From Kineosporia corallincola (lineage in GTDB: Bacteria; Actinomycetota; Actinomycetes; Actinomycetales; Kineosporiaceae), in the NCBI RefSeq assembly GCF_018499875.1, contig NZ_JAHBAY010000003.1, positions 496,001 to 560,000 on the forward strand: 64,000 bases of DNA, read 5' to 3'. The stretch's first letter is position 1, and every line of letters begins with the position of its first letter. Both the position numbers and the translations under genes were made by a program. Positions 1-64,000 of this stretch are shown here, in pieces. The notes under the pieces are model-generated. The model had not been told where the DNA came from, did not search any database, and saw only the letters and a program-made list of their open reading frames with translations.

Positions 1-1
1 C

Positions 2-505
2 CCGATGCTGTTCATGGGCGAGGAGTGGGGCGCCCGCACGCCCTGGCAGTTCTTCACCGCCTTCGAGAACCCGGAACTGGCCGAGGCGGTGCGCAAGGGC
101 CGCCGGGCGGAGTTCGGCTCGCACGGCTGGGCGCCCGAGGAGGTGCCCGACCCGCAGGCCCTCTCCACCCGTGACGACTCGGTGCTGAACTGGGCCGAGC
201 CGGAGCAGGAGGCGCACGCGGCCATGCTCACCTGGTACCGCGACCTGATCGCGTTGCGGTCCGCCTCGCCCGACCTGCTCGACGACTCGTTCGACTCTGT
301 CTCGGTGCAGTACGGCGACGCCTGGATCGCCATGCGCCGCGGCTCCTTCACCACCGTGCTGAACATCGGCGCCGAGCCCGCGCGGGTCCCGGTCCCGGCG
401 GGTTCGGCGGCGCGGCTCACCTGGGGTTCGGTGGTGCTTGACGACGACGAGGAGACCGCGCTGGTGTCACCGGACTCGGTCGCGGTGTTGCAGGTGCGCG
501 ACTGA
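2..505 (+). CDS. treZ: Malto-oligosyltrehalose trehalohydrolase, C-terminal part (5' end outside window)
   Basis: The frame is open from the window edge, so only about 168 C-terminal residues of a roughly 580-residue enzyme are present. TreZ is a GH13 enzyme that releases trehalose from maltooligosyl-trehalose made by TreY. The family-typical stretch FMGEEWGARTPWQFF lies at the very start, followed by the HGW and VPDPQ motifs and a beta-sandwich C-terminal domain. The ATG at base 5 is internal to the protein and not a start. The gene ends 11 bases before the converging aldolase gene, so no separate terminator fits between them. Recognition rests on memory of the family. Confidence 0.88.
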   Translation, partial: PMLFMGEEWGARTPWQFFTAFENPELAEAVRKGRRAEFGSHGWAPEEVPDPQALSTRDDSVLNWAEPEQEAHAAMLTWYRDLIALRSASPDLLDDSFDSVSVQYGDAWIAMRRGSFTTVLNIGAEPARVPVPAGSAARLTWGSVVLDDDEETALVSPDSVAVLQVRD

Positions 506-516
506 GGAGAACCCGG

Positions 517-1332
517 TCAGGCCAGCAGGCGTAGCAGCCTCTCCACCTCGCCGGCCACCGCCTGACGACCGGCAGCCACGTACTTCCGTGGGTCCACGAG
601 CTGCTCGTCGTCTGCCAGCCTGCTCCGGATCGCCCGGGTGAACAGGCCGTTCAGGTGTGTGGAGATGTTCACCTTGACCAGGCCGGCGGCCACCGCCCCG
701 GCCAGCTGCTCGTCCGGCACCCCGGACGATCCGTGCAGAACCAGCGGCACCGGAACGGTTTTCGCCAAGGTGGCGATCAGGTCCAGGTCGAGCACGGCGG
801 TGCGCTCGGTCATCGCGTGCGAGCTGCCCACGGCCACCGCCAGGCTGTCCACGCCGGTGGCCCGCACGAAACGGGCGGCGTCGGCCGGGTCGGTGCGCAC
901 GCCGGGGGCGTGCACACCGTCCTTGCCACCCACCTCGCCGAGCTCAGCCTCCAGATGAACCCCTGCGGCGTGGCAGTATTCGGCCATGGCGGCGGTGCGG
1001 CGGAGGTTCTCGTCGTACTCGTCGTGGGAGGCGTCGAACATGACGCTGTGCACGCCCAGGCCGACGGCCTGCCGCACCAGGTCCTCGTTCTCGGCATGGT
1101 CCAGGTGCACCACGGCCTGCACCTTGGCCGCGCGGGCGATGGCCAGCGTGCCGGCCAGGATCGGTTCCAGGGCGCCGTGGTAACGCACACAGTTCTCGCT
1201 GATCTGGAGGATCACCGGCAACCCGGCCGCCTCCGCCCCGGCGACGACGGCCTCGGCGTGTTCCAGCAGGATCACGTTGAAGGCCCCGACTCCGTGGCCG
1301 TTCTCGCGGGCCTGTTCCAGCACTGCGCTCAT
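517..1332 (-). CDS. Class II fructose/tagatose-bisphosphate aldolase (GatY/KbaY/AgaY-like)
   Basis: 271 residues, usual for zinc-dependent class II aldolases. GAFNV near the N-terminus, the HLDHA motif carrying the catalytic Asp and a zinc His, the glycine-rich LHGSSG loop with another zinc His, and the KVNIST phosphate-binding strand are all present. The enzyme cleaves a ketohexose 1,6-bisphosphate to dihydroxyacetone phosphate and glyceraldehyde 3-phosphate. It is the last gene of a five-gene minus-strand operon (SIS protein, ROK kinase, deacetylase, PfkB kinase, aldolase). That context makes tagatose 1,6-bisphosphate the likeliest substrate, although fructose bisphosphate cannot be excluded from sequence. 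Confidence 0.88.
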   Translation of the reverse strand: MSAVLEQARENGHGVGAFNVILLEHAEAVVAGAEAAGLPVILQISENCVRYHGALEPILAGTLAIARAAKVQAVVHLDHAENEDLVRQAVGLGVHSVMFDASHDEYDENLRRTAAMAEYCHAAGVHLEAELGEVGGKDGVHAPGVRTDPADAARFVRATGVDSLAVAVGSSHAMTERTAVLDLDLIATLAKTVPVPLVLHGSSGVPDEQLAGAVAAGLVKVNISTHLNGLFTRAIRSRLADDEQLVDPRKYVAAGRQAVAGEVERLLRLLA

Positions 1333-1363
1333 CCCTGATCCCTCGGTCGTTCCCTGACTCGTC

Positions 1364-2356
1364 CTACTGGCCGGACCTCAGCCGTTCCTCGAACACCCGG
1401 ACCTGGCCCGGGTCGACCTCTCCGGCCGTCGGCCGGAGCACCGCCGCCGCGCCCAGTGCCGCGGCCCGGCGCAGGCCGACGGCCGTCGGCTCACCCCGGA
1501 CCCGGGCCAGCGCCAGCCCGGCGGTGGCCGCGTCACCGGCCCCGGTCGGATTGCCGGTAACTCCCCGCACGGCAGCCTGTTCCACCACGCTGCCGTCCGG
1601 GCCGAAGGCGATCAGCCCGTCCGCCCCACGGGAGACGACGACATCGCGGGCCCCGAGACGCTGAAGCAGCGCGACGGCGTCGCGGAGCCGGGTGCCCTCG
1701 CCGGCCGAATCCTCCCGGCCCGCCGAATTTTCGCGACCCGTCGGATGCCCCAGGGCCGCCGGCGCCTCCCAGCCCGCCGCCTCGATCGCCTCCGCCGCAT
1801 TGGGTTTCAGCAGGTCGGCACCTGCCCGGGCCGCGGCCAGCAGGGCCGAGCCGGAGGTGTCGGCCAGCACCTGGGCACCGGCCTCCTGGACCGCCACCAC
1901 CAGGCGCACGATCCACCCGGGACCGATCCCGGGCGGCAGCGAGCCCGCCACCACCACGACACCGCCGGGCTCGCAGTGCCTCACCGTCGCGGCGATCAGG
2001 GCCTCTCCCTCGGCCGCCGAGAGCTCAGGGCCGGGTTCGTTGAAAAGCGTGGGATGACCGGCCGGTTCGACCACCGCCACCGTGCTGCGGGTCTCCCCGG
2101 TCACGGCGACGACCTCGCACGGCAGCTCCTCGTCGTCCATCATTGACGAGATCCACCGCCCCGGCGAACCACCCAGCGGCAGCACGGCGACCGACGGTTC
2201 GCCGAGTGCGCGCAGCACGCGCACCACGTTGAGTCCCTTGCCGCCGGGACGCCGCGACACCCCGGAAACCCTCACGCTGTCACCAGCATCGAACGGCGGA
2301 ACGTGATAGGTCACGTCCACCGCCGGATTCGGGGTGACGACGATCAGCCGAGCCAT
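1364..2356 (-). CDS. PfkB-family hexose-phosphate kinase (1-phosphofructokinase / tagatose-6-phosphate kinase type)
   Basis: 330 residues. The N-terminal TPNPAVDVTY and the PfkB signature PGGKGLNVVRVLRALG (about residues 37-52) are typical of the FruK/LacC branch. The second signature, with the catalytic GAGD, appears as NPTGAGDAATAGLALA near residue 270. Between them is an unusual low-complexity insert of about 20 residues with repeated SAGRED/SAGEG words, probably a surface loop. The start overlaps the end of the upstream deacetylase gene by 13 bases, implying translational coupling. In this operon the expected reaction is tagatose 6-phosphate to tagatose 1,6-bisphosphate. A 1-phosphofructokinase role is the main alternative. 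Confidence 0.85.
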   Translation of the reverse strand: MARLIVVTPNPAVDVTYHVPPFDAGDSVRVSGVSRRPGGKGLNVVRVLRALGEPSVAVLPLGGSPGRWISSMMDDEELPCEVVAVTGETRSTVAVVEPAGHPTLFNEPGPELSAAEGEALIAATVRHCEPGGVVVVAGSLPPGIGPGWIVRLVVAVQEAGAQVLADTSGSALLAAARAGADLLKPNAAEAIEAAGWEAPAALGHPTGRENSAGREDSAGEGTRLRDAVALLQRLGARDVVVSRGADGLIAFGPDGSVVEQAAVRGVTGNPTGAGDAATAGLALARVRGEPTAVGLRRAAALGAAAVLRPTAGEVDPGQVRVFEERLRSGQ

Positions 2357-3489
2357 ACACCTCTCCTGGCCACCCGGGACACCGCCGCGGACCCGGGGGC
2401 GAGATCCAGTTCCACCAGGTCAGCGGGCTCACCGGGCCGCAGCCCGTGCCCCCGCAGGCCGAACACGCCGGCGGCGGTCGCGCTCGACACGGCCACCACC
2501 TCGGGCAGCGGAATGTCCCGGGCGATCAGGCGACAGGCTGCCGTCATCAGCTCAGTGGTGCTGCCGGCCAGCGAGTTTCCCTCCACCAGCGTGGCCACGC
2601 CGTTGGACACCACCACCTCCGACCCGGCCAGGTCGTACGAGCCGTCGCCCAGACCGGTGGCCGACATCGCGTCGGAGACCAGCACCATCCGGCCGCCCGC
2701 CGCCCGCCTGGCCACGTCGAGCACCACGTCGCCGACATGCTCGCCGTCGGCGATCAGCTCCACGGTGACCCGGTCGTCGCTGAGCGACACCCCGACCGTG
2801 CCGGCCCGCCGGTGGTGCATCGGGGGCATCCCGTTGAACAGATGGGTCACCACCCGGGCACCGGAATCAATGGCCTTGCTGACTGTTTCGGCATCGGCGT
2901 CGGTGTGACCGACAGCGACCACCACGCCGCTGGAGACCAGCTCGTCGATCGCCTCGAAGGCGCCGGGCAGCTCCGGGGCGATGGTGACCATCCGCACCGC
3001 GCCGTCGCCGGCCGCCAGCAGATCGGCCACGTCCGCGCGGGAGGGCTCCCGCAGCAGACGCGGATTGTGCGCACCGCGCCGGGCGGGCGCCAGCCAGGGC
3101 CCTTCCAGGTGCAGCCCGGCCAGTCGCCCCTCCCGCACCAGCGGCGCGAGTTCCCGCACCCGGGAACGGGTGTCGTCGATCTCACCGGTGGCCAGGGAGG
3201 CGATCAGCGTGGTGCTGCCGGCCCGATGATGATGGTCGAGGGCGGGCTGCGGATCCACCCCGGGCGTGGCCAGGTCGATGCCCACGGCGCCGTGCACATG
3301 GGTGTCGATCGCGCCGGGCACCACCACACCAAGAATTTGGGACGGCGCCACCACCGGCTCACCGTCCCCCCGCTCCACCACCGCACCGTTCTCGACGCGC
3401 AGCCAGGCCGGGCCCTCCTGCCCGTCCGCCCCGACCAGGCGACGGATCCCGATCAGCCCGTCCAGGCGTCCTTCCGCAACCCCGCTCAT
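2344..3489 (-). CDS. N-acetylhexosamine-6-phosphate deacetylase (NagA/AgaA family)
   Basis: 381 residues, the normal length of this amidohydrolase family. Metal-site features are DTHVHG (His64, His66), LHLEGPW (Glu129), VGHTDA (His195), THLFNGM (His216) and the catalytic Asp273 in LVSDAMSATG. It removes acetate from GlcNAc-6-phosphate or GalNAc-6-phosphate. It shares an ATGA overlap with the upstream ROK kinase gene and a 13-base overlap with the downstream PfkB kinase gene, so the three are one translational unit. Because the operon encodes a SIS isomerase, a hexose-phosphate kinase and an aldolase rather than NagB, I favour the galactosamine (AgaA) role. Confidence 0.88.
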   Translation of the reverse strand: MSGVAEGRLDGLIGIRRLVGADGQEGPAWLRVENGAVVERGDGEPVVAPSQILGVVVPGAIDTHVHGAVGIDLATPGVDPQPALDHHHRAGSTTLIASLATGEIDDTRSRVRELAPLVREGRLAGLHLEGPWLAPARRGAHNPRLLREPSRADVADLLAAGDGAVRMVTIAPELPGAFEAIDELVSSGVVVAVGHTDADAETVSKAIDSGARVVTHLFNGMPPMHHRRAGTVGVSLSDDRVTVELIADGEHVGDVVLDVARRAAGGRMVLVSDAMSATGLGDGSYDLAGSEVVVSNGVATLVEGNSLAGSTTELMTAACRLIARDIPLPEVVAVSSATAAGVFGLRGHGLRPGEPADLVELDLAPGSAAVSRVARRGVWLG

Positions 3490-4484
3490 GCGCCCTGCTC
3501 CAGATCGCTCAGCTGTCCCGAACCGCTCTGTCCTGCCCTGCTCCGGCCCTGCTCGAGGCTCTGGCCCTGCTCGAGGTTCTGGCCCTGCTCGAGGTTCTGG
3601 CCCTGCTCGAGACCGAGCAGAGCGGCGCCGACGGCCGCGGCGGCGTCACCGTGCGCGGCCGCCACCAGCCGGGGAATCCGCAGCCCCGGCAGCCGCCTGC
3701 GCAGTTCCTCGTCCAGGGGGTTCATCAGCTGCCGCCCGGCCAGCGCCAGGCCGCCACCGATCACCACGACCGTGGGCCCCACGGTGGCCGACAGCGCTGC
3801 CAGGGCATCGGCCAGAGCGGTCACGGTCTCGTTCCAGACCTGTTGCGACACAGCGCTTCCGCGTGCGGCGGCGGACGCCACCTCGCGGGCGCTGGCGACC
3901 CCGGCGCGCAGGGCGGTCGCCCGGGCCGAGGCCACCTCCTCCAGCCGCCGGCCGGCGAAGTCGCCGTGGGTGATCAGCAGCTGGCCGATCTCACCGGCCC
4001 AGCCTCCGGCCACGATCGGGCGTCCGCCGACCAGAACGGCCGCGGCGATCCCGGTCCCGATCGGCACGAACGCCACCACGCCCCCGGCCCCCGCGGCAGC
4101 ACCGGTGCGGGCCTCGGCCACGCCACCGGCCCGCACGTCGTGCGACAGCGCCACCGGCACGCCGAGCCGTTCGGACAGCAGGTCGCGCATCGGCACGTCC
4201 CGCCAGCCCAGGTTGACCGAGAGCACGGCCAGGCCGCTCTCCTCGTCGACCACGCCGGGCACCGCGACCCCGACCGGAAGACCCGCGTCGCTGATCCCGG
4301 TGGTCAGGGCGTCGCGCACCTGGGCCACCGTGTCGGCCACACCCTTGCCGGTGGGGTCCGGGCTCGGGGTGGGCAGCCGGTGCACGGCCAGCACCGACCC
4401 GTCCTGCCCCAGCAGAACACCCTTGACCGAGGTGCCGCCGACATCGATGCCGATGGCTCTGGCTGTGCCGTTCATGCCATTCAT
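3486..4484 (-). CDS. ROK-family sugar kinase, probably N-acetylhexosamine kinase (AgaK/NagK-like), with repeat tail
   Basis: 332 residues. The ATP-binding motif GIDVGGTSVKG is at residues 12-22, the catalytic Asp is in SHDV near 116, and PIGTGI near 141 follows the ROK/ASKHA pattern. The zinc motif CxCGxxGCxE usual after GEIGH is absent: here it reads GEIGQ followed by THGDFAGRRLEE, with no cysteines, so this is a zinc-less ROK protein. No helix-turn-helix precedes the kinase, so it is an enzyme rather than a repressor. The C-terminus carries about four copies of a six-residue LEQGQN repeat, encoded by an 18-bp DNA repeat. Likely role: phosphorylation of imported GalNAc or GlcNAc. Confidence 0.82.
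   Translation of the reverse strand: MNGMNGTARAIGIDVGGTSVKGVLLGQDGSVLAVHRLPTPSPDPTGKGVADTVAQVRDALTTGISDAGLPVGVAVPGVVDEESGLAVLSVNLGWRDVPMRDLLSERLGVPVALSHDVRAGGVAEARTGAAAGAGGVVAFVPIGTGIAAAVLVGGRPIVAGGWAGEIGQLLITHGDFAGRRLEEVASARATALRAGVASAREVASAAARGSAVSQQVWNETVTALADALAALSATVGPTVVVIGGGLALAGRQLMNPLDEELRRRLPGLRIPRLVAAAHGDAAAAVGAALLGLEQGQNLEQGQNLEQGQSLEQGRSRAGQSGSGQLSDLEQGA
3545..3611. repeat. 18-bp minisatellite coding for the LEQGQN tail of the ROK kinase
   Basis: The 13-mer GGCCCTGCTCGAG recurs exactly at 3545, 3563, 3581 and 3599, giving an 18-bp period within the 3' end of the kinase gene. Because the unit is a multiple of three, copy-number change keeps the frame and would only alter tail length. 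A related LEQG word also ends the protein. Confidence 0.85.
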
Positions 4485-4503
4485 GCTCCCGATCGTTCCA
4501 CTC

Positions 4504-5382
4504 TCAGGAGAGAATGACCGAGCGGGTCAGCGAACGCGGGTTGTCCGGGTCCAGACCGCGCGCCTGGGCCAGGCCGATCGCGAACCGCTGAGCCACCACC
4601 AGAGCGGCCTGCGGGTCGAGGTCGTGGTGCACGAAGGTGGCGCCGGTCGCTGCCACGTCGTCGGTCAGCCCCTCCGGCACCGGGCCGAACGACCACACCA
4701 GCCGCCCCGGCTGAGCGATCGCGATCGGGCCGTGCCGGTAGTCCATGGCCGGGTACGACTCGGCCCAGAACTGCGCCGCCTCACGAGTTTTCAGACCAGC
4801 CTCGCTGGCCAGACCAATGGTCCAGCCGCGCCCGAGGAACGTCACCTGGTCGGCACCGAGCAGGTCGTCCACCGGAATCTCCAGGGCCACGCGGCCGTCG
4901 CGCACCAGGTCGTCCAGCACCGGGGCGTTGCCCAGCGAGCAGCGCAGCAGGGTGAGGGCGCTGGTGGCGAAGCGGGTCTGCACCACGGACTGCTCGTCGG
5001 CGAACGGCATGCCGACGGTGGCGTCGGCATGCCGCGCGGCGGGAGCGTCGGGCACCGCGGTGATCAGGGTGCTCGGCGTGGCGAGTTCCCGCAGCAGCTC
5101 GATGATCTCGGTGGTGGTGCCGGACCGGGAGATCGCCACCACCCGGTCGTACTCGCGGCCGGCCGGGTACTCGGAGCCGGCGAAGGCGTCGGTGACCCCG
5201 TCGCCCGCGGCCTCGCGCAGCACCGCGTAGCTGGCGGCGATGAACCAGCTGGTGCCGCAGCCGACGACCGCCACCCGCTCGCCGCGCCGCGGCAGGTCGT
5301 TGCTGACCGTATGGACGAGTTCGCCCGCCAGCTTCCATACTTCGGGCTGCGAGGCGATCTCGGCGTCGACGAAGGTGGTCAT
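4504..5382 (-). CDS. SIS-domain sugar-phosphate isomerase/deaminase (AgaS-like)
   Basis: 292 residues. The protein has two SIS modules: the first carries VVGCGTSWF and SRSGTTTE (phosphosugar-binding Ser/Thr loop), and the second carries FLGRGW and DYRHGP. These are features of the AgaS/GlmS-isomerase group, which converts an amino-sugar 6-phosphate to a ketose 6-phosphate, with deamination in the AgaS case. It is shorter than classical AgaS (about 380 residues). It is the first gene of the amino-sugar operon, with a divergent DeoR-type regulator and a palindromic operator immediately upstream. Galactosamine 6-phosphate to tagatose 6-phosphate is the inferred reaction, while glucosamine 6-phosphate is the alternative. 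Confidence 0.82.
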   Translation of the reverse strand: MTTFVDAEIASQPEVWKLAGELVHTVSNDLPRRGERVAVVGCGTSWFIAASYAVLREAAGDGVTDAFAGSEYPAGREYDRVVAISRSGTTTEIIELLRELATPSTLITAVPDAPAARHADATVGMPFADEQSVVQTRFATSALTLLRCSLGNAPVLDDLVRDGRVALEIPVDDLLGADQVTFLGRGWTIGLASEAGLKTREAAQFWAESYPAMDYRHGPIAIAQPGRLVWSFGPVPEGLTDDVAATGATFVHHDLDPQAALVVAQRFAIGLAQARGLDPDNPRSLTRSVILS

Positions 5383-5410
5383 GCCCTCTTCCAGATGGTG
5401 TGACGACTAG

Positions 5411-5441
5411 TTCTGATCGTTCTTGCGCAATACGATCAGAA
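5411..5441. promoter_or_regulatory. Palindromic operator between the amino-sugar operon and its DeoR-type regulator
   Basis: A perfect 10-bp inverted repeat, TTCTGATCGT (5411-5420) and ACGATCAGAA (5432-5441), is separated by 11 bp. Inside it sits a second, almost concentric 8-bp palindrome, TTGCGCAA (5423-5430). It lies 29 bp upstream of the SIS gene start and 62 bp upstream of the regulator start, so one bound repressor could control both directions. The link to the DeoR protein is inferred from position. Confidence 0.7.
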
Positions 5442-5503
5442 TTGAGCAGAGCGAGTCAACCCCTCGCCTGTGAGAGCATGTGCGACCGCCCGGATGGAGA
5501 GAG

Positions 5504-6295
5504 ATGACGGCCCAGCAGCGGCTCAACAAGGTTCTTGAGTTCGTCACCGAACGCGGCAACGTCTCGATCGCGGACGTCGCCGACGCGCTCGACGTGTCCG
5601 CCGCCACCGTGCGCCGCGACCTGAATCTGCTGGCGCAGCAACGGCTCGTCACCCGGACCCACGGCGGGGCCTCGGCCCTAGGCTCGGGCTACGAGCTGCC
5701 GTTGCAGTACAAACTGGTGCGCCAGGCCGACGGTAAGGCGGCGATCGCGAAGGCCGTGGCGGCGCTGGTGTCACCGGGCGACTCGGTGGGCCTGAACGGC
5801 GGCACCACGACCAGCGAGGTGGCCCGGGTGCTCGGGTCGAGCGAACGCCTGCTGGCCCGGGGCAGCACGCCGGGCATCACGATCGTCACGAACGCCCTGA
5901 ACATCGCCTACGAGCTGAGCGTGCGGGAACACGTGAAGATCGTGGTCACCGGTGGGGTGCCGCGGGCACAGTCGTACGAGCTGGTGGGCCCCCTGGTCGC
6001 GGCGTCGCTGCGGGAGTTCAGCCTCGACCTGGCCGTCCTCGGCGTCGACGGCCTGACCGGCCGCTTCGGCGCCACCACCATTCACGAGGGCGAGGCCGAG
6101 GCCAGCCGCCAGATCGCCGCCGTGGCCCGCCGGGTGGTGCTCGCCGCCGACTCGACCAAGCTGGGCCGCACCACCTTCGCCCGTATCTGCCCCCTGGAAC
6201 AGGTCGACACCCTGGTCACCGACCTGCCCCCCTCCCCCGACCTCACCGCCGACCTGGAATCCGCCGGCGTGAACATCGTGGTGGCCACCGCCTGA
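5504..6295 (+). CDS. DeoR/GlpR-family transcriptional repressor (AgaR-like)
   Basis: 263 residues from ATG 5504, which has GGAGAG just upstream. An upstream GTG at 5480 in the same frame lacks a good ribosome site. The N-terminal winged helix-turn-helix contains the DeoR signature (SIADVADALDVSAATVRRDL, about residues 21-40). The C-terminal DeoRC sensor domain has NGGTTTSEVAR, TNALNIA, TGGVPR, GVDGL and ADSTKLGR, the usual sugar-phosphate effector loops. It is transcribed divergently from the amino-sugar operon across a palindromic operator. The effector is probably a pathway phosphosugar such as GalNAc-6-P or tagatose-6-P, by analogy with AgaR; sequence alone does not show this. Confidence 0.88.
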   Translation: MTAQQRLNKVLEFVTERGNVSIADVADALDVSAATVRRDLNLLAQQRLVTRTHGGASALGSGYELPLQYKLVRQADGKAAIAKAVAALVSPGDSVGLNGGTTTSEVARVLGSSERLLARGSTPGITIVTNALNIAYELSVREHVKIVVTGGVPRAQSYELVGPLVAASLREFSLDLAVLGVDGLTGRFGATTIHEGEAEASRQIAAVARRVVLAADSTKLGRTTFARICPLEQVDTLVTDLPPSPDLTADLESAGVNIVVATA

Positions 6296-6383
6296 AACCC
6301 ACGGCGACCGGCTGATTTCCGGCCGACCACCCCCTCTGCGTCGTTCCCGGGCCCCGGCGCGGAGCGGCGGCGCTTCTGCGTTG

Positions 6384-6414
6384 TGACACCACCCTGGGCG
6401 CCTGGGTGGTGTCA
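6384..6414. terminator. Hairpin downstream of the DeoR-type gene
   Basis: Perfect 11-bp arms TGACACCACCC (6384-6394) and GGGTGGTGTCA (6404-6414) enclose a 9-base loop, 88 bp after the stop codon. There is no T-run, so it could be a terminator of the GC-only type or an operator. Confidence 0.45.
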
Positions 6415-6464
6415 AACGCCGGCACATCCCCCCGAGCTCAGACCCACCCCGCCGTCCTGCCCAG

Positions 6465-6730
6465 CCGCGCCCACGCCCCACGCCCAGCGCCCCACGCCCA
6501 GCGCCCCACGCCCAGCGCCCCACGCCTCACGCATGCCCCACGCCCCGTGCCCGCACCCAGCGCCCCGCGCCCCGGGCCCCGTGCCCAGCGCCCCACGTCT
6601 CACGCACGCCCCGCACCCCGCGCCCCGCACCCCGTGCCCCGTGCCCCGTGCCCCACGTCTCACGTCTCACGCACGCCCCGCACCCCCGCACCCCGCACCC
6701 CGTGTCAACCGCCCCACGCCCAGCGCCAAC
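6465..6730. repeat. C-rich minisatellite in the intergenic region before the Gfo/Idh gene
   Basis: This part of the 600-bp gap between the DeoR gene and the oxidoreductase gene consists almost wholly of degenerate C-rich words. Three exact copies of the 14-mer GCCCCACGCCCAGC run from 6475 to 6516, and GTGCCCC triplets sit near 6634-6655. Guanine is scarce relative to cytosine on the plus strand. Frames through it translate to proline/arginine/histidine runs with no recognisable protein. I see no gene here, and the remainder of the gap (6415-6464 and 6731-6900) shows only a plausible leader for the next gene. Confidence 0.8.
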
Positions 6731-6900
6731 CCGTCAGCGCCAACCGATCCGCGCCGTTCACGCCCTCTTGTGTTGCGTCCGCGTTACTTCTGGCCATCCG
6801 GCAGCAGAACCCCCCTAGGCGACCCGAGAATTCACCGCTACTGTCTATTCACGCTCATTCGGAGCCATGATTGGTCAAAATCGCTCAGGAGCCGCGCAGG

Positions 6901-8070
6901 ATGGTCAGCTCAGGACTCTCGGTAGCCGTTGTCGGCTGCGGCGCCCGGTCGGTGATCGGGCTGCACGTGCCCGGGGCCCGTGCCGGGTCGCGGATCACGG
7001 CCGTGGTCGACACCTCGCCGGAGGGGCGGCGCCGGGGTGCGGAGATCTTCCCCGGGGCAACGGTTCTCGAGAGCGTCGAGGCGCTGGTGCGACTCCGGCC
7101 GGACGCCGCCCTGATCACCACGCCGGACCACACGCACGCCGACATCGCCGAGCAGCTGCTGCGGGCCGGCATCGCCGTGTACCTGGAAAAGCCTCTCGCC
7201 ACAACGCTCGACGACGCCGACCGGGTGCTCCGGGCCGCCGCCGACACCGGCACCCCGCTCTACGTGGGGCACAACTTCCGGCACTCCGGCGTGGTCAAGG
7301 CCCTGCGCCGGGTGGTGGAAGGGGGCGAGATCGGCGAGGTGAAGGCCGTCTGGGTGCGGCATTTCGTCGGCAACGGCGGGGACTACTACTTCAAGGACTG
7401 GCACGCGGACCGGTCGAAGACCGGGACCCTGCTCCTCCAGAAGGCCAGTCACGACATCGACGTCGTCCACCATCTGGCCGGCGGATACACCCGTCAGGTG
7501 GTCGGGATGGGTGGCCTGGTGATGTTCGGCGGCATCACCGACCGGCGCGAGCGTCCGGGTGAGACGATGCCGGACTGGTTCTCGATGGACAACTGGCCGC
7601 CGGCGAGCCACACCGGGCTGAACCCCGTCGTCGACGTCGAAGACGTGTCGATGATGCTCATGACCCTCGACAACGGCGTGTTCGCGAGTTACCAGCAGTG
7701 CCATTTCACGCCGGACTACTGGCGCAACTACACGGTGATCGGCACCGAGGGCCGGGTCGAGAACTTCGGCGACACCGGCGGCGGCGTGGTCCGGGTCTGG
7801 AACCGCCGCCACCTCTGGCAGCCGTCCGGTGACGCCGAGTACCCGATCGAGGGCGTCACCGAGGGCCACGAGGACGCCGACCGGCTCACTATGGCCGAGT
7901 TCCTGGAGCACGTGGTCACCGGCGCCCCCACCCTGGTCTCGCCGGTCGCGGCCCGGGAGGCCGTGGCCGCCGGGGCCCTGGCCGCCGAGTCCCTCCGCCA
8001 CGGCTCCGTCCCCCAGCACGTTCCTGACCTGCCCGTCCACGTTGTCCAGCACTTCTCCCGAAAAGGCTGA
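6901..8070 (+). CDS. Gfo/Idh/MocA-family NAD(P)-dependent oxidoreductase
   Basis: 389 residues from ATG 6901, which has CAGGAG ten bases upstream; a TTG at 6871 would add ten residues. The N-terminal Rossmann fold shows VAVVGCGARS, with TTPDHTHADIA and the family hallmark EKPLATT (about residue 95-101). The C-terminal substrate domain contains the conserved KASHDIDVVHHL segment with the usual catalytic-region His/Asp. Members oxidise or reduce sugars and cyclitols. It ends three bases before the sugar-binding lipoprotein gene, so it is the first gene of an importer operon and probably processes the imported sugar or sugar acid. The specific substrate cannot be read from sequence. Confidence 0.85.
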   Translation: MVSSGLSVAVVGCGARSVIGLHVPGARAGSRITAVVDTSPEGRRRGAEIFPGATVLESVEALVRLRPDAALITTPDHTHADIAEQLLRAGIAVYLEKPLATTLDDADRVLRAAADTGTPLYVGHNFRHSGVVKALRRVVEGGEIGEVKAVWVRHFVGNGGDYYFKDWHADRSKTGTLLLQKASHDIDVVHHLAGGYTRQVVGMGGLVMFGGITDRRERPGETMPDWFSMDNWPPASHTGLNPVVDVEDVSMMLMTLDNGVFASYQQCHFTPDYWRNYTVIGTEGRVENFGDTGGGVVRVWNRRHLWQPSGDAEYPIEGVTEGHEDADRLTMAEFLEHVVTGAPTLVSPVAAREAVAAGALAAESLRHGSVPQHVPDLPVHVVQHFSRKG

Positions 8071-8073
8071 TCG

Positions 8074-9375
8074 ATGAACAACAATCTCTCCCGCCGCGGC
8101 ATCCTGACCGGCGCTCTCGGCCTGGGCGTCATGATCACCACCGCGGCCTGCGGCGGCGGTGGTTCCGACGCCGGGGCCGAGGCGGCGGACTACACCGAGC
8201 CCGCCGCGGACATCACGGCCGATCTGACGTTCAGCCTGTGGGACCAGACCCAGGTCGAGGCACTCCAGCAGAACATCGCCTCGTTCCAGGAGAAGTACCC
8301 GAACATCAAGGTGACCATCAGCGTCACCCCGTTCGCCCAGTACTTCACCAAGCTCCAGACCCAGGCCAGCAGTGACACCCTGCCCGACCTGTTCTGGATG
8401 AACGGCCCGAACTTCCAGCTGTACGCGGGCAACGGCAAGATCGCCCCGATCACCGGACCGATCGAGGCCGGCGTCATCGACCCAGGCAAGTACCCCGAGG
8501 CCCTCACCACCCTCTACAGCCTCGACGACGTGCAGTACGGCGTGCCGAAAGACATGGACACGATCGGCGTCTGGGTGAACAAGGCGGTGTTCGAGAAGGC
8601 GAAGGTGGACCTGCCCGGGGAGGACTGGACCTGGCAGGAGTTCCAGTCCACGGCCGAGGCGATCTCGAAAGCCCTGTCCAAGGACGGCATCTACGGTGGC
8701 GCCGGCGGTATGGACGGCCAGACCACCTACTACAACACGATCTTCGAGTCCGGCGGCGAGGTGATCGCCGACGGTAAGTCCGGTTACGCCTCGGCCCAGT
8801 CGCAGCAGGGCATCAGCTTCTGGTCCGACCTGATCGCCTCCGGCGGCTCGCCGAGCTACGCGCAGTTGCTCGACACCACCGCCGACCAGTGGTTCGTCTC
8901 CGGCAAGCTGGGCATGTACTGGGGCGGAAGCTGGTTCCGCTCGGCGCTTTCCGGCACCGACATCGAGGACTCGATCACCGTGCTGCCGCTGCCCAGGGGT
9001 GCCCGGCAGGCCACGGTCATCCACGGTGTCGCGAACCTGGTGGCGGCCAACTCGCGGAACAAGCAGGCCGCCCACACCCTCCAGGCCTACCTGTCCGGGG
9101 CGCAGGCGCAGCAGCAGCTGGGCGAGGCCGGCTCGGTCATCCCGGCGTACGACGGCACCCAGCGCACCTTCGCCGAGTCCATGCCCGACGCCAACCTCCA
9201 GGTCTTCCTCGACGCCGTGGACTACGCCGTGCCGCTGCCGGTGAGCGCCGACACGGCCGCCTGGAACACCCTGGAGACGCAGTTGCTGCCCGACGCGTTC
9301 TCCGGTGCCAAGCCGGTGGCCGAGGTCACGGCCGACCTGGCCTCGCAGATGGACGCCGTGCTGGCGAAGGGGTAA
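8074..9375 (+). CDS. Sugar ABC transporter substrate-binding lipoprotein (family 1, MalE-like)
   Basis: 433 residues. The signal peptide has a twin-arginine motif SRRGIL at residues 6-11 and a lipobox TAAC with the lipid-bearing Cys at 26, so Tat export followed by lipidation is likely. The mature part resembles extracellular solute-binding proteins of carbohydrate uptake family 1, with FSLWDQTQ, GVPKDMDT and the aromatic-rich LGMYWGGSWF stretch. It is followed within six bases by two inner-membrane permease genes. No ATPase gene is nearby; actinomycete importers of this class usually share a MsiK-type ATPase encoded elsewhere. Confidence 0.88.
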   Translation: MNNNLSRRGILTGALGLGVMITTAACGGGGSDAGAEAADYTEPAADITADLTFSLWDQTQVEALQQNIASFQEKYPNIKVTISVTPFAQYFTKLQTQASSDTLPDLFWMNGPNFQLYAGNGKIAPITGPIEAGVIDPGKYPEALTTLYSLDDVQYGVPKDMDTIGVWVNKAVFEKAKVDLPGEDWTWQEFQSTAEAISKALSKDGIYGGAGGMDGQTTYYNTIFESGGEVIADGKSGYASAQSQQGISFWSDLIASGGSPSYAQLLDTTADQWFVSGKLGMYWGGSWFRSALSGTDIEDSITVLPLPRGARQATVIHGVANLVAANSRNKQAAHTLQAYLSGAQAQQQLGEAGSVIPAYDGTQRTFAESMPDANLQVFLDAVDYAVPLPVSADTAAWNTLETQLLPDAFSGAKPVAEVTADLASQMDAVLAKG

Positions 9376-9380
9376 TTCTC

Positions 9381-10337
9381 GTGAGTTCCGTGACGTCACC
9401 TCCGGGCAGTGCCCCCGTCGTCCCGAAAGAATCAGGGACGACGAAAACCCGCCGTCCCCTGCGCCGCGACGGCATCTGGCCCTGGCTGTTCGTGGCACCG
9501 CTCGTGGGTGGCGTCGCGGTGTTCTACCTGTGGCCGATCATCCAGACGGCCTGGTTCTCGCTGACCGAGTTCGGGGTGTTCGGCGGAACCACGTTCACCG
9601 GCCTGAGCAACTACCAGGAGCTGTTCGCCGACCCGGACCTGTACAAGTCCATCGGCAACACCCTGCTCTACACCGTGATCGTGCTGCTGAACATCCCGAT
9701 CGCCCTGGTCGTCGCAAGCCTGCTGAACACCCCCGGGCTGCGGTTCGCCGCCGTCTACCGGGTGCTCTACTTCCTGCCGTACGTGGCCATGCCGACGGCC
9801 GTGGCGATGGTCTGGCGGCTCATCTTCAACGGCGACTTCGGGCTGCTGAACTACGTTCTCGGCTGGTTCGGCATCGACGGCCCGTACTGGATCAGCACCC
9901 CGGGCGCGGCCGTCGTCGCGGTCTCGATCGTCGGCCTGTGGTCCTCGGTCGGCTTCTCGGTGATCGTGCTCGGCGCGGCCCTCAAGCAGATCCCGCCGGA
10001 GCTGTACGAGGCGGCCGAACTCGACGGTGCTTCTCGCTGGCGGCGGTTCCGGGCGATCACGGTGCCCCTGGTCACGCCCAGCATCGCGTTCCTGTCGGTG
10101 GTCACGGTGATCGCCGGGTTCCAGCTGTTCGACCTGCTCTTCGCCGTCCTCGGCAACTCGTACAGCAACCCCACGATCTACGACAGCATGTCGCTCGTCT
10201 ACATGTTCTACGAGGCCGGTTTCGTGACGAACGAGAAGGGCCTGGCCGCCGCGGTGGCCATGGTGGTGCTCGTCCTGGTCGCCCTGGCCACGCTCGTGCA
10301 GTTCCGGCTCCAGAAGAAGTGGGTGCATGTTGACTAG
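9381..10337 (+). CDS. Sugar ABC transporter permease (MalF-type)
   Basis: 318 residues from GTG 9381, with a ribosome site (AAGGGG) overlapping the stop of the preceding gene. Earlier in-frame starts would lie inside that gene. Six predicted membrane helices begin with WPWLFVAPLVGGVAVFYLWP, and the EAA loop reads ELYEAAELDGASRWRRFRAITVPLVTP (split across helices 4 and 5), the contact site for the ATPase. Its 3' end overlaps the next permease gene by 11 bases. Together they form the membrane channel of the importer. Substrate is unknown; the neighbouring GH2 beta-galactosidase hints at a galactoside. Confidence 0.88.
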   Translation: MSSVTSPPGSAPVVPKESGTTKTRRPLRRDGIWPWLFVAPLVGGVAVFYLWPIIQTAWFSLTEFGVFGGTTFTGLSNYQELFADPDLYKSIGNTLLYTVIVLLNIPIALVVASLLNTPGLRFAAVYRVLYFLPYVAMPTAVAMVWRLIFNGDFGLLNYVLGWFGIDGPYWISTPGAAVVAVSIVGLWSSVGFSVIVLGAALKQIPPELYEAAELDGASRWRRFRAITVPLVTPSIAFLSVVTVIAGFQLFDLLFAVLGNSYSNPTIYDSMSLVYMFYEAGFVTNEKGLAAAVAMVVLVLVALATLVQFRLQKKWVHVD

Positions 10338-11160
10338 GCCCGTCGGTCCCCGCCGGAACAACATCGTCGTCCACCTGGCCCTGATCGCCGGGGCACTGGT
10401 CATGATGTTCCCGTTCGTCTGGCAGATCCTGATGAGCCTGTCGACGAACGCCGAGGTGCAGTCGGTGACGCCGCACCTGTGGCCGCACGAGCTCCAGTGG
10501 GGCAACTACGCCGAGGTGTTCCGCCAGCTGCCCTTCCTGCACCAGCTGCGCACCAGCGCGCTGATCACCGTGATCCGGGTGCTGGCCCAGATCGCGTTCT
10601 GCACCCTGGCCGGATATGCCTTCGCCCGCATGCACTTCCGGGGCAAGGGCGTGATGCTGGCCGCCGTGCTGTCGATCCTCATGGTGCCCTCGCAGGTCTA
10701 CCTGCTGCCGCAGTACCAGATCGTGCAGGACCTGGGCCTTCTCGGCAGCCTGACCGGCCTGCTGCTGCCCGGGCTGTTCAGCGCGTTCGGCACGTTCCTG
10801 ATGCGCACGGCGTTCCTGGCGCTGCCGGCCGAACTGGAGGAGGCGGCCCGGCTGGACGGCGCGAACCCGTTCCAGGTGTTCTGGCACGTCATGCTGCCGC
10901 TGATCCGGCCCAGCATCAGCGTTCTCGCGATCACCTCCACGCTCTGGTCGTGGAACGAGCTGCTCTGGCCGCTGGTGGTCACCACCAACAGCGACGACAT
11001 GCCGCTCTCGGCGGGCCTGGCCACGCTGATCAACGATCGCACGGTGAACTACCCGGTGGTGCTGGCGGCCAGCCTGCTGGCGACAGCCCCGGTGCTGATC
11101 CTGTTCATCGCGCTCCAGCGCCGGGTGATCGACGGGCTCGCCACCTCGGGCCTCAAGTAG
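10327..11160 (+). CDS. Sugar ABC transporter permease (MalG-type)
   Basis: 277 residues, starting inside the end of the upstream permease gene. There are six predicted membrane helices, and the EAA loop appears as ELEEAARLDGANPFQVFWH. The C-terminal GLATSGLK tail is typical of MalG-type subunits, where it contacts the ATPase. It is the last gene of the plus-strand operon and is followed by a strong perfect hairpin before the converging beta-galactosidase gene. Confidence 0.88.
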   Translation: MLTRPVGPRRNNIVVHLALIAGALVMMFPFVWQILMSLSTNAEVQSVTPHLWPHELQWGNYAEVFRQLPFLHQLRTSALITVIRVLAQIAFCTLAGYAFARMHFRGKGVMLAAVLSILMVPSQVYLLPQYQIVQDLGLLGSLTGLLLPGLFSAFGTFLMRTAFLALPAELEEAARLDGANPFQVFWHVMLPLIRPSISVLAITSTLWSWNELLWPLVVTTNSDDMPLSAGLATLINDRTVNYPVVLAASLLATAPVLILFIALQRRVIDGLATSGLK

Positions 11161-11177
11161 AACGACCATCAGGGACG

Positions 11178-11214
11178 CCGCTGGGCGGGCCGGATCTCCC
11201 GGCCCGCCCAGCGG
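11178..11214. terminator. Bidirectional terminator hairpin between importer operon and beta-galactosidase gene
   Basis: A perfect 16-bp inverted repeat, CCGCTGGGCGGGCCGG (11178-11193) and its complement (11199-11214), has a 5-base loop and is followed by TTTC. It sits between two converging genes. Confidence 0.75.
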
Positions 11215-11230
11215 TTTCACAGCAGTTCGG

Positions 11231-14630
<3,400 letters not shown>

Positions 14631-14634
<4 letters not shown>

Positions 14635-15416
14635 CCGTGCTCCAGCTCCTGCTCCCCGGCCGCGCCGAGGTGGGCAACCTGACCACCGACCCGGAGCCCA
14701 CGGTGCAGGCTCTGGCCGACCTGTACGCCTACCCCGAGCCGGTGCCGGTGCGGGGCTGGGTGCGGGCCAACATGGTGAGCACCCTGGACGGCTCGGCGAG
14801 CGGACCGGACGGCGTGTCCGGCACCCTCGGCGGGGCGGTCGACAAGGCCACTTTCGGCGTGCTGCGGGGTCTTTCAGACGTCGTGCTGGTCGGCGCGGGC
14901 ACCGTACGGGCAGAGAACTACGGCGCCCCCACCGCGGATCCGGCGTTCGCCGAGCGCCGCCGGGCGCGCGGCCAGCGCCCGGCGCCGGCGCTGGCGGTGG
15001 TCACCCGCAGCGGTGACGTGCCCACCGGCAACGGCGTGTTCGAGGGTTCCTCCCCCACCTTCGTGATCACCACCGCCCGGGCCGACCTGGCCCGGCTGCG
15101 CGACCTGGCCGGCCCGGACCAGGTGATCGTGGCCGGCGACGACGACGTGGACACCGACGACGCCGTGCGGGTGCTGGCCGGGCGCGGCTACCGGCGCATC
15201 CTGCTGGAGGGCGGCCCGTCGCTGCTCGGGCACTCCCTGGCCGCGGGCACGGTGGACGAGCTGTGCCTGACCTGGGCCCCGGTGCTGGTGGCCGGGTCGG
15301 GCCCGCGCATCGCGGTGGGCCCGGGCGCCGACGTCACGGCCCGCCCGGCCCATCTGATCGCGGCCGGCGACGTGCTGCTCGGCCGCTGGCTGGTGCAGCA
15401 CGTCCCGAACAACTAG
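14631..15416 (+). CDS. RibD C-terminal-domain reductase (pyrimidine reductase family)
   Basis: 261 residues, GTG start overlapping the sufE stop. It has a single dihydrofolate-reductase-like domain: ANMVSTLDGSASG near residue 43, VVLVGAGTVRAENYG near 85, and the NADPH-binding GGPSLLGHSL near 197. It lacks the N-terminal deaminase domain of full RibD. The mycobacterial counterpart, as I recall it (Rv2671), can act as an alternative dihydrofolate reductase when overexpressed and so influences antifolate sensitivity; the physiological role may be in riboflavin or folate chemistry. It is not accompanied by other riboflavin genes here. Confidence 0.83.
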
Positions 15417-15423
15417 CGCGTCC

Positions 15424-16722
15424 TCACAGGCGCAGCAGGAACCGGGCCACCGCCGACTCCCAGGCGGTGGCGTCCACGTTCCACTCCTTGCAGTGCCGGG
15501 CGCCGTCGATCGACATGTAGGTGGCCAGGTCCGGCCGGGCCTCGGCGAACTTCTCCGACGGCCCGGACGGCACGTACTCGTCGTCCCTGCTGTGGATCAG
15601 CAGGATCGGGTGCTTCACCTCGGCCGCCCGGCTGACCCAGTCCAGCCGGTCCAGGTCGACCGGGGCCTCGGTGCCCGCCAGCCGCCAGGCCGAGCGGTGG
15701 GACAGCACGCTCTGCCCGAGCCGGCCCACCGCCGGTGGCACCCGGTTCATCCGGGCCTGGTGGGCCAGGGTGTCGCGCCAGTCCATCACCGGGGCGTCGA
15801 GCACGATGCCCTTGACCCGGTCGGCCGTCCACGACCGCGACACCGTCTGCATGACGATCGCCCCGCCCATCGACCAGCCGAACAGCACCACCTCCTCGGC
15901 GCCGTGCTCGGCGGCGTAGACGATCGCCGCCTCCACGTCGCGCCACTCGGTGTCGCCGAGGTGGTAGCGGGCCGGGGGCAGCGTGCCCAGCGGCAGCCCG
16001 GCGGTGGTGCGGTAGCCCGCCACCAGCGAGGTCACGCCCAGCCGGTGCAGCACCGGCAGCGCCCGCAGGCACTCCTCCCGGGTGGCCCCGCGGCCGTGCA
16101 CGAGGATCGCCCAGGTGCTGCCGGTGGGCGGCAGGGCCGCCTGCTCGCTCGCCCGGGCCCGGCGGCCGGGCCGCACGCCGGCCACCGCGGTGGTGCCGCG
16201 GGCCGACGCCGTCACCCGTTCGTCCTGGTTCAGCCGGGCCCCGGGGACCAGCCAGCCGTGCAGGGTGGAGTCGCCCTCGATCACCACGTCGGCGTAGGGC
16301 AGGCCGAGCGCCGAGGCCGGGTCACCGGCGTAGAAGTACTGGTTCAGCCGTGCCTTGCCGGCCCGCAGCCGCCCGGAGTCCAGGCCGATCAGCGGCCGCT
16401 GCACGGTGCCGGCGGCGGTGTCGTACCGTGACACCTCGCCCAGCCGCGCGTGGCTGCGGCCGCCGTCCTGCCACAACCCGTACCGGCCGGGCATCGTGGT
16501 GTCGGCGTCGGCCTTCAGCGTGACCACGCCGTTCGCGACCGACACCACCTCGACGCTCTCCGGTTTGTTCGCGTCGGGTGTGACCACCCGCCGGGCGAAC
16601 ACGGTGGCGGCGGTGGCGGCGGCCACGCCCGCCGCGACGGCCGACGAGGCCCCGGCCACGGCGGCAGCGAGGGCCAGCCGCCGCACCCCGTCCGGCAACT
16701 GCTGCCCACCGCGCGGGCTCAT
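15424..16722 (-). CDS. Membrane-anchored alpha/beta hydrolase
   Basis: 432 residues from ATG 16722, with GGAG seven bases upstream; the much longer open frame to 17079 is out-of-character arginine/proline sequence and overlaps the next gene. An N-terminal hydrophobic segment (about residues 16-42) is a signal anchor. The hydrolase fold is in the second half: VHGRGATREE oxyanion region near 209, nucleophile elbow GWSMGG with Ser284, acid in HSRDDEYVP (Asp380/381) and His410. The N-terminal 150 residues form a separate extracytoplasmic beta-rich domain. An esterase or peptidase acting outside the membrane is likely; the substrate is unknown. Confidence 0.8.
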   Translation of the reverse strand: MSPRGGQQLPDGVRRLALAAAVAGASSAVAAGVAAATAATVFARRVVTPDANKPESVEVVSVANGVVTLKADADTTMPGRYGLWQDGGRSHARLGEVSRYDTAAGTVQRPLIGLDSGRLRAGKARLNQYFYAGDPASALGLPYADVVIEGDSTLHGWLVPGARLNQDERVTASARGTTAVAGVRPGRRARASEQAALPPTGSTWAILVHGRGATREECLRALPVLHRLGVTSLVAGYRTTAGLPLGTLPPARYHLGDTEWRDVEAAIVYAAEHGAEEVVLFGWSMGGAIVMQTVSRSWTADRVKGIVLDAPVMDWRDTLAHQARMNRVPPAVGRLGQSVLSHRSAWRLAGTEAPVDLDRLDWVSRAAEVKHPILLIHSRDDEYVPSGPSEKFAEARPDLATYMSIDGARHCKEWNVDATAWESAVARFLLRL

Positions 16723-16883
16723 CGGACGACTCCAGCGGTCTCCGCAACGCTCATGCCCCCAATTCTGCCGACCGAACCGGACGACAGCGACGCCGGACCC
16801 CCGCAAGTCCCGCCGATTTCCCGGCGGCCGGGGGTCACGGGTGGTAGCGGGCACCGGTGCCGGGCGGCCACTAGGCTGGTCAG

Positions 16884-17378
16884 GTGACTGACACTGCGTC
16901 GATCCTGGTCCTGACCGAAGTCGCGCTGAGCGAGGAGGACGCGGTCCGCCTGACCTCGGTGCACGCCGATGACGAGGGCGACCGCCCCCGGTACCACCTG
17001 CTGGTACCGGCCGACGTGGAGCGGAACCTGCTGGCCGACGTCCTCGATCATCTGAGCCTGTTCGAGCTGCGCGCGGCACTGGAGGCGGTGCGCCGCGACG
17101 ACGAGCCCACCCGCACCGAGGCCACCACCGCCCTGGCCAAGTCGCTGACGGCGTTCGTCGCGGCCGGCGTCACGGCGACCGGCGAGGTGATCGAGGGTGA
17201 CCCGGTGGCGGTGCTGGAGAAGCAGGTCGGCCTGGGCGGCCCGACCCGCGAGGTAATGATCGTGACCCGCCCGCACGCGGTCGAAGACACCTTCCACACC
17301 GACTGGGCCTCCCGGGCCCGGGAGTCGCTCGGGGTGCCGGTGCTGCACGTCTACGCGGGCAGCAGCTTCCTCGGCTGA
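16884..17378 (+). CDS. Conserved actinobacterial protein of unknown function (UspA-like layout)
   Basis: 164 residues, GTG start. It opens with SILVLTEVALSEEDA and HLLVPAD and contains VMIVTRPHAVEDTFHTDW near the end, followed by GVPVLHVYAG. I recall close relatives in Streptomyces carrying the same TRPHAVEDTFHxDWASRARE stretch without an assigned function. Alternating short beta strands and helices suggest a universal-stress-protein-like alpha/beta fold, but the ATP motif GxxGN is not evident. It diverges from the alpha/beta hydrolase gene across a 161-bp gap and is followed by a strong terminator. Confidence 0.75.
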   Translation: MTDTASILVLTEVALSEEDAVRLTSVHADDEGDRPRYHLLVPADVERNLLADVLDHLSLFELRAALEAVRRDDEPTRTEATTALAKSLTAFVAAGVTATGEVIEGDPVAVLEKQVGLGGPTREVMIVTRPHAVEDTFHTDWASRARESLGVPVLHVYAGSSFLG

Positions 17379-17390
17379 TTTTTGGACGAC

Positions 17391-17437
17391 GAAAGAGCCC
17401 GCTCCGCTCCCGAACTCGGGAGGGGGCGGGCTCTTTC
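17391..17437. terminator. Bidirectional intrinsic terminator
   Basis: Perfect 12-bp outer arms GAAAGAGCCCGC (17391-17402) and GCGGGCTCTTTC (17426-17437) enclose an inner 6-bp stem CTCCCG/CGGGAG (17407-17412, 17417-17422). A/T-rich ends (GATTTTT upstream, TTTC at the right) serve both of the converging flanking genes. Confidence 0.8.
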
Positions 17438-17454
17438 CGGTCAGCTGCCGCGGC

Positions 17455-18483
17455 TCACCGCCGCGACGGGATCAGCGTCCAGCCGAGGGCGAACAGCACG
17501 AACGCCGACAGCATCGACAGGTTGCTGAACTGCGCCGGCGCGTCGTCGATGCGCAGGGTGGCCAGGCCCAGCCAGATCGCCAGCACGATCACGATGGCGG
17601 GCAGACCGGCCGAACCCGGATCGGTACGGAAGGCGGCCATCTGGGCGGCCCAGGGACGCGGCCGCACCGAGGTGCGCGCGTGCGTCGGGTCGCTGTCGTC
17701 CACCACCTCGACCACCTCGACCTCGGTCTCCCGGGGCATGCCGCGCAGGATCAGCTGGATCCCCTGGGCGACCATGATTAGGGCCGCGATCAGTGCGGGA
17801 ATCCGCAGCATCATGCCGGCGCCGTCGGCCTGCTGGTCCGAGACCCCCAGCAACAGGCCGAGAATCAGGACCGCCGCACCGAAACCGATACGGCCCGGCG
17901 ACGACACGGTGGCCGTGCGGGTGGTCGGCACCGGGGGCGACACCGGCCCGTCCCGGTCCACGTCGCGGTAGGCCGGGTCGCGGTAGGCGGAGTCGCGGTA
18001 ACCCGGCTCGCCGTAACCAGGCTCACGGTGGCCCGGGTCGGAGGCGACCGGCTGACGGTAGCCCGGGTCCGGAGCGGCCGGTGCCGCGGACGGCTCGCGG
18101 TGAACGGGCCCGGAAGCGGCGGTCTCACGGTAAGCGGGCCCGCCAGCGGCGGTCTCACGGTAAGCGGGCCCGGAGGCGGCGCTCTCTCGGTAAGCGGGCT
18201 CGCCGGCGGCACTTTCGCGGTACGCGGGATCGGCGGGCTCGCGGTACCCCGCCTCGCGATACCCCGGCTCCCGGTAGGCCGGGTCGCCGTAGGCGGTTTC
18301 CTCGGTCGCGGTGGCGGCCGGTGCCTGCTGCTCGGTGCGCACCGGCGCGACAACGGCCGCGGGCGGCACCTCTTCGTGCAACGGCTGGTCGACCGGCGGG
18401 CCCTTCACCGGCTGCTGGAGTGAGTCCCTCATCGGACGGGACGTGGGGGGACCCGACCTCTGGGCATTGGTCTCGCTGCTCAT
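17455..18483 (-). CDS. Membrane protein with a tyrosine-arginine-glutamate repeat domain
   Basis: 342 residues from ATG 18483, with GGGGAG upstream; the longer frame to 19014 would overlap msrB. Residues about 60-190 are a disordered repeat region built on the word (A/G)YRE, with ten-residue units such as GPAYRETAAG. Four hydrophobic segments follow, in two pairs: IGFGAAVLILGLLLGV and IPALIAALIMVAQGIQLIL, then LPAIVIVLAIWLGLATL and NLSMLSAFVLFALGWTLI. An acidic stretch (EVEVVEVVDDSD) sits between the pairs. I do not recognise the family. The repeat domain probably faces the cytoplasm because no signal peptide precedes it. It might be a scaffold or phosphorylation platform, but this is speculation. 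Confidence 0.72.
   Translation of the reverse strand: MSSETNAQRSGPPTSRPMRDSLQQPVKGPPVDQPLHEEVPPAAVVAPVRTEQQAPAATATEETAYGDPAYREPGYREAGYREPADPAYRESAAGEPAYRESAASGPAYRETAAGGPAYRETAASGPVHREPSAAPAAPDPGYRQPVASDPGHREPGYGEPGYRDSAYRDPAYRDVDRDGPVSPPVPTTRTATVSSPGRIGFGAAVLILGLLLGVSDQQADGAGMMLRIPALIAALIMVAQGIQLILRGMPRETEVEVVEVVDDSDPTHARTSVRPRPWAAQMAAFRTDPGSAGLPAIVIVLAIWLGLATLRIDDAPAQFSNLSMLSAFVLFALGWTLIPSRR
18091..18240. repeat. 30-bp coding repeats in the membrane-protein gene
   Basis: About five in-frame 30-bp units occur; the units at 18121 and 18151 share GGTCTCACGGTAAGCGGGCC exactly and the others are degenerate. Each encodes a ten-residue word around AYRE. Confidence 0.8.
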
Positions 18484-18675
18484 GTCAACTCCCCGATACG
18501 GTGAGCATTCTTCCGGCGACTCCCAGCCAACGTACGGCCGAACGGGTGAGGCCGAAACTCGAGAGGTCCCGGCCCGGTCACCGGCCGCGACCGGCCTCCG
18601 GGGACACGGGCGGCGGACCCTACGCTGTCGAGGGGAGCCGGGAACGCCCCGGACCCCGGCACTGTTGAGGTGGTC

Positions 18676-19104
18676 ATGGCAACCAACGGCACGAACCGGA
18701 TCTACCCGCTCCAGCTCACCAACGACGAGTGGCGCGAGAAGCTCACGGCCCAGGAGTACCAGGTGCTCCGCGAGGCCGGCACCGAGCGGGCCTTCACCGG
18801 TGAGTACTGGGACGACACCACCGAGGGTGTCTACAACTGCCGCGCCTGCGGCGTGGAGCTGTTCCGCAGCACCGAGAAGTTCGACAGCCACTGCGGCTGG
18901 CCGTCGTTCTTCGCCCCGGCCGCGGAGGGCAAGGTCGAGTACATCGAAGACACCACGCTGGGCATGAAGCGCGTCGAGGTGCGCTGCGCCAACTGCGGCT
19001 CGCACCTGGGCCACGTGTTCGAGGGCGAGGGCTACGCCACCCCGACCGACCAGCGGTACTGCATCAACTCGATCAGCATCCGGCGTGAGCCGCTGAAGGG
19101 CTGA
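18676..19104 (+). CDS. msrB: Peptide-methionine (R)-S-oxide reductase
   Basis: 142 residues from ATG 18676, with GAGG five bases upstream; a GTG two codons earlier is possible. Two CxxC pairs (Cys55/58 and Cys104/107) form the structural zinc site. HCGWPSF near residue 72 and RYCIN with the catalytic Cys129 are the MsrB signatures. It repairs methionine-R-sulfoxide in oxidised proteins using thioredoxin. It lies beside the heme genes, an arrangement that I recall also in mycobacteria (msrB near hemQ and hemY). Confidence 0.95.
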   Translation: MATNGTNRIYPLQLTNDEWREKLTAQEYQVLREAGTERAFTGEYWDDTTEGVYNCRACGVELFRSTEKFDSHCGWPSFFAPAAEGKVEYIEDTTLGMKRVEVRCANCGSHLGHVFEGEGYATPTDQRYCINSISIRREPLKG

Positions 19105-19120
19105 GTGGCAGTATCACCGG

Positions 19121-19588
19121 GTGACCGGCGACCAGTTGCACCGTGCCCCGTGGGGCGAGATCGACCCGCACACGCTCTACCGGCTGCTGAAGCTGCGGGT
19201 GGACGTGTTCGTGGTCGAGCAGGAGTGTCCCTACCCCGAGCTCGACGGGCGTGACCTGGAGTCGGGGTCGGAGCACCTGTGGTTCTCCGACGCCGACGGC
19301 CCGACCGCCTACCTGCGCACGCTGACCGACCCGGACGGTGCGCTGCGCATCGGCCGGGTCTGCACCCGCGCCGACGCACGCGGCCGGTCGCTGGCCGGGA
19401 AACTGATGACGACGCTCCTGGCCGGCACCGACGACGGCCGGGACGTCGTGCTCGACGCCCAGGCCCACCTCAGCGGCTGGTACGCCCGGTTCGGGTTCAC
19501 CGCCGACGGGCCGGAGTACGTCGAGGACGGCATTCCGCACGTCCCGATGCGCCGGCCCGCCGGTCAGGCGGTCACGGCAGAGCGGTGA
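19121..19588 (+). CDS. ElaA-type GNAT N-acetyltransferase
   Basis: 155 residues, GTG start, 16 bases after msrB and probably co-transcribed. The N-terminal pattern [26 protein letters not shown] is the ElaA signature. [21 protein letters not shown] contains the acetyl-CoA pyrophosphate loop (R.x.x.G.x.G/A variant). GWYARFGF is the late GNAT strand. Substrate is unknown. The 3' end overlaps the converging hemQ gene by 17 bases. Confidence 0.85.
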
Positions 19589-20273
19589 CCAGCTCGCGGA
19601 TCTCCCGGCGCGGCCCGGTGAAGAACGGGATCTCCTCGCGCACGTGCCGCCGCGCCTCGGTGGCCCGGAAGTCACGCATGAGGTCGACGATCCGGTGCAG
19701 GTCGTCGCACTCGAACGCGAGCAGCCACTCGTAGTCGCCGAGCGCGAACGCCGACACCGTGTTGGCCCGCACGTCCGCGTAGCCGCGGGCGGCCTTGCCG
19801 TGGTCGATCAGCAGCTGACGGCGCTCCGCCTCGGGCAGGATGTACCAGTCGTAGCTGCGCACGAACGGGTACACGCAGATGTAGCCGCGTGCCTCCTCAC
19901 CGGACATGAAGGCCGGCACGTGACCCTTGTTGAACTCGGCCGGGCGGTGCAGGCCGACGTTCGACCAGAACGGGCGCAGGTACTTGCCGAACTCGGTGCG
20001 CCGCAGGTCTTTGTAGGCGGCCTGGAGCTCGTCCACCGAGTCGGCGTGCCACCAGACCATCAGGTCGGAGTCGGCACGCATGCCGGAGATGTCGTAGATG
20101 CCGCGCACGGTGATGCCCCGGCCGGCCAGGCCGGCGAAGAACGCCTCCACCTCGTCGGTCAGCGCGGCGCGGTCGTCGGGCAGCCGGTCCGCGGCGAACA
20201 CCGACCACATCGTGTAGGTGATGGTGTCGTTGATGGCGCCCGTGTCCGGGGTTGCGGTTTCAGTCTGGCTCAT
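19572..20273 (-). CDS. hemQ: Coproheme decarboxylase (chlorite dismutase family)
   Basis: 233 residues from ATG 20273; the long upstream frame is inside hemY. The catalytic tyrosine in YICVYPF is residue 135 and the proximal heme ligand in LLIDHGK is His158, the same numbers I recall for the Corynebacterium diphtheriae enzyme. HemQ (ChdC) oxidatively decarboxylates coproheme to heme b using peroxide. It is 17 bases downstream of hemY on the same strand, and hemE lies nearby, so these three supply the coproporphyrin-dependent pathway with hemH located 32 kb away. Confidence 0.94.
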
Positions 20274-20290
20274 TCTCTGATTCTCTCGTG

Positions 20291-21784
20291 TCAGACCCGT
20301 GGCCCCGCGGCCAGGGTGCGCAGGTCGATGCGCATGCTCGCATCCAGGTCGTGGACGGCCCGGTCGGCCGCGGCGATACACGCCGGAATCCCCACCCCGT
20401 CGAACGCCGCCCCGCAGACCGCCAGGCCGGGAACCCCGGCGACGGCCTCGCGGATCCGGTGGATCCGGTCCAGGTGCCCGACCTCGTACTGCGGCAGCGA
20501 GTCGTCCCAGCGCACCACCCTGGTCTCGTCCGGGCGCACGTCCCGGCCGATCACGTCGCGCAGCTCGGCGACCGCCAGGTCGGCCAGCTCCGCGTCGTCG
20601 CGCCGCAGCACCGACTCCTCCCGGGCCCGGCCCAGTGACAGCCGCACCACCAGGTGCCGGGCGGCGTTCTCGTCGCTGACCCACCGCCACTTGTTCGAGG
20701 AGAAGGTGGCGGCCTTGATCAGCCGGCGCTCCACCGGCGGGATCAGCAGCCCGGTGCCGGTCAGGCCGTCGAGCTGCTCACGCGGCACGGCGGCGGCCAC
20801 CACGGCCACGCTCGCCGTCTCCATGCCGCCGAGTTCCCTTGCCGCCGAAGGCACCTCGGCACCGAGCAGGCGTGAGGCGGCGGCCGGCGGCACGGCCAGG
20901 ATCACGCCGTCGGCGTCGAGGAACTCCGGCACGTCCGCGGTACCGGTCTCCAGCCGCCAGCCGTTCTCGGTGCGGGTCAGGCCGCGCACCGGGACGCCGG
21001 TGCGGACCTGCGCCCCGGCCTGTTCCAGGCGCTCGGCCAGGATCAGCGGGAGCCGTCCCACGCCACCGCGCAGACCGGCGAACACCGGCCCGCCGGACCC
21101 GGCCTGCTGCACCGGGGCCGACCCGTCGAGCAGCGGCCGGCCACCGCGGGCACGCTGCCACAGGGCGGGCACGGTGGCCTGGAGCGACAGCCGGTCGGCG
21201 TTGCCGGCGTAGACCCCGCCGAGCAGCGGCTCGACCAGCCGGTCCACCACGGCCCGGCCCATCCGGTAGGTCACCCACGACGCCACGTCGATGTCCTCGG
21301 TCAGCCGGAACGCCTCGCGGCGCCCCTCCTGGCCCACCCGGGCGACCTCTTCCTCGTCCAGGATCCCGGCCAGCCCGGCCAGCCGGGACCGGTCCACGGG
21401 CACGCCCATCACGGTGCCGGCGGGCAGGGGGAAGAGGGTGCCCCGGGAGAGCACCGAGGCCGACGCCGCGCGCGGATGCACCACGTCGTCGTCCAGCCCC
21501 AGTTCCCGCAGCAGCCCGACCGCCTCCGGCCGCCGGGCGAGCATCGACTCGGCGCCCAGGTCGGCCGTCACCTCGCCGACCTGACCCACCGCGAGCTTGC
21601 CGCCCACCGTGCCGGAGGCCTCCAGCACCAGCACCTCGGCGGCGTCACCGACCTGCCGCACCAGGCGCCAGGCGGCCACCAGACCGGAGATGCCACCGCC
21701 GATCACGACCAGCCGCCGGGAGCCGGGGGCCCCGGGCGGGTCCTGCGGCGAAATCCGTGTGCCGTCCTGGTTGCCGTCAGACAC
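20291..21784 (-). CDS. hemY: Coproporphyrinogen III oxidase, FAD-dependent (HemY/CgoX)
   Basis: 497 residues, GTG start. The FAD dinucleotide motif [16 protein letters not shown] begins near residue 25, followed by [11 protein letters not shown], and the C-terminal GxxxxG flavin segment appears as [16 protein letters not shown]. The family was historically called protoporphyrinogen oxidase. In Gram-positive bacteria with HemQ it oxidises coproporphyrinogen III to coproporphyrin III. It precedes hemQ directly and lies in the same orientation as hemE. Confidence 0.93.
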
Positions 21785-22008
21785 GACGACACCGTCCCTT
21801 CCTCATACCCCGATCCTCTCTGATGACCCTGTACCCGGGGCCAGGGCCGAACGACCCGTCCGCCTCGCCCGCGATGTGGCGTCCCGGCCGGGTACGAACG
21901 GATTTCGTTACCCGATCATGACCTGCCGGGCGCAACCGCCCACGAGGACGGCCCGTCGAACCGTCCGCCGGGCCACGAGGGGCCGGCGGGAACCGGGGAG
22001 GGGCCGGC

Positions 22009-22893
22009 ATGACCACAGGGAAGACGTTACGAGGTGCGGTGCTCGCACTCGCACTGGGTCTGGCGTTCGGGCTCGGTGGGTGCGGCGCCGGCGACGAATC
22101 GATGTCGGGCGGCGCGAGCGGGGTGATGGCGGACGACGCCTCGGTGTCCGCGCGGGACGGCGCGAAGGGCGCGGGCTCCTCGTCGTCCACAAGCGGTTCC
22201 GCGGTGGACGTGGCCTCCACGGTGACCGGCACGCAGCAGATCCGGACCGCACGGGTCCGCCTCACCGTGGAGCACGTCGACGAGGCCGCCACCCGGGTGC
22301 GTGAGCTCGCCACCGGCCTCGGCGGCCTGGTGCAGAAGGAGGACACGGTGACGGAACCCGGTGAGGAGGGCGACAGTTCGGAGATCACCGTCCGAGTGCC
22401 GGCCGACCGGCTGGACACCGCGATCGGGCAGCTGGACTCCCTCGGCCGGCGCGACGAGATGAGCAGCACCAGCAAGGACGTCACCACCCAGGTCGCAGAC
22501 CTGGACAGCCGGGTGGCCAGCCAGGAGAAGTCGGTGGAGCGGCTGCGCGCCCTGCTCGACGAGGCCACCTCGGTGAAGGACGTGATCGCGATCGAGTCCG
22601 AGCTGGCCACCCGGCAGGCCGATCTGGAGTCGCTCCAGGCGCAGGCCCGCGCGGTGGCCGACAAGGTGGCGCTGTCCACGCTGGTGGTGCGGCTCGATCC
22701 GCCCGGTGCCGTGGAGGACGAGGCCGACGCCGGGTTCCTGACCGGTCTCGGCGCCGGATGGACGGCGCTGAGAACCGGCGTGACGGTGCTGCTGACCGTG
22801 ATCGGCGCGCTGCTCCCGCTGGCCGCCGGGCTGGCCGTGGTGGCGGTGCCGGTCTGGTTCGCCTACCGCCGGTTCCGGGTGCGCAACCCCTGA
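22009..22893 (+). CDS. DUF4349 lipoprotein with C-terminal membrane helix
   Basis: 294 residues. The signal peptide ends in the lipobox LGGC with Cys25. A Ser/Gly/Asp-rich linker follows, then the DUF4349 domain (about residues 75-230), whose centre is a long charged helical region predicted as coiled coil (SRVASQEKSVERLRALLDEA and onwards). A C-terminal membrane helix (about 262-283) ends in a basic cytoplasmic tail. Both ends are therefore membrane-tethered. Function is unknown. It is divergent from hemY and converges with hemE at a 3-base gap. Confidence 0.85.
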   Translation: MTTGKTLRGAVLALALGLAFGLGGCGAGDESMSGGASGVMADDASVSARDGAKGAGSSSSTSGSAVDVASTVTGTQQIRTARVRLTVEHVDEAATRVRELATGLGGLVQKEDTVTEPGEEGDSSEITVRVPADRLDTAIGQLDSLGRRDEMSSTSKDVTTQVADLDSRVASQEKSVERLRALLDEATSVKDVIAIESELATRQADLESLQAQARAVADKVALSTLVVRLDPPGAVEDEADAGFLTGLGAGWTALRTGVTVLLTVIGALLPLAAGLAVVAVPVWFAYRRFRVRNP

Positions 22894-22896
22894 GAC

Positions 22897-23985
22897 CTAC
22901 CGGTACTCGGCGATCTTGTACGAGCGGATGGTGTCGACCACGAACTTGAGCGCGTCCGGGTCGGTGCCGGGCATCACGCCGTGACCGAGGTTGAAGATGT
23001 GACCGGGTGCCAGGGCACCGCTCAGCAGCGTGCTCCGCACCCGCTCACGCAGCACCTCGTGGGGAGCGAAAAGCAGCGCCGGATCGAGGTTTCCCTGCAC
23101 GGCGTAGCGCTGCCCGAGTCGCTCGGAGGCCTCCTCCAGCGGCAGCCGGAAGTCGACGCCCACCACGTCGGCCCCGGCCTCGGCCATCGCCGGCAGCAGC
23201 TCGCCGGTCTGCACCCCGAAGTGGATGCGCGGCACCGTGGGGTCGAGGTCCTTCACCGCCGCCAGCACCGCGGCCGAGGCCGGCTGCACGTGGCTGCGGT
23301 AGTCGGCCAGCGGCAGGGCGCCCACCCAGGAGTCGAACAGCTGCACGGCAGAAGCCCCGGCCGCCACCTGGACCCGCAGGAAGGCCCCGGAGATCTGCGC
23401 CAGCCGGTCGAGCAGCGCGCGCCACAGATCCGGTTCGGCATACATCAGGGCCTTGGTCCGGGCCAGGTCGCGACTCGGGCCGCCCTCGACCAGGTACGAG
23501 GCCAGGGTGAACGGCGCCCCGGCGAAGCCGATCAGCGGGGTGCCGCCGAGCTCCGCGGTGAGAAGCCGCACCGACTCGGTGATGTCGGGGATCATCGAGG
23601 GGTCGAGCTCCGGGATCCGGTCCAGGTCGGCCCAGGTGCGGAACGGCTGCTCGATCACCGGCCCGATGCCCGGCTTGATGTCCAGCCCGACCCCGACGGC
23701 CTTCAGCGGCACCACGATGTCGGAGAAGAAGATGGCGGCGTCCACGCCGTAGCGCCGCACCGGCTGGAGCGTGATCTCGGTGACCAGCTCGGGGCGGCGG
23801 CAGCTGTCCAGCATCGCGATGCCCTCGCGCACCCTGCGGTACTCCGGCAGCGAGCGCCCGGCCTGCCGCATGAACCAGACCGGCGCGACCGCCGGCTGCT
23901 CGCGGCGGGCGGCCGCCAGGAGCGGTGCATCACGCAGGCGGGGGTCACGGGCGGCTACGGGCAGGGCCGGGAACTCGGTGGGCAC
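22897..23985 (-). CDS. hemE: Uroporphyrinogen decarboxylase
   Basis: 362 residues. The N-terminal [16 protein letters not shown] is the uroporphyrinogen decarboxylase signature carrying the substrate-binding arginines. [14 protein letters not shown] holds the catalytic Asp region, and [17 protein letters not shown] and [13 protein letters not shown] are further family hallmarks. It converts uroporphyrinogen III to coproporphyrinogen III, the substrate of HemY/CgoX encoded nearby. It converges with the DUF4349 gene and is divergent from the DUF3000 gene. Confidence 0.96.
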
Positions 23986-24151
23986 GCGCCGATCCTCTCA
24001 GCTCATCGCCGGTCACGAACACGCGGCAGCACACTCTCCGCGCCGGAGGAGCCGGTGGTGGTCACACGGTGTACGCGAAATGGGTGGGGCTGGCCCCGGG
24101 ATTGGGCGCGTCGTCCCCGATAGTGGCGATCCGTCACCGTACGCTGCGAAC

Positions 24152-24727
24152 GTGGCTGCCATGAGGATGTCCGACGACGCACCCGAGGATTTCCTCGACG
24201 TGGTCTCCCGGCTGCGCGGCGCCAGGCTGCGCCCGGAGGTGACCCTCGAGGAGGTGCCCGCGCCGCAGCGGATAGCCCCCTTCGCGCTGGCCCTCTCCGC
24301 CGACGTCGTCACGGAGGACGACGAGGAGCTGGCCACCGGGCGATTCGTCCTGCTGCACGACCCGTCCGCGCCGGAGCCCTGGGAGGGCACCTACCGGGTG
24401 GTGAGTTTCATCCGCGCGGCGCTGGAGAGCGACCTGGCCACCGATCCGCTGATGGGGCAGGTCGGCTGGGCCTGGCTCCAGGAGTCGCTGTCCGCCGCGG
24501 GGGCCGAGCACCGGGCCTCGGGCGGCACGATCACCCGGGTGGTGTCCGAGTCGTTCGGCGCCCTGGCCGGGCAGACCCCCACGGTCGACATCGAGCTGCG
24601 GGCGTCGTGGACGCCGGTGAACGACGCGGTGATCCATCTCACCGCCTGGTCCGAACTGCTGTGCACGGTGGGTGGCCTGCCCCCGGTGGCGCCGGGGGTG
24701 ACCGCCCTGCCCCGACGTCGTCGTTGA
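24152..24727 (+). CDS. DUF3000 family protein
   Basis: 191 residues from GTG 24152; ATG 24161 or 24167 are alternatives and no ribosome site is decisive. The sequence FLDVVSRLRGARLRPEVTLEEVPAPQRIAPFA and the WAWLQESL segment are those I associate with DUF3000, an actinobacterial family of unknown function found between hemE and the RNase D gene in many genomes (Rv2680 position in M. tuberculosis, from memory). No catalytic motif or membrane segment is visible. Confidence 0.83.
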   Translation: MAAMRMSDDAPEDFLDVVSRLRGARLRPEVTLEEVPAPQRIAPFALALSADVVTEDDEELATGRFVLLHDPSAPEPWEGTYRVVSFIRAALESDLATDPLMGQVGWAWLQESLSAAGAEHRASGGTITRVVSESFGALAGQTPTVDIELRASWTPVNDAVIHLTAWSELLCTVGGLPPVAPGVTALPRRRR

Positions 24728-24839
24728 GGGCGCCGCTGACACCCGTACGACCTCTATCTCAAGTCGCCACCTGGCGGTGCCGATCCTTCTGGGAGCAGTC
24801 GACCCGGTCAGCCGGGCCCGATATCCCTTGGAGGCTGAG

Positions 24840-25439
24840 GTGACCACACTCGTGGAGCGAACAGGAGTTGCGGTGCCGCGGCCGGGCCGCTTCGCCGCGA
24901 TGGTCGTGGTCAACAGCCCTGCCGTACGCGAGACCGTGGCCCACACCCTGCGGGCCATGGGCGCGCGGCACGTTCTCGAGATCAGCACCGTGGCCGAGGC
25001 CCGTCAGCGCGCCGCCGCCGGCATCGCCGACCTGGTGGTGGCCGAGGCGGGCCTGCCCGACGGCTCCGGCATCGCCCTGGTGCGGGAGCTGCGGCAGGCC
25101 GGGTGGCAGCGCGGCATGGTGGTGGCCACGAGCGACGACCCGTACAGCGTGCGGGCCGCGGTGGGCGCCGGCATCCGCTGCTACGTGGTGTCGGCCGCCG
25201 GCACCGGCACCCCCCGCCCGTCCGCCGACCGGGGCGAGGGGGTCGACTCGCTGTCGGCCCGCGAGATCCAGGTGCTGCAACTGGTGGCCGAGGGCAAGTC
25301 GAACAAGGACATCGGCGTCGCCCTGGGCCTTTCGGCCCTGACCGTGAAGAGCCATCTCGCCCGGATCGCCCGTAAACTGGGCACCGGTGACCGGGCCGAG
25401 ATGGTGGCCACATCGCTGCGCTCCGGCGTGATCGCCTGA
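24840..25439 (+). CDS. LuxR-type response regulator with a degenerate receiver domain
   Basis: 199 residues from GTG 24840, chosen because GGAGG lies six bases upstream; the longer frame from 24777 lacks a ribosome site. The receiver-like domain (about 18-130) has lost the usual acidic pair (VVVNS instead of a DD pair), carries Glu69 where the phosphoacceptor Asp should be (AEAGLPDGSG) and lacks the conserved Lys. The C-terminal LuxR/NarL helix-turn-helix is intact (LSAREIQVLQLVAEGKSNKDI and TVKSHLARIARKLG). It probably acts without phosphorylation. No kinase gene is adjacent. Position between DUF3000 and RNase D is conserved in actinomycetes as I recall. Confidence 0.85.
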   Translation: MTTLVERTGVAVPRPGRFAAMVVVNSPAVRETVAHTLRAMGARHVLEISTVAEARQRAAAGIADLVVAEAGLPDGSGIALVRELRQAGWQRGMVVATSDDPYSVRAAVGAGIRCYVVSAAGTGTPRPSADRGEGVDSLSAREIQVLQLVAEGKSNKDIGVALGLSALTVKSHLARIARKLGTGDRAEMVATSLRSGVIA

Positions 25440-25527
25440 CAGATCACTTTGGAACACCCGCAAAAGAGGTCGATTTCTGCGCCTGGATCGGGTGATATGG
25501 GTGGTGCAACATCGGGTGCACGCCGAA

Positions 25528-25543
25528 CGTGACACACGTCACG
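25528..25543. promoter_or_regulatory. Candidate Crp/GlxR-type site
   Basis: CGTGAC-ACAC-GTCACG is a perfect 6-bp inverted repeat that contains the GTGA-N6-TCAC core of cAMP-receptor-protein sites. It is 234 bp upstream of the RNase D start and 89 bp after the response-regulator stop. The rest of this 322-bp gap shows no gene. Confidence 0.35.
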
Positions 25544-25761
25544 GTCGATCGTCGTCCCGGTGCTGCCCCGGACACGGACTCCGATCGCTGGCAGTCTGAC
25601 AATGCCCGGCCCGTCACCGATCCGGGCCGGACGGTCAGATCCTGGTCGTCCTCCCCCGAGTCGCATCACACACTGCAACGTCACACAGCAGAACAAGCGA
25701 CACCGGCGGACGGCAGGCTACGGTGGGGTTTGTGTCGATTGACGAAGGGAGGAGCGATTCT

Positions 25762-27036
25762 TTGACCCCGGACGGTGCCCCGGCGGCCGGTAGTTCCGCA
25801 GCCGGTAGCCCCGACGGCGAGCGCGTGCTGGAACGGCTCGACATGCCTCGGGACGGTGTTCCCCCGGTGGTCAGCGACGTCGCGACTCTCGAGGCGGTCA
25901 TCGACGCCTTCGCGCACGGCAGCGGCCCGGTCGCGGTCGACGCCGAGCGGGCCTCCGGCCATCGCTACGGCCAGCGTGCCTTCCTGGTGCAGCTGCGCCG
26001 CGAGGGGGCCGGCACGGCCCTGATCGACCCGGTGGCCCTGCCCGACCTGAGCGGCCTGAACGCGGTGATCGCCGACGCCGAGTGGGTTCTCCACGCGGCC
26101 TCGCAAGACCTGCCCTGCCTCTGGGAGGTCGGCCTGCGCCCCACCCTGATCTTCGACACCGAGCTCGGTGCCCGGCTGGCCGGGTACCCCCGGGTCGGCC
26201 TGGCCGCGATGGTCGAGGAGATGCTCGGCCTGAGTCTGGCCAAGGAGCACTCGGCCGTCGACTGGAGCACCCGCCCGCTGCCCGAGCCCTGGCTGCGCTA
26301 CGCCGCACTCGACGTCGAGGTGCTGGTCGACCTGCGCGACGGGGTCGCCGCCGAGCTGTCCCGGCAGGGCAAGCTGGCCTGGGCGATGGAGGAGTTCGCC
26401 GCCGTCGCCGCCACCCCGCCGCCGGCCCCGCGGGTGGACCCGTGGCGCCGCACCTCGGGCATGCACCGGGTGCGTGACCGGCGCCGCCTGGCCGCCGTGC
26501 GCGAGCTCTGGCAGACCCGTGACGCGATCGCCCGCCAGCGCGACCTGTCGCCCGGCCGGGTGCTGGGTGACGCCGCGATCATCGAGGCCGCCCTGGCCAT
26601 GCCCACCGCACTCAGCGCGCTGATCGCGCTGCCCGCCTTCAACGGCCGCGGCGCCCGGCGCTACGCCCGGCAGTGGACCGAGGCCGTGAACCGCGCCCGG
26701 CAGCTGCCCGACGCCGAGCTCCCGCCGCAGCATCTGCCCAGCGAGGGCCCGCCCCCGCCGCGGGTCTGGGCCGAGCGCGACGCCGCGGCGGCCGCCCGGC
26801 TGGCCGCCGCCCGGGCCTCGATGGGCGAACTGGCCGCCGAGCTGGGCATGCCGGTCGAGAACCTGATCTCCCCCGACACCGTGCGCCGGCTTTCCTGGTC
26901 GCCGCCGGCCGAGCTGACCGCCGAGGCGGTGCGGGCCCGGCTGGAGACCGCCGGCACCCGGCCCTGGCAGATCGGGCTGATCACCGATCGTCTGGTGGCC
27001 GCCCTGCACACCCAGGCCCCGCAGCCCGAGGCCTGA
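25762..27036 (+). CDS. Ribonuclease D-like 3'-5' exonuclease with HRDC domain
   Basis: 424 residues from TTG 25762, selected because AAGGGAGGAG lies just upstream; GTG at 25723 or 25732 would add 10-13 residues. The DEDD exonuclease domain shows VAVDAERASG (first acidic pair, with Asp and Glu), HAASQDLPCLWEVG (second Asp) and LRYAALDVEVLVDL (YxxxD type motif III). An HRDC helical domain follows (REL WQTRDAIARQRDLSPGRVL region), then a basic C-terminus. RNase D trims 3' ends of tRNA and other small RNAs. It sits 198 bp before the fatty-acid oxidation thiolase gene. Confidence 0.87.
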   Translation: MTPDGAPAAGSSAAGSPDGERVLERLDMPRDGVPPVVSDVATLEAVIDAFAHGSGPVAVDAERASGHRYGQRAFLVQLRREGAGTALIDPVALPDLSGLNAVIADAEWVLHAASQDLPCLWEVGLRPTLIFDTELGARLAGYPRVGLAAMVEEMLGLSLAKEHSAVDWSTRPLPEPWLRYAALDVEVLVDLRDGVAAELSRQGKLAWAMEEFAAVAATPPPAPRVDPWRRTSGMHRVRDRRRLAAVRELWQTRDAIARQRDLSPGRVLGDAAIIEAALAMPTALSALIALPAFNGRGARRYARQWTEAVNRARQLPDAELPPQHLPSEGPPPPRVWAERDAAAAARLAAARASMGELAAELGMPVENLISPDTVRRLSWSPPAELTAEAVRARLETAGTRPWQIGLITDRLVAALHTQAPQPEA

Positions 27037-27234
27037 TCACCCGGATCAACCCGGATCAACCCCGATCCTGCTCCCGCCGCCCCCTTCCGGTGCGCCGGGA
27101 GCGGGGTAGTCTCGCTACAGCACTGGGTGAGCGACCGCTTAGCGGCTGTCGTTACCAGCGAGTAGTATCCAGATGACTACGCCAGCGCCGGCGCAGCACA
27201 GCTGATCTGCCGGCTCATGATCTCGGGAGGTCAC

Positions 27235-28458
27235 GTGCCCGGCACATCAAGGGATGTCGTCTTCGTCGACGGTGTCCGCACTCCCTTCGGCAAGGCGGGC
27301 GAGAAGGGGATCTACGCCCAGACCCGCGCCGACGACCTGGTCGTGCGCTGCATCCGGGAGCTGCTGAGGCGGCATCCCGAACTACCCCCCGAGCAGGTGG
27401 ACGAGGTCGCGGTCGCGGCCACCACGCAGATCGGCGACCAGGGGCTGACCATCGGCCGCACCGCCGCCCTGCTGTCCGGGCTGCCCAGGAGCGTCCCCGG
27501 CTACGCGATCGACCGGATGTGCGCGGGCGCCATGACCGCCGTCACCACCACGGCCTCCGGCATCGCCTTCGGCGCCTACGACGTGGCGATCGCCGGCGGC
27601 GTCGAGCACATGGGCCACCACCCGATGGGCGAGGGCGTGGACCCGAACCCGCGCTTCGTGTCGGAGAAGATCGTCGACTCCTCCGCCCTGGTGATGGGTG
27701 AGACCGCGGAGAACCTGCACGACCGGTTCCCGCACCTGACCAAGGAACGCGCGGACGCCTACGCGGTGGCCAGCCAGGCCAAGGTGCAGGCCGCCTACGA
27801 GGCCGGGCGCATCCAGCGCGACCTGGTGCCGATGGCCACCCGCAGCACCGAGCAGGGCTGGGGCCTCGCGGTCGCCGACGAACCACCGCGCCCGGGCACG
27901 ACTCTCGACGGGCTGGCCGGCCTGAAGACGCCCTTCCGGCCGCACGGGCGGATCACGGCGGGGAACGCGGCGGGCCTGAACGACGGCGCCACGGCCTGCC
28001 TGCTGGCCTCCGCCGACACCGCCGCCGAGCTCGGCCTGCCGGTGCGGATGCGGCTGGTCAGCTACGCCTTCAAGGGCGTCGAGCCGGAGGTGATGGGCTA
28101 CGGCCCGGTGCCCGCCACCGAAAGGGCGCTCAAGCTGGCCGGTCTCACCATCGACGACATCGGCCTGTTCGAGATCAACGAGGCCTTCGCCGTGCAGGTG
28201 CTGAGCTTCCTCGACTTCTACGGCATCAAGGACGACGACCCGCGGGTCAACCCGGACGGCGGCGCGATCGCCCTCGGCCATCCCCTCGCCGCCTCCGGCG
28301 TGCGCCTGATGACGCAGCTGGCCCGGCATTTCGAGGAGCACCCGGAGGTGCGCTACGGGCTCACCACGATGTGCATCGGCATCGGCATGGGCGGCTCGGT
28401 GATCTGGGAGAACCCGCTGCACCCCGACTACCTGACCTCGAAGGGCGAGGAGGCCTGA
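27235..28458 (+). CDS. fadA: Acetyl-CoA acyltransferase (thiolase, FadA-like)
   Basis: 407 residues from GTG 27235, with GGGAGG five bases upstream; the longer frame from ATG 27217 would place that ribosome site inside the gene. The acylated Cys96 is in DRMCAGAMTA, the catalytic His is in GHPLAASGVR, and the second Cys is in TMCIGIGMGGS. NEAFAVQ is also conserved. It performs the last step of beta-oxidation, cleaving 3-ketoacyl-CoA. It is followed after three bases by the multifunctional FadB-like gene, forming an oxidation operon. Confidence 0.92.
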   Translation: MPGTSRDVVFVDGVRTPFGKAGEKGIYAQTRADDLVVRCIRELLRRHPELPPEQVDEVAVAATTQIGDQGLTIGRTAALLSGLPRSVPGYAIDRMCAGAMTAVTTTASGIAFGAYDVAIAGGVEHMGHHPMGEGVDPNPRFVSEKIVDSSALVMGETAENLHDRFPHLTKERADAYAVASQAKVQAAYEAGRIQRDLVPMATRSTEQGWGLAVADEPPRPGTTLDGLAGLKTPFRPHGRITAGNAAGLNDGATACLLASADTAAELGLPVRMRLVSYAFKGVEPEVMGYGPVPATERALKLAGLTIDDIGLFEINEAFAVQVLSFLDFYGIKDDDPRVNPDGGAIALGHPLAASGVRLMTQLARHFEEHPEVRYGLTTMCIGIGMGGSVIWENPLHPDYLTSKGEEA

Positions 28459-28461
28459 GCG

Positions 28462-30561
28462 ATGACCGACCTTCTGGAGCAGGCCCCCGACGAGGTGGTC
28501 ACGCACGCCCTGGCCCGCGACATCACGCTCCCCGCGGGCACTCTCGTGCTGATCACGCTCGACAACGGACTCGACCACACGCGTCCCACCACGTTCGGCC
28601 TGCGCGGGCTGACCGCCCTCGGTGAGGCGCTCGACACCGCCCGGGCCCGGGCACAGGCCGGTGAGATCGTCGCGGTGGCGGTCACCGGCAAGCCGTTCTT
28701 CCTGGCCGCCGGCGCCGACCTGAACCTGATGAAGGGCGAGGCCTCGCGCGACGACGCGCTGGCGGTCGCCCGGCTCGGGCACGACGTGTTCCGCCGCCTG
28801 GGCGAACTGCCGGTGCCCAGCTTCGCCTTCGTCAACGGCGCGGCCCTGGGCGGCGGCCTGGAGATCGCGCTGCACTGCACCTACCGGACGATCTCGGCCG
28901 GGGTGCCGGCCGTGGCGCTGCCGGAGTGCTTCCTCGGGCTGATCCCCGGCTGGGGCGGCACCTACCTGCTGCCGAACCTGATCGGCCCGGCCGCGGCGTT
29001 CGAGCTGATCATCAAGAACCCGCTGAGCAACAACCGCATGCTGAACGGGCCCAAGGCGCACCGGCTCGGCATCGCCGACGCACTCTTCGAGCCCGCGGAC
29101 TTCCTGGAGCAGTCGCTGGCCTGGGCCTCGTCCGTGCTCCAGGGCGCGACGACCGTGCAGCGCCCTCCCGTCGACCGCTCCGAAGCCACCTGGGCGGCGG
29201 CCGCGGCCGAGGCGAAGGCGTTCGCCGACTCCAAGATCGGCGGAGCCGCCCCGGCCCCCTACCGGGCGATCGAGCTGGTCTCCGGCGCCCGGTCCGCCTC
29301 GCGCGACGAGGGTTTCGCGGCCGAGGACGAGGCGCTCGCCGACATGGCCGTCAGCCAGGAGCTGCGGGCCGGGCTGTACGCCTTCGACCTGGTGAACAAG
29401 CGCGCCCGCAAGCCGTTCGGGGCGCCCGACAAGAGCCTGGCCCGCAAGGTCGGCTCGGTCGGCGTGGTCGGGGCCGGGCTGATGGCCGGGCAGCTCGCGC
29501 TGCTGTTCGTCCGTCGTCTCAAGGTTCCCGTCACCCTCACCGACCTGGACCAGGACCGGGTGGACAAGGGCGTGCGGTACGTCCACGACGAGATCGACAA
29601 GCTGCTGCTCAAGGGCCGGCTGAGCGCCGACGCCGGCAACCGGCTCAAGGCCCTGGTGCGAGGCACCACCGACAAGACCGCGTTCGCCGACGCCGACGTG
29701 GTGATCGAGGCGGTGTTCGAGGACCTCGCGGTGAAGAAGCAGGTGTTCGCCGAGCTCGAGGCGGTGGTGCCGGAGACCTGCGTGCTGCTGACCAACACCT
29801 CGTCCCTGTCGGTCACCGATATGGCCGCCGGCCTGGAGCACCCGGAGCGGGTGGCCGGCTTCCACTTCTTCAACCCGGTGGCGATCCTGCCGCTGGTCGA
29901 GGTGGTGCGGGCGGAGAAGACCGACGAGGCCACGCTGGCCACGGTGTTCCAGCTCGGCAAGGCCCTGAGGAAGACCTGCGTGCTGGCCGCCGACGCCCCC
30001 GCGTTCATCGTCAACCGGCTCCTCACCCGGATGATGGGCGAGGTGGTCACGACCGTCGACGAGGGCAGCGACCTGCACGTGGCCGACGGCGCGCTGGCCC
30101 CGCTCGGGCTGCCGATGAGCCCGTTCCTGCTGCTGGCCCTGGTCGGCCCGGCGATCGCGCAGCACGTGTCCGAGACGCTGCACGGCGCCTACCCGGACCG
30201 GTTCGGCGTGTCGGAGAACCTGGGCCGTCTGGTCGCGGCCGGCAAGCCGGCCATCTGGTCGTACGACGCCGAGGGCAAACCCTTTGTGGACGACGACACG
30301 GCCGCGCTGTTCGAGACGGGTGACAAGGCGTCCGGCGCCGAGGAGATCCGCGACCGCACCCTGACGGCCATCACCGAGGAGATCGGCCTGATGCTCGACG
30401 AGGGGGTCGTGCGTCATCCGCAAGATATCGACCTGTGCATGATCATGGGCGCCGGATGGCCGTTCCACCTCGGCGGCATCACGCCCTACCTGGACCGCGA
30501 GGGCTACAGCGAGCGGGTGCTGGGACGGCGCTTCCTGCCGGTGGGCGAGGCGACGCTGTAG
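28462..30561 (+). CDS. fadB: Multifunctional enoyl-CoA hydratase / 3-hydroxyacyl-CoA dehydrogenase (FadB-like)
   Basis: 699 residues. The N-terminal crotonase domain has the oxyanion-hole segments AAGADLNLM and NGAALGGGLE and the catalytic Glu in LPECFLGLIPGWGG. The NAD domain begins at about residue 332 with VGVVGAGLMAGQ (one canonical Gly is Ala). The dehydrogenase motifs NTSSLSVTDMA and GFHFFNPV, carrying the catalytic His, follow, then two C-terminal dehydrogenase domains with FIVNRLL and GAGWPFHLGG. It hydrates enoyl-CoA and oxidises 3-hydroxyacyl-CoA, working with the adjacent thiolase. A strong hairpin follows the stop codon. Confidence 0.93.
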   Translation: MTDLLEQAPDEVVTHALARDITLPAGTLVLITLDNGLDHTRPTTFGLRGLTALGEALDTARARAQAGEIVAVAVTGKPFFLAAGADLNLMKGEASRDDALAVARLGHDVFRRLGELPVPSFAFVNGAALGGGLEIALHCTYRTISAGVPAVALPECFLGLIPGWGGTYLLPNLIGPAAAFELIIKNPLSNNRMLNGPKAHRLGIADALFEPADFLEQSLAWASSVLQGATTVQRPPVDRSEATWAAAAAEAKAFADSKIGGAAPAPYRAIELVSGARSASRDEGFAAEDEALADMAVSQELRAGLYAFDLVNKRARKPFGAPDKSLARKVGSVGVVGAGLMAGQLALLFVRRLKVPVTLTDLDQDRVDKGVRYVHDEIDKLLLKGRLSADAGNRLKALVRGTTDKTAFADADVVIEAVFEDLAVKKQVFAELEAVVPETCVLLTNTSSLSVTDMAAGLEHPERVAGFHFFNPVAILPLVEVVRAEKTDEATLATVFQLGKALRKTCVLAADAPAFIVNRLLTRMMGEVVTTVDEGSDLHVADGALAPLGLPMSPFLLLALVGPAIAQHVSETLHGAYPDRFGVSENLGRLVAAGKPAIWSYDAEGKPFVDDDTAALFETGDKASGAEEIRDRTLTAITEEIGLMLDEGVVRHPQDIDLCMIMGAGWPFHLGGITPYLDREGYSERVLGRRFLPVGEATL

Positions 30562-30570
30562 TTCCCCAGC

Positions 30571-30628
30571 CTCCCGAGGTGATCGTGCAGGAGATCTCCA
30601 GAGAACTCCGGCACGATCACCGAGGGAG
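30571..30628. terminator. Large hairpin after the fadAB operon
   Basis: 18-base arms CTCCCGAGGTGATCGTGC (30571-30588) and GCACGATCACCGAGGGAG (30611-30628) pair except for two central positions. The loop contains its own palindrome GGAGATCTCC (30590-30599). It starts 10 bases after the fadB stop. There is no T-run. Confidence 0.65.
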
Positions 30629-30775
30629 ATTGATCACAGCGATACTGCGCTGAGTCACCGTCGCGGCGCGATTCGTGAATACTCACCCGACGTCCGGGTA
30701 CACAGCGTTCACAGTTGGGACTCAGAACGGGCCAGTCGGACACCGAGCCCACTCTCCGCGTTTACGGTGGGCACC

Positions 30776-31594
30776 ATGCACCATGCCCCCGAAGCCGACG
30801 GAACCGCGCTGCGACGCTGTGTTCTCGCCGTCAGTGTCCTCGACGACATCGACCTGGAACCGGCGGACGACGGGGTGCTCGTACCGGACCTGACGGGTGT
30901 GCTGGTGACCTGGCAGATGATCCGTCAGGTGGTCGGCTCCGAGCCGGCCGAGAGCGAGACGGCCCGGCACCGGGTGGGTGTGCTGCTGCGGTTGCACCGG
31001 CTGGCAGCGGACCTCGGCGACGAGGCGGCGGCCGGTTTCCGCGAGGCCCTGCGCCTGGTCGCCCTACCCCCCGGCCATGCCGACCACCTCGGCCCGGACT
31101 GGGTCGTGCAGGCCCTGCCCGGCGGCGCGCTGGAGCTGGGCTACGGCGTGTACGGGCTGCTCGACGACCCGGACCGCTGCGTGCCGCTGCCGCCCTCGCT
31201 GGCCGCCCGGGTGGGCGCTCGCGGGCGGGACTCCTGGGCCGCGCTGCGCGAGTACACCGAGCGGATGGGAGCGCTGTCGGCGGCCCGGCTGGCCCGGGAC
31301 GGCGTGAGCGGCGTGATCCGCCCGGTCGGCGGCTGCGACGTGCTGGCCCTGCTGACCTCCCGCACCCTGCGCAAGCACCTGGCCGAGGGCGACGGGGTGG
31401 GCATGCGGGCCGTGGCCTCCCCCACCCGTCAGCGCGCCTGGTACGACCTGCGGCACGTCGACCCCGACTTCGTGCGCACCGCCTGGCACCTCACCGACGG
31501 GCCGGAGCGTGGCCTGGAGACGCCGCTGCTGGTCACCACCGACGAGGTGGCCGTGCCCCGGCAACCCCGCCGGGGCCGGCACGCCGCCCTCTGA
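30776..31594 (+). CDS. Uncharacterised actinobacterial protein
   Basis: 272 residues from ATG 30776 (a GTG at 30767 is also possible). I do not recognise a domain. There is no signal peptide, membrane segment or cysteine-rich motif. Composition is Leu/Ala/Arg-rich and mostly helical, with conserved-looking patches WVVQALPGGALELGYGVYGL and YDLRHVDPDFVRTAWHLTDG. It converges with dxs across only six bases. Codon use and GC content at third positions match its neighbours, so the gene looks real. Confidence 0.7.
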   Translation: MHHAPEADGTALRRCVLAVSVLDDIDLEPADDGVLVPDLTGVLVTWQMIRQVVGSEPAESETARHRVGVLLRLHRLAADLGDEAAAGFREALRLVALPPGHADHLGPDWVVQALPGGALELGYGVYGLLDDPDRCVPLPPSLAARVGARGRDSWAALREYTERMGALSAARLARDGVSGVIRPVGGCDVLALLTSRTLRKHLAEGDGVGMRAVASPTRQRAWYDLRHVDPDFVRTAWHLTDGPERGLETPLLVTTDEVAVPRQPRRGRHAAL

Positions 31595-31600
31595 AGACCC

Positions 31601-33505
31601 TCAGGCGCGGGGCAGGTCTTCCATCGCGCTCTCGGACTGCCGGGAGAAGTGCTCGACCACCTCGCGCGAGACCGCCTGCGCGGTCAGCCCGACCTGCTCC
31701 AGCACCTGGGCCCGGCTGGCGTGGTCGAGGAACTGCTGCGGGATGCCGAAACCGCGCACCGGGGTGGGCACCCGGGCACCGGCCAGCGCCGCCGTGACCT
31801 GCGTGGCCACGCCGCCGGCCACCCCGTTGTCCTCGACCACCACGACCAGCTGGTGCCGCGCGGCCAGGCCGGGCAGCGCGCCGTCGACCGGCAGCACCCA
31901 GCGCGGGTCCACCACGGTGACGCCGATGCCCTGCTGGTTCAGTCCCTCGGCCACGGCCAGGCCGAGCCCGACCATCGAGCCGACGGCCACCACCAGCACG
32001 TCCTCGTCGCCCTCACGGTGCAGCACGTCCATGCCGCCGACCCGGCCGGTGGCGGTCACCTCGTCGGCCACCTGGCCCTTCTGGAAGCGCAGCACGGTCG
32101 GGCCGTCCTCCACCGCGACCGCCTCACGCAGCAGCTCGCGCAGCCGGGCGGCGTCGCGCGGGGCGGCGATCCGGATGTCCGGCACCAGGCCCAGCAGCGA
32201 CAGGTCCCACACGCCGTTGTGGCTGGCGCCGTCGTCACCGGTGACCCCGGCCCGGTCCAGCACGAACGTGACGCCCTCGCGGTGCAGGGCGACGTCCATC
32301 AGCACCTGGTCGAAGGCCCGGTTCAGGAACGTGGCGTAGACCGCGACCACCGGGTGCAGGCCACCGCGGGCCATACCGGCGGCGCTGGCCACGGCGTGCT
32401 GCTCGGCGATACCGACGTCGAACACCCGGCTCGGGTGCTTCTCGGCGAAGCGGTGCAGGCCGACCGGGATCAGCATGGCCGCGGTGATGCCGACCACGTC
32501 GGGACGCTCGTCGGCGATCCGGACGATCTCGTCGGCGAAGACGCTGGTCCACTTCTGCCCGCCGCCGCTGCTGAGCGGCTTGCCGGTCTCCGGGTCGATC
32601 ACACCGATGGCGTGGAACTGGTCGGCCTCGTCGTTGCGGGCCGGGGCGTAGCCGCGGCCCTTCTCGGTGATCGCGTGCACGATCACCGGGCCGCCGAACG
32701 CCTTGGCCCGGCCCAGGGCGAACTCCATCGCCTCCTGGTCGTGGCCGTCGACCGGGCCGACGTACTTGATGCCGAGATCCTCGAACAGGCCCTGCGGGGC
32801 CACGATGTCCTTGATCCCCTTCTTCATGCCGTGCAGGGTGCCGTAGGCCAGCCGGCCCGGCGTGCCCCCGCGCTGGAGCACCGACTTGCCCAGGTCGAGC
32901 ACCCGCTCGTAGCTGTTCAGCGTGCGCAGCGTGGCCAGCCGCTCGGACAGCCCGCCGATCGTCGGGGCGTACGAGCGCTCGTTGTCGTTGACCACGATCA
33001 CCAGGTTGCGCTCCTGGCCGACCGCGATGTTGTTCAGGGCCTCCCAGGCCATGCCGCCGGTCAGCGCGCCGTCGCCGATGATCGCGACCACGTGCCGGTC
33101 GCCGCGGCCGGTCAGCTGGTTGGCCTTGGCCAGGCCGTCGGCCCAGGACAGCGAGGAGGAGGCGTGACTGCTCTCGACGATGTCGTGCTCGGACTCGGCG
33201 CGCGAGGGGTATCCGGACAGGCCGCCCAGGCGCTTGAGCGCGCTGAAGTCGTGCCGGCCGGTGAGCAGCTTGTGCACGTACGACTGGTGGCCGGTGTCGA
33301 ACACGATCTGGTCCTGCGGGGACTGGAACACCCGGTGCACCGCCAGGGTCAGCTCGACCACACCCAGATTCGGGCCCAGGTGGCCACCGGTGCGCGACAC
33401 CTCACGGATCAGGAAGGTCCGGATCTGCTGCGCCAGATCGGTGAGCTGAGGCAGGTCGAGCGCTCGGAGGTCGTCCGGTCCGTGGATGTCCGTGAGCGCC
33501 ACCAT
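31601..33505 (-). CDS. dxs: 1-deoxy-D-xylulose-5-phosphate synthase
   Basis: 634 residues, normal for [16 protein letters not shown] and [10 protein letters not shown] near the N-terminus, the thiamine-diphosphate motif [16 protein letters not shown], the [16 protein letters not shown] junction, and [15 protein letters not shown] in the pyrimidine-binding domain are all present. It condenses pyruvate and glyceraldehyde 3-phosphate in the first step of the MEP isoprenoid pathway. The 219-bp gap upstream separates it from a small gene on the same strand and contains its likely promoter. Confidence 0.96.
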
Positions 33506-33724
33506 CGAGTACGCATCTCCTCAGCTGCGGGGAAACAGGATCCGGAGAAGCCCTCCAGAACGTTGAGGGACGACGAACACCGCCGTGCACGCCCGCCGTC
33601 CGACTGTGATTCTAAGGTCGTCGTCGTGCCGCTGCTGCGAACGTGCGCCCGTAATGGATTAGATCCGCGAAACTTTCGTAATTCCGTCACATCACGCCAC
33701 ATGCGTCTTGTCACGGTTCGGAAC

Positions 33725-34096
33725 TCAAAGTCGCGGAATGTACCGGTGTCCCCGCAGCGCCCGGGCGATCAGCTCCACGCCCCGCCCGGCCGCCATCAGC
33801 CGGGCCTGCTCGTGCTCGACCGCCTCGATCATCTCCTCCAGCGCGGCGGGCGGCAGGTCGCGCGAGAGCTCGGTGCGGATCCGGCTCAGCCCCCGGGCCA
33901 GCACGTCCCGCTCGGCGCCGACGTGCTGATAGGCCAGCCAGGCCAGGCCGAGCGGGTGCCGGCGCAGCACCCCGTAGCCGCGGAAGTCGGCCGGGCACAG
34001 GTCGAGCAGCCAGGCCGACGCGGCCTGCTCCCAGTCCGGCACCCCGGGCGGGGGCACGACGCCGGGCCAGCCGGGCGGCTGCACGTTTTCACTCAC
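33725..34096 (-). CDS. Small uncharacterised protein
   Basis: 123 residues, GTG start. It opens with a proline-rich stretch (PPGWPGVVPPPGVPDWEQ) followed by helical sequence with WLLDLCPADFRGYGVLRRHP and ends HRYIPRL. No known domain is recognised. It lies between dxs and the ROK-regulator gene on the same strand. The similar position and the RGYGVLRRHPLGLAWLA patch give me a vague memory of actinobacterial relatives without function. A role linked to the flanking genes is not evident. Confidence 0.65.
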   Translation of the reverse strand: MSENVQPPGWPGVVPPPGVPDWEQAASAWLLDLCPADFRGYGVLRRHPLGLAWLAYQHVGAERDVLARGLSRIRTELSRDLPPAALEEMIEAVEHEQARLMAAGRGVELIARALRGHRYIPRL

Positions 34097-34187
34097 GTCC
34101 CGTAGATAACCCCAATCCCCTGCCGCCCGGCGCGGTTCGTCCCCGGAAGGGCGAGTCGGGCTGCGCCGAGCGGCGTCGGCCCAGGGG

Positions 34188-35393
34188 TCACGACGCCGGC
34201 TGGAGCGCCGCCACCGGGTCGGCCAGCACGTCCTGCCAGGCGTACTCGGCCGCGCCCAGCAGCACCGCGTCGCTGCCCAGCTCGGGCAGCACGAGCCGCA
34301 CCTGTTCCATCGGGGCGCGCAGGGCGGTAGTGCCGATCACCTCGGTGACCCGGGCGGCCACCAGCGGGTACAGGTCCTGGAGCAGGCCGCCGAGCACCAC
34401 GATCCGCGGGTTGAACACGTTGACCACGTTCGCCAGGCCGATACCCAGGTACTCGGCCACGTCGTCGAGCCGGGCCGACAGCGCCGGGCTGCCGGAGCGC
34501 AGCAGCAGGCCGACCTCGCTCTCGTCGGAGTCCTCGGGCAGACCGAGGGCCCGGGCCATCGCCCCGGCCCCGATCTCGGTCTCCCAGCAGCCCCGGGCCC
34601 CGCAGCGGCACAGCCGCCCACCGCGGCGGATGGTGATGTGACCGAGTTCCCCGGCGTACCCGCCGGAGCCGGCCAGCGAGCGTCCACCGGTGATCACCCC
34701 ACAGCCGACGCCGGTCTCGCCCTCGACGAACACCACGTCGTCGTAGCCCCGGGCCACGCCGCGCTGGTGCTCGGCCAGGGCGCCGAGGTCGCCGTCGTTG
34801 GCCAGGCCGGTGCGCAGGCCGTCGATGCCGCGCTCGGCCAGCGCCTCGGCCAGCAGCTCGCCGAGCGGCTGGTCCTGCCAGCCCAGGTTGGGCGCGAACC
34901 GGACGTTGCCGTCCTGCCCGCGCACCACCCCGGGCACCGACACCCCGAGCGAGAGCACGTGCCGCCCGGCCCGGGGGCTGCCCAGCAGCTCCCGGCCGAG
35001 CGAGGCGAGGAGCCGGGCCACGGTGCGGGCCGAGGGGTCGGAGAACTGCCGGCTGCGGCGGGCCACGATCGTGCCGCCCAGACCGATCAGGGCCATCGAC
35101 ACCCGCCCGACCGACACGTCGGCGGCGAGCACCTGGACCGTCTCCGGCCGGGTGCGCACCACCGCCGACGGACGGCCGGCCTTGCCCTTCCTGCCCTCGA
35201 CGGGTTCTTCCAGCACGGCGCCGAGGGAGGCCAGCTCGGCCACCAGCCCGGCCACCGTGCTGCGGTTGAGCCCGGTCAGGCCGGTGAGCTGCGCACGCCG
35301 CATCGGCCCGCCCAGGTGCAGCAACCGCAGCAGCTGGGACAGGTTGTGCCGACGGACGTCCGGAGCCTCACCGACGGGGAGGCGGGCGGTCAC
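34188..35393 (-). CDS. ROK-family transcriptional repressor (Rok7B7/XylR-like)
   Basis: 401 residues, GTG start overlapping the permease stop by four bases. The N-terminal winged helix-turn-helix covers about residues 15-65 (MRRAQLTGLTGLNRSTVAGLV). The sugar-binding ROK domain carries the zinc motif CRCGARGCWETE and GYAGELGHITI. Unlike the ROK kinase near 4 kb, the zinc motif is complete. It ends an operon of substrate-binding protein, ATPase, permease and regulator. From memory, Streptomyces coelicolor has the same linkage: rok7B7 next to xylFGH and close to dxs. It probably represses the importer in response to xylose or a related sugar. Confidence 0.87.
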   Translation of the reverse strand: MTARLPVGEAPDVRRHNLSQLLRLLHLGGPMRRAQLTGLTGLNRSTVAGLVAELASLGAVLEEPVEGRKGKAGRPSAVVRTRPETVQVLAADVSVGRVSMALIGLGGTIVARRSRQFSDPSARTVARLLASLGRELLGSPRAGRHVLSLGVSVPGVVRGQDGNVRFAPNLGWQDQPLGELLAEALAERGIDGLRTGLANDGDLGALAEHQRGVARGYDDVVFVEGETGVGCGVITGGRSLAGSGGYAGELGHITIRRGGRLCRCGARGCWETEIGAGAMARALGLPEDSDESEVGLLLRSGSPALSARLDDVAEYLGIGLANVVNVFNPRIVVLGGLLQDLYPLVAARVTEVIGTTALRAPMEQVRLVLPELGSDAVLLGAAEYAWQDVLADPVAALQPAS

Positions 35394-36652
35394 CTGCCGG
35401 TCGCGGCTGACCGCCGACGGGACAGAGCATCGACACTTGCGGCGAGAAGCAGAACGGCACCGGTCACGATGAACTGAATACCAGACTTCTGGGTGATCAG
35501 CGGCAAACCGTTCTGGATCACCGCCACCACCAGGCCACCGAGGATCGCGTCGATGATCCGCCCCTTGCCACCGAACAGCGAGGTACCGCCGATCACCGCC
35601 GCGCCGACCGCGTACAGCAGGGTGGAGGAACCACCGGTGGTGGGCGACACCCCGTTGTTGTAGGAGACGAACAGGATGCCCGCGATGGCGGCCATCATCG
35701 ACCCGATCGCGAAGCAGACCACCCTCACCATCGGCACGTTGATGCCCGCGCGGCGCGCGGCCTCGGTGTTACCGCCGACCGCGTACACGTGCCGCCCGAA
35801 AGCGGTCTTCCCCAGCAGGAAGGTCAGGGCGAGCAGGAAGACCAGGGTGAACGGCACGATCAGCGGAATCCCCTTGAGCGACTTGATCGCCGGGTTCACC
35901 GCCCGCTCCTGGTTGAACAGGATCGTCACCACGATCATCACCACGGCCAGCGCGGCGACCTTCGCCCCGAGCACGGCGGAGCTGGGCACCGGGAGATCCG
36001 CCTTGCGGCGGCTCCAGGTACCGAACAGCGCGACGCCCGCGTAACCGGCCACCACCACCACGGTCAGCACCCACCCCAGCACCGGGCTGAGGTTCTTGTT
36101 CATGATCGACAGGATGGTCTCGTTGGTGACGCCGATCGTGCCGCCCTCACCGACGATCAGCAGCAGCACACCCTGGAACGCCAGGAACCCGGCCAGGGTG
36201 ACCACGAACGAGGGAATGTTCAGGCGGGCCACGAGTGTGCCCATGAACGCGCCGATCACGACGCCGGTGGCCAGACAGGCCAGCACCGCGATCGGCCAGG
36301 CCACGCCGTGTTCCGTCATCAGCACGGCCAGCACGGCCGCCCCGGTGCCGGCGGTGAAACCGGCGGCCAGGTCGATCTCGCCCAGCAGCAGCACGAAGAT
36401 CAGGCCCATCGCGATGAAGATCACCGGTGCCGCCTGGTTGAGCAGGTTGGCCGCGTTCCGGGTGGAGGCGAAACTCTCCGGCCGCATGGCGGAGAAGAAG
36501 ATCACCAGAGCGATGAACCCGAGAATGGCCGGCAGCGAGCCGACGTCACCGCCTCGCACCTTGTTGACGTAGGCCCGCACCGCGCCGCCGATGCTGTCGT
36601 CGGGGCGGGGGTCCCCCGCGGTCGCGGTGGGGACTGCGGTTCCGGTGGTCAT
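35390..36652 (-). CDS. Sugar ABC transporter permease (XylH/RbsC class)
   Basis: 420 residues from ATG 36652, which overlaps the ATPase stop (ATGA). About ten predicted membrane helices are present, including FIAMGLIFVLLLGEIDLAAG and FTLVFLLALTFLLGKTAF. The segment AVGGNTEAARRAGINV is the ATPase-contact loop typical of the CUT2 carbohydrate uptake class. The length above 400 residues matches XylH rather than RbsC. It forms the channel of the importer encoded with the ATPase and substrate-binding genes upstream and the ROK regulator downstream. Confidence 0.88.
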   Translation of the reverse strand: MTTGTAVPTATAGDPRPDDSIGGAVRAYVNKVRGGDVGSLPAILGFIALVIFFSAMRPESFASTRNAANLLNQAAPVIFIAMGLIFVLLLGEIDLAAGFTAGTGAAVLAVLMTEHGVAWPIAVLACLATGVVIGAFMGTLVARLNIPSFVVTLAGFLAFQGVLLLIVGEGGTIGVTNETILSIMNKNLSPVLGWVLTVVVVAGYAGVALFGTWSRRKADLPVPSSAVLGAKVAALAVVMIVVTILFNQERAVNPAIKSLKGIPLIVPFTLVFLLALTFLLGKTAFGRHVYAVGGNTEAARRAGINVPMVRVVCFAIGSMMAAIAGILFVSYNNGVSPTTGGSSTLLYAVGAAVIGGTSLFGGKGRIIDAILGGLVVAVIQNGLPLITQKSGIQFIVTGAVLLLAASVDALSRRRSAATGR

Positions 36653-37452
36653 GCGACCGCCTCCTGCGCGAGTGAGGCCGGCAGACCGAGGTCGCCGCTG
36701 CGGCCCGAGGTGATCAGCTCGACGATCTGGGTGGTGGTGGTGCTCTTCGCGTCCACCTGGGCGGCGGTGCGCCCCAGGTACAGCGCGCACACGCTGTCGG
36801 AGACCCGCAGCACGTCATTCATGTTGTGCGAGATCAGGATGACGGCCAGGCCGTTGTCCGCGAGCCGGCGCACGAGTTGCAGCACCTGCTCGGTCTGGGC
36901 CACGCCCAGCGCCGCGGTCGGCTCGTCGAGGATCACCACCTTGCTGTTCCACAGCACGGCTTTCGCGATCGCCACGGTCTGCCGCTGTCCACCGGACAGG
37001 CTGGAGACCTTCTGCCGCACCGACTTCAGCGTGCGCACCGAGAGACCCGCCAGGGTCTCCTCCGCGCGACGCTCCATCGAGGTCTCGTCCAGGGTGAGAC
37101 CCGACCGGATCTCCCGGCCCAGGAACATGTTCTGGACGACGTCCAGGTTGTCGCACAGGGCCAGGTCCTGGTACACGACCTCGATGCCCAGCGCCGCCGA
37201 CTGCTTCGGGTGGCTGACCGTCACCGAGTTGCCCTCGAACCGGTAGTCACCGGAGTCGAAGGCGTAGATGCCGGCGATGCCCTTGACGAAAGTCGACTTG
37301 CCGGCGCCGTTGTCGCCGACCAGGGCGGTCACCTTGCCGGCCCAGGCGTCCAGGCCGACGTCCTTGAGCACGTGCACCGCGCCGAAACTCTTGTTGATCC
37401 CCCGCAGGCTGAGGATCGGTTCCCCGCCCGCGTTCTGGGTGTTCTCTGTCAT
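36649..37452 (-). CDS. Sugar ABC transporter ATP-binding protein (single-domain CUT2 type)
   Basis: 267 residues with one nucleotide-binding domain: Walker A GDNGAGKS near residue 44, signature LSGGQRQ near 152, Walker B VVILDEP and switch His in ISHNM. Most CUT2 ATPases (XylG, RbsA) have two fused domains. This single-domain form resembles the FrcA/XylG forms seen in actinobacteria, so it must work as a homodimer. It follows the substrate-binding gene after an intercistronic hairpin and overlaps the permease gene by four bases. Confidence 0.88.
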   Translation of the reverse strand: MTENTQNAGGEPILSLRGINKSFGAVHVLKDVGLDAWAGKVTALVGDNGAGKSTFVKGIAGIYAFDSGDYRFEGNSVTVSHPKQSAALGIEVVYQDLALCDNLDVVQNMFLGREIRSGLTLDETSMERRAEETLAGLSVRTLKSVRQKVSSLSGGQRQTVAIAKAVLWNSKVVILDEPTAALGVAQTEQVLQLVRRLADNGLAVILISHNMNDVLRVSDSVCALYLGRTAAQVDAKSTTTTQIVELITSGRSGDLGLPASLAQEAVA

Positions 37453-37494
37453 CTCTGGCCGCTACTCCCTGCGTCCTCGATCAACTCCGGAAGA

Positions 37495-37523
37495 TCCGGG
37501 CCCGGTACGAGACCGGGCCCGGA
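37495..37523 (-). terminator. Intercistronic hairpin between binding-protein and ATPase genes
   Basis: Perfect 12-bp arms TCCGGGCCCGGT (37495-37506) and ACCGGGCCCGGA (37512-37523) with a 5-base loop and no T-run. Such hairpins after a binding-protein gene commonly protect its mRNA or partly stop transcription, so the binding protein is made in excess. Confidence 0.6.
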
Positions 37524-37540
37524 CCATGCCATCTCGGACG

Positions 37541-38656
37541 TCAGGAGACGCCGTTCTCCTCGCAGGCCTTCTTCAGCTCGTCCGTGGTGCAGAGCTTGTC
37601 CGCGGTGGTCTGGCCCGCCTCGACGACGTCCTTGACCTTGTCGGCCGTGATCGCCTCCGGCTCCAGCAGAACGGACTTCACGTCCTTGCCCAGCTCGGTG
37701 TCCTCGGTGGTGCCGGTGGCCAGCTTGTCCGCGGCGGCGGTGTCACCCTTGGCCAGGGCCACCGCCAGGTTGGCGGCCGAGACGGCTTCCTTGTTCTTGA
37801 TGTCCTTGAAGATCGTCACGCACTGGGTGCCGAGCAGCACCCGCTGGAGGCCCTCGTCGGTGGCGTCCTGACCGGTAACCGGGATCTTGCCGGCCTCGCC
37901 GGAGGTGTCCAGACGGGCGATCACCGCACCGCCGAGGCCGTCGTTCGCGGCCGCGACCCCGACGAAGTCACCCTTCTGCTGGGTGTAGATCTGCTCGAAA
38001 ATCGTTCCGGCCTTGGTGTTGTCCCAGTCCGGCACGGCCTGCGAGGCGACCACGTCGTAGCCGGCGTCCTTGATCACCTTGTCGTAACCCTGCTTGAACA
38101 GGGTGGCGTTGTTGTCGGTGGAGGCGCCGTTCAGCTCGACCACCTTGCCACTGGTGTCGCCGTTGGCCTTCATGCACGACACGAGGCCCTCACCGATCGC
38201 GGTGCCGACCGCCACGTTGTCGAACGAGACGTAGTACGAGGCACCGCCGCCCAGCGTCAGGCGGTCGTAGTCGATGACCGGAATGCCTGCGTCCGTGGCC
38301 TTCTTGATCACGGCGGCACCGCTGTCGTTGTCGAGGCTGTCGATGATCAGCACGGTGACCCCGCTGCTGATCATGCCGTCGGCGATGGTCTGGAACTTGG
38401 ACACGTCGCCACCGGCGTTCTGGATGTCGGACTCGACACCGGCGTCGTCGAACGCGGCCTGGAGGGCCGGGCGGTCGACGCTCTCGTAACGGGCCGAGGA
38501 TGCGGCGTCCGGCAGGATCACGCCCACCTTGCCGGAGACCGTGTCGTCACTGCCCGATCCGCCCGACGACGAGTCGCTGGAACCCCCGCCACAGGCCGAG
38601 AGGGCCAGGATTCCGGCGGTTCCGACCGTCAGGGCTGCAAAGAGGTGCTTGCGCAT
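37541..38656 (-). CDS. Sugar ABC transporter substrate-binding lipoprotein (XylF-like)
   Basis: 371 residues from ATG 38656, preceded by a strong AAGGAGG; the frame extends further up but out of character. The lipobox is LSAC with Cys22. The periplasmic-binding-protein type 1 fold shows KVGVILPD, ISSGVTVLIIDSLD, IPVIDYDRL, AANDGLGGAVIARL and VTGQDATDEGLQ, as in the xylose-binding branch. First gene of the operon with ATPase, permease and ROK regulator. A palindrome about 115 bp upstream is a candidate operator. Confidence 0.88.
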   Translation of the reverse strand: MRKHLFAALTVGTAGILALSACGGGSSDSSSGGSGSDDTVSGKVGVILPDAASSARYESVDRPALQAAFDDAGVESDIQNAGGDVSKFQTIADGMISSGVTVLIIDSLDNDSGAAVIKKATDAGIPVIDYDRLTLGGGASYYVSFDNVAVGTAIGEGLVSCMKANGDTSGKVVELNGASTDNNATLFKQGYDKVIKDAGYDVVASQAVPDWDNTKAGTIFEQIYTQQKGDFVGVAAANDGLGGAVIARLDTSGEAGKIPVTGQDATDEGLQRVLLGTQCVTIFKDIKNKEAVSAANLAVALAKGDTAAADKLATGTTEDTELGKDVKSVLLEPEAITADKVKDVVEAGQTTADKLCTTDELKKACEENGVS

Positions 38657-38770
38657 TGCTGGTCCTCCTTCGCACCGGCGTCTTCGCCGGCACTGACTGG
38701 GGACCCCGCAGGCACGGGGTCCCGACGGCGCACTCATCCCGTCAGAACCCCATCGTCGGCACTGACGCGG

Positions 38771-38793
38771 ATATGTTGCCGGGAACAACATAT
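38771..38793. promoter_or_regulatory. Candidate operator upstream of the xylose-type importer
   Basis: ATATGTTG (38771-38778) and CAACATAT (38786-38793) form a perfect 8-bp inverted repeat with a 7-base centre (CCGGGAA). It lies in the promoter region of the binding-protein gene, the expected place for the ROK repressor. A second element, TGACC-TG-GGTCA (38827-38838), lies further upstream and resembles a Crp half-consensus. Confidence 0.5.
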
Positions 38794-38895
38794 GCACGCC
38801 GATCCCGGAAACACCAGCGGCATACGTGACCTGGGTCATCACAGCTGGGTAACGTCCGCCTCTTCCACTCGACCGGAGCAGGGGCTACCTGAACC

Positions 38896-38949
38896 AAAAA
38901 CGCGGGCCCGCCCGGATTCCCCCACTCGGAGGGAACCCGGACGGGCCCG
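38896..38949 (-). terminator. Intrinsic terminator of the aconitase gene
   Basis: Read on the minus strand, an 18-base stem with two mismatches (38932-38949 with 38903-38920) is followed by GCG and TTTTT (complement of 38896-38900), 19 bases after the acnA stop. It separates acnA from the downstream importer operon on the same strand. Confidence 0.78.
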
Positions 38950-38967
38950 GTCACGGAACGTCAGGTG

Positions 38968-41754
<2,787 letters not shown>

Positions 41755-41822
41755 CGAGAGCTCCTTAGATCGTCGTAGACCGTCTGTCTCCGGGGACCAT
41801 ACTAAAGTATCTCGACGTCAAG

Positions 41823-41841
41823 ATAAGTTAGCCGAACCTAA
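41823..41841 (-). promoter_or_regulatory. Candidate DtxR/IdeR/DmdR iron box in the acnA promoter region
   Basis: On the minus strand the site reads TTAGGTTCGGCTAACTTAT and matches 16 of 19 positions of the remembered consensus TTAGGTTAGGCTAACCTAA. It directly abuts TTGACG (complement of 41816-41821), a possible -35 element. Downstream, ATACT-AA-AGTAT (41799-41810) is a further small palindrome. The rest of the 247-bp gap to the methyltransferase gene shows nothing recognisable. Confidence 0.6.
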
Positions 41842-42001
41842 CTCAGAGACTGCCCCTCCACGGCCCGCGCGGCAGGTCGACGCGCGGGCGCTCGCGGCGA
41901 CGGCCGACCGTGGACGACGAAACACCGGGCACCCTCGCCCCGCCGGACCGCCCCCGCCGGACCACGACCCGGCAGGGCGGGAGCCGGTCCCGGTGCGCTG
42001 A

Positions 42002-43513
42002 TCAGTTGCGGCGGCGCCCCCGCGCGGAACCACCCGGACGGCCACCGGCCCGGGGCCGCGGCGCCCGCTCCGCCACGGCCGGGACCGCCGCCGGGGCCGG
42101 CCGGTCGCCGGCCGGTTCCAGCACGGCCACGCACTCCACGTGGTGGGTCATCGGGAACAGGTCGAACGCCCGCAGGCCGGTCAGCCGGTACCCGGCCGCG
42201 GCGGCCGTCGCCAGGTCACGCGCCAGCGCCGCCGGGTCGCAGGCCACGTAGACCACCACCCGCGGGGCCAGGGCCACGACCTGGGCGATGACGTCCTTGC
42301 CCGCGCCGGAACGCGGCGGGTCGAGCACGACCACGTCCGCGCCGCCGCGCGCACCCTCCGGGCCCGCCGGGGCCAGCGGCCCGCCGTCGGCGGCGAGCCG
42401 GGGCAGCACCCGCGGCACCGAGCCGTTCTCCACCCGCACCTGGTCCAGGTCGTGCAGACCGCGGCGGGCGTCGGAGGAGGCCCGGGCGTCGCCCTCGACC
42501 AGGATCACGCTGCCGGTCACGCCGACCTGCGCGGCCAGCCCGGCCGCGAACAGGCCGACCCCGCCGTAGAGGTCCAGCGCCCGCTCCCCCGGCTGCGCGC
42601 CGGCGGCGGAGAGCACGGCGTCGAGCAGGGTCTGCGCGGCAGCCGGGTGCACCTGCCAGAAACCGGTGCCGGTCACCCGGAACGGACGCGGCTCACCGTC
42701 GACCGTGACCTCCTCGGTCACCCAGGTGCGGCCCTTCACCTGGTGCACACCGGTGTCGTCGCGGGTGGCCAGGTTGGTGCCGAGCGGCAGCCTGGGCAGG
42801 CGCAGCTTGTCGCCGGTGCGCCCGGCCACCGGCTCGGCCACCACCAGCGGGTCGCCCACCGACGGCGAGATCACCTCGACCGCCAGCGCATTCGGCCAGC
42901 GCGCGTCGAGCACCCCGAGCGAGCTCGCGGCGGGCGCGGCGATCAGGCACTCCTTCACCGCGATCACGTCGTGCGAGCGGTGCTTGCGCAGCCCGGGCCG
43001 GCCCTCGGTGTCCACCGTGAAGCGCACCCGGGTGCGCCAGCCCAGCCCGTCGCCGTCCGGGCCCTCCACCACCACGTCGGGCACCTGGTCCAGCTTCGCG
43101 ATCCGGCGCAGCTGCTCGGTCACCACGTCGGCCTTCAGCCGCCGCTGGGTGGTCAGGTCGGCGTGCTGCCAGTCGCAGCCGCCGCACAGCCCGGGCCCGG
43201 CCACCGGGCAGGGCGGCTGCACCCGTTCGGGCGAGGGCTCGATCGCCTCGACCGCGTCGGCGCGCCAGAACTTGGCGTCGGGCGCCGACTCGGTCAGCCG
43301 GGCCAGCACCACCTCACCGGGCAGGGCGTGCCGGACGAAGACCACCCGTCCGTCGTACCGTGCCACGCAGTGCCCACCGTGGGCGACCGGCCCGACCTCC
43401 AGCTGGATCAGCTCATCGGTGACCAGCCCGGGCCCGGCCGGGCCGGAGGAGCGGGACGGCGCCGGGCGGCGCCCGCTCTCGTCGTCCCCCATTGATCCGA
43501 ACGAACTAGACAT
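42002..43513 (-). CDS. Class I RNA (uracil-5) methyltransferase, RlmCD/TrmA family with TRAM domain
   Basis: 503 residues from ATG 43513, with GAAGGA upstream, overlapping the permease stop by eight bases. An N-terminal TRAM domain (about 35-90) precedes a cysteine cluster CPVAGPGLCGGC that fits the [4Fe-4S] site of RlmD-type enzymes. The SAM-binding motif is LDLYGGVGLFAAGLA. DPPRSGAGKDV and ACDPAALARDL carry the catalytic Cys, and MTHHVECVA holds the terminal Glu. It methylates uridine in 23S rRNA or tRNA; the exact position is not predictable. It is in the Rv2689c position of the mycobacterial synteny block. Confidence 0.9.
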   Translation of the reverse strand: MSSSFGSMGDDESGRRPAPSRSSGPAGPGLVTDELIQLEVGPVAHGGHCVARYDGRVVFVRHALPGEVVLARLTESAPDAKFWRADAVEAIEPSPERVQPPCPVAGPGLCGGCDWQHADLTTQRRLKADVVTEQLRRIAKLDQVPDVVVEGPDGDGLGWRTRVRFTVDTEGRPGLRKHRSHDVIAVKECLIAAPAASSLGVLDARWPNALAVEVISPSVGDPLVVAEPVAGRTGDKLRLPRLPLGTNLATRDDTGVHQVKGRTWVTEEVTVDGEPRPFRVTGTGFWQVHPAAAQTLLDAVLSAAGAQPGERALDLYGGVGLFAAGLAAQVGVTGSVILVEGDARASSDARRGLHDLDQVRVENGSVPRVLPRLAADGGPLAPAGPEGARGGADVVVLDPPRSGAGKDVIAQVVALAPRVVVYVACDPAALARDLATAAAAGYRLTGLRAFDLFPMTHHVECVAVLEPAGDRPAPAAVPAVAERAPRPRAGGRPGGSARGRRRN

Positions 43514-45557
43514 TCTCTTCCTTCTTGACCACATCGTCCCCGGACGCCGGCGACAGGGTGCCGCGCCGGGCGTCACCGGGTGCGGGCTTGCTCTCGTCAC
43601 CCAGCCGCAACCGCGACGAGTGCAGCTGCCAGGGCACGCTGGCCACGATCACGCCGGACATGAAGTGCAGGCCGCTCTTGAGCCGCAGGGCACTCTGGTT
43701 GTGCAGCAGTTGCTCCCACCAGCGTCCGACCACGTACTCCGGCACGTAGACCACCACCAGGTCGCGCGGGCTCTCCCGGCGCACACTGCGCACGTAGTTC
43801 AGCACCGGCCGGGTGATCTCCCGGTAGGGCGAGTCCAGGGCCCGCAGCGGCACCGGGATGTCGCGCCGGTCCCACTCCTCCTGGAGACGCCGGGTCTCGT
43901 CCGGGTCCACCGTCACGGTGACCGCCTCCAGCACCGAGGGCCGGGAGGCCCGGGCGTAGGCGAGCGCCCGCAGCGTGGGCTTGTGCAGCTTCGACACCAG
44001 CACGATCGCGTGCACCCGGGAGGGCAGCACGCGTCCCTTGGTGTCGTCCTCCTCGTCCAGCTCGGCACGCACCTTCCGGTAGTGCCGGCGGATCGCGATC
44101 ATCAGCACGAACAGCAGGGCCATGAACAGCAGGGCCAGGTAGGCGCCGCGGGTGAACTTGGTGATCAGCACCACCACCAGCACGCTGCCGGTGATCGCCA
44201 CGCCGATCGCGTTGATCACCCGGGACTGCTGCATCTTGCGCCGCGCGGCGGCCTCGGTCTCGCTGCGCAGCAGCCGGGTCCAGTGCCGCACCATGCCGGT
44301 CTGGCTCACCGTGAACGAGATGAACACCCCGACGATGTAGAGCTGGATCAGCCGCGTGACCTGGGCGTCGAAGGCCAGGATCAGCGCGCTGGCGCCGGCT
44401 GCCAGCAGGATGATGCCGTTGCTGTAGGCCAGCCGGTCGCCGCGGGTGTGCAGCTGACGCGGCAGCAGGTCGTCCTTGGCCAGGATCGAGCCGAGCACCG
44501 GGAAGCCGTTGAAGGCGGTGTTCGCGGCCAGCACCAGGATCAGCCCGGTGGCGAAGGTCACCAGGTAGTACATCGGTGGGAAGCCGCCGAACAGCGCCTG
44601 GGCCACCTGCCCGATCACCGGGTCCTGCACGTAGCCCTCGCCCACCGACTGCCCGTCGCGGAACAGCTGCTCGGCCGGGAACTCGGCGAACCGCACGTGC
44701 ATCAGCCGGGACAGCACGATGATCGACATCAGCATGGTCACGGCGATGCCGCCGAGCATGGCCAGCGTGGTGGCGGCGTTGCGGCTCTTGGGCACCTTGA
44801 ACGCCGGCACCCCGTTGCTGATCGCCTCGACACCGGTCAGGGCGGCGCAGCCGGACGAGAAGGCGCGCAGCAGCAGGAAGCCACCGGCCAGGCCGGCCAG
44901 GCCCTCGCTGAACTGGTCCTCCGGGATCAGCGTCAGGTCGGAGCTCTCGGCCATCGGCAGGTCGCCGAAGAAGTACTTGACGAACCCCCAGGCGCTCATC
45001 CCGAGGATCGAGAACATGAACACGTAGGTGGGCACCGCGAAGGCGCTGCCCGACTCCCGCACGCCGCGCAGGTTGATGGTGGTCAGCAGGGCCACCACCA
45101 GCACGGCGAGCATGGCCTCGTGGCCCCGCAGGAACGGCATGGCCGACGCCGCGTACTGCGCCCCGGACGAGATCGAGACCGCCACGGTGAGCACGTAGTC
45201 CACCAGCAGCGCGCTGGCCACCGTGATCCCGGCGGTCGGCCCGAGGTTGACGGTCGCCACCTCGTAGTCACCGCCGCCGGAGGGGTAGGCGTGCACGTTC
45301 TGGCGGTAGGAGGCGACCACGATCAGCATGACGAAGACCACGGCGACGCCCACCCAGGGCGAGAGCGCGTAGGACGTCAGGCCCGCGGCGGCGAGCGTGA
45401 GCAGGATTTCGTCGGGTGCATAGGCGACGGACGACAGCGCGTCGGAGGCGAAGACCGGCAGAGCGATGCGTTTGGGCAGAAGCGTCTCGCCCAGTCGTTC
45501 GCTGCGCACGGGCCGTCCGATGAGGAGCTGTTTGACGGCGCCGGGAAAGGATGGCAC
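43506..45557 (-). CDS. APC-superfamily permease with cytosolic C-terminal domain (KimA-like)
   Basis: 683 residues. Eleven to twelve membrane helices occupy residues 45-470. The first-helix motif VFASDALSSVAYAPDEIL matches KimA/YdaO-type potassium/proton symporters more than amino-acid permeases. The last 200 residues form a soluble alpha/beta domain (VHAIVLVSKLHKPTLRALAYA, VTVTVDPDETRRL) resembling a universal stress domain. It is divergent from two genes for TrkA-type proteins across 178 bp, consistent with potassium transport. From memory, Rv2690c occupies the same place in M. tuberculosis. Amino-acid transport cannot be excluded. Confidence 0.83.
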   Translation of the reverse strand: MPSFPGAVKQLLIGRPVRSERLGETLLPKRIALPVFASDALSSVAYAPDEILLTLAAAGLTSYALSPWVGVAVVFVMLIVVASYRQNVHAYPSGGGDYEVATVNLGPTAGITVASALLVDYVLTVAVSISSGAQYAASAMPFLRGHEAMLAVLVVALLTTINLRGVRESGSAFAVPTYVFMFSILGMSAWGFVKYFFGDLPMAESSDLTLIPEDQFSEGLAGLAGGFLLLRAFSSGCAALTGVEAISNGVPAFKVPKSRNAATTLAMLGGIAVTMLMSIIVLSRLMHVRFAEFPAEQLFRDGQSVGEGYVQDPVIGQVAQALFGGFPPMYYLVTFATGLILVLAANTAFNGFPVLGSILAKDDLLPRQLHTRGDRLAYSNGIILLAAGASALILAFDAQVTRLIQLYIVGVFISFTVSQTGMVRHWTRLLRSETEAAARRKMQQSRVINAIGVAITGSVLVVVLITKFTRGAYLALLFMALLFVLMIAIRRHYRKVRAELDEEDDTKGRVLPSRVHAIVLVSKLHKPTLRALAYARASRPSVLEAVTVTVDPDETRRLQEEWDRRDIPVPLRALDSPYREITRPVLNYVRSVRRESPRDLVVVYVPEYVVGRWWEQLLHNQSALRLKSGLHFMSGVIVASVPWQLHSSRLRLGDESKPAPGDARRGTLSPASGDDVVKKEENV

Positions 45558-45735
45558 GACGGGTCATCGTAGGCCCGCATCCCCGGCGGGCAAGACCTGG
45601 CCGGTCCCGGGTGACGAACGGGTAGGGAGCTTGACCCTCCCTTGGGCGAACTCCGGAGCCCAATGCGTGTACCTTCGGCGGCGGACGTGCCGAGAGGGCG
45701 GTGCGAACCAGATTCGGAGAGAAGGCCGGACGAAC

Positions 45736-46404
45736 GTGCACTTCGTGATCATGGGATGCGGCCGTACCGGTTCCACCCTGGCCCAGATGGTCGAGGACCG
45801 CGGCCACACGGTCGCGGTGGTCGATCAGAACGCCAACGCGTTCCGCCGCCTGGGCCCGCACTTCGAGGGCCGCCGGGTGGTCGGGCCGGGCTTCGACCGC
45901 GACACCCTGACCGAGGCCGGGATCGAGGACGCGTACGCGTTCGCGGCCGTCAGCAACGGTGACAACTCCAACATCCTCGCCGCCCGGGTGGCCCGCGAGA
46001 CGTTCGGGGTCAGCAACGTGGTGGCGCGCATCTACGACCCGGGCCGGGCCGAGGTGTACCAGCGCCTGGGCATCCCCACCGTGGCCACCGTGCGCTGGAC
46101 CGCCGACCAGATGGCCCGCCGGCTGCTGCCGGCCGGCGCGATCTCCGAGTTCCGCGACCCGTCCGGCGCCGTGGTCATCGCCGAGGTGCAGGTGCACGCC
46201 GGCTGGGTGGGCCGGCGGATGGCCTCGCTGGAGGCCGCCTCCGCGGCCCGCGTGGCTTTTCTCACCCGGTTGGGCGAGGGCCTGGTGCCGGGCGCCGACA
46301 CCGTCTATCAGGAGGGCGACCTGGTGCACTTCGTGCTGCGGCACGACCAGCTGACCTCGGTGGAACAGAAAATGGCCGTCGCGCCGTCGAAGGATGAGCT
46401 CTGA
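45736..46404 (+). CDS. ceoB: TrkA-type potassium regulatory protein (CeoB)
   Basis: 222 residues from GTG 45736. The Rossmann RCK-N domain has VIMGCGRTGSTLAQMV and ends its second strand with the acidic VVDQN, as in NAD(H)-binding RCK domains. An RCK-C domain occupies the last 80 residues. It is a single-domain half of a TrkA; its partner gene follows with a one-base overlap (TGATG). Such proteins gate a membrane K+ transporter; no TrkH gene is present, but the KimA-like permease is transcribed divergently. Confidence 0.9.
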   Translation: MHFVIMGCGRTGSTLAQMVEDRGHTVAVVDQNANAFRRLGPHFEGRRVVGPGFDRDTLTEAGIEDAYAFAAVSNGDNSNILAARVARETFGVSNVVARIYDPGRAEVYQRLGIPTVATVRWTADQMARRLLPAGAISEFRDPSGAVVIAEVQVHAGWVGRRMASLEAASAARVAFLTRLGEGLVPGADTVYQEGDLVHFVLRHDQLTSVEQKMAVAPSKDEL

Positions 46405-47066
46405 TGCGGATCGTCATCGTCGGGGCCGGCAGCGTGGGCCGCTCGATCGCGCGGGAACTGCTCACCAACGGGCACCGGGTGCTGCTGATCGACAAGGACC
46501 CCAACGCCATCCGGGTCACCAGCGTGCCGGAGGCGGAGTGGCTGCTCGCCGACGCCTGTGAGATCAGCTCGCTGGCCGACGCCGGGCTGGAGGACTGCGA
46601 CGTGGTCGTGGCCGCCAGCGGCGACGACAAGGCCAACCTGGTGGTCTCGCTGCTGTCGAAGACCGAGTACGGCGTGCCGCGCACCGTGGCCCGGGTGAAC
46701 ACCCCGGCCAACGAGTGGATGTTCGACGAGGCCTGGGGGGTGGACGTCGCGGTGTCCACCCCGCGCCTGATGACCGCCCTGGTCGAAGAGGCCGTGTCGG
46801 TGGGCGAGCTGGTGCGCATCTTCACGTTCCAGCAGGGTCAGGCCGCCATGGTCGAGATGACGCTGCCCGACAACTCCACCCTGGCGGGCACCACCGTCGG
46901 CGAGATCCACTGGCCCGCCGACACCGTGCTGGTCGGCATCATCCGCGGCGAGCGGCCGATCGCGCCCAGCCGTGACGACGCCCTGGAGGCCGGTGACGAG
47001 CTGATGTTCATCACCGTGCCGGAGAGCGAAGAAGAACTCCAGCAGCTGCTGAACCCCCGGGCCTGA
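46404..47066 (+). CDS. ceoC: TrkA-type potassium regulatory protein (CeoC)
   Basis: 220 residues. The RCK-N motif is VIVGAGSVGRSIAREL with LIDKD closing the dinucleotide site, DACEISSLADAGLEDCDVVVAA and ANLVVSLLSKTEYG are conserved, and an RCK-C domain with LPDNSTLAGTTVGEI follows. It overlaps ceoB by one base, and the two products probably form a hetero-octameric gating ring. The gene is followed by 32 bases before the converging DUF3159 gene. Confidence 0.9.
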   Translation: MRIVIVGAGSVGRSIARELLTNGHRVLLIDKDPNAIRVTSVPEAEWLLADACEISSLADAGLEDCDVVVAASGDDKANLVVSLLSKTEYGVPRTVARVNTPANEWMFDEAWGVDVAVSTPRLMTALVEEAVSVGELVRIFTFQQGQAAMVEMTLPDNSTLAGTTVGEIHWPADTVLVGIIRGERPIAPSRDDALEAGDELMFITVPESEEELQQLLNPRA

Positions 47067-47098
47067 GGGCTCACCGGGGGTTCAGGTTCAGCGTGCTT

Positions 47099-47896
47099 CT
47101 AGCTTGAGGACGACGTCGAGCCCGCGACGGGCTCGGCGCCGTCCGTGATCTTGATCGTGGGCACCGCGCGCAGCACCAGCCAGATCAGCCAGATCGCCGC
47201 GGCGAACAGCGGGATGCCCAGCACCAGGCCGTTCAGCAGGCCGAGCAGCACGGTCTGGTCGTTGAGGCTGAGCGGCACCTGCACGGCGACCCGGATCAGG
47301 AACATGCCGACCCAGATCCAGGTGGCCAGCACGTAGGCCCGGTAGCGCGCCGGATGCCGGCGCCAGGTGAAGTTCTCACCGGTCAGCGGCCCGACGAAGA
47401 CCCCGACAATGGGCCAGCGGACCGCGATCGAGGCCATGCCGAGCAGCGCCGACCCGCCGTTCTTGACGATGCTGATCAGGAAGACGTCGGAGGCCCGTCC
47501 GGTCTGCCGGGACACGAAGGCGCCGAGCAGGATGCCGAACACGCCGCCGATCGCCTGGGTCAGCGGCTCGCGCGCGATCAGCCGCCAGACGATCAGCACG
47601 GCCAGCGGCACGAGCGCCGCGTAGACCGACGTGCGCACGTCTTTGGTGATGGCGAAGGCGATCGAGAACACCGTGTAGGGCAGCACCGACTCGACCACGC
47701 CGCGCGGGCCGCCGATGACCTTCTTCAGGTCGAACTCGGCGGCCACGGCGGCGGCGAACCCACCCTTGCCGGCCCGCTCCGCGGCATGTTCGGCCGCGTG
47801 TTCCGCGACGTGCCCGGCCTGCTCGGTCAGGTGGTGATGGTGGTGGTGCTGGTCGGACTCCCCCGGGACGGGCGCGTGCCCGCGCTGGTCCGGCAT
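47099..47896 (-). CDS. DUF3159 membrane protein
   Basis: 265 residues. A histidine-rich N-terminus (HHHHHH within the first 25 residues) and a short Ala/Glu repeat are followed by five to six membrane segments, including TVFSIAFAITKDVRTSVYAALVPLAVLIVW and LILRAVP-like helices. The region GRASDVFLISIVKNGGSALLGMASIAVRWPIVG is characteristic of DUF3159, an actinobacterial family in the Rv2693c position. Function is unknown. The His-run may bind metal, but such tracts also occur by chance. It overlaps the OB-fold gene by one base. Confidence 0.83.
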   Translation of the reverse strand: MPDQRGHAPVPGESDQHHHHHHLTEQAGHVAEHAAEHAAERAGKGGFAAAVAAEFDLKKVIGGPRGVVESVLPYTVFSIAFAITKDVRTSVYAALVPLAVLIVWRLIAREPLTQAIGGVFGILLGAFVSRQTGRASDVFLISIVKNGGSALLGMASIAVRWPIVGVFVGPLTGENFTWRRHPARYRAYVLATWIWVGMFLIRVAVQVPLSLNDQTVLLGLLNGLVLGIPLFAAAIWLIWLVLRAVPTIKITDGAEPVAGSTSSSS

Positions 47897-48339
47897 CAGC
47901 AGCCGGTGCCCGGGACGAGCTCGTACCGCGGGTTGAAGATGGTGGCGGTGCCGCTGGCCTCACAGACCACGCCCTGCACCCGGATGCGCCGGCCCGGCTC
48001 GACCCCGCCGATGTGGCGGCGGCCCAGCCAGATGACGGAGATGCTGCCGCTGCCGTCGTAGAGCTCCGCGACCAGCGCGGGGACGCCGGCCCGGGGGCGC
48101 AGCGTGACGGCGCGCAGGGTGCCGCAGACCATCGCGGGCTCCCGGGCCTTCAGCTGGGCGATCGGGGTGCCGCCCAGCTTCACGGCCTGCGCCCGCTCCT
48201 CGTCGGCGTGCACGACGCTCTGCGGAGCGGTGAACCGGGCGATCGCCCGGCGGAGCCCGAACCGCTCGGCCGGCCCGGCCGTCGCGGCCGGAGCCTGATC
48301 TTCTGTGATCTGCTTACCCACGGTTTTCAGAGTACCCAT
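47896..48339 (-). CDS. OB-fold nucleic-acid-binding domain protein
   Basis: 147 residues from ATG 48339; in-frame starts at 48387 and 48420 would add 16-27 residues and none has a clear ribosome site. The C-terminal 80 residues form an OB-fold: VCGTLRAVTLRPRAGVPALVAELYDGSGSISVIWLGRR, then RIRVQGVVCE, as in single-stranded nucleic-acid binders (tRNA_anti type). From memory it corresponds to Rv2694c. It is translationally coupled to the DUF3159 gene downstream. Confidence 0.82.
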   Translation of the reverse strand: MGTLKTVGKQITEDQAPAATAGPAERFGLRRAIARFTAPQSVVHADEERAQAVKLGGTPIAQLKAREPAMVCGTLRAVTLRPRAGVPALVAELYDGSGSISVIWLGRRHIGGVEPGRRIRVQGVVCEASGTATIFNPRYELVPGTGC

Positions 48340-48488
48340 CTCCGACCGGCTTTCCGTCCGCCCGCCGGGTGTTGGAAGAGTGGCCATACGCACTTTTTCC
48401 GGTCTGGCGAACTCCTGCACAACAAGCTGTTTCAGATTCTATTCCCATTTTCACAGGGAAGCTTGATCATCTCTTGACGCTCACACGA

Positions 48489-48534
48489 GAGCCGCCCCGC
48501 CGTGACCACGGGCGTGGCTACGGCGGGACGGCTC
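48489..48534. terminator. Terminator hairpin after the DUF3710 gene
   Basis: 15-base arms GAGCCGCCCCGCCGT (48489-48503) and ACGGCGGGACGGCTC (48520-48534) pair with one mismatch, and the loop holds a further CCACG/CGTGG stem. It is 58 bases after the DUF3710 stop on the minus strand, ahead of the OB-fold gene. Confidence 0.7.
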
Positions 48535-48591
48535 ATCGGTACGACCAGAGTGCAGTTTGAGTTCAGCGCAGGTGAAGCGGGCGAATCCGGG

Positions 48592-49344
48592 TCAGCGGAC
48601 CTCGGTGATCTCCGGGCCCCGCTCCGGCGGGCGCAGCGCGTCCTGCTGCTCGCCCTCGGCGTTCTCGCCCTCGGCCTGGGCGTTGTCGGGCAGCCGCAGC
48701 GGCAGCAGCTCGCGCGGGGCCATCGCCTCGCTGCCCCGCACGACCACCGTGTCACGCACCAGGTTCTCCAGGTCGAGCGCCTTCTTCTCGTCCAGGGCCG
48801 CGGCACCGTGGAAGACCGCCCGCAGGAACCAGCGCGGGCCGTCGACGCCGGAGAACCGGGCGGGCTGGAGCACCGTGCGGCCGTCCGGGGTGCGCGCGGG
48901 CACCTTGGCCAGCAGCTCCCGGCCGAACACCCCGGGGACGTCGTCCACCTCGCCACCCTGCCGGGACACGCTGGCCGCGATCTCGCCGCGGATCTCGTCC
49001 CAGATGCCGGCCGTGCGCGGCGCGGCGAAGGCCTGGAGCTGGACCGCGGAGTCGTCCAGCTGCACGGTGGCGGCGATCACCTTGCTGGTCTCCTCCTCGA
49101 TCTCGAGACGCAGCTGGATCGTGCCCTCCCGGGCCGGGAGCTTCAGCGCGCCGAGATCGATGTACGTGCCCTCGGCGTCGGCCTCGGACTCGTCCCAGGG
49201 CCCCTGGGAGCGGTCGTACACGTCCGTGGGACCCGCGGGAGCGGTCTCGGGCGCCGCGTCGGCACCGTCCGCCCCCGGGGACGCGCTGTCCTGCTCGTCG
49301 ACGCCGGAGGCGTCGTCCCCCTTGTTGCGTCGGAACCAGCTCAT
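48592..49344 (-). CDS. DUF3710 family protein
   Basis: 250 residues. An acidic, Ala/Gly/Asp-rich N-terminus of about 45 residues starts MSWFRRNK and is followed by the DUF3710 core (YDRSQGPWDESE, YIDLGALKLP, VQLQAFAAPRTAGIWDEIR, GVDGPRWFLRAVF). The acidic C-terminal tail is rich in Glu and Gln. No enzyme motif is visible. The start codon overlaps the dut stop by one base, so it is coupled to dut, as in other actinobacteria. Function is unknown. Confidence 0.87.
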   Translation of the reverse strand: MSWFRRNKGDDASGVDEQDSASPGADGADAAPETAPAGPTDVYDRSQGPWDESEADAEGTYIDLGALKLPAREGTIQLRLEIEEETSKVIAATVQLDDSAVQLQAFAAPRTAGIWDEIRGEIAASVSRQGGEVDDVPGVFGRELLAKVPARTPDGRTVLQPARFSGVDGPRWFLRAVFHGAAALDEKKALDLENLVRDTVVVRGSEAMAPRELLPLRLPDNAQAEGENAEGEQQDALRPPERGPEITEVR

Positions 49345-49868
49345 CAGTGTTCTCCTCGTTGCGTTCCCAAGCCCGTCGACCCGAAGCCGCCCTCGCCCCG
49401 TGCGGAGCCGGGCAGCCGCTCCGCCTCGACGAAGTACGCCCGGCTCACCGGCTGCACCACCAGCTGCGCGATGCGGTCGCCCCGGCGCAGCACCACCGGC
49501 GTGTCCCGGTCGGTGTTCAGCAGGGTGACCCGGATCTCACCGCGATAACCCGCATCGACCGTGCCGGGCGCATTGACCACCGTCAACCCGAAACGTGCGG
49601 CCAGGCCCGATCGGGGATGAACAAAAGCTGCGTAACCGTCCGGCAGGGCGATCGCCACACCGGTCGGGACCGTCTGCCGCTCGCCCGGTGCCAGGGTCAC
49701 GTCGACCGCCGTGACCAGGTCGGCCCCGGCGTCCCCGGGGTGCGAGTAACCGGGAACGGGAACCCCTGGATCCAGCCGCCGCAGCAGCACCTCGACCTGG
49801 CCGGGCGCAAAGCCCTGCCAGCCGGGACCTTCTCCGAGAGCGCCGGCCGGCGCGGAAGACGTGCTCAC
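49344..49868 (-). CDS. dut: Deoxyuridine 5'-triphosphate nucleotidohydrolase
   Basis: 174 residues from GTG 49868; the open frame further up is not protein-like. All five trimeric dUTPase motifs are present in order: HPGDAGADL, PRSGLAARFG, NAPGTVDAGYRGEI (uracil-binding hairpin), RGDRIAQLVV, and the C-terminal glycine-rich RGEGGFGSTG that closes over the substrate. It hydrolyses dUTP to dUMP, which keeps uracil out of DNA. It is divergent from the DUF3093 gene across 73 bases. Confidence 0.95.
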   Translation of the reverse strand: MSTSSAPAGALGEGPGWQGFAPGQVEVLLRRLDPGVPVPGYSHPGDAGADLVTAVDVTLAPGERQTVPTGVAIALPDGYAAFVHPRSGLAARFGLTVVNAPGTVDAGYRGEIRVTLLNTDRDTPVVLRRGDRIAQLVVQPVSRAYFVEAERLPGSARGEGGFGSTGLGTQRGEH

Positions 49869-49941
49869 GGTGGGACAGCGTAGCCAGCGCACCGCACCAC
49901 CAGCCGCACGCGGGGTGGGCGGGCGTGGGAAGCTGGAGCCT

Positions 49942-50448
49942 ATGAGTTCGGACCAGCGGCAGGCCGCTGACGAAAAGGCCGCCGGTGAGCAGGCTCCCGC
50001 CGCGGCACCCCAGACGAAGAAGCAGCTGAGCGAGACGCTGTGGCCGTCTCCGGCGCTGTGGGTCCTGCTGGTCGCCCTCGGGGCGTCGTTCGGCCTGATC
50101 CCCGGCCCGGTCAACACCACCTTCGCCGTGATCACCGGGGTGGTCACGGCCGTGCTCGCGGTGGCGCTCATCGTCACCCTCACGCCGAAGGTGGAGCTGG
50201 CGAAGGGCGTGTTCTCGGCCGGGCGGGCCAGTGTGCCGGCGTCACTGATCGCGAAGGTGGAGCCGCTGGACGCCGGTCAGATGCGGGTGGCGCACGGGGT
50301 GGAGCTCGATGCCCGGGCCTTTCTCTGCACCCGTGGCTGGGTGCGCACCGGGATCCGGGTCACGCTGAACGACCCGGAGGACCCCACGCCGTACTGGCTG
50401 ATCTCCACCCGCAAACCACAGGAGTGGGTGCGGGCGCTGGGCTCCTAG
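49942..50448 (+). CDS. DUF3093 membrane protein
   Basis: 168 residues from ATG 49942, with GGAG upstream. An N-terminal Gln/Ala-rich cytosolic stretch precedes two adjacent membrane helices (ALWVLLVALGASFGLIPGP and TFAVITGVVTAVLAVALIVTL), then a soluble domain ending RGWVRTGIRVTLNDPEDPTPYWLISTRKP, which is the DUF3093 hallmark. It matches the Rv2698 position from memory. Function is unknown. It converges with the DUF4193 gene. Confidence 0.85.
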   Translation: MSSDQRQAADEKAAGEQAPAAAPQTKKQLSETLWPSPALWVLLVALGASFGLIPGPVNTTFAVITGVVTAVLAVALIVTLTPKVELAKGVFSAGRASVPASLIAKVEPLDAGQMRVAHGVELDARAFLCTRGWVRTGIRVTLNDPEDPTPYWLISTRKPQEWVRALGS

Positions 50449-50479
50449 TTCCGGAGCCCGTGCGCCCCACACACTCGGT

Positions 50480-50779
50480 TCAGGCCGCGCACTCCTTGCA
50501 GATCAGCTGGCCGTTCTTCTCGCCGGCCAGCTGGCTGCGGTGGTGCACCAGGAAGCAGCTCATGCAGGTGAACTCGTCTGCCTGGCGCGGGAGCACCCGG
50601 ACGGACAGTTCCTCGTTGGAGAGATCGGCGCCGGGCAGCTCGAAGCCTTCCGCCGCCTCCGTCTCGTCCTCGTCGACCGAGCCGGCCGACTTGTCCACAC
50701 GTCGGGCCTTCAGCTCTTCGAGCGAGTCCTCGTTGAGGTCGTCGTCGGTCTTGCGCGGCGCGTCGTAGTCGGTTGCCAT
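50480..50779 (-). CDS. DUF4193 zinc-ribbon-like protein
   Basis: 99 residues from ATG 50779. The N-terminal half is acidic with a Leu/Glu helix (DDLNEDSLEELKARR). The C-terminal half contains CMSCFLVHHRSQL and CKEC, two CxxC pairs fitting a zinc ribbon. DUF4193 is highly conserved in actinobacteria (Rv2699c position, from memory) and often near dut. It may be a transcription- or ribosome-associated factor, but this is inference from the ribbon and small size only. Confidence 0.88.
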   Translation of the reverse strand: MATDYDAPRKTDDDLNEDSLEELKARRVDKSAGSVDEDETEAAEGFELPGADLSNEELSVRVLPRQADEFTCMSCFLVHHRSQLAGEKNGQLICKECAA

Positions 50780-51374
50780 CGTTAGGTCACGCTCCGGGGT
50801 ATGGAACTCACGAGGACGTGCCCTGGCGCCGCCTCCGCATGCGGAGCCGGTCCAGGCCGCGTTTCCCCCCATGAGAACGGGATTGCTGGTCGTTGCTGGT
50901 GTTGCCGGTGGTGCTGTGTTGCGCCGAATGCGGTGCCCGCGCCCTGCAAAATCAAGGTCGTTGCTACCGGACTGTGGACTAACGCGCCCGGGGCCGGATT
51001 TGTGCCCGCTCTCGCGGCAGGGATTGTGCACCAGTCGGGGCCCGTTGACCATCCCGCCACCCCGGAGAACCACAACGATTTCGGATCTCGGACAGGATCA
51101 CCGCTCACCCTCCGTCGTCAGACGGAGCGCCTAACGGGTGATCGTTACGAAATGTTCCCGAGCCGGTCAGCACATGCAACCGGACTGACCTGTTCGACCA
51201 CGCAGAGTTGAACGTAGAGTGTCGCGCGGTGCAGTGCGTCTCACAGACGTTGCACGGGTGTTACGCAGTATGTCCTCACCCGGGCGGCCGACCATGCACC
51301 AGCGTCGGAGGAGATGGCTTCCGGCGCCGAAGGGCTCGCCGGACATCGTTCGGGGGCGAGTGAGGGAGAATTGA
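50780..51374. other. Intergenic region of about 600 bp without a recognisable gene
   Basis: Short frames exist on both strands (for example 50871-51134 plus), but none has a ribosome site, recognisable domain or normal codon bias. Local GC content is lower than in flanking genes, with T/G-rich runs at 50880-50935. It likely holds the promoters of the DUF4193 gene (minus) and of the small gene at 51375 (plus). In mycobacteria a membrane-protein gene occupies this spot; it is missing here. Confidence 0.5.
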
Positions 51375-51602
51375 ATGAGCGAGTTCGTCGCGCAGATCAG
51401 GGGCCGTGCGGCTGAGGCCCTGGTTTGGCTCCGCGAAGCTCAGGACACCGGGGACGAGTACCTCGTGAATGTCTCGCTCGGACAGATCGAGTCGATCGCA
51501 CGGGTCGCCGCCGACCACCAGATCGCCCTGGAGGGGGTGGCCGAGTCGCTCAGCGCCTACGGCCTCCCGGTCCCCCAGGGCCCGCGTGGGGCGACCGCCT
51601 AG
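51375..51602 (+). CDS. Small uncharacterised helical protein
   Basis: 75 residues from ATG 51375, preceded by GGGAG at good spacing. The sequence is helical, with DEYLVNVSLGQIESIARVAADHQIALEGVAESLSAYGL showing regular hydrophobic spacing, and no cysteines or membrane segment. I do not recognise the family. It converges with the inositol-monophosphatase gene. Low complexity is absent and third-position GC is high, both supporting a real gene. Confidence 0.6.
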   Translation: MSEFVAQIRGRAAEALVWLREAQDTGDEYLVNVSLGQIESIARVAADHQIALEGVAESLSAYGLPVPQGPRGATA

Positions 51603-51678
51603 CTGGGAGACCGGGAGCCCGAGGTTCCGTCAGGTCAGGCCGGACACACACCGGGTGCGAGCCCGGGTACGAGCCGGA

Positions 51679-52533
51679 TCAGGTCGGGTCGGAGTCGGCG
51701 TCCAGCTGCCCAAGGACGTCGCAGATCCCCTCCAGAAGGGGTGACGCCGCTCCGACGACCATGGCACCGCCGGCCGGTGCGCCACGCAGTCCGCTGATCG
51801 CGCCACCCGCCTCCATCAGCACCAGGGTGGCCGCGGCGATGTCCCAGACGTGCACACCCCGCTCGTAGAACGCGTCCACCGTGCCGGTCGCCACGCCGCA
51901 CAGGTCCAGGGCCGCGCTGCCGATCCTCCGGATGTCCCGCACCTGCGGCAGCACCCCCGTCAGCACCCGGGCCTGACCGGCCCGCCGGACGGCGGCATAA
52001 CCGAAGCCCGTGGCCACCAGGGCCTGCCCCAGCTCCGGAGGGGTCCCCATCCGCAGCTCGCGCGGCGCCGAGCCGTCACCGGGCGCCAGCTGCGCGCCCA
52101 GGCCGCGACCGGCCGTCCAGGTGTCGCCGGTGGCCGGGTTGTGCACGCACGCCGCGACCGGCGTCCAGGCGCCGTCCACCGTCGGGTCACCCTCGACCAC
52201 CGCCACGCTGACCGCGTACGCGTCGATGCCGTAGCGGTAGTTCACCGTGCCGTCGATCGGGTCGAGCACCCAGCTCAGACCGGAGCCGCCGGGCGTGTAG
52301 CCGGCCTCCTCGCCGAGCAGGCCGTCGTGCGGGCGGGCCGCCCCCAGCCGGTCGCGCAGCAGCCGCTCCACGGCCTGGTCCATGGCCGTCACGATGTCGG
52401 TGGGTGTGGACTTGGTCTCCTCCACCGCCCGCGCCGCGGCGCCGTTCTCGGCCAGGCCGGCCCGGATCAGGTCGCCCCCGGCCCGGGCCGCGCTCTCGGC
52501 CAGGGCCCGCAGGGCGGCGACGTCGTGGCTCAT
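51679..52533 (-). CDS. suhB: Inositol monophosphatase family protein (SuhB-like)
   Basis: 284 residues from ATG 52533, overlapping the hemH stop (ATGA). The magnesium-binding motifs are LLGEEAGY (Glu pair) and VLDPIDGTVNYRYG, and the late motif is VHVWDIAAATLVLMEAGG. It dephosphorylates inositol phosphate or related phosphates such as nucleotide or sugar phosphates; actinobacteria use several paralogs for inositol lipid and mycothiol supply. The position matches suhB (Rv2701c) in mycobacteria as I recall. Confidence 0.9.
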   Translation of the reverse strand: MSHDVAALRALAESAARAGGDLIRAGLAENGAAARAVEETKSTPTDIVTAMDQAVERLLRDRLGAARPHDGLLGEEAGYTPGGSGLSWVLDPIDGTVNYRYGIDAYAVSVAVVEGDPTVDGAWTPVAACVHNPATGDTWTAGRGLGAQLAPGDGSAPRELRMGTPPELGQALVATGFGYAAVRRAGQARVLTGVLPQVRDIRRIGSAALDLCGVATGTVDAFYERGVHVWDIAAATLVLMEAGGAISGLRGAPAGGAMVVGAASPLLEGICDVLGQLDADSDPT

Positions 52534-53675
52534 CGGCTGGCCTCCGGCTGACGTGCGCCGGCCTGTGCCTCGGCGGTCCGGTCGATCGGCAGCACCCAGT
52601 CCACCCCGCAGGCCGCGGGCCGGTCGGGGTTGCGCGTGTTGGTGCAGCAGTTCGCCGGGCAGACGTCGTGCCAGGCACCGGGACCGGCCTTCGAGGGACG
52701 CTCCGGGTTCTCGCCGCGCTCGGCGGCGGCCCGCTCCAGCACCAGCTGGGCCAGCGAGCCGGCGAACTCCACCGCCCGGCCCGACGTGGCGGCGCGCACG
52801 AACGGCAGCTCCAGCTCGCGGGCGATCTCCTCGGCCTCGGTGTCGAGGTCGAACACGACCTCCATGTGGTCGCTGACGAACCCGATCGGGACCACCACGA
52901 CGCCGGTCGCGCCGGCCTGCTTGATCTGCTTCAGGTGGTCGCCGATGTCCGGCTCCAGCCAGGGCTGGGACGGCGGGCCGGAACGCGAGCAGTAGACCAG
53001 GTCCCACTCCGGCACGGTCTCCACGCCCAGCCGGGCGGCCACCGCCTCGCAGGCCGCCAGGTGGGTCTGCGTGTAGGCGTTGCCCTCGGGGCCGGACGCG
53101 TTCTCCATGGTGTCGGGGATGGAGTGCGTCACGAAGGCGATGCGCGCGCCGGCCGGCAGCGACCGGAGCCCCTCGGTGATCGAGTCGGCCACCGGCTGGA
53201 GGAAGCCGTCCTGGTCGAAGTACTGCCGCACCTTGTCCACGCGCAGGCTGCGGCCCTCGTGGGAGAGGGTGATGAGGGCGTCGGCCAGGTCCTCACGGTA
53301 CTGGCGGCAGCCGGAGTAGCTGGGGTAGGCGCTGGTGACGACGGTCAGCACCCGCCGGGCCCCGGCCTCGTGCGCCTCGCGCAGCACGTCGGTGGTGAAC
53401 GGTGCCCAGTTGCGGTTGCCCCACAGCACCGGGGTGTCGCCGGCACCGGCGGCGGCGAGCTGCTCGCGCAGGTTCGCCAGCAGCTGCCGGTTCTCGTCGT
53501 TGATCGGGCTGCGGCCGCCGAAGTGCAGGTAGTGCTCGGCGACCTCCGCCAGCCGCTCGCGGGGGATGCCCTTGCCCCGGGTCACGTTCTCCAGGAACGG
53601 CATCACCTCGTCCGGGGCCTCGGGGCCGCCGAAGGAGAGCAGGAGGACGGCGTCGTACGGCTTCAAGGAGCTCAC
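52530..53675 (-). CDS. hemH: Coproporphyrin III ferrochelatase
   Basis: 381 residues from GTG 53675; the frame upstream is non-protein-like. LLSFGGPEAPDEVMPFL opens the type I chelatase fold, the metal-site His is in VTHSIPDTM, and the conserved acidic helix is FVSDHMEVVFDLDTEA. The C-terminal extension has CPANCCTNTRNPDRPAACG, matching the cysteine arrangement of [2Fe-2S]-containing actinobacterial ferrochelatases. It inserts iron into coproporphyrin III, giving coproheme for HemQ. It overlaps suhB by four bases. Confidence 0.94.
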   Translation of the reverse strand: MSSLKPYDAVLLLSFGGPEAPDEVMPFLENVTRGKGIPRERLAEVAEHYLHFGGRSPINDENRQLLANLREQLAAAGAGDTPVLWGNRNWAPFTTDVLREAHEAGARRVLTVVTSAYPSYSGCRQYREDLADALITLSHEGRSLRVDKVRQYFDQDGFLQPVADSITEGLRSLPAGARIAFVTHSIPDTMENASGPEGNAYTQTHLAACEAVAARLGVETVPEWDLVYCSRSGPPSQPWLEPDIGDHLKQIKQAGATGVVVVPIGFVSDHMEVVFDLDTEAEEIARELELPFVRAATSGRAVEFAGSLAQLVLERAAAERGENPERPSKAGPGAWHDVCPANCCTNTRNPDRPAACGVDWVLPIDRTAEAQAGARQPEASR

Positions 53676-53971
53676 GGATAGATCCTGCCAAGCCGGGGCC
53701 GGGCGCGCGCGCCCGGGTGCGCTCTCCGACCGCCGCCCGGGCGTGTCACTACCCACGTCAGGGGCCCTTCGCCGTCCATAATCGAACTGCTCCCCAGGAT
53801 CGACAAACTAGTGATTTCGACAACACCTGCCCCCTGCCGGGGGTGGGCCGCTCGCCTGTGGATTCGCCCGGTCACCGAAATCGGGCCCGACTCGCCCACC
53901 CATGTGCTTCGCCGATGAGGTACGAAGTGGCACAGTCTTCACGCAGGTCGCGGTTGCCGGAGGGAGTGAAC

Positions 53972-55216
53972 ATGGAAGATCTTTCGCTCGTCGGCGTCCA
54001 CGAAGACGGAGAACACCTCCTCGTTGCGGGTCCGAACGGCCAGCGTTTCCGGTTGCGGGTGGACGACGCGTTGCGCGCGGCGATCCGTCGCGATCGCGCC
54101 CGCCTGAGCCAGATCCAGATCCAGTCCGAGGGCCGGTTGCGCCCCCGGGAGATCCAGGCCCGCATCCGTGCGGGCGAGACCGCCGAAGAGGTGGCGGAGA
54201 CCGCCGGGCTGTCGCTGGAGCACGTGCGCAAGTACGAGGGCCCGGTGCTGGCCGAACGGGAGTACGTGGCCGAGCAGGCCCGCCGGGTGCGGGTGCGCCG
54301 CGGTGGCGGCGAGTCGCTGTCGCTGGGCGAGACCGTGAGCGAGCGGCTCGCGGCCCGTGAGGTGGACTCCGACTCGGCGTCCTGGGACGCCTGGCGCGGC
54401 GACGACAACCTCTGGGTGCTCGCTCTCGAGTTCGTCGCCGGTTCCACGCTGCGGCAGGCGCGCTGGCTCTACAACGCCAGCCTGCGCCAGGTCACGGCGC
54501 ACAACGACGAGGCCCGCTGGCTGACCGACGAGGAGCCGCCGCCGGCCGAGAAGACCGCGGCCCCGGGCACCGGCAGCATGCGCCGGCTGTCCACGGTGCG
54601 CCCGGGCGACCGGCCGTACGAGGCGGAGGCCCGCGCGCCCTACGAGGAGCCCGCCGCCGTCAACCTGCTCGACACGCTGCGCGAGCGCCGGGGCCGGCGC
54701 AGCCGCGCCCTCACCGACGACGAGCGCTCGGGTCACGGCGACCCGGTGCGTGAGGCCATCGACTCCCTGCTCAGCCGCGGCGAACAGCTGGGCGAGCCGC
54801 CGGCCGCCCACCCGGCGCGGTCGCGTCCCCAGGACGCGCGCGACGGCGAGGTGCTGGTGCTGCCCGACGCCGACACGGTGTTCGACGTGGAGCAGGAGGA
54901 GGACCAGCAGCCGCGGGCCGACGCCGAGCGCGCCGACCGCAAGGACCGGGACCGCCTGGACCGGGACCGCGCCGAGCGCGAGCGGTCCGAGCGGGAACGC
55001 GAGCGCGCCGAACGGGAGCGCCGCGAGCGCGCCGAGGCCGAGCGGGCCGAGCGCGAGCAGGACGGGGCCGAGCCGGACCGGGTGGTCGACGTGGACGCGG
55101 CCGAGGAGGAGAAGACCCCGGTTCCGGCCGGGCGTCGGCCGGCCGGCAACCGCAAGCAGCGGCGGGCCAGTGTGCCGTCGTGGGACGACATCGTGTTCGG
55201 GCAGCGGCGCGACTGA
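53972..55216 (+). CDS. sepH: Cell-division regulator SepH (DUF3071)
   Basis: 414 residues from ATG 53972, with GGAGGG nearby. The N-terminal DUF3071 region (about 1-150) includes LVGVHEDGEHLLVAGPNGQRFRL and a helix-turn-helix-like segment RPREIQARIRAGETAEEVAE. DNLWVLALEFVAGSTLRQARW is a second conserved patch. The last third is disordered and strongly charged, with dense Glu/Arg/Asp repeats (about residues 310-370). It ends NRKQRRASVPSWDDIVFG, a conserved C-terminal motif. SepH binds FtsZ and promotes Z-ring assembly in Streptomyces. A perfect terminator follows. Confidence 0.9.
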   Translation: MEDLSLVGVHEDGEHLLVAGPNGQRFRLRVDDALRAAIRRDRARLSQIQIQSEGRLRPREIQARIRAGETAEEVAETAGLSLEHVRKYEGPVLAEREYVAEQARRVRVRRGGGESLSLGETVSERLAAREVDSDSASWDAWRGDDNLWVLALEFVAGSTLRQARWLYNASLRQVTAHNDEARWLTDEEPPPAEKTAAPGTGSMRRLSTVRPGDRPYEAEARAPYEEPAAVNLLDTLRERRGRRSRALTDDERSGHGDPVREAIDSLLSRGEQLGEPPAAHPARSRPQDARDGEVLVLPDADTVFDVEQEEDQQPRADAERADRKDRDRLDRDRAERERSERERERAERERRERAEAERAEREQDGAEPDRVVDVDAAEEEKTPVPAGRRPAGNRKQRRASVPSWDDIVFGQRRD

Positions 55217-55221
55217 CCTGC

Positions 55222-55272
55222 AAAAATGATGGACGACGCGGACCGCACGGCCCGGCGTCGTCCATCATTTTT
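55222..55272. terminator. Perfect bidirectional terminator between sepH and the phosphodiesterase-like gene
   Basis: AAAAATGATGGACGACGC (55222-55239) and its exact complement (55255-55272) form an 18-bp stem with a 15-base loop. The A-run at one end and T-run at the other make it functional for both converging genes. Confidence 0.92.
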
Positions 55273-56369
55273 CAGCTCTGGGCCACCAGCATCGGGATCT
55301 CGGTCTCCACGCTGGTGCGTGAGCCGTGCAACCCGAGCAGGCGCAGAGTCTGCGGCCGGGCGGTGCGCGAGTCGACCACGGCCACCGGACCGGTGGCGGC
55401 GGTGACCACGTTGCCGATGCGTGGCAGCACGTGCGACGACACCGGGCCGAACCAGCCCTCGTCCACGGCCTGCTCGCGGGTGACGACGATCATGTCGTCG
55501 CCCAGCCGGGCGGTGAGGGCGGCCGCCACGTCGTCGGTCGCGCCGTCTTCGCAGTAGAGCTGGAGCGATCGCGGTTCGCCGCCGAGATGCCGCACCCCGG
55601 TGAGCAGTTCGGGTTCGGTGGCGAGGTCGAGCCGGTTCTCGAACGGCACGTCGACCATGCCGTGGTCGGCGGTGACCACCATCAGGCTGTCGGCCGGCAG
55701 GCCCGCGGCGAGCTGCTGGGCGCAGGCGTCGACGCGTTCCAGCTCACCGGTCCAGTTCCAGGAGCGGCAGCCCTGCTCGTGGCCGATCTTGTCGAGGTCG
55801 CCCCAGTACACGTAGATCAGCGACGACCTGGACCGGCGGGCGGCGGCGATCGCCACCTCGACGCGTTCCTCCAGCGACTGGGCGGGCACGAACCGGCCCC
55901 CGCGCTGCACCGCCTCGGTGAGGCCGGAGCCGTCGAAGAAGGCCGGGCCGATCCGGGTCACGTCCCGCCCGGCCGCCACCACCTGCTCGAACACGGTGGG
56001 TGCCGGCTGCCAGCGGCGCGGGTCCACGGCCGGGTCCCACATCAGCTCGTTGAACACCTGGTCGCGGTCCGGGTCGAGCACCTCCAGCCCGACCAGGCCG
56101 TGCGCGCCGGGCAGCAGACCGGTGCCGAGCATGCCCAGGCTGGTGGCCGTGGTGCTGGGGAAGCCCGAGGTCAGCGTGGTGGAGTGCGGGTTCTGCCGGA
56201 GACGCCGCAGAAACGGGGCGTGCCCGTGACTGGCGGCCAGGAGCTGGTCGCCCAGGCCGTCGACGAGCAGCACCACCACGGTGCGGGCCTTCGGCAGCAG
56301 ACCGCCCTTGCGGCCCTTGGGCTCCAGGCTGAGCGCGGCCGCGGGCAGGACGTCGGCGAGTGTGCGCAC
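55272..56369 (-). CDS. Alkaline phosphatase superfamily protein (nucleotide pyrophosphatase/phosphodiesterase type)
   Basis: 365 residues. VVLLVDGLGDQLL carries the first metal Asp, the catalytic Thr is in GFPSTTATSLGMLGTG, YVYWGDLDKIGHEQG supplies Asp and His, and VVTADHGMVDV the second Asp-His pair. These are the type I phosphodiesterase metal sites. There is no clear signal peptide. It is part of a minus-strand run with the DUF5998 and acyl-CoA-synthetase-like genes, an arrangement I recall as conserved beside sepH in Streptomyces. Substrate is unknown. Confidence 0.87.
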   Translation of the reverse strand: MRTLADVLPAAALSLEPKGRKGGLLPKARTVVVLLVDGLGDQLLAASHGHAPFLRRLRQNPHSTTLTSGFPSTTATSLGMLGTGLLPGAHGLVGLEVLDPDRDQVFNELMWDPAVDPRRWQPAPTVFEQVVAAGRDVTRIGPAFFDGSGLTEAVQRGGRFVPAQSLEERVEVAIAAARRSRSSLIYVYWGDLDKIGHEQGCRSWNWTGELERVDACAQQLAAGLPADSLMVVTADHGMVDVPFENRLDLATEPELLTGVRHLGGEPRSLQLYCEDGATDDVAAALTARLGDDMIVVTREQAVDEGWFGPVSSHVLPRIGNVVTAATGPVAVVDSRTARPQTLRLLGLHGSRTSVETEIPMLVAQS

Positions 56370-56371
56370 GC

Positions 56372-56980
56372 TCAGGATCTGGCCGTCGCCGCGGACAGGG
56401 CCCGGGCGAACGCCGCCGCCGAGCGCACCGCCGCCTCGCCCTCGGCCTCGGCGGAGAGCCGGACGGTGATGTCGTCGGCGGCCACCGTGCCGGTGTAACC
56501 GTGGTCGGCCTCGCAGTCCGGGTCGGCACAGGAGGCGGGCTCCAGGTCGACGCGGGTCAGCGAGCCCCAGCCGATGGTGAGGCTGAGCTCACGGGGCACG
56601 GCGCCGGCCCGGTACTTCTCCGGCGAGGTGACCGCGTGCGACAGCACCACCGAGGTGACCTTGCCCAACGGCACGGCCTCGGTGGAGGCCGAGGCGTAGG
56701 GCTCAGGGCTGAGGGCGTCCGGGTCGTGGTCGTCGGCGTGCGCCACCACCAGCCGGGTCGGGGTCAGCGACAGCACGGTGACGTGCCGCCGCACCTCCAC
56801 CCGGTCGAAGGTGGTCTCTTGCTGCACCAGGTACGACACCACCGGTTCCCCGGCGATGGCGACGTCTACCGCGTGCAGCACCAGTGCCGGGTAGAACCCG
56901 GCACGCTCCACGTCGGCGACCAGTTCGTCGGGCAGGCCACTGGTCTCGCTGACCTTGCTGGCCCCGGGTCCTTCACGCAT
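56372..56980 (-). CDS. DUF5998 family protein
   Basis: 202 residues. It has no signal peptide or membrane helix. Conserved patches are AVDVAIAGEPVVSYLVQQETTF, VTVLSLTPTRLVVAHADDH and a short CADPDCEADHGYTG segment with two cysteines and a His that could bind metal. The family is actinobacterial and of unknown function. It ends two bases before the phosphodiesterase-like gene start, so the pair is co-transcribed. Confidence 0.8.
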   Translation of the reverse strand: MREGPGASKVSETSGLPDELVADVERAGFYPALVLHAVDVAIAGEPVVSYLVQQETTFDRVEVRRHVTVLSLTPTRLVVAHADDHDPDALSPEPYASASTEAVPLGKVTSVVLSHAVTSPEKYRAGAVPRELSLTIGWGSLTRVDLEPASCADPDCEADHGYTGTVAADDITVRLSAEAEGEAAVRSAAAFARALSAATARS

Positions 56981-57065
56981 TGCCCCATCTTGTCACTCCG
57001 GCATGGACCCGGCGCAGGGCACGCCTCTCCGGCGGGTGTGTCGCCCGGGACGACGCCCGGACGGG

Positions 57066-59717
57066 TCAGGAGGGCAGCTCCCGGCGCACCGTGTCGGCCC
57101 GCTCGATCGGCCGGGCCAGCCGGATCTCCGCGTCCAGCACGGCCAGGCCGTTCCCGGCCACCACCACCGGGTTCAGTTCCAGCTCGGCCACCTCGGGCAG
57201 CTCGTCGGCCAGGCAGGCCAGTCGCCCGATCACGTCTTCCAGCGCGGGCACGTCGACCGGCGCCGCACCCTTGTGGCCGAACAGCTTGGGCGCGGCCTTC
57301 ACCGAGCGCACCAGGTCGGAGATGTCCACGTCGGTCAGCGGCGGGATCCGGTGCGACACGTCACCCAGCAGGCCCACCGCGTCGCCGCCCAGGCCGAACG
57401 AGACGACCGGACCGAAGAGAGGGTCCTCCGCCGTGCGCAGCACACAGGCCACGCCCGGCTCCGCCATCCGCTGCACCACCAGCTGGTCGGCCTCCAGCGG
57501 GCCGAGGGTCTGCCGCATCTGGGCGAAGTCGGCGAGCAGCTCCTCGTCGTCGTCGATGTTGAGCCGTACTCCCCCGAGGTCGACCCGGTGACGCAGGTGC
57601 GGCGCGGTGGTCTTGAGCACCACCGGATAGCCGATCCGGCCGGCCGCGGCCGTCGCCTCCTGCGGCGTGGCCACCGGGGTGCGCGGCCAGAGGGTGATGC
57701 CGAAGGCGGCCAGCAACCGGGCCGAGGCGTCCGGGCCGAGGCGCACGCTGTCCTGGCCGGGCACCCGGGCCAGGGCCTCGGCCACCACCAGCCGGGCCAG
57801 GTCGACGTCCACGTCCTGCGGGTCGAACCGGCGGCCCGGGTCGCGGCGGCGCCAGCGGGCGTACCACTCGGCCTTGGCCAGTGCCCGCACCGCTTCCTCG
57901 GGGGTGGGGTACGACGGGATGGGCCGCGGGTTCGACAGCGCCCGGTTCACCCCGTGCACCCCGAGAAAGCAGGCCACGACCGGGATCTCGGGTGATGCGG
58001 CGGACACCTCGGACAGCGCGCGGGCGACCTCCCCGGCCTCGGTGGCGATCGGCGGGATGAAGGCGGCCACCACCGCCTGCACGTCCGGGGCGGCGAACGC
58101 CTCGGTCAGCGCCGCGCGGAACTGTGCCGGGTCGGCCTGCGGGTGCAGGGCGACGGGTTTGTGGACGACGACGAGACCGGCCGCCACGCACGCGTCCGCG
58201 ATCAGGGTGCCCAGCGCGTCACTGTTGCCGACGATGGCCACGTTCGGCCCGGCCGGCATCGGCTGGTTCATCACCAGCTGGGCCACGTCGAGCATCTCGG
58301 CCACGGTCTGCACCCGGATGCAGCCGGACTGCCGCAGCATCTCGTCGAAGGCCTCCCGCGGCGCGGTGCTCGGGCGCACCGAATGCCCTGGCGGCACACC
58401 GAAACTCGACAGGCCGGACTTCAGCACGATGACCGGCTTGGTGCGGGCCAGGCGGCGGGCGATGCGGGAGAACTTCCGCGGGTTGCCGATGCTCTCCAGA
58501 TACAGGCCGACGGCGTCGGTGGCCGGGTCCTCCTCCCAGTACTGCATGCAGTCGTTGCCGGAGACGTCGGCCCGGTTGCCCGCGGACAGGAACGTGGACA
58601 CCCCCAGACCGCGCCGCTCGACCGCGTCCAGCACCGCCACGGCCAGCCCACCGGACTGCGAGAACAGCCCCAGGCGGCCCTCTTTCGGCAGGTCGGGGAT
58701 CAGCGACAGGTTGAGCCGGGTGGCCCCGGCGGCGTTGATCAGCCCCCAGGAGTTCGGCCCGACCACCCGCATGCCGTGGGACCTGGCCAGCCGCACCAGC
58801 TCTCGCTGCCGCGCCAGCCCTTCGTCACCGGTCTCGGCGAAACCACTGGACACGACGATCATTCCGCGCACGCCGTGCTCGGCACACTCGGCCACCACGT
58901 CGAGCACACCCTCCGCCGGGATGGCGATCAGGGCCAGGTCGACGGGTTCGGCGACGTCGGCGAGCGACCTGACCGTGGGCAGGCCGAGCAACTGGTCGGC
59001 CTCCGGGTGCACGACGTGCAGGCGCCCGGTGAACCCGCCCGCGACCAGGTCGGCCAGCAGCCGGTGCCCGACCGTGGCGGTGCGCCGGCTGGCCCCGATC
59101 AGCGCCACCGACGAGGGGTTGAGCAGGTGTTCCATGCTGCGGGCCTCGGCCCGGTGCTCACGGGCCTCCATCACCGCCCGCGAGCGCTCGGTGGGGTCGA
59201 TGATGAACTCGACCTCGATCACGCCGTCGTCGAACTTCGAGATCAGCTCGTATCCGGCCTCACGGAACACGGCCAGCATCTTGCGGTTGCGCGGCAGCAC
59301 GTCGGCCACGAACCGGCGGATGCCGTTCTCCCGGGCGGCGGCGGCCAGGTGCTCCAGCAGCACCGAGCTGATGCCCCGGCCCTGGTGCGCGTCGCTGATG
59401 TTGAACGCCACCTCGGCCGACTCCGAGCCGACGTCGAGCCGGTCGTAGCGGCCCACACCGACGATGTCGGAGCCGAGCAGGGCGATCAGGGCCACCCGGT
59501 CGCGGTGGTCGACGTTGGTGAAGTGGTGCAGGTCGCGCGGCGACAGGCGGGGCATCGGGGCGAAGAAGCGCAGGTAGGTGGAGTCCGGCGACTGGTGCAC
59601 GTGGAAGCGCTGGAGCGCGTCGGCGTCGTCGGCGGTGATCGGGCGCAGGTGGGCGGTCGCGCCGTCACGCAGCACGACGTCTGCCTCCCAGTGCAGGGGA
59701 TACTCCGGCCGGCCCAC
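57066..59717 (-). CDS. Fused GNAT acetyltransferase / acyl-CoA synthetase (NDP-forming)-like protein (Pat family)
   Basis: 883 residues, GTG start. A GNAT domain is at the N-terminus (about 1-175, with SDAHQGRGISSVLLEHLAAAA as the acetyl-CoA loop). It is followed by the CoA-binding Rossmann domain (SSVALIGASRR), the succinyl-CoA-ligase-like flavodoxin domains (SSGFAETGDEGL, GPNSWGLIN) and a C-terminal ATP-grasp domain (YPVVLKTTAPHLRHR, GGVRLNI). This is the protein-lysine-acetyltransferase architecture with the GNAT domain at the N-terminus, as in Streptomyces PatA, rather than at the C-terminus as in E. coli PatZ. The usual catalytic His of the ligase half is not obvious, so acetylation is the probable activity. 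Confidence 0.85.
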   Translation of the reverse strand: MGRPEYPLHWEADVVLRDGATAHLRPITADDADALQRFHVHQSPDSTYLRFFAPMPRLSPRDLHHFTNVDHRDRVALIALLGSDIVGVGRYDRLDVGSESAEVAFNISDAHQGRGISSVLLEHLAAAARENGIRRFVADVLPRNRKMLAVFREAGYELISKFDDGVIEVEFIIDPTERSRAVMEAREHRAEARSMEHLLNPSSVALIGASRRTATVGHRLLADLVAGGFTGRLHVVHPEADQLLGLPTVRSLADVAEPVDLALIAIPAEGVLDVVAECAEHGVRGMIVVSSGFAETGDEGLARQRELVRLARSHGMRVVGPNSWGLINAAGATRLNLSLIPDLPKEGRLGLFSQSGGLAVAVLDAVERRGLGVSTFLSAGNRADVSGNDCMQYWEEDPATDAVGLYLESIGNPRKFSRIARRLARTKPVIVLKSGLSSFGVPPGHSVRPSTAPREAFDEMLRQSGCIRVQTVAEMLDVAQLVMNQPMPAGPNVAIVGNSDALGTLIADACVAAGLVVVHKPVALHPQADPAQFRAALTEAFAAPDVQAVVAAFIPPIATEAGEVARALSEVSAASPEIPVVACFLGVHGVNRALSNPRPIPSYPTPEEAVRALAKAEWYARWRRRDPGRRFDPQDVDVDLARLVVAEALARVPGQDSVRLGPDASARLLAAFGITLWPRTPVATPQEATAAAGRIGYPVVLKTTAPHLRHRVDLGGVRLNIDDDEELLADFAQMRQTLGPLEADQLVVQRMAEPGVACVLRTAEDPLFGPVVSFGLGGDAVGLLGDVSHRIPPLTDVDISDLVRSVKAAPKLFGHKGAAPVDVPALEDVIGRLACLADELPEVAELELNPVVVAGNGLAVLDAEIRLARPIERADTVRRELPS

Positions 59718-59778
59718 CGCACCAGGCTACGCAGTCACCCGTGGCGCACTCCAGGACTTCTGTCCTTAGTCTCGCTGC

Positions 59779-60402
59779 ATGGAATTTGAGGACGTCGTCC
59801 GCTCCCGGCGGATGGTGCGCACCTACGATCCGGCCCGCCCCGTGTCCCGTGACGTTCTGGCCCGGTTGCTGGACCTCGCGGTCCGGGCCCCCAGCGCGGG
59901 CTTCAGCCAGGGGTGGGACTTCGTCGTGCTCAGCGAAGCCGGTCAGGTGGACCGGTTCTGGGCGGCGACGAGCGGGGACGGCGCACCGGACCGCTGGCTG
60001 GAGGGCATGCGCACGGCACCCGCGCTGATCCTGTGTCTGTCCGACCGGGACGCCTACCTGGACCGCTACGCCGAGCCGGACAAGGGCTGGACCGATCGCG
60101 ACGAGGCCCGCTGGCCGGTGCCCTACTGGGACGTGGACACCGGGATGGCCTCGATGATCATCCTGCTGGCCGCGGTGGACGCCGGGCTGGCCGGCTGCTT
60201 CTTCGGGGTGCCGCCACAGCGGCGTGAGCAGGTGCTGGAGGCCTTCGCGATCCCGGCGGGGCGCCGCATCGTCGGGGTGATCAGCCTGGGTCACCCGCCG
60301 GCGCCGGGCACCGACCGGAAGTCGCCCTCGCTGCGCCGGGGGCGGCGCGGTGTGCCGGAGGTGGCGCACGACGGTGTGTTCGGCGAGCCGTTCCAGGCCT
60401 GA
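59779..60402 (+). CDS. Nitroreductase-family flavoprotein
   Basis: 207 residues. VVRSRRMVRTYDPARPVSRDVL and RAPSAGFSQGWDFVVL are the FMN-binding N-terminal motifs, and MASMIILLAAVDAGLAGCFFG and VISLGHPP complete the fold. It is divergent from the Pat-family gene. NAD(P)H-dependent reduction of a nitro or quinone compound is typical. It ends 193 bases before the first of the MAKILK peptide genes; a tailoring role for those peptides is conceivable but not supported beyond proximity. Confidence 0.83.
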   Translation: MEFEDVVRSRRMVRTYDPARPVSRDVLARLLDLAVRAPSAGFSQGWDFVVLSEAGQVDRFWAATSGDGAPDRWLEGMRTAPALILCLSDRDAYLDRYAEPDKGWTDRDEARWPVPYWDVDTGMASMIILLAAVDAGLAGCFFGVPPQRREQVLEAFAIPAGRRIVGVISLGHPPAPGTDRKSPSLRRGRRGVPEVAHDGVFGEPFQA

Positions 60403-60517
60403 GGCCGCCTGCCGGTCATGACCCACCGTGAGCCGCCGTGAACCGCCGTGAGCGGGCGGCGAGCTGTCCGGGAGCTGTCGGAACCTGTCACGGGGCGTTC
60501 GCAGGTTCTGCGGGTGG

Positions 60518-60565
60518 TTCTGCCAGGAACGACCGGCAGAGTTCTTCTCACGACAGCGAAACAGC
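60518..60565 (+). promoter_or_regulatory. 48-bp upstream element, copy 1 (before peptide gene 1)
   Basis: This 48-bp block occurs without any difference before peptide genes 1, 2 and 4, ending 29 bases before each start codon here. It contains a perfect inverted repeat TCTGCC-N10-GGCAGA (60519-60540) and GGAAC at its centre, which could be part of an extracytoplasmic-sigma-type promoter. Promoter or regulator binding is inferred from the conservation. Confidence 0.65.
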
Positions 60566-60594
60566 GGTCGCACCAACGAAAGAGGAGAGACACC

Positions 60595-60708
60595 ATGGCG
60601 AAGATCCTGAAGGCCCGGCACCGTCGTCCCGCTCAGAAGGTCGACCCGCAGCCGAAGCGCACGGAGCAGAACCGGGACGAGGCGCCCGCGCAGGGCGACC
60701 GCGACTGA
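60595..60708 (+). CDS. MAKILK-family small peptide 1 (type A)
   Basis: 37 residues: N-terminal MAKILKARHRRPAQK, then a hydrophilic middle with alternating basic and acidic residues, ending GDRD. Ribosome site AGAGGAG lies upstream. There is no Cys, Ser, Tyr, Trp or Phe, and no hydrophobic segment, so it is a disordered polyampholyte with a positive N-terminal half and an acidic C-terminal half. Type A shares RHRRPAQKV with peptide 3. It is followed by a UUCG-capped terminator, so it forms its own transcription unit. Function unknown; an exported peptide is inferred from the ABC exporter gene downstream. Confidence 0.8.
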   Translation: MAKILKARHRRPAQKVDPQPKRTEQNRDEAPAQGDRD

Positions 60709-60733
60709 CCCTTCTCCCCACGCCACGCAGGCC

Positions 60734-60780
60734 GGGGCCGGTGAACACCTTCGGGTGCTCACCGGCCCCGCCCGCGTTTT
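60734..60780 (+). terminator. UUCG-capped intrinsic terminator after peptide gene 1
   Basis: An 11-bp stem GGGGCCGGTGA/TCACCGGCCCC continues past one A-C mismatch into CACC/GGTG closed by a TTCG tetraloop, and TTTT follows at 60777-60780. Confidence 0.85.
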
Positions 60781-60838
60781 GGCGACGATCGCGAATGTGC
60801 CTGCGCTGTCAGATGTTTCTTCCAGGTTTCGGTCGCCG

Positions 60839-60886
60839 TTCTGCCAGGAACGACCGGCAGAGTTCTTCTCACGACAGCGAAACAGC
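60839..60886 (+). promoter_or_regulatory. 48-bp upstream element, copy 2 (before peptide gene 2)
   Basis: Identical to the element at 60518-60565 over all 48 bases, including the TCTGCC-N10-GGCAGA inverted repeat. It lies downstream of the gene 1 terminator, which implies a new promoter for genes 2 and 3. Confidence 0.65.
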
Positions 60887-60914
60887 AGTCGCAGCGACGA
60901 AGAGGAGAAACACC

Positions 60915-61031
60915 ATGGCCAAGATCCTGAAGAACCGCGACCGCCGCCCCGTCGCCAAGCCGGAGACCCCGGCCAAGCGCAAGGACAACCAGAACAACCA
61001 GCAGCCGGCCCCCGCCGCCGACCGCGACTGA
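60915..61031 (+). CDS. MAKILK-family small peptide 2 (type B)
   Basis: 38 residues: MAKILKNRDRRPVAKPETPA, then a Lys/Asn/Gln-rich stretch and a C-terminal PAPAADRD. AGAGGAG precedes the ATG. Type B is shared with peptide 4 (RDRRPVxKPETPAKRKDNQ). Forty-five bases separate it from peptide gene 3 without an intervening terminator, so the two should be co-transcribed. No secretion signal, cysteine or double-glycine site is present. Confidence 0.8.
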   Translation: MAKILKNRDRRPVAKPETPAKRKDNQNNQQPAPAADRD

Positions 61032-61076
61032 CCCCCACCCCTCCCCCACCACCGAAATCCCAAGGAGCACAGAACC

Positions 61077-61190
61077 ATGGCGAAGATCCTCAAGGCCCGG
61101 CACCGTCGTCCCGCCCAGAAGGTGGAGACCCAGCCGAAGCGCAACGAGCAGAACCCGGACCAGGCGCCCGCACGGGACGACCGCGACTGA
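61077..61190 (+). CDS. MAKILK-family small peptide 3 (type A)
   Basis: 37 residues, close to peptide 1 (MAKILKARHRRPAQKVETQP against MAKILKARHRRPAQKVDPQP), ending DDRD. AAGGAG precedes the start. The spacer to gene 2 (CCCCACCCCTCCCCC) carries no copy of the 48-bp element, so gene 3 depends on the gene 2 promoter. It is followed by the second UUCG-capped terminator. Confidence 0.8.
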   Translation: MAKILKARHRRPAQKVETQPKRNEQNPDQAPARDDRD

Positions 61191-61228
61191 GCGGGCGTAC
61201 GGCACGTCGTCCTGATGCCACGCAGGCC

Positions 61229-61275
61229 GGGGCCGGTGAACACCTTCGGGTGCTCACCGGCCCCGCCCGCGTTTT
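61229..61275 (+). terminator. UUCG-capped intrinsic terminator after peptide gene 3
   Basis: Same stem, TTCG loop and TTTT tail as the terminator after gene 1, 495 bp further on. Confidence 0.85.
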
Positions 61276-61333
61276 GGCGACGATCGCGAATGTGCCTGCG
61301 CTGTCAGATGTTTCTTCCAGGTTTCAGTCGCCG

Positions 61334-61381
61334 TTCTGCCAGGAACGACCGGCAGAGTTCTTCTCACGACAGCGAAACAGC
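61334..61381 (+). promoter_or_regulatory. 48-bp upstream element, copy 3 (before peptide gene 4 and exporter)
   Basis: Third identical copy. As no terminator lies between gene 4 and the ABC exporter gene, this element should drive the exporter as well, tying peptide and exporter expression together. Confidence 0.65.
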
Positions 61382-61409
61382 AGTCGCAGCGACGAAGAGG
61401 AGAAACACC

Positions 61410-61523
61410 ATGGCCAAGATCCTGAAGAACCGCGACCGCCGCCCCGTCACCAAGCCGGAGACCCCGGCCAAGCGCAAGGACAACCAGGACAACCAGCAGC
61501 CGGCCCCGGCCGGCCGCGACTGA
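61410..61523 (+). CDS. MAKILK-family small peptide 4 (type B)
   Basis: 37 residues: MAKILKNRDRRPVTKPETPA, then a Lys/Asp/Asn/Gln-rich stretch and the C-terminus PAPAGRD. It differs from peptide 2 by a Val-Ala to Val-Thr change, one Asn to Asp change and a C-terminal AADRD to AGRD change. AGAGGAG is upstream. The stop codon is 13 bases before the exporter ATG, so the peptide and exporter are co-transcribed. Confidence 0.8.
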   Translation: MAKILKNRDRRPVTKPETPAKRKDNQDNQQPAPAGRD

Positions 61524-61536
61524 GCGATCGCCTGAC

Positions 61537-63387
61537 ATGAGCACCCTGCTCGACGCTCAGGCCGAGGCCGGTGGGCACCTCGCGGTGTCCGCCGGCCCGG
61601 CCGGCCCGGCGGTGACGGACGAACCACCCGAACCACCGCGTCTCAGCTGGCCGCAGGTCCTGCGCCGCTTCTGGCCACTCACCGCGGGCAGACGCCTGGC
61701 GATGGCCGGCGCGCTGCTCTGCTTCACCCTCGCGGTGGTGGCCGACGCGATAGGCATCGAGCTGCTCTCCACGTTGATCGACGGCGCGGTCGAAAACGCC
61801 GACCTGGACCAGTTCTGGCACCCGGCGGCGATCTGGGCCGTGGTCACCCTGGCCGCGGCCGCGCTGACCTACGCCGGTTCCGTGCTCACCGCCTCCGCCT
61901 CCGAGCGGTTCTCCCGGCGGCTGCGCGCCCACACCCACGACCACCTGCTCACCGTGGCCCCGGAGGAACTCGACCGGCGCGCGCTGGGCGACGTGCTGTC
62001 CCGGGTGGTCGACGACACCGAGGACGTCGAGCACCTGACCGTCAGCGGAGCCGTCAGCACCGCCGGATCGGCCCTGGCCGTGGTGATCTTCGGCATCGCC
62101 GCCTGGCGGCAGAGCTGGATGCTGGCGCTCGTGGTGCTGGCCGCCGCCCCCTGCGTGTGGCTGCTGAACCGCTGGCTGACCGGACGCACGCACGCCGTGT
62201 CGATGCGCACCCGGGTGGCTCACGGCGCCCTGACCTCGACGCTGGAGCAGAGTTTCACCAACGCCGCGCTGGTGCAGGCCTACAACGGGCGCCCGGCCGA
62301 GCGCCGCCGCCTGGCGGCCGTGTCCGGCCGGCTGATGCGGGCCCGGCTGCGGCAGACCCGGCTGGCCGCCGTGCAGGGGCCGCTCACCGAGCTGGTCGAG
62401 ACGGCGGGACTGCTGGCCGTGATCGGCATCGGCGTCATCAACATCGCCACCGGCGACCTGACCGTGGGCGGCCTGCTGGCCTTCACCGCCTACCTGACGT
62501 TCCTCTACCCGCCGATCACCGCGCTCGGTCAGCTCGGGCTGGTCGCCTCCAGCTCCGGCACCAGCGCGGCCCGGCTGGTGGAACTGCTCGACCTGGAGCC
62601 CGCGGTGCGGGAGGCCCGGTCTCTCGTCGTCCATGACCGGGAGATCACGGCGGGACCGGCCGGCATCGCGATCGAGGGCGTCACCGTGCGCTCGCCCGGC
62701 CGTCCCGACCGGCTGCACGACGTCAGCCTGCGGATCCCGGCCGGCGCGCTGGCCATGGTCACCGGCCCGAGCGGCGCCGGAAAGTCCACCCTGGTGGAGC
62801 TTCTCGTGCGGTTCCGCGACCCGGACGCCGGGCGGATCCGGCTCGGCGGCCGGGACCTGCGGGACCGCCCGCTGGGCGAACTGCGCAACGAGGTGACGCT
62901 GCTGCCGCAGGAACCGTTCATGTTCGACGAGACGGTGCGCGACAACATCACCTACGGCGTGCCGGAAGACCCGGGCACCGGCCCGATCAGCCTGGCGACC
63001 CGCGACAGCGGCGCCGCGGAGTTCCTCGACCGGCTGCCCGACGGCCTGGCCACCCAGGTCGGCCAGCGCGGCCGGGCCCTGTCCGGCGGGCAGCGGCAGC
63101 GGATCGCCCTGGCCCGGGCCCTGCTGCGGGAGGGATCGGTGCTGGTGCTCGACGAGCCGACCACCGGCCTGGACCCGCAGGCGGCACAGAACCTGATCGG
63201 CACGCTGCGCCTGCTCACGGCGCGGGGCCGCACGGTGGTGCTGGTGACGCACGACCTGGGCCTCACCCGCTACGCCGATCAGGTGATCGAGATGCGGGCC
63301 GGCCGGGTGCACCGGCTGACCGTCTCACCGGACGCCCCGGCCCACCCCCTGGACCGTCCGGGAACCCAGCAGCTGAAGGCCGGGTGA
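61537..63387 (+). CDS. ABC exporter, fused membrane and ATPase domains
   Basis: 616 residues. A short Pro/Glu-rich cytosolic lead (about 1-40, ending PRLSWPQVLRRFWPL) is followed by six membrane helices (about 50-320), with the type IV exporter layout. The ATPase has Walker A TGPSGAGKS near residue 408, Q-loop LLPQEP, signature LSGGQRQRIALARALL and Walker B VLVLDEPTTGLD. There is no N-terminal C39 peptidase domain, so the exporter does not itself cleave a double-glycine leader. It lies 13 bases after peptide gene 4. A second, incomplete ABC gene starts at 63921 with a similar lead (LPRLTW), so the functional exporter may be a heterodimer. Substrate assignment to the MAKILK peptides is inference. 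Confidence 0.88.
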   Translation: MSTLLDAQAEAGGHLAVSAGPAGPAVTDEPPEPPRLSWPQVLRRFWPLTAGRRLAMAGALLCFTLAVVADAIGIELLSTLIDGAVENADLDQFWHPAAIWAVVTLAAAALTYAGSVLTASASERFSRRLRAHTHDHLLTVAPEELDRRALGDVLSRVVDDTEDVEHLTVSGAVSTAGSALAVVIFGIAAWRQSWMLALVVLAAAPCVWLLNRWLTGRTHAVSMRTRVAHGALTSTLEQSFTNAALVQAYNGRPAERRRLAAVSGRLMRARLRQTRLAAVQGPLTELVETAGLLAVIGIGVINIATGDLTVGGLLAFTAYLTFLYPPITALGQLGLVASSSGTSAARLVELLDLEPAVREARSLVVHDREITAGPAGIAIEGVTVRSPGRPDRLHDVSLRIPAGALAMVTGPSGAGKSTLVELLVRFRDPDAGRIRLGGRDLRDRPLGELRNEVTLLPQEPFMFDETVRDNITYGVPEDPGTGPISLATRDSGAAEFLDRLPDGLATQVGQRGRALSGGQRQRIALARALLREGSVLVLDEPTTGLDPQAAQNLIGTLRLLTARGRTVVLVTHDLGLTRYADQVIEMRAGRVHRLTVSPDAPAHPLDRPGTQQLKAG

Positions 63388-63603
63388 GACCGGGCGAAAA
63401 GAATGAACCACGACCTCGTTTCATGTTCCTTTATCGAATGCGATTGCCGGATGACAACTTCCATTGAAGAATCAATCATGATCAGGCACCCCCGAACCGG
63501 TGCCACCCCGCACCCGTGCACCCCTTCACTTGTCTGGAGACTTTCCCCGGTGCCTCGTGAATTTGCTTGTTCTCCTAAGTTTTTCACAGTCGCTGATCAT
63601 GGT
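63388..63603. other. Low-GC spacer between exporter and peptide gene 5
   Basis: GC falls to 40 percent over 63421-63480 (24 of 60 bases), far below neighbouring DNA. A frame of 68 codons on the plus strand (63403-63609) has no ribosome site and atypical codons. I see no gene. It may be a promoter or regulatory region, or a remnant of inserted DNA. Confidence 0.5.
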
Positions 63604-63651
63604 TTCTGACAGAAAAGAACGCCAGAGTCCTTTCTCGTCGCCGCGAAACAC
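63604..63651 (+). promoter_or_regulatory. Diverged copy of the upstream element before peptide gene 5
   Basis: TTCTG, GAACG, CAGAGT, CTCG and GCGAAACA are shared in order with the 48-bp element of genes 1, 2 and 4, but the TCTGCC/GGCAGA palindrome is lost. Alignment is by eye. Confidence 0.45.
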
Positions 63652-63680
63652 CTCGCGGCACCGACCAGAAGGAGCCACTC

Positions 63681-63791
63681 ATGGCGAAGATCCTCAAGCC
63701 CCGCAAGCGTCGTCCCGTCGAGAAGCCGCTGCCGGAGCCCCGCAAGAAGAAGCAGCAGCCGCAGGAGCCGGCCCCGCAGCCGCGCGACTGA
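63681..63791 (+). CDS. MAKILK-family small peptide 5
   Basis: 36 residues: MAKILKPRKRRPVEKPLPEP, then a Lys/Gln/Pro-rich stretch ending APQPRD. AAGGAG precedes the ATG. It is the most diverged member and forms a third type, but keeps the invariant N-terminal pattern and C-terminal Arg-Asp. It has no Cys, Ser, Thr or aromatic residue. A terminator separates it from the second ABC gene. Confidence 0.78.
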   Translation: MAKILKPRKRRPVEKPLPEPRKKKQQPQEPAPQPRD

Positions 63792-63829
63792 CGTAGCACC
63801 CGACGCCGACTCACCCTCGGCCGACGGCC

Positions 63830-63863
63830 GGGCCGGTAGGCACCTCACGGTGCCTGCCGGCCC
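63830..63863 (+). terminator. Terminator hairpin after peptide gene 5
   Basis: 15-base arms GGGCCGGTAGGCACC (63830-63844) and GGTGCCTGCCGGCCC (63849-63863) pair with one wobble position around a 4-base TCAC loop. It is 38 bases after the gene 5 stop, before the next ABC gene. Confidence 0.75.
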
Positions 63864-63920
63864 AGCGCTTTGCCCGATCCCCTTTTCCGGAGGGACTTTT
63901 CCCATCACGAGGAGCCGGAC

Positions 63921-64000
63921 GTGACGCCACCCGATCCCGAGACCGATGCGGGCGAGGACGAAGACGATCCGGGCAGTGACCTGCCCCGGCTGACCTGGCC
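63921..64000 (+). CDS. Start of a second ABC transporter gene (truncated by window end)
   Basis: Only 26 codons are visible from GTG 63921, with GGAG upstream: an acidic Asp/Glu-rich lead ending LPRLTW. That ending aligns with PRLSW just before the first membrane helix of the exporter at 61537, which suggests a paralogous ABC exporter subunit. The identification depends on this short match and on the context. Confidence 0.5.
   Translation, partial: MTPPDPETDAGEDEDDPGSDLPRLTW

Follow-up and report, generated by a model that had tools for sequence, protein, structure and literature searches.

Short basic MAKILK peptides encoded upstream of ABC exporter genes in Kineosporia

We identified a family of five small genes in a 64,000-nucleotide stretch of the Kineosporia corallincola genome, referred to here in its whole length as the window (Table 1). 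The encoded peptides are 36–38 codons long, and all five share MAKILK-x-R-x-RRP-x-x-K at the N-terminus and RD at the C-terminus. Each ORF is preceded by a Shine-Dalgarno-like site. An 18-base DNA pattern encoding MAKILK (up to two mismatches allowed) occurs five times in the window, every time exactly, compared with a mean of 0 in 100 shuffles. At E<1e-10, a profile built from the five peptides retrieves the same five and nothing else from the 8.2-Mb genome; the two matches that follow have E values of 0.4 and 2. Four of the genes precede a gene encoding an ABC exporter (ABC1) and the fifth lies between ABC1 and a second ABC gene (ABC2), which ends 1,987 bases beyond the window once the contig is extended past position 64000. 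An earlier note on this DNA had described the five genes with their common motifs, their ribosome sites and their position relative to the two ABC genes, and each of these points is borne out.

Table 1. Features of the peptide and exporter locus, in window coordinates
Feature	Position	Strand	Remarks
Leader element, peptide gene 1	60536-60558	+	conserved 23 nt; alignment and mismatch scan
Peptide gene 1	60595-60708	+	37 aa; ORF and profile match
Terminator-like hairpin after peptide 1	60730-60773	+	followed by TTTT
Leader element, peptide gene 2	60857-60879	+	mismatch scan
Peptide gene 2	60915-61031	+	38 aa; ORF and profile match
Peptide gene 3	61077-61190	+	37 aa; tandem with gene 2; has a ribosome site of its own and lacks the leader element
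Terminator-like hairpin after peptide 3	61225-61268	+	followed by TTTT
Leader element, peptide gene 4	61352-61374	+	mismatch scan
Peptide gene 4	61410-61523	+	37 aa; ORF and profile match
ABC exporter 1 (ABC1)	61537-63387	+	616 aa from first ATG; true start possibly further downstream
Hairpin homologous to the terminator-like ones	61566-61603	+	within predicted ABC1 start; no T run
Diverged leader element with 7-bp hairpin (63640-63659), peptide gene 5	63623-63659	+	
Peptide gene 5	63681-63791	+	36 aa; ORF and profile match
Terminator-like hairpin after peptide 5	63825-63862	+	
ABC exporter 2 (ABC2)	63921-64000, past window end	+	688 aa from GTG 63921; L009:3921-5987

The peptides are very hydrophilic and carry no evident secretion signal. 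A composition count agrees with the earlier note that Cys, Ser and aromatic residues are absent from all five window peptides and that Thr is absent from the fifth. Including the relatives in other Kineosporia genomes described below, the thirteen known members contain no F, W, Y or C, a single Ser in total and 0–2 Thr each. Pro is frequent (4–9 residues per peptide). The net charge is +4 to +9, and +4 to +7 when residues 1–18 are taken alone.

ABC1 consists of a permease fused to an ATPase (Pfam ABC_membrane and ABC_tran). No C39 peptidase domain was found on ABC1 or ABC2, where the Pfam matches are limited to ABC_membrane, ABC_tran and overlapping P-loop models. Among NCBIfam models only general exporter families (MsbA, CydD and others) are matched, all below the curated cut-offs, and the relatives among solved structures include P-gp, MsbA and BmrA. 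Judged by these matches, the protein is an ABC exporter of a general kind, with a substrate that is not readable from its sequence. The ABC protein also matched 28 PADLOC models (best mad3, E 1.5e-31). The mad3 match covers the ATPase end (residues 509–591), and we read these matches as a shared ATPase domain.

A conserved 23-nt leader element lies 5' of most of the window peptide genes. Searching the 13 genomes of the family with up to three mismatches gave nine matches, all nine upstream of a peptide gene. The peptide genes have been multiplied both with the element (genes 1, 2 and 4) and without it (gene 3 in the window, gene 2 in G002), which is what one would predict for genes whose peptide is useful in its own right. 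In all eleven leaders the local folding energy is below the average for mononucleotide shuffles, and in two of them an A-T pair is replaced by G-C. Leaders 1, 2 and 4 of G000 favour a different stem than the 5' hairpin of the other leaders, and RNAalifold gave no consensus 5' hairpin for ten of the eleven leaders (one identical copy omitted). The evidence that local folding provides for a 5' leader hairpin is modest only.

A stem of 14–18 bp follows 11 of the 13 peptide genes, beginning 23–65 nt after the stop codon, and in eight of the eleven a run of TTT or longer directly follows the stem. One analysis of these terminator-like hairpins took nine of the eleven, omitting two near-identical copies. 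Each of the remaining two is followed directly by another peptide gene, without an intervening hairpin. Two of the seven units (ABC1 of the window and K. rhizophila) have their hairpin within the predicted ABC reading frame. An Rfam search of L009:1-7500 returned only five sub-threshold matches to microRNA families, which we read as chance.

Clear matches to both the peptide and the ABC protein occur in all six Kineosporia genomes searched and in none of seven other genomes of the same family. The peptide is multicopy in four of the six. Each of the thirteen peptide genes is followed on the same strand, at a distance of 13–828 nt, by an ABC gene belonging to a single subfamily, and all seven such ABC genes have an upstream peptide gene. 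The earlier note would have counted a lack of homologues beside ABC exporters elsewhere against its proposal, and such homologues were found in all six genomes. The ABC proteins are 74–80% identical within Kineosporia vs 33–42% for the best relatives found outside. Within the genomes searched, both the peptides and the ABC subfamily look restricted to this genus of soil bacteria.

In K. babensis the pair is found in unrelated chromosomal surroundings, and the usual site (a nitroreductase gene next to DUF456) is empty. This joint relocation indicates that peptide and ABC genes stay together. Comparing ORFs around the K. babensis pair with those of the usual site, we found no third gene that moves with them, and thus no obvious gene dedicated to immunity, or to a receptor or protease. 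Gene calls in the relatives came from a simple ORF script rather than annotation. With regard to possible RiPP modification enzymes, those neighbours of the window locus that were scanned are ordinary genes.

The independent evidence on distribution is the five-row profile made from the window peptides alone; a 13-row profile has the Kineosporia peptides themselves as its rows and therefore matches that genus strongly by construction. At E<=0.5 the five-row profile gives partial matches in 12 non-Kineosporia genomes, including three of the same family (G006, G007 and G012; E 0.08–0.49). The 13-row profile gives weak matches outside the genus (E 0.003–0.009) in four genomes in one search and three in another. 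For two of these seven (L055 and L084), 3 kb of sequence contained neither such a peptide nor an ABC signature. The remaining five are partial matches, four of them inside open frames of >200 aa. A pattern scan of genome contigs, which possibly leaves out the window's own genome and records close to it, returned three Kineosporia contigs (K. mesophila, K. babensis and K. rhizophila) and a 30-aa Desulfobacterales ORF that resembles the family in its first 12 residues only, which we read as chance. No relative was found in one scan of viral contigs.

The ABC protein was searched for at several depths. The class-wide search (E<=1e-130) scored, in the rows listed, the best three candidates per genome, so that diverged orthologues could be missed; 104 candidates per genome were scored at the family level and 90 per genome in another search (E<=1e-62). 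For the two homologues from a plasmid collection (Nonomuraea, 42%; Streptomyces nigrescens, 38%), located in unannotated stretches, the preceding 1.2 kb or so shows no comparable same-strand small ORF that has a ribosome site.

The two parts of the peptide evolve differently. Residues 1–15 are conserved at the amino-acid level (mean pN 0.13, pS 0.28 over 78 non-independent pairs). The tail, from residue 16 on, diverges about neutrally or faster (mean pN 0.38, pS 0.35 over the same pairs) and stays hydrophilic. Between the sister genomes G002 and G005, two peptide pairs differ by 31.3 nonsynonymous and 6.7 synonymous changes, compared with 33.5 and 86.5 for the ABC gene (Fisher p=8e-9). The tails account for 27.8 nonsynonymous and 3.2 synonymous changes, over about 101 and 31 sites respectively. 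These counts suggest positive selection; tail divergence could also be due to relaxed constraint. The residues C, F, W, Y, S, M, I, L, V and H make up 14 of 294 tail positions (4.8%) vs 28–37% of the possible single-base replacements. However, these residues are just as scarce (2.8%) in one of the tail's two alternative frames, and the composition bias is therefore not wholly frame-specific. The combination of a conserved head with a fast tail in sister species points towards conflict or recognition, something seldom observed in a gene of this size.

None of the five window peptides matches Pfam, NCBIfam, PADLOC or PHROGs, and the 13-row profile matches no PDB chain up to E 10. No description of the family is found among the literature matches listed, and no paper with the string MAKILK was found. 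The earlier note knew of no described family of this kind, and the libraries and literature listings searched agree: the family is apparently undescribed. The exclusion of lanthipeptides, thiopeptides and C39-processed peptides made in the earlier note also holds, on composition and the missing GG site and peptidase. The thirteen peptides have hardly any of the modifiable Cys, Ser and Thr residues required of a RiPP core (lanthipeptide, thiopeptide or lasso). A GG pair occurs in one of them (K. babensis), directly ahead of the two C-terminal residues, RD, which would be all that remained after cleavage. A double-glycine bacteriocin was rejected, as there is neither a GG site ending a leader nor a C39 peptidase on ABC1 or ABC2.

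Leaderless bacteriocins have ABC transporter genes in their clusters, and the MAKILK loci likewise combine a small cationic peptide with an ABC gene, which lies downstream in all thirteen cases. The resemblance extends to short, unmodified peptides with no evident leader and to paralogues that sometimes lie together; the leaderless bacteriocins in question (lacticin Q, aureocin A53 and enterocin L50 type) are hydrophobic or amphipathic and membrane-active, according to a review (PMC6131525). However, judged from composition only, the MAKILK peptides are not of that membrane-active type, being non-aromatic with very few hydrophobic residues from position 16, and a B-family exporter fused into one gene serves as their ABC protein. 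Phenol-soluble modulins are leaderless amphipathic helices of staphylococci with a dedicated ABC exporter, Pmt, composed of separate permeases and ATPases. The MAKILK peptides may likewise be leaderless peptides with a dedicated ABC transporter, assuming that they are exported, but they differ in not sharing the amphipathic helices, the split-subunit exporter or the staphylococcal host. Proline-rich antimicrobial peptides of the apidaecin/oncocin type are rich in Pro, Arg and Lys, as are the MAKILK peptides, which in contrast have no aromatics, are of bacterial origin and match no solved chain with their profile.

The explanation that we tentatively favour, at a little short of an even chance, is a genus-specific system in which an unmodified cationic peptide is exported by a cognate ABC transporter; the data suggest a home-made secreted peptide. 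Short, probably disordered peptides would be made in large amounts from self-terminating transcripts and carried out, with whatever processing and extracellular activity they may have, by a B-family exporter of the MsbA/BmrA/P-gp kind (assumed to be a homodimer). The ABC gene, next in line, would be expressed at a lower level through read-through or its own promoter. Residues 1–15 (MAKILKxRxRRPxxK) would be the stretch that the exporter, or the target of the peptide, recognises, and the tail, rich in Pro, Gln, Glu, Lys and Arg, would diversify in the way that antagonistic peptides or strain-specific signals do. A GC3 of 0.94 was counted in favour of this explanation. The earlier note had proposed an exported peptide with a dedicated exporter, of which the link to the exporter gene stands (13 of 13 copies and the joint relocation), while export and function are what we infer. 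More doubtful is the fuller proposal of a new class of hydrophilic secreted peptides in actinomycetes, with a MAKILKxRxRRP address read by a peptidase-less B-family ABC exporter and a diversifying Pro/Gln-rich tail, acting as a strain-specific antimicrobial (possibly with an intracellular target, like proline-rich peptides) or signal. Export would extend the known cargo of ABC exporters to hydrophilic peptides that have almost no modifiable residues and need no evident leader cleavage site or peptidase-bearing transporter, and would define a short export address open to direct testing. Points counted against the exported-peptide reading are the general kind of exporter with no peptidase matched, the absence of a third gene moving with the pair, a hydrophilicity that known leaderless bacteriocins do not share, the position of the hairpin inside the ABC frame in two of seven units, the possibly relaxed constraint on the tail and its bias being only partly frame-specific, and a layout that also fits attenuation. 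Peptide and ABC identities are correlated over the seven units (r=0.79, exact p=0.004), but leaving out G005 lowers this to only r=0.44 (p=0.06), and species history contributes to it.

Attenuation, which the earlier note did not consider, is a serious rival since a small ORF, a terminator and an ABC transporter gene form a known regulatory layout. The ORF would sense stalled or slow ribosomes (for example drug-bound ones), control read-through of the hairpin and so switch on a multidrug ABC exporter. Macrolide arrest peptides carry a +x+ motif, which the invariant K-x-R-x-R may resemble. In Bacillus subtilis the leader peptide BmrB precedes the BmrCD multidrug ABC transporter genes, with a terminator inside its ORF and predicted anti-terminators (PMC4191407). 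The Kineosporia units are arranged alike in kind, a terminator-like hairpin standing between the small ORF and the ABC gene. The coding region can pair with the 5' arm of the hairpin at -14 to -30 kcal/mol in this GC-rich DNA. However, over the 11 units computed (two peptide genes with no downstream hairpin were omitted) this pairing is weaker than the hairpin itself in all 11 and no stronger than in 300 synonymous recodings per unit (mean z +0.32, range -1.5 in K. rhizophila to +2.2), and no competing, selected anti-terminator involving the coding region was found. Unlike the BmrB terminator, the Kineosporia stem lies beyond the stop codon at a variable distance (23–65 nt), two peptide genes continue into another with no hairpin at all, and four copies precede one ABC gene. 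The N-terminus is also constrained at the amino-acid level, and the tail keeps a composition that an attenuator would not need. We consider attenuation, although the main rival, unlikely; leader-peptide control of an ABC exporter in a high-GC actinobacterium with amplified leader copies would also be unusual.

An unlikely reading of a different kind is a cytosolic basic peptide that binds ribosomes, nucleic acids or the transporter, or is a spore or stress component, and is kept with the ABC gene through a common pathway, for example as a transporter regulator. The basic N-terminus, the hydrophilic composition and the lack of an evident secretion signal fit such a peptide, and short basic proteins occur in actinobacterial ribosomes, which may serve as a precedent. 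However, neither the window peptides nor the 13-row profile matched the libraries and solved chains named above, the fast tail divergence would be unusual for a housekeeping ribosomal or DNA-binding peptide, and the pairing with the exporter gene is strict. Least probable is that the genes are co-regulated neighbours with no functional link, the ABC protein exporting lipids or drugs and the peptide being a hitchhiking private stress peptide. That the ABC protein resembles only general exporters is consistent with this. The joint relocation in K. babensis, the joint absence from the seven other family genomes and the grouping of both peptide 5 and ABC2 with the G002/G005 pair argue against it.

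The five small genes have common ends, as the earlier note had described: each product starts with the head MAKILK-x-R-x-RRP-x-x-K and ends in RD. The layout given there likewise stands, with genes 1–4 before one ABC exporter gene (ABC1) and gene 5 before a second (ABC2). The window comes from a genome of 8.2 Mb (C3:496001-560000), in which a whole-genome profile search at E<1e-10 matched the five window peptides only. The 18-base DNA pattern for MAKILK occurs five times against an expectation of 0. Genes for a nitroreductase and a GNAT/acyl-CoA-ligase fusion lie 5' of peptide gene 1, and ABC2 is followed on its 3' side by genes for a DUF456 protein and a gyrase-B-like protein. A direct repeat of 300 nt (60715-61014 and 61210-61509) covers a hairpin, a leader element and most of one peptide gene. 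The two blocks are 98% identical, evidence that the peptide run was enlarged in part by a recent tandem duplication.

Peptide and ABC exporter genes of the locus
Feature	Position	Strand	Description
Peptide gene 1	60595-60708	+	ORF, 36-38 codons
Peptide gene 2	60915-61031	+	ORF, 36-38 codons
Peptide gene 3	61077-61190	+	ORF, 36-38 codons
Peptide gene 4	61410-61523	+	ORF, 36-38 codons
Peptide gene 5	63681-63791	+	ORF, 36-38 codons
ABC1	61537-63387		peptide genes 1-4 upstream
ABC2	start 63921, end beyond the window (L009:3921-5987)		peptide gene 5 upstream

In the genomes searched, clear matches to the family came from Kineosporia only. A profile of the five window peptides, searched against 58 genomes (the window's own, five of the same genus and 52 others), gave strong matches (E 1.3e-8 or better) in the six Kineosporia genomes alone, and partial matches at E 0.08–0.49 in 12 others. 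These six, among them K. rhizophila, K. mesophila and K. babensis, carry 5, 1, 2, 2, 1 and 2 copies (G000–G005, G000 being the window's own). A profile of all 13 copies, which thus itself contains the Kineosporia sequences, returned the same six from a search of 396 genomes in the order (each with a top hit at E 2.4e-14 or lower) with three further weak matches, and among 394 genomes of the class it returned the window's own genome with four weak matches. In the seven other genomes of the family, neither the peptide (13-row profile, E 0.01) nor the ABC protein (E 1e-62) was found. ABC matches of 33–36% occur in two of eight further genomes of the order, and the best in a plasmid collection are 42% and 38%.

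Homologues beside ABC exporters, the lack of which the earlier note would have counted against its reading, are present in all six Kineosporia genomes. Every peptide gene lies upstream of an ABC gene on the same strand, at a distance of 13–828 nt. The partners form one subfamily of seven proteins with pairwise identities of 71–95%, each with a peptide gene upstream. In five genomes the unit of peptide and ABC genes is flanked by the nitroreductase and DUF456 genes. At this site in K. babensis (L076:7077-8358) these two genes are 169 nt apart with nothing between them, and peptide and ABC genes sit together elsewhere, among unrelated neighbours. The pair has therefore moved, or been kept, as a unit, and ORF comparison revealed no third gene accompanying it. 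ABC2 clusters with the ABC proteins of two sister genomes, G002 and G005, with support (91/89) that falls slightly short of the tree tool's mark of 95/80. Peptide 5 is nearest to the peptides encoded directly upstream of those ABC genes (72–75% identity, against 53–64% to peptides 1–4). Peptide and ABC identities are correlated over the seven units (r=0.79, exact permutation p=0.004), but only at r=0.44, p=0.06 when G005 is left out, and shared species history contributes to the correlation.

All 13 peptide genes have an ATG start and a Shine-Dalgarno-like site, and their pooled GC3 is 0.94. Over 78 non-independent pairs, mean pN and pS are 0.13 and 0.28 in residues 1–15, and 0.38 and 0.35 from residue 16 on. 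Between G002 and G005, the ABC protein and the products of five flanking genes are 94–97% identical, whereas the two peptide pairs are only 56% and 84% identical. The peptide pairs differ by 31.3 nonsynonymous and 6.7 synonymous changes, compared with 33.5 and 86.5 in the ABC gene (p=8e-9) and 85.5 and 214.5 in the flanking genes (p=4e-10). The tails alone account for 27.8 and 3.2 changes over approximately 101 and 31 sites. Hydrophobic, aromatic, Cys and Ser residues make up 14 of 294 in the tails, against 28–37% of possible single-base replacements, with the caveat that one other reading frame is likewise poor in such codons (2.8%). Given the conserved head and the maintained tail composition, constraint appears to act on the protein itself, on sequence in the head and on character in the tail.

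A 23-nt element lies approximately 35–70 nt 5' of the start codon. In the 13 genomes of the family it has nine matches with at most three mismatches, all upstream of a peptide gene, and a reversed control pattern has none. In K. babensis the element has a 3-nt insertion, and that of peptide gene 5 has diverged. The element is followed by a small hairpin in all 11 leaders; the stem is not always the same, and alignment-based folding of the leaders gave no consensus structure. Further 5' is another block with partial conservation (CTGTCA ... CAGGTTC ... GTTCTGCCAGGAAC), at 60485-60530 and in matching stretches upstream of the other copies. It may be a promoter or operator, and it could not be assigned to a sigma-factor consensus.

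Behind 11 of the 13 peptide genes is a stem of 14–18 bp (-28 to -45 kcal/mol), followed directly by TTT or longer in eight; the remaining two genes lead directly into the next peptide gene. Nine aligned hairpins show two-sided compensatory change at 8 of 17 pairs. Judged from sequence, such an arrangement would favour abundant peptide and a low level of exporter. In ABC1 (61537-61612), as in K. rhizophila, the predicted start region contains a homologue of the terminator-like hairpins. Either translation really begins further downstream, or read-through and translation are coupled.

This layout is like that of bmrB in Bacillus subtilis, a small ORF with a terminator that uses ribosome-mediated attenuation to control bmrCD, the genes of an ABC exporter (PMC4191407). 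The peptide ORF could thus be an attenuator of the ABC gene. Since such a mechanism has pairing between coding region and hairpin as its key requirement, we compared pairing of codon 13 onwards (plus spacer) with the hairpin 5' arm against 300 synonymous recodings of each of 11 units. Such pairing is possible in absolute terms (-14 to -30 kcal/mol, in GC-rich DNA), but it does not exceed that of the recodings (mean z +0.32, range -1.5 to +2.2) and is weaker than the hairpin in every unit. Moreover, the distance from stop to stem varies from 23 to 65 nt, and G000 and G002 contain additional peptide gene copies that lack the regulatory parts. A plain effect of translation speed could operate without this pairing; taken together, these results make attenuation less probable than the layout suggests.

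The reading we favour, at a little short of even as a whole, is a dedicated peptide-export pair. A cationic peptide would be made in abundance and carried out by an ABC exporter of the MsbA/P-gp/BmrA kind, its head being recognised by the exporter or by a target and its variable tail conferring specificity. As neither ABC1 nor ABC2 has a match to the C39 peptidase, either nothing would be cut off or a housekeeping protease would trim the peptide. Within this export reading there is no firm basis for preferring an antimicrobial to a signal. We lean slightly towards antagonism, given how fast the tail changes and that no receptor or regulator gene is linked to the unit.

PSM/Pmt is one known case of a leaderless peptide with an ABC exporter. 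Systems of this kind are also described in PMC6131525. The window peptides have no match in Pfam, NCBIfam, PADLOC or PHROGs, nor the 13-row profile in PDB, and no description of the family is among the matches listed from the open literature on Kineosporia genomes, MAKILK and small-peptide/ABC systems. New here are very hydrophilic, fast-changing peptides together with a genus-restricted transporter that would export them. A long C-terminal tail, missing from ABC1 and the K. babensis and K. rhizophila proteins, is present on four of the seven ABC proteins (ABC2 and those in L042, L044 and L046), where it carries the basic motif TRSQ[ML]IR-ERA or SRAERIRSERAR.
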